A stretch of 33,989 nucleotides of DNA from Alphaproteobacteria bacterium (GTDB lineage: Bacteria > Pseudomonadota > Alphaproteobacteria > Micropepsales > Micropepsaceae): positions 1 to 33,989 of the forward strand of contig JAFAVT010000240.1 in the NCBI GenBank assembly GCA_019242275.1, read 5' to 3'. The notes under the pieces are model-generated. The model saw only the letters and a program-made list of their open reading frames with translations, was not told where the DNA came from and did no database searches. The first letter of the stretch is position 1, and every line of letters starts with the position of its first letter. Positions 1-33,989 of this stretch are shown here, in pieces. A program made the translations under genes and the position numbers.

Positions 1-36
1 ATTGCCGGCGATGCTCTTTTGGGAGAGGCGGCATGA
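1..36 (+). CDS. C-terminal end of an upstream gene (truncated by window; possibly MtaB/MiaB-like by synteny)
   Basis: Frame 1 reads IAGDALLGEAA* and its TGA overlaps the ftsY ATG (ATGA). Identity rests only on usual alphaproteobacterial synteny. Confidence 0.4.
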   Translation: MAGDALLGEAA

Positions 37-1049
37 GGAGGTTTGGCGAACCGCCGCCGCCGCCCACCTTCCTGGAGCGACTGAAACAGGGCTTGGCGAA
101 AAAGGGTGGCCTTTCCGACAGCCTGGTTGGTCTTTTCACCCGCAAGAAGCTGCACGCCGCCACTTTGGGCGAACTGGAAGAGGCGTTGATTGCTGCCGAC
201 CTTGGCGGCGCCCAGGCCAAGGCGATTACCGCCGCCATCGCCAGGGGACGTTACGAAGAAGACATTTCCGGCGCCGAATTGCGGGCGCTGCTGGCAGAGG
301 AAATCGCCCGCCTACTGGCACCGGTGGCCAAGCCGCTGGTGGCCGAGGACAGCAGCAAACCGTTTGTGGTGCTGGTGGCCGGTGTCAACGGCGCCGGCAA
401 AACCACCACCATCGGCAAAATGGCCAAGCGGCTGATTTCCGGCGGGGCAAAAGTGACGCTGGCGGCAGGAGACACTTTCCGCGCCGCCGCCATTGAGCAA
501 TTGGGCGTGTGGGCGAAGCGCACCGGCGCCGGCTTTGTCGCCGGCCGCCAGGGCGGCGACGCCGCGGGACTTGCCTTTTCCGCGCTGGAAAAGGCAAGGA
601 ATGATGGCAGCGATGTGCTGCTGATTGACACAGCCGGGCGCCTCCAGAACAAAGCCGGGCTGATGGCCGAGCTGGAAAAGATCGCCCGCGTGCTGAAGAA
701 GCTGGATCCGGCCGCGCCCCATGCCGTGCTGCTGGTGCTGGATGCCACCACGGGACAAAATGCCATCAGCCAGGTGGAAGCTTTCAGCCAAACCGTGCCG
801 CTGACCGGGCTGGTGATGACCAAGCTGGACGGCACCGCCAAAGGCGGCATCCTGGTGGCGCTGGCGGCCCGTTTCAGCCTGCCGGTACATTATCTGGGGG
901 TTGGGGAAGGCGAGGACGATTTGCAGGCTTTTGAACCTAAGGCTTTTGCCCGCGCTCTTACCGGGTCCGAGGCGCAGCCGAGGACGGGCGTGCGGCCAAG
1001 CGCGCCCCGGGGTGCCGCCGGATCGGATGTTGCAGGAGAAGACGCGTGA
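33..1049 (+). CDS. ftsY: Signal recognition particle receptor FtsY
   Basis: SRP GTPase motifs GVNGAGKTTTIGKMAKR, AAGDTFRAAAIEQL, DTAGRLQNK, TKLDGTAKGG and a terminal GVGEGEDDLQAFEPKAFARAL. Confidence 0.97.
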   Translation: MRRFGEPPPPPTFLERLKQGLAKKGGLSDSLVGLFTRKKLHAATLGELEEALIAADLGGAQAKAITAAIARGRYEEDISGAELRALLAEEIARLLAPVAKPLVAEDSSKPFVVLVAGVNGAGKTTTIGKMAKRLISGGAKVTLAAGDTFRAAAIEQLGVWAKRTGAGFVAGRQGGDAAGLAFSALEKARNDGSDVLLIDTAGRLQNKAGLMAELEKIARVLKKLDPAAPHAVLLVLDATTGQNAISQVEAFSQTVPLTGLVMTKLDGTAKGGILVALAARFSLPVHYLGVGEGEDDLQAFEPKAFARALTGSEAQPRTGVRPSAPRGAAGSDVAGEDA

Positions 1050-1600
1050 ACCCGCAGCTTCGCCGCCTGATCCTGGATTTGGGGCCCCTGCTGGTTTTTT
1101 TTGCTGCCTTTAAACTGGGCGGTTTCTTTGCCGCGACGGCCGCCTTCATGGTGGCGATCGCCGTTGCGCTGGTGCTGGGCTGGATGTTCGAACGCCGGCT
1201 TTCGCCCATGCCGCTTTTCACCGCGGCGCTGGTGATGGTGTTCGGCGGCCTGACGCTTTATTTGCAGAATGAAACATTTCTGAAGGTCAAGGTCACCATC
1301 CTGTATCTTTTCTTCGGCGTCATTCTTCTTGGCGGTCTGGCCACCGGACGGTTGTTCATCAAATATGTCTTCGCGCAAGCCTTTGATCTGACAGAGTCCG
1401 GTTGGAAGAAACTCACCTTACGCTGGGGTTTGTTCTGCCTGGCGCTGGCCGCCCTCAACGAAGCGGTGTGGCGCAATCTCTCCACCAGCCTATGGGTGGA
1501 TTTCAAGGTCTGGGTCATACTGCCGCTGGTATTCATCTTCGCGCTGGCACAAACGCCGCTGATTTTGCGCCATGGGCGCGATGAAACCGAAAACGATTGA
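1046..1600 (+). CDS. yciB: Inner membrane septation protein (YciB/IspZ family)
   Basis: Multi-TM protein with LLVFFAAFKLGG, LQNETFLKVKVTILYLFFG and LNEAVWRNLSTSLWVDFKVW, typical of the IspZ/YciB family. GTG start overlaps the ftsY stop. Confidence 0.93.
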   Translation: MNPQLRRLILDLGPLLVFFAAFKLGGFFAATAAFMVAIAVALVLGWMFERRLSPMPLFTAALVMVFGGLTLYLQNETFLKVKVTILYLFFGVILLGGLATGRLFIKYVFAQAFDLTESGWKKLTLRWGLFCLALAALNEAVWRNLSTSLWVDFKVWVILPLVFIFALAQTPLILRHGRDETEND

Positions 1601-1860
1601 GACAATAAACCCACCGCCGCAATAGATATGCGGCGCAGGGCGCGCCCTACCAATCATTGTGTGCCGTCATGGGACGAAGGGCACACCAAGTTGCCAAACT
1701 CTGTGACAAGAAAAATGCCTTGCGCGCCCGTTCCCGCCGCAAATGAAAATTTGCGCATGGACAAGTGCGCGCAAACTTAGTTTAACATGCACCCGGGCGC
1801 TGACGACGAGCTATCGTCCGGTAGAGATGATGCTCGCGAGCGCACGAAGCAGGGGACTTC

Positions 1861-2370
1861 ATGATCAAGGGCACGCGAAAGGCGCAAGGCTTCGACCTGT
1901 CGGACGCGCCCTCGCACCTGATCCGCCGCTGTCAGCAATTCTATGGCGATCTTTATGCGCGCGAAGCCGGCACGCGCGAACTCACCAAGCAACAATTCAC
2001 CTTGCTGGCGGCGTTGGAGCAGAATGACGGCACCAGCCAGACTGCGCTGGTGGAAATTACCGGCATTGACCGCTCAACCCTGGCCGAGATGGTGCGCCGG
2101 ATGCTGGATCGCGGGCTTCTGACACGCGAGCGCACGGAAGAAGACCAGCGCGCCAATGCGGTGGCCATCAGTCCTTTGGGCCGCAAGGCGCTGCGCAGCG
2201 CCCGCAATGCCGCCGACCGGGCCGAGCGCCTGTTTCTGGAAGCGTTGCCGGCGCCGGACCGGCAGAAATTCGTCAAGGCCCTGCGCGAAATCGCTCAGGC
2301 GGCGGAAGCCATGGTGGCCGACGGCCATGAGCGCCCCACCAGGCCAACCCGCAAGCGGCGGTTGTCTTAA
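1861..2370 (+). CDS. MarR family winged-helix transcriptional regulator
   Basis: LTKQQFTLLAALEQNDGTSQTALVEITGIDRSTLAEMVRRMLDRGLLTRERTEEDQRANAVAISPLGRKAL is a MarR wHTH pattern. Confidence 0.9.
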   Translation: MIKGTRKAQGFDLSDAPSHLIRRCQQFYGDLYAREAGTRELTKQQFTLLAALEQNDGTSQTALVEITGIDRSTLAEMVRRMLDRGLLTRERTEEDQRANAVAISPLGRKALRSARNAADRAERLFLEALPAPDRQKFVKALREIAQAAEAMVADGHERPTRPTRKRRLS

Positions 2371-2377
2371 GCACCAC

Positions 2378-2504
2378 TGTCATGGCCCGCGAATGCGGGC
2401 CACCCAGGTGCCATCTGCGCCAATTCAGCAATATGGCCCTGGATGGCCCATATAAAGCATGTCCTCGGACCGCGCTCAGCGCGGATCGGGGATGGGCCAT
2501 GACA
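2378..2504. repeat. REP/BIME-like palindromic element, diverged copy
   Basis: Outer inverted repeat TGTCATGGCCC...GGGCCATGACA, with internal CTGGATGGCCCA. Same architecture as the elements at 29555-29642 and 33709-33796. Confidence 0.7.
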
Positions 2505-2512
2505 ATCAAGGC

Positions 2513-2740
2513 CTAAATTACAATGTTGATGTGCTGACCCAGCGGGCCACCCGGCTGCGGCTGCGCGGGCGGGGATGGTGGTGCGGCAGCAGTTTTGGCC
2601 GGTTCTGCTGTCTTGACCGGCGCTGCCTGCAAATCCGGCAGGGTGAAGGCCGGTGCCGCCACTTTGGCAGCCTGCTTGGCGGCCAGGGCCGCCTGGGCGG
2701 CCTGCTGTGCGGCAAGAAGGTTGGCGGCGGATATCTGCAT
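2513..2740 (-). CDS. Small Ala/Gln/Pro-rich hypothetical protein
   Basis: 75 aa ORF MQISAANLLAAQQAAQAALAAKQ...; the N-terminus resembles small alphaproteobacterial proteins. Low complexity, so moderate confidence. Confidence 0.5.
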   Translation of the reverse strand: MQISAANLLAAQQAAQAALAAKQAAKVAAPAFTLPDLQAAPVKTAEPAKTAAAPPSPPAQPQPGGPLGQHINIVI

Positions 2741-2774
2741 CCCATCAACCTGACAAAATAGGGTTAGCCAAGTC

Positions 2775-3317
2775 TTAACCGGCTGCGGCGGCCCGGATCG
2801 CCGGCATGATCTGGGTCTTCAAGACATCGGGCGTGATGGCGCCCAGATATTTGAAGCGGATGATGCCCTTGCCATCCACAATAAAGGTCTCCGGCGCGCC
2901 AAAGACGCCCCATTCAATCCCCGCCCGGCCGTCCACGTCATTGCCGATGCGGCTGAAAGGATTGCCACTTTCCGCCAGAAAGGCGCGGATCTTCTCCGGC
3001 GTGTCCCGCTGCACCATGCCATAAAGCTCAAAACCCTTTTGCTGCGCCAGTTGCATCAGCACCGGCGCCTCGACATGGCATTCGGTGCACCAGGAGCCGA
3101 AAACATTGATGACGCTGACATGACCGGCCACCAGTTCCTTGGGACCAAAACCCAAAGTCTGGCTATCAAGCGCGGCAACCTCCACCTTGGGGGCCGGCTT
3201 GTTGATCAGGGTCGAAGGCAGCGAAACCGTGGTAGGGGCCAGGAACAGACTGCGATAGAGAAACATCGCGATCACGATGAAGCCAAGCACCGGCAGGACA
3301 TAGATCAGCCGCTTCAT
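2775..3317 (-). CDS. ccmG: CcmG/DsbE thiol:disulfide interchange protein
   Basis: N-terminal TM, thioredoxin-like VINVFGSWCTECHVEAPVL (CxxC) and GAPETFIVDGKGIIRFKYLGAI; last gene of the ccm cluster. Start placed at MKRLIYVLPVLG. Confidence 0.92.
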   Translation of the reverse strand: MKRLIYVLPVLGFIVIAMFLYRSLFLAPTTVSLPSTLINKPAPKVEVAALDSQTLGFGPKELVAGHVSVINVFGSWCTECHVEAPVLMQLAQQKGFELYGMVQRDTPEKIRAFLAESGNPFSRIGNDVDGRAGIEWGVFGAPETFIVDGKGIIRFKYLGAITPDVLKTQIMPAIRAAAAG

Positions 3318-3457
3318 GTCTTTTCCAGCGTTGCCAGCTTGGCTTTGACGGCACGCCAACGCGCCATCGCCCACAGCGTCAGCCCGCCCAGCAGCAGGGC
3401 AGAGACCGCGTAGGCCGGCCAGATGAAAGCGCCATACGGCGAAAGATCGAAATTCAT
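3314..3457 (-). CDS. ccmD: Heme exporter protein CcmD
   Basis: 47 aa MNFDLSPYGAFIWPAYAVSALLLGGLTLWAMARWRAVKAKLATLEKT: single TM, basic tail, between ccmC and ccmG with 4-nt overlaps. Confidence 0.9.
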   Translation of the reverse strand: MNFDLSPYGAFIWPAYAVSALLLGGLTLWAMARWRAVKAKLATLEKT

Positions 3458-4164
3458 GCCGCCCCCATCAGCGAACGCAGCCGCCGCTCCAGGATGAGGG
3501 TGCGGATGCGCGTCAGCCAGAGACAGACAAAGAGCAGCATGTAGAACAGCATCATCACCAGGAAGGGAACCAGGAAAGGCCCGGCCAGATTGCCCGACAT
3601 GATGCTTTCGCCCTGATGCAGCGTCGCCCACCAATCCACCGAGAATTTGATGATGGGAATGTTCACCGCCCCCACCAGCGCCAGCACAGCACAGATGCGG
3701 GCGGCGCGGGTTTCATCCTCGATGGCGTTCCATAGCGCGATATAGCCGAGATAAAGAAAGAACTGGACCAAGGTAGAGGTCAGCCGCCCGTCCCATACCC
3801 ACCAGGTGCCCCACATTGGCTTGCCCCAAAGCGAACCGGTGATCAGCGCCAGCAGGGTGAAGATCGCGCCCAGGGGCGCCGCGGTGCGGGCGGCGACATC
3901 GGCCAGAATGTGGCGGTTGATCAGGCTGAACAGCGACGCCACCACCATGCAGGCATAGACATTGGTGGCCATGATCGCGGCGGGAACATGGATGAAAAGG
4001 ATCAGCACGGTGCGGCCCTGCTGATAATCGGGCGGGGCGGAGAAGCCGAGATAAAGCGCCGTCGCCAGGGTCAGCAGGGCCGCGCTCCACAACCAGGGCA
4101 GGAGCGCCCCCGACAGGCCCATGAAACGGGCGGGATTGGCATAGCGGAACAGCCAGTCGAACAT
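3454..4164 (-). CDS. ccmC: Heme exporter protein CcmC
   Basis: Heme-handling WGTWWVWDGRLTS motif, six TM segments, IKFSVDWWATLHQGES. Confidence 0.97.
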   Translation of the reverse strand: MFDWLFRYANPARFMGLSGALLPWLWSAALLTLATALYLGFSAPPDYQQGRTVLILFIHVPAAIMATNVYACMVVASLFSLINRHILADVAARTAAPLGAIFTLLALITGSLWGKPMWGTWWVWDGRLTSTLVQFFLYLGYIALWNAIEDETRAARICAVLALVGAVNIPIIKFSVDWWATLHQGESIMSGNLAGPFLVPFLVMMLFYMLLFVCLWLTRIRTLILERRLRSLMGAA

Positions 4165-4181
4165 GCGGGTTTTCTATCTTC

Positions 4182-4847
4182 CTACCCGGCCAGATTGAGG
4201 CGCACGCCTTGGGCGGCGACAAAGGGACTTAGCAGGCTCGCGGCCAGCGAAAAAGCCGCCAGAAAGCCAACAGCGCCATTGGTGAGGCCGGTCTGCGCTT
4301 CAAGCACCATGCCGGCGCCGAACATCACCGCCGGAACCAGCAGAGGCAGCACAATCAGGGGTAAAATCAGCCCGCCACGGCGCAAGGAGAGTGTCAAACT
4401 GGCGCCAATGGCGCCCACAGCGCTCACGGCCGGCGTGCCGATGGCCAGCGACATAGTAAGGGCAATGACCGCCGAACCGGAAAGGCCGAAGAAGACCGAA
4501 AGAATGGGCGACAGCAAGGTCAGCGGCAGACCGGTGGAAAGCCAATGCGCCGCGATCTTGGCGAAGGCGGCCCCTTCCAACGACAAAGGTGAAAGGGCGA
4601 TGAGGTCCAGCGAGCCGTCTTCGTAATCAGCCTGGAAGAGGCGGTCGAGCGACAGCAGCGCCGCCAGCGCCGCCCCCACCCACAAGATGCCGCCCCCCAT
4701 CTTGGCCAAGAGATTGAGATCGGGGCCGACGCCCAGCGGCACCAGCGTTGCCACCAATGCGAAAAAGCCCAGCGCCAGCACGGCGCCGCCGCCTTCGCGC
4801 ACTGAGAGGCGCAGGTCACGTGTAAGAAGGGCGAGGAACGGCGTCAC
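4182..4847 (-). CDS. ccmB: Heme exporter protein CcmB
   Basis: Multi-TM protein with DYEDGSLDLIALSPLSLEGAAFAKIAAHWLSTGLPL; cluster position. Confidence 0.95.
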   Translation of the reverse strand: MTPFLALLTRDLRLSVREGGGAVLALGFFALVATLVPLGVGPDLNLLAKMGGGILWVGAALAALLSLDRLFQADYEDGSLDLIALSPLSLEGAAFAKIAAHWLSTGLPLTLLSPILSVFFGLSGSAVIALTMSLAIGTPAVSAVGAIGASLTLSLRRGGLILPLIVLPLLVPAVMFGAGMVLEAQTGLTNGAVGFLAAFSLAASLLSPFVAAQGVRLNLAG

Positions 4848-5470
4848 AGCTTCAGCACCGCGTTGCCCAAGCGAAGCGTTTCATTTGAAAGTCCCAGCGA
4901 TTCATGCGTGGCGGCGATGACAAGACCGCCCTCTCCGCAATGCAGCGCAATCAGCCGCGCCACCAGGGCCTTGCCGACGGTGTCCAGGGCGGCGAAAGGC
5001 TCGTCCAGCAGCCAGAGCGGCCGGCGTGATGCCAGCAATCGCGCCAGCGCCAGCCGCCGCCGCTGCCCGGCGGAAAGATAGCGGCAGGGCAATTCCGCCT
5101 GGCGTGAAAGGCCGACCTGTCCCAGCAGCGCGATTTCGTCGCCCTCACGGCCGTAAAGCTTGCTGAAGAACGCCAATTGCTCGCTGACCGTGAAGCTGGC
5201 CTTCAGCGCATCATGATGACCCAGCCAGCCGACATATTTGCCGCGCTCTTCCGGCTCGGAGATTTCCGTGTCGCCTTCATGCAGCGTCACGCTGCCCGCA
5301 CCGGCAGGCAGCAGTCCTGCGATCAGGCGCAGCAGCGAGGTCTTGCCGGCGCCATTGGCGCCTTCCAGCGACAGCGCTTGCCCGGCTTTCACGGTGAAGC
5401 TGAGATTCTCCACCAGCCGGCGCGAACCGCGCTGCACTGTCAGCTTTTCGGCGGTGAGGGATTGGATCAT
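4844..5470 (-). CDS. ccmA: Heme ABC exporter ATP-binding protein CcmA
   Basis: Walker A GANGAGKTSLLRLIAG, signature LSAGQRRRLALARLL, Walker B PLWLLDEPFAALD. Confidence 0.97.
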   Translation of the reverse strand: MIQSLTAEKLTVQRGSRRLVENLSFTVKAGQALSLEGANGAGKTSLLRLIAGLLPAGAGSVTLHEGDTEISEPEERGKYVGWLGHHDALKASFTVSEQLAFFSKLYGREGDEIALLGQVGLSRQAELPCRYLSAGQRRRLALARLLASRRPLWLLDEPFAALDTVGKALVARLIALHCGEGGLVIAATHESLGLSNETLRLGNAVLKL

Positions 5471-5570
5471 TCTCTCAATTCACCATGGGCGGCCCCGTCG
5501 CGCAAAGCGCGATAAAACCAACAAAGTGCCGCCCATCCAGGGCAACACGCACCGGTTTTGGTGGCTCTGG

Positions 5571-5593
5571 ATGGCCGGGTCAAGCCCGGCCAT
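5571..5593. repeat. REP-like palindrome
   Basis: ATGGCCGGG-TCAAG-CCCGGCCAT, preceded by CTGG, matching the half-units of the other REP-like elements. Confidence 0.6.
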
Positions 5594-5607
5594 GGAGAGG
5601 TGGGAAT

Positions 5608-5657
5608 GGCGCGAACCGCGCTGCACCGTCAGCTTCTCGACGGTGAGAGAGGATCAT
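5608..5657 (-). pseudogene. Partial duplicate of the ccmA 5' end
   Basis: 50 bp closely matching 5419-5470 (ccmA start codon and first ~17 codons) with substitutions and a net 2-nt deletion that breaks the frame. Confidence 0.75.
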
Positions 5658-6052
5658 AAGCACTTTTTGGCTCAGTCCGACCCTTGCCGAAAGGCGCGGT
5701 CATCTTCCAGAGTGCCGAAGTGCCTACCACCGGCGCACGCTTTTTGCGTATATGTTTGCGCTTAGCTGAAAACGCGGCCTCTAGTTTCAGTTGGAACTGA
5801 GACTTTGGCATCTGCTTACTTTGCGGGGCAGCCTTGCCTTTAGTAAGGCGTTTGTGCGGGCGAATTTCGGCGTCCCACCTCCAGGAAAACCTCCTGCAGC
5901 GTGCTTGTACACTCCAATCTTCCATCGCTAGCGCGAGGGATTTTGTGGCGTGAGCAGGAGTGCGGTTGCCGCGGCCGCTCGCCCAGGCTCGCGGCGCTCG
6001 TCGCTTTCGCAGGTCCACTGGACCTGCTCATGCGCTGCGCGCACCGCTCCTC

Positions 6053-6775
6053 TCAGTACATGTGCTGGCCGCCATTGATGGACATGGTGCTGCCGGTGAT
6101 AAACCCCGCATCATCCGCCACCAGGAACAGCACACCGCGGGCGATTTCGTCGGCCTTGCCCAGGCGGCCTACAGGAATACGCGCCACAATCTTGGCCAGC
6201 ACATCGGCCGGCACCGCCGCCACCATGTCGGTATCAATATAGCCCGGCGCAATGGCGTTGACGGTGATGTTGGCGCGGGCGCCTTCCTGGGCCAGCGCCT
6301 TGGTGAAGCCGTGAATGCCCGACTTGGCAGCGGCATAATTGACCTGACCATACTGGCCGGCCTGGCCGTTGATCGAGCCGATATTGACGATGCGGCCGAA
6401 CTTGCGTTCGTTCATCCCGTCCCAGGCCGCCTTGCACATGTTGTAGCAGCCGCCCAGATTGGTGTGCATCACATCATCCCAGGCGGAGCGGGTCATCTTC
6501 TTCATGGTGCCGTCACGGGTGATGCCGGCATTGTTGACGATGATTTCGACCGGGCCCAGTTCGCTTTCGATCTGCTTCACCCCTGCGGCGCAGGCGTCGA
6601 AATCGGCCACATCCCATTTGTAGGCCTTGATGCCCGTGCGTTCGGTGAAGGCCTTGGCCCGTTCCTCATTGCCGGCATAGTTCGCCGCCACTGTGTAGCC
6701 AGCCTTTTTCAGCCCGACCGAAATCGCCTCGCCGATGCCGCGCGTTCCGCCCGTCACCACCGCCACCCGTGCCAT
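6053..6775 (-). CDS. phbB: Acetoacetyl-CoA reductase (PHB synthesis, SDR family)
   Basis: TGGTRGIGEAIS, NNAGITRDGTMKKMTRSAWDDV, NIGSINGQAGQYGQVNYAAAKSGIHGFTKALAQEGA, INGGQHMY end; PhaB type. Start placed at MARVAVVTGG. Confidence 0.95.
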   Translation of the reverse strand: MARVAVVTGGTRGIGEAISVGLKKAGYTVAANYAGNEERAKAFTERTGIKAYKWDVADFDACAAGVKQIESELGPVEIIVNNAGITRDGTMKKMTRSAWDDVMHTNLGGCYNMCKAAWDGMNERKFGRIVNIGSINGQAGQYGQVNYAAAKSGIHGFTKALAQEGARANITVNAIAPGYIDTDMVAAVPADVLAKIVARIPVGRLGKADEIARGVLFLVADDAGFITGSTMSINGGQHMY

Positions 6776-6955
6776 GCCATGCTCCTGTTCAAATATCGGA
6801 GCAATTAAGGCGGCATTCTTGGGACGGTTCAACCGCCCAAATGTTGCTGCACTGCGTTAAATCGCGGGCAAAATGAGAGCAGATCATGCTGCGCACTTGA
6901 GCCGCCTTCTGCTGCGGCATAGCGTCAGGCCAAACAATAAAGCCGGGGAAACATC

Positions 6956-7993
6956 ATGCGCGCCTTGAAGCTCACCGCCCTTCTGCTGGCGGCCACCTGT
7001 CTGGTCCCCGCTTTCGCCCAGGCCCCGCCCGCCGCGGGCGGCGGCGGTGGCCGCGGCGCCGCCGAGCAATGGTATGTCAACAAGACCAGGGGCGGCGTTT
7101 ACAAGGCGCCGATGAAGCCCTTGTGGAAGAAGGCCGACCTGCTGGCCGCCCATCGCGGCCAGAACAACTGGTCGGAGCAAATCATCCTCGATCCCGAAAA
7201 TGACGTGACCTATAATTCCGGCGCGCCGGGCTCGAAAATTGACACCCAGATGCATCCCGACACGCCGACCTTGTTCGTGGTGATCCAGGGCGAGATGGAT
7301 TTCACGGTAGAAGGCCAGCAGCCGGTGCATGCCAGCCGCGGCTCGCTGGTGAACATCATGCACACCACGCTTTATTCATATACGGTCTCAGGAAGCCAGA
7401 ACGCGCTGTGGGTGGAGATCAATCCCACCAACTACAAGACGGTCTATCCGGCCAGCGGCCCCGCACCCAAAGCCTCCGGCGGCGGCGAGATCGTCAAGGT
7501 GGCTTTCGGCCACCGGCCGGGCGAATACACCCCGCCCAACAAGCTGCACTACAACACCTTCACCGACGGCATAGACAAGTGCGAAGGTGGCGGCACCAAG
7601 GTGCTTGACGATCACATCTTCGCCAATCCCATCATCGGCTATGCCAATGCCGCCGACAACAAATGCGCCGCGGCCGGCGGGCGCGGCGGCGGTGGTGGAC
7701 GCGGCGGGCGTGGCGGCGCGGGCGGCGGGGCGGCGGCAGCCTTCAACCCGGCCTCGACCTTCGGCCACATGCATCCCGGACCGGCGGAATGGTGGGTGGT
7801 GCAGGCCGGCGGCATCAGCGGCCGCTTTGAGAACACCGGCGAATTCCATGCCGTGGAAGGCGATGTGCTCTATGCCGCGCCGATGATGTGGCACCAGATG
7901 GGAGTGGAAGGCGCGAGCGGTCCTTCCATTCGCCTGGCGCTGGGCGGCTACAACTTCATCAACATGAACAACACGGCCGGCGCGGGCGACTGA
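6956..7993 (+). CDS. Secreted cupin-domain protein with Gly-rich loop
   Basis: Signal peptide MRALKLTALLLAATCLVPAFAQA; cupin-like DTQMHPDTPTLFVVIQGEMDFTVEGQQPVHASRGSLVNIM and a second block FGHMHPGPAEWWVVQAGGISGRFENTGEFHAVEGDVLYAAPMMWH. Confidence 0.85.
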   Translation: MRALKLTALLLAATCLVPAFAQAPPAAGGGGGRGAAEQWYVNKTRGGVYKAPMKPLWKKADLLAAHRGQNNWSEQIILDPENDVTYNSGAPGSKIDTQMHPDTPTLFVVIQGEMDFTVEGQQPVHASRGSLVNIMHTTLYSYTVSGSQNALWVEINPTNYKTVYPASGPAPKASGGGEIVKVAFGHRPGEYTPPNKLHYNTFTDGIDKCEGGGTKVLDDHIFANPIIGYANAADNKCAAAGGRGGGGGRGGRGGAGGGAAAAFNPASTFGHMHPGPAEWWVVQAGGISGRFENTGEFHAVEGDVLYAAPMMWHQMGVEGASGPSIRLALGGYNFINMNNTAGAGD

Positions 7994-8003
7994 GGCCTTC
8001 GCC

Positions 8004-8223
8004 TTATCGCGCCAGCCGCCGCCGGTTAGCACGGACTTTGCGGCGATAGTCGCGCAGTATGCTGTCCGCGCTGCCGCCGGTCATCAGCTTCAGGCCCGCT
8101 TGCGCGGCCGCGGTCAGCTTCTCGGCCGTCATGCGCTGAAACTCGGCCTCGGCGGGCCTGCCGCCGCCGGCCAGTTTCATCACCCGCAAAGCGATCACCT
8201 GCTGCGATTCCGCCGCTAGCATG
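8004..8223 (-). CDS. Small hypothetical protein (~72 aa)
   Basis: [72 protein letters not shown], immediately downstream of the thiolase on the same strand. Start codon uncertain. Confidence 0.65.
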
Positions 8224-8245
8224 GCCCAGTCCAGCCAAGGGTTTC

Positions 8246-9418
8246 TCACCGCTCGACACACATGGCGATGCCCATGCCACCACCAATACAAAGCGTGGCA
8301 AGACCTTTTTTGGCGTCACGCTTGCCCATTTCGTGCAGCAGGGTCACCAGCACGCGGGCGCCCGAAGCACCGATGGGATGGCCGATGGCGATGGCGCCGC
8401 CATTGACGTTTACCTTGGCGGTATCCCAGCCCATGTCTTTGTTAACGGCGCAGGCCTGGGCGGCAAAAGCCTCGTTGGCCTCGATCAGATCGAGATCGGC
8501 GGCCTTCCACCCGGCTTTCTCCAGCGCCTTGCGCGAGGCCGGAATAGGCCCGGTGCCCATCACCTTGGGATCCACACCGGCCTGCGCCCAACTGGCGATG
8601 CGGGCGAGCGGCGTCAGGCCCTTGGCGGCAGCGTCGGCGGCGCTCATCAGCACCAGCGCGGCAGCGCCGTCATTCAGGCCCGAGGCATTGCCGGCAGTGA
8701 CGCTGCCGGCCTTGTCGAAGGCCGGGCGAAGGCCGGCCATCGCTTCGATGGTGGCACCGTCGCGGATATATTCATCGGTATCCACGATGGTGTCGCCCTT
8801 GCGGCCCTTCACCGTCACCGGCGCGATCTCATCCTTGAACTTGCCCGCCTTCTTGGCCGCTTCCGCCTTGTTCTGGCTGGCGACGGCGAATTGATCCTGC
8901 TGCTCGCGGGTGATCTGGAATTCTTTGGCGACATTCTCCGCCGTGGTGCCCATGTGATAGCCGTTAAAGGCGTCCCACAGCCCGTCGCGGATCATGGTGT
9001 CCACCATCTGCATGTCACCCATCTTCTGACCGGCGCGTAAGTAGGCGGTGTGAGTTGAAAGACTCATGCTCTCCTGGCCGCCGGCGACAACGATCCGGCT
9101 GTCGCCCAGGGCGATGGCCTGGGCACCCAGCGCCACGGCGCGCAGGCCCGAACCGCAAACCTGATTGATCCCCCATGCGGGCGTGCCGATGAGAAGGCCC
9201 GCGGCAATGGAGGCTTGGCGGGCGGGATTCTGGCCCTGGGCGGCGGTCAGGACCTGGCCGAGAATGACTTCGCTGACTTCCTCGCCGCTTAGTTCGGCCC
9301 GCTCCAAGGCAGCGCGGATGGCAACTTCGCCCAGCTTGTGCGCCGGAACAGAGGCAAAAGAGCCCAGAAACGAACCCACCGGCGTGCGTGCCGCCGCCAC
9401 AATCACCACATCGGACAT
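8246..9418 (-). CDS. phaA: Acetyl-CoA C-acetyltransferase
   Basis: Thiolase motifs [72 protein letters not shown]. Confidence 0.97.
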
Positions 9419-9511
9419 ATTCTTCTCCACCAATCCCGCCGCCTATGTAGCGCAAAATACCGCAAATGCGAGCACAAGGAATTTTATTGGTGTTTCAATG
9501 GGTTGTAAAAT

Positions 9512-9523
9512 TGCTGCGCAGCA
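9512..9523. promoter_or_regulatory. Candidate PhaR operator palindrome
   Basis: Perfect TGCTGCGCAGCA in the phaA/phaR divergent intergenic region; resembles the CTGC/GCAG-type target reported for PhaR. Spacing differs. Confidence 0.35.
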
Positions 9524-9579
9524 TTTTTTTGCTGCATGTGCTAAAATGGCGCTTTACGGAAGTTACACATTGATGTTTG

Positions 9580-9590
9580 TTGCATCGCAA
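9580..9590. promoter_or_regulatory. Candidate PhaR half-site pair
   Basis: TTGC-ATC-GCAA inverted repeat with 3-nt spacer, 36 bp upstream of the PhaR start. Confidence 0.35.
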
Positions 9591-9626
9591 GCCTTCGGGG
9601 GAAGGCCGCGTTTCGGGGTACGTACC

Positions 9627-10211
9627 GTGTCGGAAGAAAAATCCAAGGGCGAGAGCCCGGTCGTCATCAAGAAGTACGCCAACCGGCGGCTCTACAACAC
9701 CCAGACTTCGTCTTATGTGACGCTCGATCACCTCGCCGCCATGGTGAAGGAAGGGACCGAGTTCGAAGTGCAGGACGCGCGTACCGGCGAGGACATCACC
9801 CGCTCGGTCCTCACCCAGATCATTTTCGAGGAAGAGGCCAAGGGTCAGAATCTGCTGCCGATCAAGTTTCTGCGCCAGTTGATCCGCTTTTATGGTGACT
9901 CTTTGCAGGCCTTTGTGCCCGGCTATCTCGACATGAGCATGGAAAGTTTCACCAAGAACCAGGGCGAATTGCGCGACCGCATTGCCCAGGCGTTGGGCGG
10001 CGGCAACCAGATGGTGGAAAATCTCACCCGCCAGAATCTGCAACTGTTTGAAAACGCCATGGCCATGTTCTCGGCGCCTTTCACCGGCGCTGCCGCCGGC
10101 GGCCGCGCCAAAAACGAGCCGGCGGAGAAGCCTGCCGCCAGCGAAGTGGACGCGCTGAAGCAGCAAGTGGAAGCCATGCGCCGGCAGATAGACGAACTGG
10201 CCAAGAAGTGA
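9627..10211 (+). CDS. phaR: Polyhydroxyalkanoate synthesis repressor PhaR
   Basis: VVIKKYANRRLYNTQTSSYVTLDHLAAMVKEGTEFEVQDARTGEDITRSVLTQIIFEEE is diagnostic of the PhaR DNA-binding domain. GTG start chosen over the extended ORF at 9165. Confidence 0.95.
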   Translation: MSEEKSKGESPVVIKKYANRRLYNTQTSSYVTLDHLAAMVKEGTEFEVQDARTGEDITRSVLTQIIFEEEAKGQNLLPIKFLRQLIRFYGDSLQAFVPGYLDMSMESFTKNQGELRDRIAQALGGGNQMVENLTRQNLQLFENAMAMFSAPFTGAAAGGRAKNEPAEKPAASEVDALKQQVEAMRRQIDELAKK

Positions 10212-10501
10212 AGCACCCGTTCGCGCGGGGCCTTTTTCTTTTTTTCGCCTCTGTCCTTGGCGGTTGCCTGGCGCCCATGAGCCAGCGCGAAGCCACCTCT
10301 TATGCCCAATTGTCGCTGCGCCGCTATTGCGCTGAGACCCAGCCCTGCCACCCTGCCCGCTTCATCAAGGCCCAGCATCTGGCTGCCGGCTGGCTGCTGG
10401 ACTATGAATCCGACACCGCAAAATACGGCGTGATGGTGCGCGAAAACGGCGCCACGCAGGTAAGCGTGTGGGATAAGAATGCCGCCCCGGCGGCGCGCTG
10501 A
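10208..10501 (+). CDS. Putative small lipoprotein
   Basis: MKHPFARGLFLFFASVLGGCLAP lipobox (LGGC); ATGA overlap with the phaR stop. Confidence 0.75.
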   Translation: MKHPFARGLFLFFASVLGGCLAPMSQREATSYAQLSLRRYCAETQPCHPARFIKAQHLAAGWLLDYESDTAKYGVMVRENGATQVSVWDKNAAPAAR

Positions 10502-10549
10502 CTGTCAGCAGTTTCAGAAATCGCGAGCCCGGCACTTCGCCGGGCGACC

Positions 10550-10655
10550 CGCAGCATCCGCCAGCTTCTCCCCCTGCGGCGCGAAGCGCCATGCGGGGGG
10601 AGATGTCCGCCGGCAGGGCGCGGCACGCGCCCGCGAGGCGGACAGAGGGGGCAAC
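10550..10655. repeat. Palindromic intergenic repeat-like element
   Basis: CTTCTCCCCCTGCGGCGCGAAGCGCCATGCGGGGGGAGATGTCCGCCGG...GAGGCGGACAGAGGGGGC: nested palindromes resembling rhizobial-type intergenic elements; noncoding position. Confidence 0.5.
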
Positions 10656-10661
10656 AAAGAA

Positions 10662-10693
10662 CGGTTATTGACCCCAGACGGGGTCAATAACCG
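10662..10693 (-). terminator. Perfect 14-bp stem / 4-nt loop spanning the stop codon of the EAL gene
   Basis: CGGTTATTGACCCC-AGAC-GGGGTCAATAACCG; the TAA stop (10665-10667) is inside the stem. Confidence 0.5.
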
Positions 10694-12365
10694 GCGCGCC
10701 AAAGTGAAAGCCCTGGAAATAATCAACCCCGAAGCTTTGCAACAGCGCGGCGTCGGCATCGGAAGAGACCCATTCGGCCACCACCCGCATGTTGAAATTC
10801 TTGGCCAAACCCACAAGGGTGCGGACAAAGATCTGGTTCTCGGGCGACGCCGACAAATCCTTTACATAGCAGCCGTCAATCTTGACGACGTCCACGTGCA
10901 GCAGCTGCAGATTGCGAAACGAGGTATAACCGGCGCCGAAATCGTCAATCGCCACCTTGACCCCCAATTCGCGCAACTGGCTGACGAAGCGGGCATTCTC
11001 TTCGAAATGATGCAGGGCAGCGGTTTCCGTCAGTTCCACGATCAGGCGGTCGGCAACGTCGCGATTGCCGCGGACATGATCCACAAAACTTTGCAGCCAG
11101 GCGGGATCGCCGGCGGCGGTGCCCGAAACATTGACCGCCAGGGAAGCGGTTTTGTGCGCCTTGAGCCTGGCAATCACCGATTCCAGGGCAAAACGATCCA
11201 CCAGATGGACGATGCCAAGCTGCTCGGCGGCAGGGACGAAATAGCCGGCAGAGACGATTTCGCCATTCTCCCGTTCCATCCGGACCAGAGCCTCGTGATG
11301 CATGACCTTGCGGGTCTTGGCGTCAATCAGAGGCTGATAGGCGAGTTTGAGCCGATTTTGCCTGAGCGCCACGATCACTTCGTCGGCCACCGCCATCTGG
11401 CGGATGCGAGCCGATTCCTTCTGGGCGCTATGCTCATAGACCATGAAACCGTCACGCCCGCCGGCCCGGGCTCCTTCGAGCGCGTTCTCGGCCCGCAGCA
11501 TGGCTTCCTGGCTGGTGGCGCCGCTGGTCGGCAGCCAGACCGCGCCCACCGAGCAGGTGGCCGAAACCTGGCCGGCGCGGGTTTCGACGGCACTACCGCG
11601 CACCATAGCGCGCAACCGCCCGGCCACGATGGCGACTTCCCGTTCCGAACAATTTTTGAGGATGACGCCGAACTTGTTGCCGGCGGTGCGACCGATCACG
11701 TCACTGGCGCGAAGCGAGCGGGCCATGCGTTCACCCACCGCGAAAATGACCTCGTCACCGGCGTCGAAGCCGAAGCCGTCATTGATCATGGCCAGCCGAT
11801 CAATGGAGGAGACCAGAAAGGCGCAATGGCGGGATTCCGATTTGGCGCGATCAATCGCCAGCGCCAATTCCTCGCGCAGGGAATTGCGGTTGAGAAGGCC
11901 GGTGAGTTCGTCGCGGGTGGCCAGATAAGAGAGACGCTGCATCTCGCGGGCGCGCTCGGTGGTATCACGCAGAATGCCGACCAGCCGTTCGGTGCGCCCG
12001 CCCCCCGCGGCAAAGCGCGTGCCTTCCATGGTATAGGTGATGGCGCCCATGGCCGAGGCAATCTCGATCTCAAGAGCAAAGCTGCTGTTCTGGGTGCTGC
12101 GCGCTTCCAGCAAGGCCTCCAGGGCGCCGCGCTTGCCGCGCTCGACCGCTTCCAGGAAGACCGCGGCCCGGTGGATATCGCGCTGAAAGGGCAGGATTTG
12201 GGTGGCGCCGTCCCAGGCGATCAAGCCATCGCCCACCTGCCAGTCAAAAGCGGCGGCGCCGGCCGCCTCAGCCGCCAGACGCAGACGTGTGACGTCGTGG
12301 GCGGCGCCCAGTTCGGCAATTTTCTCGTGCGCTTTCTGCAGGGCTGCGCTCAACACATCCACCAT
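10665..12365 (-). CDS. GGDEF/EAL domain protein, probable c-di-GMP phosphodiesterase with degenerate GGDEF
   Basis: PAS-like N-terminus, LTGLLNRNSLREEL, GGDEF position reads AGNKF, intact EALVRM and DDFGAGYTSFRNL EAL motifs. Confidence 0.93.
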   Translation of the reverse strand: MVDVLSAALQKAHEKIAELGAAHDVTRLRLAAEAAGAAAFDWQVGDGLIAWDGATQILPFQRDIHRAAVFLEAVERGKRGALEALLEARSTQNSSFALEIEIASAMGAITYTMEGTRFAAGGGRTERLVGILRDTTERAREMQRLSYLATRDELTGLLNRNSLREELALAIDRAKSESRHCAFLVSSIDRLAMINDGFGFDAGDEVIFAVGERMARSLRASDVIGRTAGNKFGVILKNCSEREVAIVAGRLRAMVRGSAVETRAGQVSATCSVGAVWLPTSGATSQEAMLRAENALEGARAGGRDGFMVYEHSAQKESARIRQMAVADEVIVALRQNRLKLAYQPLIDAKTRKVMHHEALVRMERENGEIVSAGYFVPAAEQLGIVHLVDRFALESVIARLKAHKTASLAVNVSGTAAGDPAWLQSFVDHVRGNRDVADRLIVELTETAALHHFEENARFVSQLRELGVKVAIDDFGAGYTSFRNLQLLHVDVVKIDGCYVKDLSASPENQIFVRTLVGLAKNFNMRVVAEWVSSDADAALLQSFGVDYFQGFHFGAPVIDPVWGQ

Positions 12366-12474
12366 CCCGCCCGGTTTCTTCGGGCCTTCGACGGCAAGCC
12401 TAAAAGACGGGCGCTAAAAATCCGGTAACCGGCTTGGTAAACAGGGGCGGCGCGCGGCTTGCGAAGAGACCGGC

Positions 12475-12819
12475 ATGCGTGTGATCCCGTCTTTGCCTGT
12501 TCAGTGGCGCGAAAGCTTGAAAGCTTCCGCAGAACGGGTCAGCGCGCCTGAAAAAACCAGCGATTCCGCGACATTGCGGGAGGAGCCGCGCAAATCCGGA
12601 AAGGATGCCGCCGTATCGCCGCCGCCGCTCAAGGTCGAACTGGTGTGCCAGGACAGCACGAAAGCCCATGACCCGTTCTGGGACGGCCCTCGCCTCAAAC
12701 CGGCTTTTGTCGCGCAACTGCTGGCGCAGGTGATCGCGAGCGACGAGCGCCCCACGCCCCGCCGTGTCTATGGCGAAAGCGAAAGCCGCAAGGCCCTGTT
12801 GCTGGACGCCTGTTTCTGA
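12475..12819 (+). CDS. Conserved hypothetical protein
   Basis: 114 aa MRVIPSLPVQWRESLKAS...DPFWDGPRLKPAFVAQLLAQVI; protein-like composition, no competing stronger ORF across most of its length. Confidence 0.7.
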   Translation: MRVIPSLPVQWRESLKASAERVSAPEKTSDSATLREEPRKSGKDAAVSPPPLKVELVCQDSTKAHDPFWDGPRLKPAFVAQLLAQVIASDERPTPRRVYGESESRKALLLDACF

Positions 12820-13316
12820 AACGCAAATCCTGTCAGCGCCGCAGCCAGGAGGGAAATGCCGGGCGTTGTCAGCCCCGCGCCGGCAAATGACAGCGCCGCC
12901 GTCATCAGCAGCAAACCCGTGAGCAGCATCGTCATGGTGCCGCGATGCAGCGCCGCCAGCATGACGGCAATACCGCCCAGCAGCAGCGGCCATAGCGCCC
13001 AAAGCAAAGCGGCGCCAAATAGGGCGGCAATCCCGCCGGCCATTGCCAGCAGCAGCGCCATGGTCGCCGTCAGTGGCGGCGCCGGCCGCGCCAGCCGCGC
13101 CATGGCCGACAGGGAGAGACTTGTGCCGGCCAGCGGCAAAGCGATCAGCGCCACGGCGGCACCAAGGCCGGGTGCCAGAGGCCGCGCCAGCAAGGCCAGC
13201 GCCAGCGCCGCGCACAACATGGCAGTGAAGCGAAGATAAAGTCCCCGGCCCGTGATTGCGGCGAACAGGGCGGCGGCCAGCAATGCAAGGGCGGCGATCA
13301 AGGACGAATCAAACAC
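12768..13316 (-). CDS. Hydrophobic membrane protein, hypothetical
   Basis: Continuous Ala/Leu-rich TM segments over 182 aa; placed directly downstream of acnA on the same strand. Confidence 0.65.
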   Translation of the reverse strand: MFDSSLIAALALLAAALFAAITGRGLYLRFTAMLCAALALALLARPLAPGLGAAVALIALPLAGTSLSLSAMARLARPAPPLTATMALLLAMAGGIAALFGAALLWALWPLLLGGIAVMLAALHRGTMTMLLTGLLLMTAALSFAGAGLTTPGISLLAAALTGFAFQKQASSNRALRLSLSP

Positions 13317-13322
13317 GTGTAA

Positions 13323-16037
13323 CTAGGCCACCAGCAGATTGCGCAGCACGTAGGGCAAAATACCGCCATTCTGATAATAGCCGACTTCGTCCGCCGTCAG
13401 GATCATCAGATAGAGCGGAATCTTGTCTATGCCGCCGTCGGGGCGGTGGATCACCCCTTCCATCTTTTGCCGCGGCGTCAACGCGCCGGAGAGACCCGGA
13501 ACCGAAATGGTCTCGCGGCCGGTGAACCCGTAATCCTTGCGGCTCTTGCCCGGCTCAAAGCAGAAAGGCGCCACCCCCATGCCGATCAGGTTGGAGCGGT
13601 GGATGCGCTCAAAGCTTTCGGCGATGACGGCGCGCACGCCGAGCAGCCGCGGACCCTTGGCGGCCCAGTCGCGGGACGAGCCCGTGCCATATTCCTTGCC
13701 GCCGATGACAATGGTGGCATGGCCGTCAGCCTTGTAGCGCTGGGCGGCATCGAAAATACTCATGCCAACGCCTTCGGCCTTGGGGTCGGCATAATAAAGC
13801 GTGTTGCCGCCTTCCTTGCCGCCCATCATTTCGTTCTTGATGCGGATATTGGCGAAGGTGCCCCGCTCCATCACTTCGTCATTGCCGCGGCGGGCGCCAT
13901 AGGAATTGAAATCTTTCTGCGCCACCTGATGCTCCGACAGATAGATGCCGGCCGGCGCGGATGCCTTGATGTTGCCGGCGGGCGAAATGTGGTCGGTGGT
14001 GACGCTGTCGCCAAAGATCGCCAGCACGCGGGCGCCGGTGAGTTCGGCCACCGGCGCCGGCTTGACCGTCATGTCGTCAAAATAGGGCGGGTTTTTCACA
14101 TAGGTGGATGTGGGATCCCACTGATAGGTCTTGCCCTTGACCAGCTTGACCCTCTTCCAGTTGGCGTCGCCCTTGAAGACATCGCCATAGCGCTTCTTGA
14201 AGGCAGCCGGCTTCACCGCCCTGGCGATGGCGGCCTTGATCTCCTGTGGGCTGGGCCAGATTTCCTTGAGATAAACCGGCTCATTGTCCTTGTCATAACC
14301 CACCGGCTCGCGCGTCAGATCCATATTGACCGAACCCGCCAGAGCATAGGCCACCACAAGCATGGGTGACGCCAAGTAATTGGCCCGCACCTGGGGATGG
14401 ACGCGGCCTTCGAAATTGCGGTTGCCGGAAATCACCGCCGACGCCACCAGATCGGCATCGGTGATGGCCTTGGCCACCGGGTCGGGCAGTGGCCCGGAAT
14501 TGCCGATGCAGGTGGTGCAGCCATAACCGGCCAGGTTGAAGCCAAGTTTATCCAGCGCCTTGTCCAGACCGGCCTTCTGCAAATAGTCAGTCACCACCTG
14601 GCTGCCCGGTGCCAGCGAAGTCTTGACCCAGGGCCGCACCTTCAAGCCGCGCTTGACCGCTTTTTGTGCCACCAGACCGGCGCCGATCATCACATTGGGG
14701 TTGGAGGTGTTGGTGCAGGAGGTGATGGCAGCGATCACCACATCGCCATGACCGATGGAATGTTCGCTGCCTTCCAGCCTGGCGCGCTTGTTGGCTTCGG
14801 CCTCTTTCTTGAAGGTGCCGATCAGATTCTCGGCGAAATTGGCGGCGACCTGGCCCAAGGGCACGCGGTCCTGCGGCCGCATCGGTCCTGCCATGGAAGG
14901 CTCCACCGTGTCCATGTCGAGGTGTAAGGTATCGGTGAAGATAGGGTCGGCACTTTTTTTGGTGCGGAAGAGGCCTTGTGCCTTGGCATATTTTTCCACC
15001 AAGGCGACGCGGGGATTGGCGCGGGCGGTGTTTTTGAGATAGCGCAGGGTTTCGGCATCAATGGGGAAGAAACCGCAAGTGGCGCCATATTCCGGCGCCA
15101 TGTTGGCCAGGGTGGCGCGGTCTTCCAGGCTGAGCTGATCCAGCCCTTCGCCATAATATTCCACGAACTTGCCCACCACGCCCTTCTTGCGCAGCATTTG
15201 GGTGACGGTCAGCACCAGATCGGTGGCAGTGACGCCGGCCTTGAGTTTGCCGGTCAGCTTGAAGCCGACAATTTCGGGAATCAGCATGGAAATCGGCTGG
15301 CCCAGCATGGCGGCCTCCGCCTCGATGCCGCCCACGCCCCAGCCCAGCACCGAAAGGCCATTGACCATGGTAGTGTGGCTGTCGGTGCCGACCACGCTGT
15401 CGGGGAAGGCATATTCGACGCTCTTCTTCGGATACTTCGGGTCCGGACCTTTCCTGGTCCAGACGGTCTGGGCGAGATATTCCAGATTGACCTGATGACA
15501 GATGCCGGTGCCCGGCGGCACGACGCGGAAATTGGCGAAGGCCTGCGCCCCCCAGCGCAGGAAGGTATAGCGCTCGCGGTTGCGCTCATATTCGATTTCG
15601 ACATTCTGCTTGAAGGCCTTGGGCGAACCGAAGGCATCCACCATCACGCTATGGTCAATGACCAGATCCACTTCCGCCAGGGGATTGATCTTTTCGGGGT
15701 CGCCGCCCAGCGCTTTCATGGCGTCGCGCATGGCCGCCAAGTCCACTACGGCGGGGACACCGGTGAAGTCCTGCATCAGAACACGGGCGGGACGGAAGGC
15801 GATTTCGCGGTCGGAACTGCGCTTTTTGGCCCAATCCGCCACCGCCTGGATATCGTCGCGGGTGACGGTGTTGCCGTCTTCATAGCGCAGTAGATTTTCC
15901 AGCAGCACCCGCATGGAATAGGGGAGTTGGCCGATCCCTTTCAGCCCGTTCTTTTCCGCCGCGGCGAGGCTGAAATAGACATAGCTCTTGTTGCCGACCT
16001 TCAGGGTTTTGCGGGATTTGAAGCTGTCCTGGCTCAT
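13323..16037 (-). CDS. acnA: Aconitate hydratase A
   Basis: 904 aa; VVGTDSHTTMVNGLSVLGWGVGGIEAEAAMLGQP, ITSCTNTSNPNVM, GYGCTTCIGNSGPL, GDSVTTDHISPAG, GGKEYGTGSSRDWAAKG. Confidence 0.98.
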   Translation of the reverse strand: MSQDSFKSRKTLKVGNKSYVYFSLAAAEKNGLKGIGQLPYSMRVLLENLLRYEDGNTVTRDDIQAVADWAKKRSSDREIAFRPARVLMQDFTGVPAVVDLAAMRDAMKALGGDPEKINPLAEVDLVIDHSVMVDAFGSPKAFKQNVEIEYERNRERYTFLRWGAQAFANFRVVPPGTGICHQVNLEYLAQTVWTRKGPDPKYPKKSVEYAFPDSVVGTDSHTTMVNGLSVLGWGVGGIEAEAAMLGQPISMLIPEIVGFKLTGKLKAGVTATDLVLTVTQMLRKKGVVGKFVEYYGEGLDQLSLEDRATLANMAPEYGATCGFFPIDAETLRYLKNTARANPRVALVEKYAKAQGLFRTKKSADPIFTDTLHLDMDTVEPSMAGPMRPQDRVPLGQVAANFAENLIGTFKKEAEANKRARLEGSEHSIGHGDVVIAAITSCTNTSNPNVMIGAGLVAQKAVKRGLKVRPWVKTSLAPGSQVVTDYLQKAGLDKALDKLGFNLAGYGCTTCIGNSGPLPDPVAKAITDADLVASAVISGNRNFEGRVHPQVRANYLASPMLVVAYALAGSVNMDLTREPVGYDKDNEPVYLKEIWPSPQEIKAAIARAVKPAAFKKRYGDVFKGDANWKRVKLVKGKTYQWDPTSTYVKNPPYFDDMTVKPAPVAELTGARVLAIFGDSVTTDHISPAGNIKASAPAGIYLSEHQVAQKDFNSYGARRGNDEVMERGTFANIRIKNEMMGGKEGGNTLYYADPKAEGVGMSIFDAAQRYKADGHATIVIGGKEYGTGSSRDWAAKGPRLLGVRAVIAESFERIHRSNLIGMGVAPFCFEPGKSRKDYGFTGRETISVPGLSGALTPRQKMEGVIHRPDGGIDKIPLYLMILTADEVGYYQNGGILPYVLRNLLVA

Positions 16038-16420
16038 GGCGGCCCTTTGATGGAAGGATCAGGGAGAAAGGGGCGGTTTAGGCAGATTTGCGGCCAAAGG
16101 AAAGCGGGCGGGAAGCCTCACCCTCTCACGTGCCACCGGCCTTGCATCTATCACCCTCAAAAAGGGCAATGCGTGTTCCTGCAAAGGCTTGGCCGATATT
16201 CGTTTGTCCATTTTGGGGCTTATTCCTCCCTCTTCCCCGGGTTTGCCCGCGCTTCATGGGACTTGCCGCCAAGATGTGAGCAGTTGGAGGGCGCGTATCG
16301 GGCGCGGGCGGCAGTGAGGGGCGTGGCCGGTTTGGCGGCATTGCGGTTGCGCGCCGCAGTGCCAGTTGGGCTTTTTTCCAGGCAATTGCTGGGCCGTTGT
16401 TTTGCAATTTTTGCTCACCC

Positions 16421-16552
16421 TTACCCCCCTCCTACCAGCCCCTCAGCCTGGCAAACTGGCGAGGGGGCGCGGAACGCATGGAGGCGGATGATGTCGCCGC
16501 ACTCGGCAACCATGCTGCGCAGCAGGGCTTCGGTGGGATCGGGTTCAGTCAT
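16421..16552 (-). CDS. Possible small protein or gene remnant (43 aa)
   Basis: MTEPDPTEALLRSMVAECGDIIRLHAFRAPSPVCQAEGLVGGG*, preceded by an AAAGAG Shine-Dalgarno-like site. Too short for the supplied track. Confidence 0.3.
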   Translation of the reverse strand: MTEPDPTEALLRSMVAECGDIIRLHAFRAPSPVCQAEGLVGGG

Positions 16553-16835
16553 CTCTTTGCATCCTCTTGCCTTCTGCGTTGGCGCTGCCCGCATCGGCGC
16601 GAACAGGGGCGCAAAAGGTAAGCGGATTTTTGGGAAGAAAAAGAGGCCGGCGAGATTTCCCTTGGTTATCCCCGCGCGGGGCGTTGAAGCGAAAGGAAAA
16701 ACATTTTCCCTATCCTCAGCTTGTCCGCAGTGATCCTACCCTGTAATGCGGGGTGAGGCGCGACCGCGCGCAGTGCGCCGCGAGAGAATGGGCGAGCGGC
16801 GGGAGGCAGAAAACTCAAAAATAATGTCCGCGGTT

Positions 16836-16869
16836 CCCAATGTCCGCTTTGTGCAAAGCGGCCATTGGG
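16836..16869. repeat. Near-perfect 16-bp inverted repeat (intergenic hairpin)
   Basis: CCCAATGTCCGCTTTG-TG-CAAAGCGGCCATTGGG, one mismatch. Confidence 0.65.
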
Positions 16870-17029
16870 CGTGACGCCGTTTTTACCCGGCTAAAAGGTT
16901 TACGTGGACGACCGCTTATGACCCTAAGCTGCCCTTCAGGCGTCCCTAGTTCTGAGGAAGGTTCATCTATGGTTGGGACACTGCCAAAAATTCCCGCTAT
17001 TTTGCGACGACTAACTTTGGGAGGGGGCA

Positions 17030-17452
17030 GTGTCGAGATTACTCATCATACCCCTGATGATTCTTTTTGCTGTTTCCCCTTTGCGCGCTCAGCAAGGTGG
17101 GCAAAATGCTACTGCACAATCTGATTGTGAGGTATATGCCGCTGCTTTCGTCGCACGCCCGCCACACGGAATAATGATTTCAGGGCTACCGGGTGCTGAT
17201 TGTAACTGGAAATCACTTGGCGTCGAAATAGAGGTTGCGGCGGTACTGCCCGACCCAACCAAAAACGCCTTGATCCTCAGTTTATCGCGCCCAACCTATT
17301 CCTCAGATGGAAGTCGCGCATCCTTTATGCAAGCAGGATTCCGCCACAGCAATCCGCCATCGGCTTTGGGAGGCTCAACTTTTATCTGCACAGATGAGAA
17401 GCGCGGTGGGAGATGGAAGTTTGTCGGTATTCGATTGTGGGCAGTCAGTTAA
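17030..17452 (+). CDS. Secreted hypothetical protein
   Basis: GTG start after GGGAGGGGG; signal peptide (M)SRLLIIPLMILFAVSPLRAQ; 140 aa. Confidence 0.65.
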   Translation: MSRLLIIPLMILFAVSPLRAQQGGQNATAQSDCEVYAAAFVARPPHGIMISGLPGADCNWKSLGVEIEVAAVLPDPTKNALILSLSRPTYSSDGSRASFMQAGFRHSNPPSALGGSTFICTDEKRGGRWKFVGIRLWAVS

Positions 17453-17778
17453 GCATACTCACCGCATTGCGACCGCTCTTCGCCGCAGCCCTTTTCGCGG
17501 GAGCGACTGGCTGCGTCAGCAGTGAAGAGCGCATGATTGCCATTGCGAAATCGAAATGCGCGGACACGATCAAAGAGTATTCGGGGCGCGGCACATTGAA
17601 TTGGGCTGTTGTGCGAGACGGGGGTTTGGTGTTTGTAAGAGGAGAACTAGCTCCCCACCAAGGTGTTGGTGTCCAGCTTTTATTTTCGCATGGACGAGAA
17701 TTGTCTTGTGGCGGGTTTATCGATCTTGGTCCCCATGACCCTGACGAAAGGGGCAATGGGACGCCAGTACAAAATTAA
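17413..17778 (+). CDS. Putative lipoprotein, hypothetical
   Basis: Lipobox-like LFAGATGC; 40-bp overlap with the previous ORF. Start uncertain. Confidence 0.5.
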   Translation: MEVCRYSIVGSQLSILTALRPLFAAALFAGATGCVSSEERMIAIAKSKCADTIKEYSGRGTLNWAVVRDGGLVFVRGELAPHQGVGVQLLFSHGRELSCGGFIDLGPHDPDERGNGTPVQN

Positions 17779-17840
17779 ATCAATAGGAATTGAGCGCTGG
17801 GGAAGAGTGAGGCCCCTTGTGGCGCTTGGCAGAGCTAGAA

Positions 17841-18305
17841 TTAGCATTTGAGATGATTGCACGCCTCCACAACGCGGTGCGACATCCCGCTCAAGCCGCA
17901 GTCGCTGTCGATCCTTCCTTCCAGCGAAACAAAAATCTCCCGCATAAGACTGGCATCCGTTTCTGAAGGCGCAAAGTGCGCCGCAGTATAGTACGCCTCA
18001 TATTGGTCTTGGCCGTTGCGTCTCACGAACTGGATGCCACCCGCGAAGGCGATGTGCGCAATGGGTAAGATGTCCAGAGCAAAATAAAGAGCGTCTGGTT
18101 TGGCAAAGCCACGCCGGCCACCATAAGGGACAGAATGCGCTTCACGGACGCCGGGGACAGCTTCTGCTGCGTGGAGGACGCATTGTTCGGTCGGAATTTC
18201 CTTAACAGCAGCGGTGCGCTTTAGGCCCCAATCCGGGTCACTAAACAGGCATCCACCCAGAGGAATCAACGCGGTCATCACGACCAGTTTTTGTACTGCT
18301 CCCAT
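17841..18305 (-). CDS. Putative lipoprotein, hypothetical
   Basis: MGAVQKLVVMTALIPLGGCLFSD lipobox; 154 aa; conserved-Cys pattern shared with 18481-18999. Confidence 0.7.
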   Translation of the reverse strand: MGAVQKLVVMTALIPLGGCLFSDPDWGLKRTAAVKEIPTEQCVLHAAEAVPGVREAHSVPYGGRRGFAKPDALYFALDILPIAHIAFAGGIQFVRRNGQDQYEAYYTAAHFAPSETDASLMREIFVSLEGRIDSDCGLSGMSHRVVEACNHLKC

Positions 18306-18480
18306 GCCTCCTAATCTCAGCCCTTTTTCCCAGCCTACACGGCTCCGAATGGCAAGTCATTATGCCGTGAGGGAAACTTCTGACTAGAAGGAGGACTAAG
18401 TGCTCAATGCTGGCTGGCGGAATGATGACGGGATGCGGAACGACGGTTAAACTCTCGGCTGAACAAAGTTGGGGGATGAT

Positions 18481-18999
18481 ATGTCGGGACTACGATATTT
18501 CATCTTTGCTTTTGTAATTCCGGTACTTTGCAGTTGCGTATCTACTGGCTGGATAAGGGAACGCACCGCGACACTCTCGCAAGTGCCGGACCTTGACTGT
18601 ATGGAAAGAGTCATAGCCAGCGCCGTCGCCCCAAAGGCGGTTAATCGCAGTCATATCGAAAAGAAAAACATGTTCAGCGGGCGCATTGAGAGTGTGACGG
18701 AGAGTTACTCTGTGACTACAACAATATCTGGTGGGCGTCGCGATCCGCTGCCTGCCCTTGCGTTCCGGTTTACGGTCACAACCAATCGCGCGCCATTTCA
18801 ACGACTGCTTGGCGGTTCAGGGGATTACCGACTCTTTTGGGGAAATTGGATCGCAGGCACGGAATACGCGAGCGCCGTCCATGATATTGGGCTAAAGGTG
18901 GAGGAAAGCATCATTACTAGCTGCGGAGCGTCATTCTCCTCCGGTGTCCGCGAAAGCACTCATACCCAGAGCCGCGCCATCGACTTTAACCCAATCTAG
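18481..18999 (+). CDS. Putative lipoprotein, hypothetical
   Basis: MSGLRYFIFAFVIPVLCSCVSTGW lipobox; internal similarity to 17841-18305. Start at ATG 18481 within ORF 18469. Confidence 0.7.
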   Translation: MSGLRYFIFAFVIPVLCSCVSTGWIRERTATLSQVPDLDCMERVIASAVAPKAVNRSHIEKKNMFSGRIESVTESYSVTTTISGGRRDPLPALAFRFTVTTNRAPFQRLLGGSGDYRLFWGNWIAGTEYASAVHDIGLKVEESIITSCGASFSSGVRESTHTQSRAIDFNPI

Positions 19000-19309
19000 T
19001 GCAGCCACTCTCGAAGGACCGCTTCTGGCGCGAAGCGGACTTACAACAGGCAATCCGGTTTAGACTTGGGAGGTGGCTTCGGAGCCACGATTTCATTCAT
19101 CCGGAACGGATTGTGCCTTGCGTTGCGCCTGTTCCGAATTCGACAGGCTGAACCAAGCTGACCCTGCTTTCGCCGTCTCATGGCGGCAAGGAAGGCGCCG
19201 GCCGGGATTGGCGGAAGGCGCCCTTCAGCCAAAAAGCGGCACAAATTTGCCCCATTGAACAGGCAGATTAGCAGGCGAAGGGGCGCCGGCCCCACGTCAG
19301 GGCCGGACG

Positions 19310-20092
19310 ATGAAGTGCTTGCGTGAGCGGAACGTGAAAGCGGTTTTGGTTCTGGTGCTTGTTGCGTTGCTGCCGGCGGCGGCCGGCGCGCAAAGCGCCG
19401 ATTCCATCCTGGCACGGCTTTCGGCCGAGAAACCGGCGGCGCCGGAACCGGGCCTCTACAGCGCCGGCGAAGGTCGCGACTTTGTTCTGCTCCCTTGGCA
19501 CGGCAAATATCTGCTGCGCTTTGCCGGTGCGGCGGAGACCTTTGTTCTCACCTCTGATCCCGGTTCGCTGGGCGCCAAGCTGCTGAAATATGACACCGGG
19601 GCGGCGGCGCTTTCCGTTTCGGTCTGGGGCGGGGTGACGCTTTATGCCGCCGATGCGCCTGGCGGCCTGCCCGCCACCCGCCAGGGCGATGCCGCCACCC
19701 CGGCGCCTGCCGCCATCACCGCAGCCGATCTCAAAAGTGCCTTTGACGACGAAGGCAATCATTTCTCCTATGCCGACAATCTGGGCCTGCGTTTCATGGT
19801 GGATGGCGCCCTTCCCGCTGACGCCGGCGGGCGTGCCCTGCTGTTCGACGTGCTGGACACATGCCAGGCGGGCATTGAACGCTTTCTCGCCGCCGGGGCG
19901 GCGGCGCGTCAGGCCTTGTCGCACCATGTCGCCCAGGTGAAGCTGGAAAAAGCGGCGAAGCCCGGGCTCGCCTTGAATGGCCGCACCCTGCTGGTGCGCT
20001 ATGTTCCGGCCGACGGTTTTCTTGGCCGCCTTTCGTCGCATGCGGTAGCACATCAACTGGGCAAGCTGTTGGCCGTGAAAACCGCAGAATAA
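19310..20092 (+). CDS. Secreted hypothetical protein (possibly DUF4908-like)
   Basis: Signal peptide VKAVLVLVLVALLPAAAGAQ; SAGEGRDFVLLPWHGKYLLRFAGAAETFVL and KPGLALNGRTLLVRYVPADGFLGRLSSHAVA resemble DUF4908-type architecture from memory only. Confidence 0.65.
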   Translation: MKCLRERNVKAVLVLVLVALLPAAAGAQSADSILARLSAEKPAAPEPGLYSAGEGRDFVLLPWHGKYLLRFAGAAETFVLTSDPGSLGAKLLKYDTGAAALSVSVWGGVTLYAADAPGGLPATRQGDAATPAPAAITAADLKSAFDDEGNHFSYADNLGLRFMVDGALPADAGGRALLFDVLDTCQAGIERFLAAGAAARQALSHHVAQVKLEKAAKPGLALNGRTLLVRYVPADGFLGRLSSHAVAHQLGKLLAVKTAE

Positions 20093-20114
20093 TCCTCGCC
20101 GGCGTGGGCCGAAT

Positions 20115-20279
20115 TTAAAGCAGCTTGGTGGCCACGGTATCGAAAGCGGTACTGAGGTTGGTGCCGATATTGGTGAGGGCACCGATCACCACCACGGCGA
20201 TCAGGGCGGCGATCAGGCCATACTCGATGGCGGTGGCGCCGCGGCGGTCGGCTGCAAATCTTTTGAGCAGAGCGGTCAT
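20115..20279 (-). CDS. Flp/Fap family type IVb pilin
   Basis: 54 aa MTALLKRFAADRRGATAIEYGLIAALIAVVVIGALTNIGTNLSTAFDTVATKLL: prepilin site and Flp motif. Confidence 0.93.
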   Translation of the reverse strand: MTALLKRFAADRRGATAIEYGLIAALIAVVVIGALTNIGTNLSTAFDTVATKLL

Positions 20280-20479
20280 GGAGAGGGTCCCTTCGATGAT
20301 GTCGGACGTTATCCGACACACGGTGTGGGGGCGGAACCCCTTGCCGACAACGCCATTAACGCGCGTGCGCCGCGAAAGCGAACATTTTAATAAGCCGAAC
20401 TTGAAGGAAGTTTTCCGCAATACGCGCACCGCGCTTGTCTTTGGCCTGCACGAACGGACAGCATCCCGATAAACAAAAA

Positions 20480-20896
20480 TCAATCGGGCGGGACGAAATC
20501 CTTCGGCGCCAGCTCAAAGCCGGAAAAGTCAAAGCCGGGCGCCACCGTGCAGCCCACCAGGGTGTAATCGCCAAGGCTCCTGGCCATCTGCCATGCATGC
20601 GGCGGCACCACCAATTGGGGCGCCTGGCCCTGTTCAATTTGTGGCCCCAGAATATGCGCCATCTGGCCGACGCAAAGCTCAAGCGGCGCGCCGCGATAAA
20701 AATGCCAGACTTCCGCCGCATCCACTCGATGCCAGCGCGAGATTTCGCCGGCCTTGAGCAGGAACAGGATGGCGGTGGAATACCCACGCGGACCGCTGCC
20801 GGCAGAAAGATCACGCATGGTCTCGCGGAAATGCCCACCTTCGGGATGCGGCTCCAACCCAAGGCGTGCGATCAGATCGTCGGCTTCGCACCTCAT
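20480..20896 (-). CDS. DUF985/cupin_5 family protein
   Basis: LGLEPHPEGGHFRET, YSTAILFLLKAGEISRWHRVDAAEVWHFYRGAPLEL, LVGCTVAPGFDFSGFELA. Confidence 0.92.
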   Translation of the reverse strand: MRCEADDLIARLGLEPHPEGGHFRETMRDLSAGSGPRGYSTAILFLLKAGEISRWHRVDAAEVWHFYRGAPLELCVGQMAHILGPQIEQGQAPQLVVPPHAWQMARSLGDYTLVGCTVAPGFDFSGFELAPKDFVPPD

Positions 20897-20933
20897 GCGC
20901 TGTCGCGCATTCGTTTAACGCTCAGCCCGCTGC

Positions 20934-21521
20934 TCATGCCGCGGGGCGGACGGCGCCACGGCGCACCATCTCCCGGGCGCCGGCGGCGAGGACCTTGGCA
21001 TCATCCAGGGCATTGTGCGCCCGCCCGACAAGCTTAAGGCCCAGCGCCGGGGCAAGGTCGCAGGAATGGCGCCCGCGCGGGTCAACGTTGCAGGCGGCGA
21101 ACCAACGGCGCAAATCGGTAAAGGGCGGCAGCCTGGGATGGTCGCTGATGCCATAAAGCCGCAAATTCTCTTCCAGAATCCATTCGTCATGGCCAAAGGC
21201 GCAGATCGGCCCGCCCTCGACAAAGGCCGCAAAGCGGCCATAGGCCTCCCTGAAATCCAGCCCCCTCGCTGCCACCGCGTCATTGCTGATGCCGGTGAGA
21301 TTCTCAAAATAGGGCGAGAGCACGGGATTGATGCGGGGCTTCACCAGAAGATCGAGCTCATCCAGCACCGAAAGATCACAGCCGTCGAGCTTGACCGCGC
21401 CGATCTGCACCACCTCCTTGAACTGACCGGGCTCCAGCCAGTGACCAGCCATGGAGCCTGACCAGGCGGTATATTCCAGGTCAAACACCGTGAGGGTGGG
21501 AGCGGACACGGGAAGAATCAT
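20934..21521 (-). CDS. DEDD-family 3'-5' exonuclease
   Basis: FDLEYTAW (Exo I), ENLTGISNDAV, CAFGHDEWILEENL (Exo II), GRAHNALDDAKVLA (Exo III, HxxxxD). Confidence 0.88.
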   Translation of the reverse strand: MILPVSAPTLTVFDLEYTAWSGSMAGHWLEPGQFKEVVQIGAVKLDGCDLSVLDELDLLVKPRINPVLSPYFENLTGISNDAVAARGLDFREAYGRFAAFVEGGPICAFGHDEWILEENLRLYGISDHPRLPPFTDLRRWFAACNVDPRGRHSCDLAPALGLKLVGRAHNALDDAKVLAAGAREMVRRGAVRPAA

Positions 21522-21631
21522 GGGGCGCTGTCGGGCCTGCCGCGAATCATAGTATCAGTGGCCATTAAGACATTATTAAGTGTGCGGGCCGAGGCTTGTC
21601 CGGCATATCCGCAAGCCAAGGGGGCGGCAGC

Positions 21632-22267
21632 ATGGCGTTACCCGAATTTGCCAAGCCGGCAGCCAACGACGCGCCCGCGCCGCTGACAGTCCCCGCGCCG
21701 TTGCCGGCCGCGGCGCTCAAGCGCCTGCCCGAATTGCATGACGAAAGCCGCCTTGCCTTGCGGCGCGCCAGCCTGATGGCCCGCGCGGTGCCGGCCGCCG
21801 GCAGCTTGCTATTGCTGGGCACGCTGACGGCGATGTTCGGCGGCGGCCCATTGGCGCCCACCTTTCTCTGGAGTCTGCTGGTGCTTGCGGGCGTGGTTGC
21901 GGTTCTCGCCAGCCATTTGCGGGCCACTTCGGTCTTTAAGGACCTGGCCGGCTCCGCCGCCGACATGCGGGCGATACTCTTATATCTGGGCGCGGCATGG
22001 GGGGCGGGGGCCTTCCTTGCCATGGCACCGCAAGCGGCAGCCCTGGTGCTTTTCGCTGCCGTCCCTTCGCTGGTGGTGGCGCGGCTGCTGGGCGACCTGC
22101 CCGCCATCCTGGCTTTTACGGCGCCGGCCACTTTTCTCACCTTCGCGGCGCTTGTCCTTCGCACCGGCAACATGGGCGCCGCCGCAATCCTGATGCTTTT
22201 CCAAGCCGGCTGCGGTTTTTGGCTGCTTCGCAGCCGCACCCATCTGGCCGGACCGGGGCCGGGTTAA
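21632..22267 (+). CDS. Hypothetical multi-TM membrane protein
   Basis: MALPEFAKPAANDAPAP... followed by repeated hydrophobic segments. Start placed at 21632 within ORF 21596. Confidence 0.65.
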   Translation: MALPEFAKPAANDAPAPLTVPAPLPAAALKRLPELHDESRLALRRASLMARAVPAAGSLLLLGTLTAMFGGGPLAPTFLWSLLVLAGVVAVLASHLRATSVFKDLAGSAADMRAILLYLGAAWGAGAFLAMAPQAAALVLFAAVPSLVVARLLGDLPAILAFTAPATFLTFAALVLRTGNMGAAAILMLFQAGCGFWLLRSRTHLAGPGPG

Positions 22268-22386
22268 TCCCGCACCTGTGGCGTGATCTTAAGACCTTGG
22301 CGCTAGCCTGGGTGCCATCGCGTTTATCCTTTGATCACACCGGGCGCCGCTCATCAAAAGGCGCCTAAGCCAGGGCAGGATCAGCC

Positions 22387-25300
22387 ATGACCATGAACCC
22401 GCAGCCTCTTGACGAGTCCGGCACCCTGGCGCTCGCCCGCGCCCAACTGACATTTGAGATGCGGGATTTTTTCGATGCCCTCTTTGCCGGCGCCGACACC
22501 GGCGGGCTTGCGGCGCCGGACCTGGCCCTGATCGCCGAACGCGCCCGCGCTACGCTGCTGAATGGCGCGCCGCAAGTAACCTTAAGCGATGCCGGCCGCT
22601 TCAGCTTGCTCACGGCCGTCAATGAGGACCGCCCTTTCCTGTTTGATTCCGCCGTTGCCGCGGCACTCGCCGGCGGCGCCCATCTGCGCAACGTTTTTCA
22701 TCCCATGGTCGCGCTGGGCGGCCGCAAGCTCAGCCTGATCGTCTTTGTCATTGACCCGGTGAGCGATGAGGGCGCCCGCGCCCGGCTGATCGCCGCGCTG
22801 GAGGAATGTTTCACCGCCGGCGCCCTGGCGGTGCGCGACTGGCGCGCCATGCTGGCGCGGCTGAGAGCGGCCCGCGACGGCCTGGCGGCGCAAGGACCGC
22901 AAGGGCGCGACATCGAGGAGGACATCGCCTTCCTGGACTGGCTGGCCGACGATCATTTCACCTTTCTGGGCGCGCGCGAATATCGTCTGGCAGACGATGG
23001 AATGAACGGGACCTTGTCGGCCGTGGAAGGCAGCGGCCTTGGCGTCCTGTCCGATCCTGAGGCGCGGATATTGGGCAGCAACAGCACGGGGCCACGTCCC
23101 GGCCTTTCCGCCGAGGTGCGCACCTATCTGGAATCGAATGGCCCGCTGATCGTCAGCAAGTCCAGCAGCCGCTCGGTGGTGCACCGGCGCGTCCACATGG
23201 ATTATGTCGGCGTCAAAATTTACGATCGGAGCGGTCGCTTCTGCGGCGAGCACCGCTTTGTCGGCCTGTTCACGTCCAGTGCCTATGCCGCAAATCCCCG
23301 CCAGATTCCCCTGCTCCGCCGCAAGCTCGCGGCCGTGACGGCCCGCATCGGGCTTGATCCGCGCAGCCATGACGGCAAGGCGCTGGCGCATATTCTCGAA
23401 TCTTATCCGCGCGACGAACTGTTCCAGGTCTCGGAAGCAGAATTGGCCGATACCGCGCTGGGCATCACCCGTCTTTCCGGCCTGCCCCGCACCAAGCTGT
23501 TTCTTCGCTTTGACCGCTTCGATCGTTTCGCCTCGGCGCTGTTGTTCGCGCCCCGCGATCACATGACGGCGCAGTCACGCGAACGCATTCACCAGATTCT
23601 GGCCAAGGCCTTGAACGGGCGCGCCAGCGCCGCCGAAGTCGGCCTGGATGAAGGGCCGCTGGTGCGGGTGCATTACATCATCGGCCGCAATCCCGGTGCG
23701 CGCCCCAATGTTGATCTTGAGTCTCTTCAGGCTGAAATCACAAAGGCGCTGGAAACCTGGGACGATGCCCTGATCGGCGCGCTTTGTGCCGCCCATGGCG
23801 AGGTTGAAGGCCCCGCCATGGCCACGCGCCTGGCGCCGGATTTTCCAGCCACCTATCGCGGCGCCTTTGGCGCCGCCGATGCCGCCCGCGATCTGGACGT
23901 GCTGGTGGCGCTGGCGGACCAGGCCCTGAAAGTGCGCGCCGCTGCCTGGCGCAAGCCCGACGACGAAGCTGATGTCGTGCGGCTGAAACTCTATGTCCTG
24001 GGCGAAGTGCTGCCTTTGTCGCAGACCCTGCCCATGTTTGAAAATTGCGGCCTCACCGTCATCGCCGAAGACGCCTTCCCGGTTTCCTTCCGTCGCGATG
24101 ACGCACGCCGGCACGGCATGGTGCTGGATTTCCTGATGACCTGCGAGGATGCGGCCGATCTTGCCCGCATCCGCCAGCCACTGGAAGATGTGCTGCATGC
24201 GGTGCTGGCCGGTGCAGCGGAAAATGACGGCTTCAACCGGCTGGTGATGGCCGCTGATCTTTCCTGGCGCCAGGCGGTAATCCTGCGGGCCGCCGCCAAA
24301 TATCTGCGCCAAGCCGGGTTTGCTTTCAGCCTCGCCTATATGCAGCAGGCCCTGACCAAGAATCCCGATGTCGCCGGCCTTCTGGTAGAACTGTTCCTTG
24401 CCCGCACCGACCCCGCCCGTGCTGCCGCGCCCAAGGAGGTGGAGCAGATCGAAGCCCGCATCGAAGCGGCGTTGAATAATGTCGCCAGCCTGGATGACGA
24501 CCGCATCATCCGGCGGCTGCGCAATGTCATTCGCAATATCCTGCGCACCAACTATTTCCAGCCCGCTGCGGACGGCGCGCCTAAGCCGGTGCTGTCCTTC
24601 AAGCTGGATTCGGGAAAACTCGATGATCTGCCGGCGCCGCGGCCCTGGCGCGAAATCTTCGTCTATTCGCCGGAAGTGGAAGGCGTGCACCTACGCTTTG
24701 GCCGCATTGCTCGCGGCGGACTTCGTTGGTCTGACCGCCGCGAGGATTTCCGCACCGAGATATTGGGCCTGGTGAAAGCGCAACAGGTGAAGAACGCCGT
24801 CATTGTGCCGGTGGGTGCCAAGGGCGGGTTTTTCCCCAAACAGATGCCGGCCAACCCCACGCGCGAGCAGTTCATGGCGGTGGGCATTTCTGCCTACAAG
24901 ACCTTCATCCAGTCCCTGCTCGACATCACCGACAATCTGGACGCGCACGGCAAGGTGATCCCGCCGGAGAATGTTTTGCGGCCCGATGGCGATGATCCCT
25001 ATCTGGTGGTGGCAGCCGACAAGGGCACGGCCACTTTCTCTGATATCGCCAATGGCATCGCCATCGAACACAATTTCTGGCTGGGCGATGCTTTCGCCAG
25101 CGGCGGCTCCAAGGGCTATGACCACAAGAAAATGGGCATCACCGCCCGCGGCGCCTGGGAAGCGGTCAAGCGTCATTTCCGCGAGATAGGCCGCGATATC
25201 CAGAAGGACGATTTCACCGTCATCGGTGTGGGCGACATGTCGGGCGATGTGTTCGGCAACGGCATGCTGTTGTCGCGCCATATCCGGCTGGTGGCGGCGT

Positions 25301-27033
25301 TTGACCATCGCCATATCTTCCTTGATCCCAACGCGCCCACCGAGGCCGCCTTTGTGGAGCGCGAGCGGCTGTTCAACCTGCCCCGTTCGTCCTGGGACGA
25401 TTACAACAAGGAATTGATCGGCAAGGGTGGCGGTGTTTTTGCCCGCACATGCAAGGAAATCCCGCTTTCTGACGCAGTGAAGGCGCTGATCGGCAGCGGC
25501 AAGGACTCCATGTCGCCGCCGGAGCTGATCAACGCCCTGCTCAAGGCCAAAACCGACCTGCTCTGGTTCGGCGGCATCGGCACCTATATCAAGGCCGCAT
25601 CGCAAAGCCATCTCGACGCCGGTGACCGCGCCAATGATGCCGTGCGCATCAATGGCGGCGAGGTCAAGGCGCTGGTGGTGGGCGAAGGCGCCAATCTGGG
25701 CGTGACCCAACTGGGCCGCATCGAGGCCGCTCGCGCTGGTGTGCGCATTGACACCGACGCGGTGGACAATTCCGCCGGCGTGGACACGTCCGACCATGAA
25801 GTGAATCTGAAAATTCTGCTTTCCGGCCCCTCGCGCCGCGGCGAGCTTTCCGACGACAAGCGTGACAGTTTGTTGGCTGCCATGACCGATGATGTGGCTG
25901 GGCTGGTGCTGGCCGACAATTACGACCAGACTCTGGCCCTGTCGGTGGCGCAGCATAACGGCGTGCACGACCTTGACGCCGATGCACGGCTGATTGCCGA
26001 CCTGGAAGCCCGCGGGCGCCTCGACCGGGCGGTGGAATTCTTGCCTTCGCCGGCCGAGCTGAAAAAGCTTGGGCATAACGGCGCCGGTCTCACCAGGCCT
26101 GAACTGGCGGTGCTCCTGGCCTATGCCAAGCTGGACCTGGATGCCGAACTGCTGGAAAGCGATCTGCCGTCAGACCCGGCGCTGCACGACCTCCTCATCA
26201 CCTATTTCCCGCCCGCCGTCATCGAAGCCTTCCCTGCCGAGGCCGACCGCCATCGCCTGAAGAAGGAGATCATTTCCACCGTCCTGACCAACCGGCTGGT
26301 CAATCTGGCCGGACCCGCTTTCGTGCTGCGGATGAAGGAATTGTCGGGCCGCAGCGCCGCCGATGTGGCGCGCGCCTTTGTCATCGCCGACGCTGCCTTT
26401 GATCTTTCGGCGTTGAAGCACCGCATTGACGGACTGGACGGCAAGACCAAGGCCGAAGCGCAGATCGCGCTTTATGCCGCCATCGCTGAGCACCTGCAGC
26501 GGGTGACGCCCGCCCTGCTGGCGGCGCAGGATCAGGACATTGTGGCTGCCATCGCGCTCTATCGCGGCGCAGTGGGAGCGCTGCGCGCGCGCCTTAACCC
26601 GCCGGACGGCGCCGACGAGATTGCGGGCGAGGTTGGGCTGCTGCCGGCGTTGGCCATCGCGCCGGCGATTGCGCGCCTGGCTGCCGGCGCCAAGGCCGAT
26701 CCCGCCCGTGCTGCCACCCTGTATGAGGCGGTGGGTGCCAAGCTGGGTCTGGAGCGGCTGCGCAGTTTGGCCGCCAAACTCAACCTGCCGGAGCATTGGG
26801 ACCGGCTGGCGGTGCGCCGCCTGCTGGACGATCTTGCCGCCGCACAAGCCGCGCTCACGGCGCGGCTGCTCAAGGCCGAACAACCGGGCGAGGAAGTGCT
26901 GGAAGATTGGGCGAAGGCGAACCGCGAGGCGCTGGCGCGGATGACCGACTTCCTCCAGGCCATCGAAGCGTCGGGCGAACTCAGCGTGGCCAAGCTGATG
27001 CTGGCGGCGAGTCAGATTCAGAATCTGGCCTGA
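22387..27033 (+). CDS. gdhB: NAD-specific glutamate dehydrogenase, large (GDH2/GdhB) class
   Basis: 1548 aa; GGLRWSDRREDFRTEILGLVKAQQVKNAVIVPVGAKGGFFPK, VVAADKGTATFSDIANGIA, FTVIGVGDMSGDVFGNGMLLS, LLWFGGIGTYIKA. Confidence 0.97.
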   Translation: MTMNPQPLDESGTLALARAQLTFEMRDFFDALFAGADTGGLAAPDLALIAERARATLLNGAPQVTLSDAGRFSLLTAVNEDRPFLFDSAVAAALAGGAHLRNVFHPMVALGGRKLSLIVFVIDPVSDEGARARLIAALEECFTAGALAVRDWRAMLARLRAARDGLAAQGPQGRDIEEDIAFLDWLADDHFTFLGAREYRLADDGMNGTLSAVEGSGLGVLSDPEARILGSNSTGPRPGLSAEVRTYLESNGPLIVSKSSSRSVVHRRVHMDYVGVKIYDRSGRFCGEHRFVGLFTSSAYAANPRQIPLLRRKLAAVTARIGLDPRSHDGKALAHILESYPRDELFQVSEAELADTALGITRLSGLPRTKLFLRFDRFDRFASALLFAPRDHMTAQSRERIHQILAKALNGRASAAEVGLDEGPLVRVHYIIGRNPGARPNVDLESLQAEITKALETWDDALIGALCAAHGEVEGPAMATRLAPDFPATYRGAFGAADAARDLDVLVALADQALKVRAAAWRKPDDEADVVRLKLYVLGEVLPLSQTLPMFENCGLTVIAEDAFPVSFRRDDARRHGMVLDFLMTCEDAADLARIRQPLEDVLHAVLAGAAENDGFNRLVMAADLSWRQAVILRAAAKYLRQAGFAFSLAYMQQALTKNPDVAGLLVELFLARTDPARAAAPKEVEQIEARIEAALNNVASLDDDRIIRRLRNVIRNILRTNYFQPAADGAPKPVLSFKLDSGKLDDLPAPRPWREIFVYSPEVEGVHLRFGRIARGGLRWSDRREDFRTEILGLVKAQQVKNAVIVPVGAKGGFFPKQMPANPTREQFMAVGISAYKTFIQSLLDITDNLDAHGKVIPPENVLRPDGDDPYLVVAADKGTATFSDIANGIAIEHNFWLGDAFASGGSKGYDHKKMGITARGAWEAVKRHFREIGRDIQKDDFTVIGVGDMSGDVFGNGMLLSRHIRLVAAFDHRHIFLDPNAPTEAAFVERERLFNLPRSSWDDYNKELIGKGGGVFARTCKEIPLSDAVKALIGSGKDSMSPPELINALLKAKTDLLWFGGIGTYIKAASQSHLDAGDRANDAVRINGGEVKALVVGEGANLGVTQLGRIEAARAGVRIDTDAVDNSAGVDTSDHEVNLKILLSGPSRRGELSDDKRDSLLAAMTDDVAGLVLADNYDQTLALSVAQHNGVHDLDADARLIADLEARGRLDRAVEFLPSPAELKKLGHNGAGLTRPELAVLLAYAKLDLDAELLESDLPSDPALHDLLITYFPPAVIEAFPAEADRHRLKKEIISTVLTNRLVNLAGPAFVLRMKELSGRSAADVARAFVIADAAFDLSALKHRIDGLDGKTKAEAQIALYAAIAEHLQRVTPALLAAQDQDIVAAIALYRGAVGALRARLNPPDGADEIAGEVGLLPALAIAPAIARLAAGAKADPARAATLYEAVGAKLGLERLRSLAAKLNLPEHWDRLAVRRLLDDLAAAQAALTARLLKAEQPGEEVLEDWAKANREALARMTDFLQAIEASGELSVAKLMLAASQIQNLA

Positions 27034-27129
27034 GGCTCAAAATTTTTTAAGGCCGGCCGGTACGGCGGGAGCATTTTCCTGACGCCGGTGTGGCGGCATG
27101 GTCCTTTCATCATTGAAAGGATCGTTGCC

Positions 27130-27507
27130 ATGTCCCGCTTAGCCTTGGCTGTCTTCGCATTGACTGTTTCCGCCCTGCCGGCGCTGGCCGCCGCCGCCCC
27201 GACGGAAGCGGACGTGAAAACGGTGATTGAAAAAATCAGCGCCGGCAAGGATAGCGATTTCACTTTCCGCAGCGTGCAGATCGCCAAACCGCGGCCGGCC
27301 TCGTCCGGCGAAATCCGCGCCGTCGCCCTGCCCGGCAAGATCACGGTGGTGCCGGTGAAGGCGGATTTTACCCAGGCCACCAGCGCCCATGATGGCCGCG
27401 ACCACGTCCAGAACTATCTTTTCTTTAAAGACGATTTCGGCGCCTGGTCGGCCCAGGCGATTTCCGTGCCAGGCAATTACACCAGCGAGCTGAAAAAGGT
27501 GCGGTAA
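27130..27507 (+). CDS. Small secreted hypothetical protein
   Basis: Signal peptide MSRLALAVFALTVSALPALAAAA; 125 aa. Confidence 0.7.
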   Translation: MSRLALAVFALTVSALPALAAAAPTEADVKTVIEKISAGKDSDFTFRSVQIAKPRPASSGEIRAVALPGKITVVPVKADFTQATSAHDGRDHVQNYLFFKDDFGAWSAQAISVPGNYTSELKKVR

Positions 27508-27596
27508 CCGCGCGCAGGCCCCGGCTTCGAAACCCACGTTGCCAGCATCAACAATCTGTGCCCCAATGTGCGTAATAGTACGGTTGGGGAGCCGGG

Positions 27597-29522
27597 GTGT
27601 CGGAAGACTTACAAGCGCCGGAAAGCGGCGCCGGGACTGCATCGGCCGACGCGGCCGCACTGGCCCTGTCGCTGAGCGGGGCCAGCCGCGGCAAGGCTGA
27701 TGCTTTTCTTGACGAGCAACGCGCATGGATGGCGGACCAACGCCATCATCTGCACGAACAGCAGAAACAGCTTGCTCCCAGGCTGTGGGAATTGCGCATG
27801 GGCGTGCTGCTGCGCGTGGCCACCGCGTTTGTCGGGCTGGCGATCGCCGGCGCCGCCATCTTCATGGTGTGGGATGCCAGCCGCAGCAGCCGGCTGCTGG
27901 TCGAGCCGTTTTCGGTGCCGCCGGAACTGGCGGCGCGTGGGCTGACCGGTGAAGTGGTGGCGGGGCGGCTTCTGGCCCGCATCCGCGCCTTTCCGGCCCA
28001 GACCAATACCGCCCGCGCGCCGCGCTCCTTCGCCAACAGTTGGAGCCAGAAAGACCTGCGCGTCGAAATCCCGGAAACCGGGGTCTCGCTGGGCCAGATT
28101 GACAGTTACCTGCGCGAAAGGCTGGGCCATGACACCCATATCAGCGGCGAAATCGTCAGTGGCGCGAGTGGGTTGACGCTGTCGGCGCGGGCCGATGGGG
28201 ATGAAGCGGGCACGATCGCCGGCAGCGAGGCTGATCTCGACACACTGGTCGGAAAGCTGGCGGAAGCTATCTACAAACAGACCCAGCCTTATCTCTATGC
28301 CTCCTGGCTTGGCTCCCATGGCCGCGGGCCGGAGGCGATCGCGATTTTCCGCGATCTGGCCGAGAACGGCCCGGCGGCAGAGCGGCCCTGGGCCTATCTG
28401 GGCTGGGGACTTCAGGTGCGCGACACGCTGGGCTGGTCGGCGGCACTCGCATTGATGGACCAGGCCGTGGCGCTCGCGCCGGACAATGTTCCGGTGCGCT
28501 ATGAGCATGCGCTGCTGCTCTACCAGATGGGAGGGGCGGAAAAGGGATTGGCCGCTATTCGAGAAGCGCTGGCGCTGCCGGTGACCGGCAAGGACACGAT
28601 TCCCGCCCAGATGGCTTCCCGCCAGGGTTCGGCGCGCGCGACGATGGACAACGCCAAGGGAGCCTATCTGGAGGCGCTGGGAGAATACGCCAAATACATG
28701 CGTGACCCCGAGGCACAACGGGTCGGGACGACTGCCGGTGTCGCTGGGACACATTTGGCCCTGCATGATCTCAAGGCGGCCCGGGCCATGCTGGCCAACC
28801 CGATCCGGGTGAACGCCGTCATCGGCGTCGGCGCGATGGAACTGCGTGACATCCAGCAGCCTATGCAGGTGGATCTCGCCAGTGAAGATTGGGCCGGTGT
28901 CGTGGCGCGCGCGGCGCAGATAGGCCCCGTTCTCGCCCGCTATCCGGGCCTTCGCGAGATGTATATCCTTTTGGTATCGCCCGTGCTTGCTCCGGCACAG
29001 GCGCGGCTGGGCCGCTTTGCCGAGGCAGAGGCCACGCTGCGTCCGACGCCGGCCGACTGCTATCGCTGTCTGATTGCCCGCGCCCAGGTCGCCGAGATAG
29101 AGGGCCAGCATGAACGGGCCGACTGGTGGTTTGCCCGCGCCGCATCGCAAGGGCCCTCACTGCCGCATGCCGGGTATGCCTGGGGCCGGGTGCTGCTGGA
29201 TCGCGGCAAGCCGGATGACGCCATCGCGCAATTCACCCTCGCCAACAAAAAGGGGCCGCACTTCGCCGACGCGCTGGAGGGCTGGGGCGAATCGCTGATG
29301 GCGAAGAACCAGTCGCATCTGGCCTTGGCCAAGTTCGCGGAAGCGGAGAAGTACGCCCCCAATTGGGGCCGGCTGCACCTGAAATGGGGCGAGGCACTTT
29401 ATTACGCGGGCAAGCGCGCCGAAGCGAAGGCGCAATTCGCCCGCGCTTCGCAACTCGACCTGACGCCCGCCGAAAAAGCCGAACTGGCGAGACAGAGTGG
29501 GCCGCAGAGAAACAGACCATGA
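27597..29522 (+). CDS. Membrane-anchored TPR protein, tandem paralogue 1
   Basis: GTG start; HHLHEQ + TM + VEPFSVPPELAARGLTGEVVA + VEIPETGVSLGQ + DCYRC + C-terminal TPR modules. Confidence 0.88.
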   Translation: MSEDLQAPESGAGTASADAAALALSLSGASRGKADAFLDEQRAWMADQRHHLHEQQKQLAPRLWELRMGVLLRVATAFVGLAIAGAAIFMVWDASRSSRLLVEPFSVPPELAARGLTGEVVAGRLLARIRAFPAQTNTARAPRSFANSWSQKDLRVEIPETGVSLGQIDSYLRERLGHDTHISGEIVSGASGLTLSARADGDEAGTIAGSEADLDTLVGKLAEAIYKQTQPYLYASWLGSHGRGPEAIAIFRDLAENGPAAERPWAYLGWGLQVRDTLGWSAALALMDQAVALAPDNVPVRYEHALLLYQMGGAEKGLAAIREALALPVTGKDTIPAQMASRQGSARATMDNAKGAYLEALGEYAKYMRDPEAQRVGTTAGVAGTHLALHDLKAARAMLANPIRVNAVIGVGAMELRDIQQPMQVDLASEDWAGVVARAAQIGPVLARYPGLREMYILLVSPVLAPAQARLGRFAEAEATLRPTPADCYRCLIARAQVAEIEGQHERADWWFARAASQGPSLPHAGYAWGRVLLDRGKPDDAIAQFTLANKKGPHFADALEGWGESLMAKNQSHLALAKFAEAEKYAPNWGRLHLKWGEALYYAGKRAEAKAQFARASQLDLTPAEKAELARQSGPQRNRP

Positions 29523-29554
29523 CAAAGCACCGGCCCGCCCCTCTGAAATACAAT

Positions 29555-29642
29555 TGTCATGGCCCGGCTCGCCCGGGCCATCCAGAGTCCGAAGCACCGG
29601 TGCATGGGATTCTGGATGGCCCACGTAAAGTGGGCCATGACA
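29555..29642. repeat. REP/BIME-like element, copy A
   Basis: TGTCATGGCCCGGCTCGCCCGGGCCATCCAGA...TCTGGATGGCCCACGTAAAGTGGGCCATGACA. Confidence 0.8.
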
Positions 29643-29661
29643 GTTGGGGGGAAATCCGCCC

Positions 29662-31614
29662 ATGAGCGAAGACACGGACGCTCCAGAATCTGGCTCCGCC
29701 CCCGACACCAGCAGCCTGGCCATAGACCTTGCCATGGAGGAAGCGCGGCGCGATCCCGCCTTGCAGGGCGACGTCGCCCGCTTTTTGCGCAACCAGAATT
29801 CCCTGGTGGATGTGCAGAAACATCATCTGCACGAACAGTTCAAGCAGTTGCGGCTGGCCACGCTCAGCCAGCGCCTCACCATCGCCCTCAAGCTGGCGAC
29901 AGGATTGGTGGGAATTGGCGTCATCGCCGCGCTGGGCATCGCGATGTGGAATGCTGCCCATGCCGGCGGCCTGGTGGTGGAGAGTTTCGCCGTACCGCCC
30001 AAATTCGCCGAGGCCGGCGTCACCGGCGCGGTGGTCTCGGACGACCTCAACAGCAAGCTGGGGACCATCCGCGATCTTTCGGATGCGAACTCGCTGACTC
30101 GCTCCAGCGAGGTCAGCGCAACCCACGACGACGAATTCAGGGTCGAGATTCCGGAGACCGGTGTTTCGCTGGGGCAGGCGTGGCGCTTCCTGCGCCTGTG
30201 GCTGGGACATGAGCGGCGCCTGAGCGGAAATCTGCGCGAACTCCCCGACGGCAGAATCGCGCTGACCGCGACCCTGGCCGGCGCGGATGCCTTCACCGCC
30301 ACCGGCACTGCCGCCGACCTCGACAAGCTGGAGCAGCAGGCCGCCGAGCATGTCTATCAGCAGGTGGATCCCGTCAATTATGGGCAATATCTCGGGCAGG
30401 TGAACCGCCAGGGGGAAATGCTGGCAGCAGGCCAGCGGGCCACCGAACTGGCAAAAACCGACCAACACTGTGCCGAAGCCTTTGGCTACTTTGCATCCGT
30501 AACCGCCGGCACGGGCGATCTTGCGCTGGCCATGAAGCGCAACCAGATAGGGATCGGTTACGATCCGAAGGTGATGCCGGCCTACACCCAGTGGGCCGGC
30601 ATCCTGCTGTTGCTGGGGCACGACGAAGAAGCACTGCAAAAACTGGCTGTACTCCCGACATTGCGCGAGGAGGACCAACCACCCCTGCTGCAGGGGCGTC
30701 CTTTCCTGACGTTGCAGTGGAGAACCGCGCTGGTGCGCGCCCTGGAAATGGGCGACTTCGCGGGTGCGCTGTCGCTCAACTGCGTTGAGTGCACGCTGCT
30801 GTCACAGAAACTGCGCCAGGCCGAGTATGCGGCGCGCGCGCACGATCTTCCGCAAAGCCGGATGCGGCTGGATGAAATCAGCACCCTTTTGCGTGCCCCC
30901 GGCGCTGCCCAGCCCGCGAACTTTTCCGGCATGACAAACAGCGACCTCAACCGCATCGGCTATTACCAGCACGCCGCGCTGGGCCAATGGCGGGAAGCAA
31001 CGGCGGATGCCCGCGCCATCGCGGCGGCAGCCGATTCCCGCAACTTGAAGTATGGACCGCTGCTGGTGTCACGTAGCTGGGCTTATCCGTTGCTGGTGGT
31101 CGCCGAGGCGCGCGGCGGCGATCTGGCCCGCGCGCACGCCGACGCCGATGTCATGCCGGCCGATTGCTACGCCTGCATGCGCGCCCATGGCGTGGTTGCC
31201 GGACTGGAGCATGATGGGGCCGCAACGGATAGCTGGTTCGCGCGCGCGGTGAAGGCGGCGCCGTCCCTTCCCTTTGCCTATGAAGAGTGGGGCCGTGCCC
31301 TGCTGGATCGCGGCAAGCCCGACGAGGCCATCGCGCAGTTCACGTTGGCAAACAAGAAGGGTTCCCACTTCGCCGACCCGCTGGAAGGCTGGGGCGAGGC
31401 GCTGATGGCGAAGAACCAGTCGCATCTGGCGCTTGCGAAATTTGCCGAGGCAGAAAAATACGCGCCGAATTGGAGCCGGCTGCACCTGAAATGGGGTGAA
31501 GCGCTCTTTTACGCCGGCAAGAAGGGAGATGCCGCAAAACAATTCGCCCGCGCCGCGCAGCTTGATCTGACGCCCGCCGAAAAAGCCGAACTGGCAAAGG
31601 CGCCCCATGTCTGA
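29662..31614 (+). CDS. Membrane-anchored TPR protein, tandem paralogue 2
   Basis: HHLHEQFKQL + TM + VESFAVPPKFAEAGVTGAVV + VEIPETGVSLGQ + DCYAC + near-identical C-terminal TPR. Start at MSEDTDAPES. Confidence 0.88.
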   Translation: MSEDTDAPESGSAPDTSSLAIDLAMEEARRDPALQGDVARFLRNQNSLVDVQKHHLHEQFKQLRLATLSQRLTIALKLATGLVGIGVIAALGIAMWNAAHAGGLVVESFAVPPKFAEAGVTGAVVSDDLNSKLGTIRDLSDANSLTRSSEVSATHDDEFRVEIPETGVSLGQAWRFLRLWLGHERRLSGNLRELPDGRIALTATLAGADAFTATGTAADLDKLEQQAAEHVYQQVDPVNYGQYLGQVNRQGEMLAAGQRATELAKTDQHCAEAFGYFASVTAGTGDLALAMKRNQIGIGYDPKVMPAYTQWAGILLLLGHDEEALQKLAVLPTLREEDQPPLLQGRPFLTLQWRTALVRALEMGDFAGALSLNCVECTLLSQKLRQAEYAARAHDLPQSRMRLDEISTLLRAPGAAQPANFSGMTNSDLNRIGYYQHAALGQWREATADARAIAAAADSRNLKYGPLLVSRSWAYPLLVVAEARGGDLARAHADADVMPADCYACMRAHGVVAGLEHDGAATDSWFARAVKAAPSLPFAYEEWGRALLDRGKPDEAIAQFTLANKKGSHFADPLEGWGEALMAKNQSHLALAKFAEAEKYAPNWSRLHLKWGEALFYAGKKGDAAKQFARAAQLDLTPAEKAELAKAPHV

Positions 31615-33676
31615 GGAAGCCGAAGATAGGACCCTCTGCGCGGGAGCGCAGGGTGAGGGCGGGCCTGATCCAGCTTCCATTGCGCTCTCGATAGGCAGCG
31701 CAAGCCGAGAAAGAGCAGACTCGTTCCTTGCAAGGCAGGAACGCCTGACTGCTCTCCAGATCGAGCGTTTGGAAGCGCAGGACCGTCACTTTCATGAAGA
31801 GGCCGAGCTTCAGCTTTCCAACTTGCGTTGGGGCGCCTTCAGCGCCCGCATGAAGGGTGCGCTGCAGATCATGACCGTGCTGGTTGGACTGGCAGTGGTG
31901 TCGGCCGCCGGCGGCATGGTGTGGAGCGCCGCTCATGCCGACGGATTGATCGTCGAGAGCTTCAAGGTTCCGCCGGACCTGGCGGCGAAGGGGCTAACCG
32001 GCGATGTCGTCGCCACCCGCCTGCTGGACCAACTTTCCACCATGCAGGCGCACTCCGTATCGGTCCGTGCCCCCAGCAGCTATGCCAATAACTGGGGCGA
32101 TGATCTGAAGGTGGAGATTCCCGAAACCGGAGTTTCACTCGGCGAGATCAACCGCTATTTGCGCAGCCGGCTGGGGCATGAGACCCACATTTCCGGCGAA
32201 GTCGTGCAATTGGACAGCGGCGGCATCGAGATGACGGTGCGCGCAGGCAACGATACCGCCGAAAGTGTCACCGGCGACACGGCCAATGTGCCTGCCCTGG
32301 TGCAGAAGGCAGCGGAGGCAATCTACGCCCGCACCCAGCCCTTCCGCTACGTCTTCAATCTTTGGGCGCAAGGCCGCGCACAAGAGGCGGAAGCTCTTGC
32401 GCTGGAGCGCACGCAGACAGGCCCAGCCACCGAACGTGCCTGGGCGCATGTTGTTCTTACCGACTCGCTGGTGGAGCAAAACCGGTATGAAGAAGCCATT
32501 CAGGCCGCGCGCCAGGCGACTGTCATTGCGCCTGGACTTGCCGTTGGATGGTTTCGTCTTTCGATCTGGTCCAGCAATCAAGAGGAAAGGCTTGCGGCGG
32601 CAAAAAAAGCGCTGAACCTATTGGCCAGCGCCGCGGATTTGTTGCCCGACAGCCTGATCCAGTTCCAGAACGGCGGGAAACAGACCATTGCCGGCATTCT
32701 CGGCGACTATGACGAAGCCGCGCGCGCCGCTCTTACCACTTTCCCGATGATTGATTTTTCCGCTGACCCGGCAACGCAGATTCGGCAGTCGCGAAGCGCC
32801 ACCGGCGGGGGATTTACCACGCCGTTTTACACACATGCCAACATCGCACAGTACCGGATCAGGCAGCATGACCTTCGCGAAGCCCGGCATGTTCTGGCCG
32901 AGGAGGCCGCCTATCTGGCGGCGCTGAGGAGCAGCAGCGACGCGCTGAACGAGATTCCTCGCCAGGCACTCATCGAACGAGCAGAACAGGACTTCCGCAA
33001 TTTGGAGGTCGCGCTGGCCCTGAGCGCAGAAGAATGGGCGCGCGCAAAACAGCTTCTTTTGGCCCGAGAGGCCGTGGAGGCCAGACTTGCCACTTCCTAT
33101 TCCGGAGGCGCCTATCCGCCAGTCGCACTTTGGCCCGACTTGGCGCTGGCTGAGGCGCAAATGGGAGATTTCGCGGCGGCACACGCGCGGATTGACCGAA
33201 CCCCCACCGACTGCACCCGCTGTCTTCTGGATCGCGCCCAGATTGACAATTTGCAGAAGAATTATGGCGGAGCAGATTTTTGGTTTGCCGCCGCGGTGGC
33301 GAAATTTCCCTCCATTCCCATGCCTTATGCAGAGTGGGCAATATCCTTGTTACAGCGCGGCCAATACGACGACGCCATCGCGCAATTCACCTTGGCGAAC
33401 AGAAAAGGCCCGCACTTCGCCGACCCGCTGGAAGGCTGGGGCGAGGCGCTGATGGCGAAGAACCAATCGCATCTGGCGCTTGCGAAATTTGCCGAGGCAG
33501 AAAAATACGCGCCGAATTGGGGCCGGCTGCACCTGAAATGGGGTGAGGCGCTTTATTACGCGAGCAAGCACGATGAAGCGAAGGCGCAATTCACGCGCGC
33601 TTCGCAACTCGACCTGACGCCCGCCGAAAAAGCCGAACTGGCGAGACAGAGTGGGCCGCAGAGAAACAGACCATGA
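31607..33676 (+). CDS. Membrane-anchored TPR protein, tandem paralogue 3
   Basis: RHFHEE + TM + VESFKVPPDLAAKGLTGDVVATRLL + VEIPETGVSLGE + DCTRC + C-terminal TPR; 8-nt overlap with paralogue 2. Confidence 0.88.
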   Translation: MSEEAEDRTLCAGAQGEGGPDPASIALSIGSASRERADSFLARQERLTALQIERLEAQDRHFHEEAELQLSNLRWGAFSARMKGALQIMTVLVGLAVVSAAGGMVWSAAHADGLIVESFKVPPDLAAKGLTGDVVATRLLDQLSTMQAHSVSVRAPSSYANNWGDDLKVEIPETGVSLGEINRYLRSRLGHETHISGEVVQLDSGGIEMTVRAGNDTAESVTGDTANVPALVQKAAEAIYARTQPFRYVFNLWAQGRAQEAEALALERTQTGPATERAWAHVVLTDSLVEQNRYEEAIQAARQATVIAPGLAVGWFRLSIWSSNQEERLAAAKKALNLLASAADLLPDSLIQFQNGGKQTIAGILGDYDEAARAALTTFPMIDFSADPATQIRQSRSATGGGFTTPFYTHANIAQYRIRQHDLREARHVLAEEAAYLAALRSSSDALNEIPRQALIERAEQDFRNLEVALALSAEEWARAKQLLLAREAVEARLATSYSGGAYPPVALWPDLALAEAQMGDFAAAHARIDRTPTDCTRCLLDRAQIDNLQKNYGGADFWFAAAVAKFPSIPMPYAEWAISLLQRGQYDDAIAQFTLANRKGPHFADPLEGWGEALMAKNQSHLALAKFAEAEKYAPNWGRLHLKWGEALYYASKHDEAKAQFTRASQLDLTPAEKAELARQSGPQRNRP
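31629..31660. repeat. Palindromic repeat inserted in frame in a CDS
   Basis: GGACCCTCTGCGCGGGAGCGCAGGGTGAGGGC, translated as DRTLCAGAQGEGG near the N-terminus of paralogue 3. Confidence 0.55.
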
Positions 33677-33708
33677 CAAAGCACCGGCCTGCCCCTCTGA
33701 AATACAAT

Positions 33709-33796
33709 TGTCATGGCCCGGCTCGCCCGGGCCATCCAGAGTCCGAAGCACCGGTGCATGGGATTCTGGGTGGCCCACGTAAAGTGGGCCATGACA
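33709..33796. repeat. REP/BIME-like element, copy B
   Basis: Near-identical to 29555-29642. Confidence 0.8.
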
Positions 33797-33815
33797 GTTG
33801 GGGGAAAATCCGCCC

Positions 33816-33989
33816 ATGAACGAAGAAGCCACCGTTTCGGAAAATCCGGCTCCCCTGCTGGCCCTGGCCGGCGCCAGCCGCGACAAGGCTGACGCCTATC
33901 TTGAACTTCAGATGGAGGAGATGCGGGCGGAATATCCCTACAAACTCTCGCACCACCGTCTGCGCCGCTTTTCCGATTGGGCCAAGGCG
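33816..33989 (+). CDS. Tandem paralogue 4, N-terminal fragment cut by the window end
   Basis: MNEEATVSENPAPLLALAGASRDKADAYLELQMEEMRAEYPYKLSHHRLRRFSDWAKA, open to the last base. Same upstream sequence as paralogue 2 and N-terminal similarity to paralogue 1 (SGASRGKADAFLDEQ). Confidence 0.8.
   Translation, partial: MNEEATVSENPAPLLALAGASRDKADAYLELQMEEMRAEYPYKLSHHRLRRFSDWAKA

Follow-up and report, generated by a model that had tools for sequence, protein, structure and literature searches.

Tandem arrays of membrane-anchored TPR proteins with a predicted TolB-N-like domain in an alphaproteobacterial genus

The array and its gene junctions

The window, i.e., the whole stretch of DNA that was analysed, is 33,989 nucleotides long and corresponds to positions 1-33989 of contig C284 in the genome of origin (G000); genes were called by means of a simple script based on codon usage. 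Three complete genes and a truncated fourth run head to tail up to its end (Table 1), as the initial annotation had described: the open reading frames of copies A, B and C are real, and the fragment of copy D is supported by matches to the family HMM (E 1.8e-8) and to the N-domain HMM (E 3.7e-12). The start of copy A (VSED..APES) parallels that of copy B (MSED..APES). Upstream of copy A are found a small ORF (27130-27507) and an ORF of 1548 aa (22387-27033), which reads like an NAD-type glutamate dehydrogenase.

Table 1. Features of the array in the window, and loci of the co-arrayed HKPK-WREF family elsewhere in the genome
Feature	Coordinates	Strand	Evidence
Copy A, predicted TM-TolB-like-TPR protein, 641 aa, GTG start	27597..29522	+	ORF, family HMM
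A/B intergenic segment with long palindrome	29523..29661	+	Folding energy; near-identity to C/D segment
Copy B, predicted TM-TolB-like-TPR protein, 650 aa	29662..31614	+	ORF, family HMM
B/C start/stop overlap, 8 bp, ATGTCTGA	31607..31614	+	Sequence
Copy C, predicted TM-TolB-like-TPR protein, 689 aa	31607..33676	+	ORF, family HMM, AlphaFold
Predicted TM segment of C, ~residues 85-108, N-in	31859..31930	+	K+R charge bias
Predicted TolB-N-like domain of C, residues 109-243	31931..32335	+	Domain model, Foldseek
Diverged TPR middle of C, residues 245-500	32339..33106	+	Family identity, modelled helical repeats
C-terminal conserved TPR module of C with DCxxC	33128..33652	+	Family conservation
C/D intergenic segment, near-copy of A/B segment	33677..33815	+	DNA comparison
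Copy D, N-terminal fragment, cut by window end	33816..33989	+	HMM matches
HKPK-WREF loci in G000	L086:1785-6858 (C213), L088:3-6582 (C254), L091:2800-5233 (C176), L092:8488-10694 (C68)		

An overlap of 8 bp is present at 37 of the 63 junctions between family genes, with the octamer ATGGCTGA in 25 of those 37, and, judging from these junctions, the copies are translationally coupled, mostly through this overlap. The A/B and C/D intergenic segments are 97.9% identical over 142 nt; the former folds at -78.1 kcal/mol (z -5.95), and a strong palindrome is also found in the latter. These palindromic segments (29520-29661 and 33674-33815) could be mRNA processing or attenuation hairpins, or a repeat element.

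Protein anatomy and the predicted fold

The family proteins share a general plan, in which a short cytoplasmic N-terminus is followed by one TM helix (N-in), a domain of ~140 residues and a TPR superhelix that extends to the C-terminus, and this anatomy can be held with great confidence. In a charge and topology survey of 81 members, the mean K+R count was 3.06 before the TM helix and 0.48 after it, with an inside excess in 75 of the 81, and no second TM-like segment was seen; an N-in, C-out topology, with the TPR part in the periplasm, is thus the probable one.

The mean pairwise identity among 75 full-length members reaches 0.46 for the post-TM domain and 0.56 for the C-terminal module but falls to 0.22 for the middle, and the corresponding ranges between copies A, B and C are 0.38-0.54, 0.64-0.72 and 0.16-0.25, so that the far greater divergence of the middle, observed initially in the window, holds for the family. 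Both motifs quoted in the initial annotation for the post-TM domain also proved to be family-wide, and P172, G175, S177 and G190 are present in at least 73 of the 75 members. The sequence H[HF][LH]xE, on the other hand, which had been taken as the end of the N-terminus, is neither located there nor family-wide, the consensus being LxxQxxLxxLQ. The C-terminal module carries tryptophan-rich repeats and a near-invariant DCxxC, which was rejected as a haem c site, given that no His follows it.

Membership of the TPR superfamily is borne out by 34-residue helical repeats that score above the curated Pfam cut-offs (in brackets) in copy A, with TPR_14 at 26.5 bits (23.5) and TPR_19 at 25.9 (25), and in copy C, with TPR_2 at 29.7 (27), copy B being just under its cut-off at 25.4 bits (27). 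The TPR-like repeats of the initial annotation are therefore present, but they are not C-terminal alone, as helical pairs span residues ~245 to 682 in the model of copy C.

No informative match to the whole protein was obtained from Pfam, NCBIfam, PHROGs or PADLOC, and these searches thus place it in no well-characterised family; a literature search found no report of a TPR-TolB-like array family. A match to DUF2158 on copy C, seen in one of 38 members and covering ~26 residues, was treated as chance, and the NCBIfam matches to PilW, PrsT, LcrH and MamA were generic to TPRs and far under their cut-offs.

Modelling, which the initial annotation had recommended, was applied to copy C and to the domain. 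The AlphaFold model of full-length C (81 alignment rows) is confident, with a mean pLDDT of 89.2 and a pTM of 0.84, and consists of a disordered start, a single helix (34-109) that is unbroken across the coil and the TM segment, an alpha/beta domain (114-243), and helices up to residue 682, which form a continuous TPR superhelix resembling those of OGT and APC/C. Such a long superhelix is common to the family, the OGT TPR domain and the APC/C subunits, although the family proteins have no catalytic domain and are predicted to be periplasmic and membrane-anchored.

The separate model of the domain (159 residues, with 38 relatives) reached a pLDDT of 86, and all of its Foldseek matches of ranks 1-12 were TolB, the best with E 3.2e-4, probability 1.00 and TMq 0.49. 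The model suggests that the post-TM domain has a TolB-N-like fold, a claim made at the level of the fold, with a TM-score of only 0.49; the domain that had been called uncharacterised is thus indeed without a Pfam model, but its fold is recognisable. The predicted fold resembles that of the N-terminal domain of TolB (PF04052), from the Tol-Pal system, whereas a sequence match to PF04052 was found neither in copies A-C nor in the 38 domain members, the score of the profile comparison with true TolB_N was not above those of shuffles, and the model of C has no beta-propeller, being all-helical past residue 225. A true TolB gene exists separately in the same genome (contig C213).

The order of a TolB-like domain followed by TPRs, with a TM segment ahead in several cases, is also that of CadC-like HTH proteins and class III cyclases (L166, L171, L172), from which the family differs by its lack of an N-terminal effector and of recognisable VLPF/EGSVR motifs, and by its tandem arrays, coupled starts and own conserved C-terminal module. 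One TM-TolB-like-TPR gene of this CadC-like/cyclase type is located 95 bp downstream of an array in the same genome (L084:5722-7461). A different alphaproteobacterial genome, G042 (e.g., L186-L198), has 47 matches to a TolB-like-TPR protein, possibly another expanded family built in this way.

By analogy with CadC-like or cyclase proteins of similar layout, minus the fused effector, the family could be one of transmembrane sensors, in which the periplasmic TolB-like/TPR part would sense a ligand or the state of the envelope and signal through the TM segment to the cytoplasmic coil. This reading draws on the N-terminal regions of the relatives' TolB-like-TPR proteins, which read by eye as HTH or cyclase, on the single helix through the coil and the TM segment, and on a weak, register-correct hhalign similarity to VLPF-type TolB-like domains (23.2 versus a maximum of 22.0 in shuffles, and 20.5 versus 18.6, with 60 shuffles each). 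However, neither Pfam nor NCBIfam has a model that matches the N-terminal ~85 residues, there is no fused HTH, cyclase or other effector, a search of six genomes with the N-terminal domain on its own recovered only the family itself and a decayed remnant in G440, and no regulator is constantly adjacent to the arrays; a sensor role therefore appears rather doubtful.

Distribution and evolution of the copies

The family hardly occurs outside one alphaproteobacterial genus, within which the domain was matched in 29 of 69 genomes, with 1-24 copies each. The genome of origin has 24 matches, on 11 contigs, and genome G004 has 13 consecutive copies, which confirms the multi-copy arrays expected in relatives. 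In a sample of 385 genomes of the class, distant TM-domain-TPR proteins were found in five other genomes, and the C-terminal module was not found at E<=1e-20 outside the genome of origin among the 190 class genomes searched. A distant relative with the same TM-domain-TPR layout, L243 (G490), was retrieved outside the class, in the same phylum, using a wider profile (domain E 2.3e-26). Several contigs of G000 (C284, C44, C46, C114, C176, C182 and C254) end inside family genes, and the true array lengths in this genome are therefore underestimated.

At the DNA level, the final ~200 nt of the alignment of copies A and C, which take in non-coding sequence, show 98-99% identity, against ~45-60% in the middle. 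Given that coding constraint cannot account for the identity of these ends and of the intergenic segments, the most economical explanation is gene conversion or unequal crossing-over. The identity within and between genomes is, respectively, 0.668 and 0.568 in the C-terminal part (0.70 versus 0.56 in the genome of origin), 0.374 and 0.327 in the N-terminal part, 0.474 and 0.464 in the TolB-like domain, and 0.217 and 0.215 in the middle, so that copies from the same genome resemble each other more at their N- and C-terminal ends, which appears to be due partly to gene conversion. The pattern of a constant anchor and C-terminal module around a diverged centre is thus upheld, but the constancy of the C-terminus does not reflect functional constraint alone, since part of it is homogenisation of the DNA.

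Orthologues are recognisable across species by the TolB-like domain and the middle together, with identities of 0.55-0.87 and 0.40-0.84, respectively, whereas the middles of paralogues are ~0.22 identical on average. As orthologues share their middles far more closely than paralogues do, the subtypes are old and kept by selection. In ortholog pairs, dN/dS is 0.18-0.53 for the middle and below 1 in every region, and ongoing positive selection in the middle, considered as a candidate, was not seen in these pairs. The central region is thus not hypervariable at present, contrary to the diversification proposed initially, given that its orthologues are up to 84% identical and under purifying selection. 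A scaffold or receptor set, in which the middle would give specificity, is a plausible candidate reading.

Deletion products, fragments and remnants of family genes also exist. In G004, one open frame of 1305 aa (L096:1863-5765) holds two family copies in tandem, and at L099:8372-8773 an internally deleted copy, with the N-terminus and TM segment joined to the last residues, has an 8-bp overlap with a permease-like gene.

These products, together with the near-identity of the A/C ends and intergenic segments and the range of 0-24 copies within one genus, raise the possibility that the arrays grew mainly as a by-product of recombination at the conserved DNA of the C-terminus, junction and N-terminus, with many copies redundant or decaying. 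Such an account is unlikely, since the middles shared by orthologues have been kept in different species by purifying selection, and the majority of copies are intact open frames whose starts are coupled.

Neighbouring genes and the proposed role

The genes found on the same strand directly downstream of the arrays encode APC (amino-acid) permeases at 12 loci, POT transporters at two and an MFS transporter at one, as well as DUF885, likely prolyl oligopeptidase and other hydrolases at four loci, and many of these genes share 4 or 8 bp with the end of the last gene of the array. In G027 and G028, for instance, 2-3 copies precede an APC permease gene. Representatives of these neighbours were confirmed through Pfam, and the others were assigned from their clustering with those representatives or from a reading of their sequences, with the peptidase labels other than DUF885 taken from the reading of sequence starts, without a library match. 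The family is present in 16 of the 21 genomes with the permease and in 13 of the 48 others (p=2e-4, uncorrected for phylogeny), several of the permease and neighbour loci being syntenic and thus not independent. The association is not obligatory, as the permease is absent from 13 of the 29 family genomes, and the contig that carries the best permease match in the genome of origin has no family gene detected on it. A sulfite-reductase-like cluster, recognised by reading upstream at several loci, is divergently transcribed and was not counted as a partner.

In the genome of origin, six arrays run, directly or past one small gene, into genes of a second tandem family, here called HKPK-WREF, with 37 matches. 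Its proteins, of ~250 aa with one likely TM segment, have the constant N-terminus MEIHKPKPxHxWREFLKEYAIIVLGVxTALAAEQ and a diverged C-terminal part, and match no Pfam or NCBIfam model. The two families share six contigs in this genome (p=7e-8), and the nine of 69 genus genomes with HKPK-WREF all have the TPR family (9/9; p=2e-4, uncorrected for phylogeny), no HKPK-WREF match being found in the other genomes among 190 of the class.

We tentatively favour the possibility that the family is an anchored periplasmic docking repertoire, of adaptors or receptors, for envelope or uptake systems. In this view, the family is restricted to the genus and evolves by birth and death of its copies. Its proteins are predicted to cross the inner membrane once, by a TM helix that leads from a short cytoplasmic coil to a periplasmic part made up of the TolB-N-like domain and the long TPR superhelix. 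Each subtype would bind a client of its own through the TolB-like domain and the TPR middle, while the conserved TPR end at the C-terminus would engage a partner common to all the copies in the cell, an argument that is weakened by the origin of the C-terminal constancy partly in DNA homogenisation. The complexes may act on behalf of envelope or nutrient-uptake machinery whose genes are adjacent to theirs; in several species this would consist of peptidases and of permeases for amino acids and peptides, and in the genome of origin of the HKPK-WREF membrane proteins arrayed with the family. We infer for the family this localisation, the binding of clients and a partner, and the uptake or envelope role.

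Both co-arrayed families are restricted to the genus, and each combines conserved ends or anchor with a diverged ectodomain. It is conceivable, but distinctly unlikely, that the two jointly make up a periplasmic recognition system of an undescribed kind, expandable and recombined at the gene junctions. Lineage-restricted arrays with diverged centres and conserved ends, accompanied by a second family with diverged ectodomains, might also be expected of a system for conflict or recognition, such as kin recognition, anti-phage defence or polymorphic immunity, with foreign molecules recognised by the diverged TPRs of the middle. This is highly improbable, given that there was no PADLOC match and no informative PHROG match, no toxin or nuclease was recognised among the neighbours examined, and no positive selection was detected in ortholog pairs.

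A family without a whole-protein Pfam or NCBIfam model thus fills ~1.5% of this genome (24 copies x ~1.95 kb in 3.04 Mb). Its unnamed domain can now be assigned a plausible fold, and the family itself is linked with permeases, with peptidases and with another uncharacterised family arrayed alongside it. The junctions indicate that homogenised DNA at coupled gene boundaries can keep the ends of proteins alike while old central specificities last, a point of relevance to other families that form arrays. The two dozen or so related genes of this soil-type alphaproteobacterium, each encoding an anchored protein whose long periplasmic arm is predicted to bind other proteins, become, in this way, a defined protein repertoire for testing and, if the docking model is true, would provide a tractable natural set of TPR variants with different clients.
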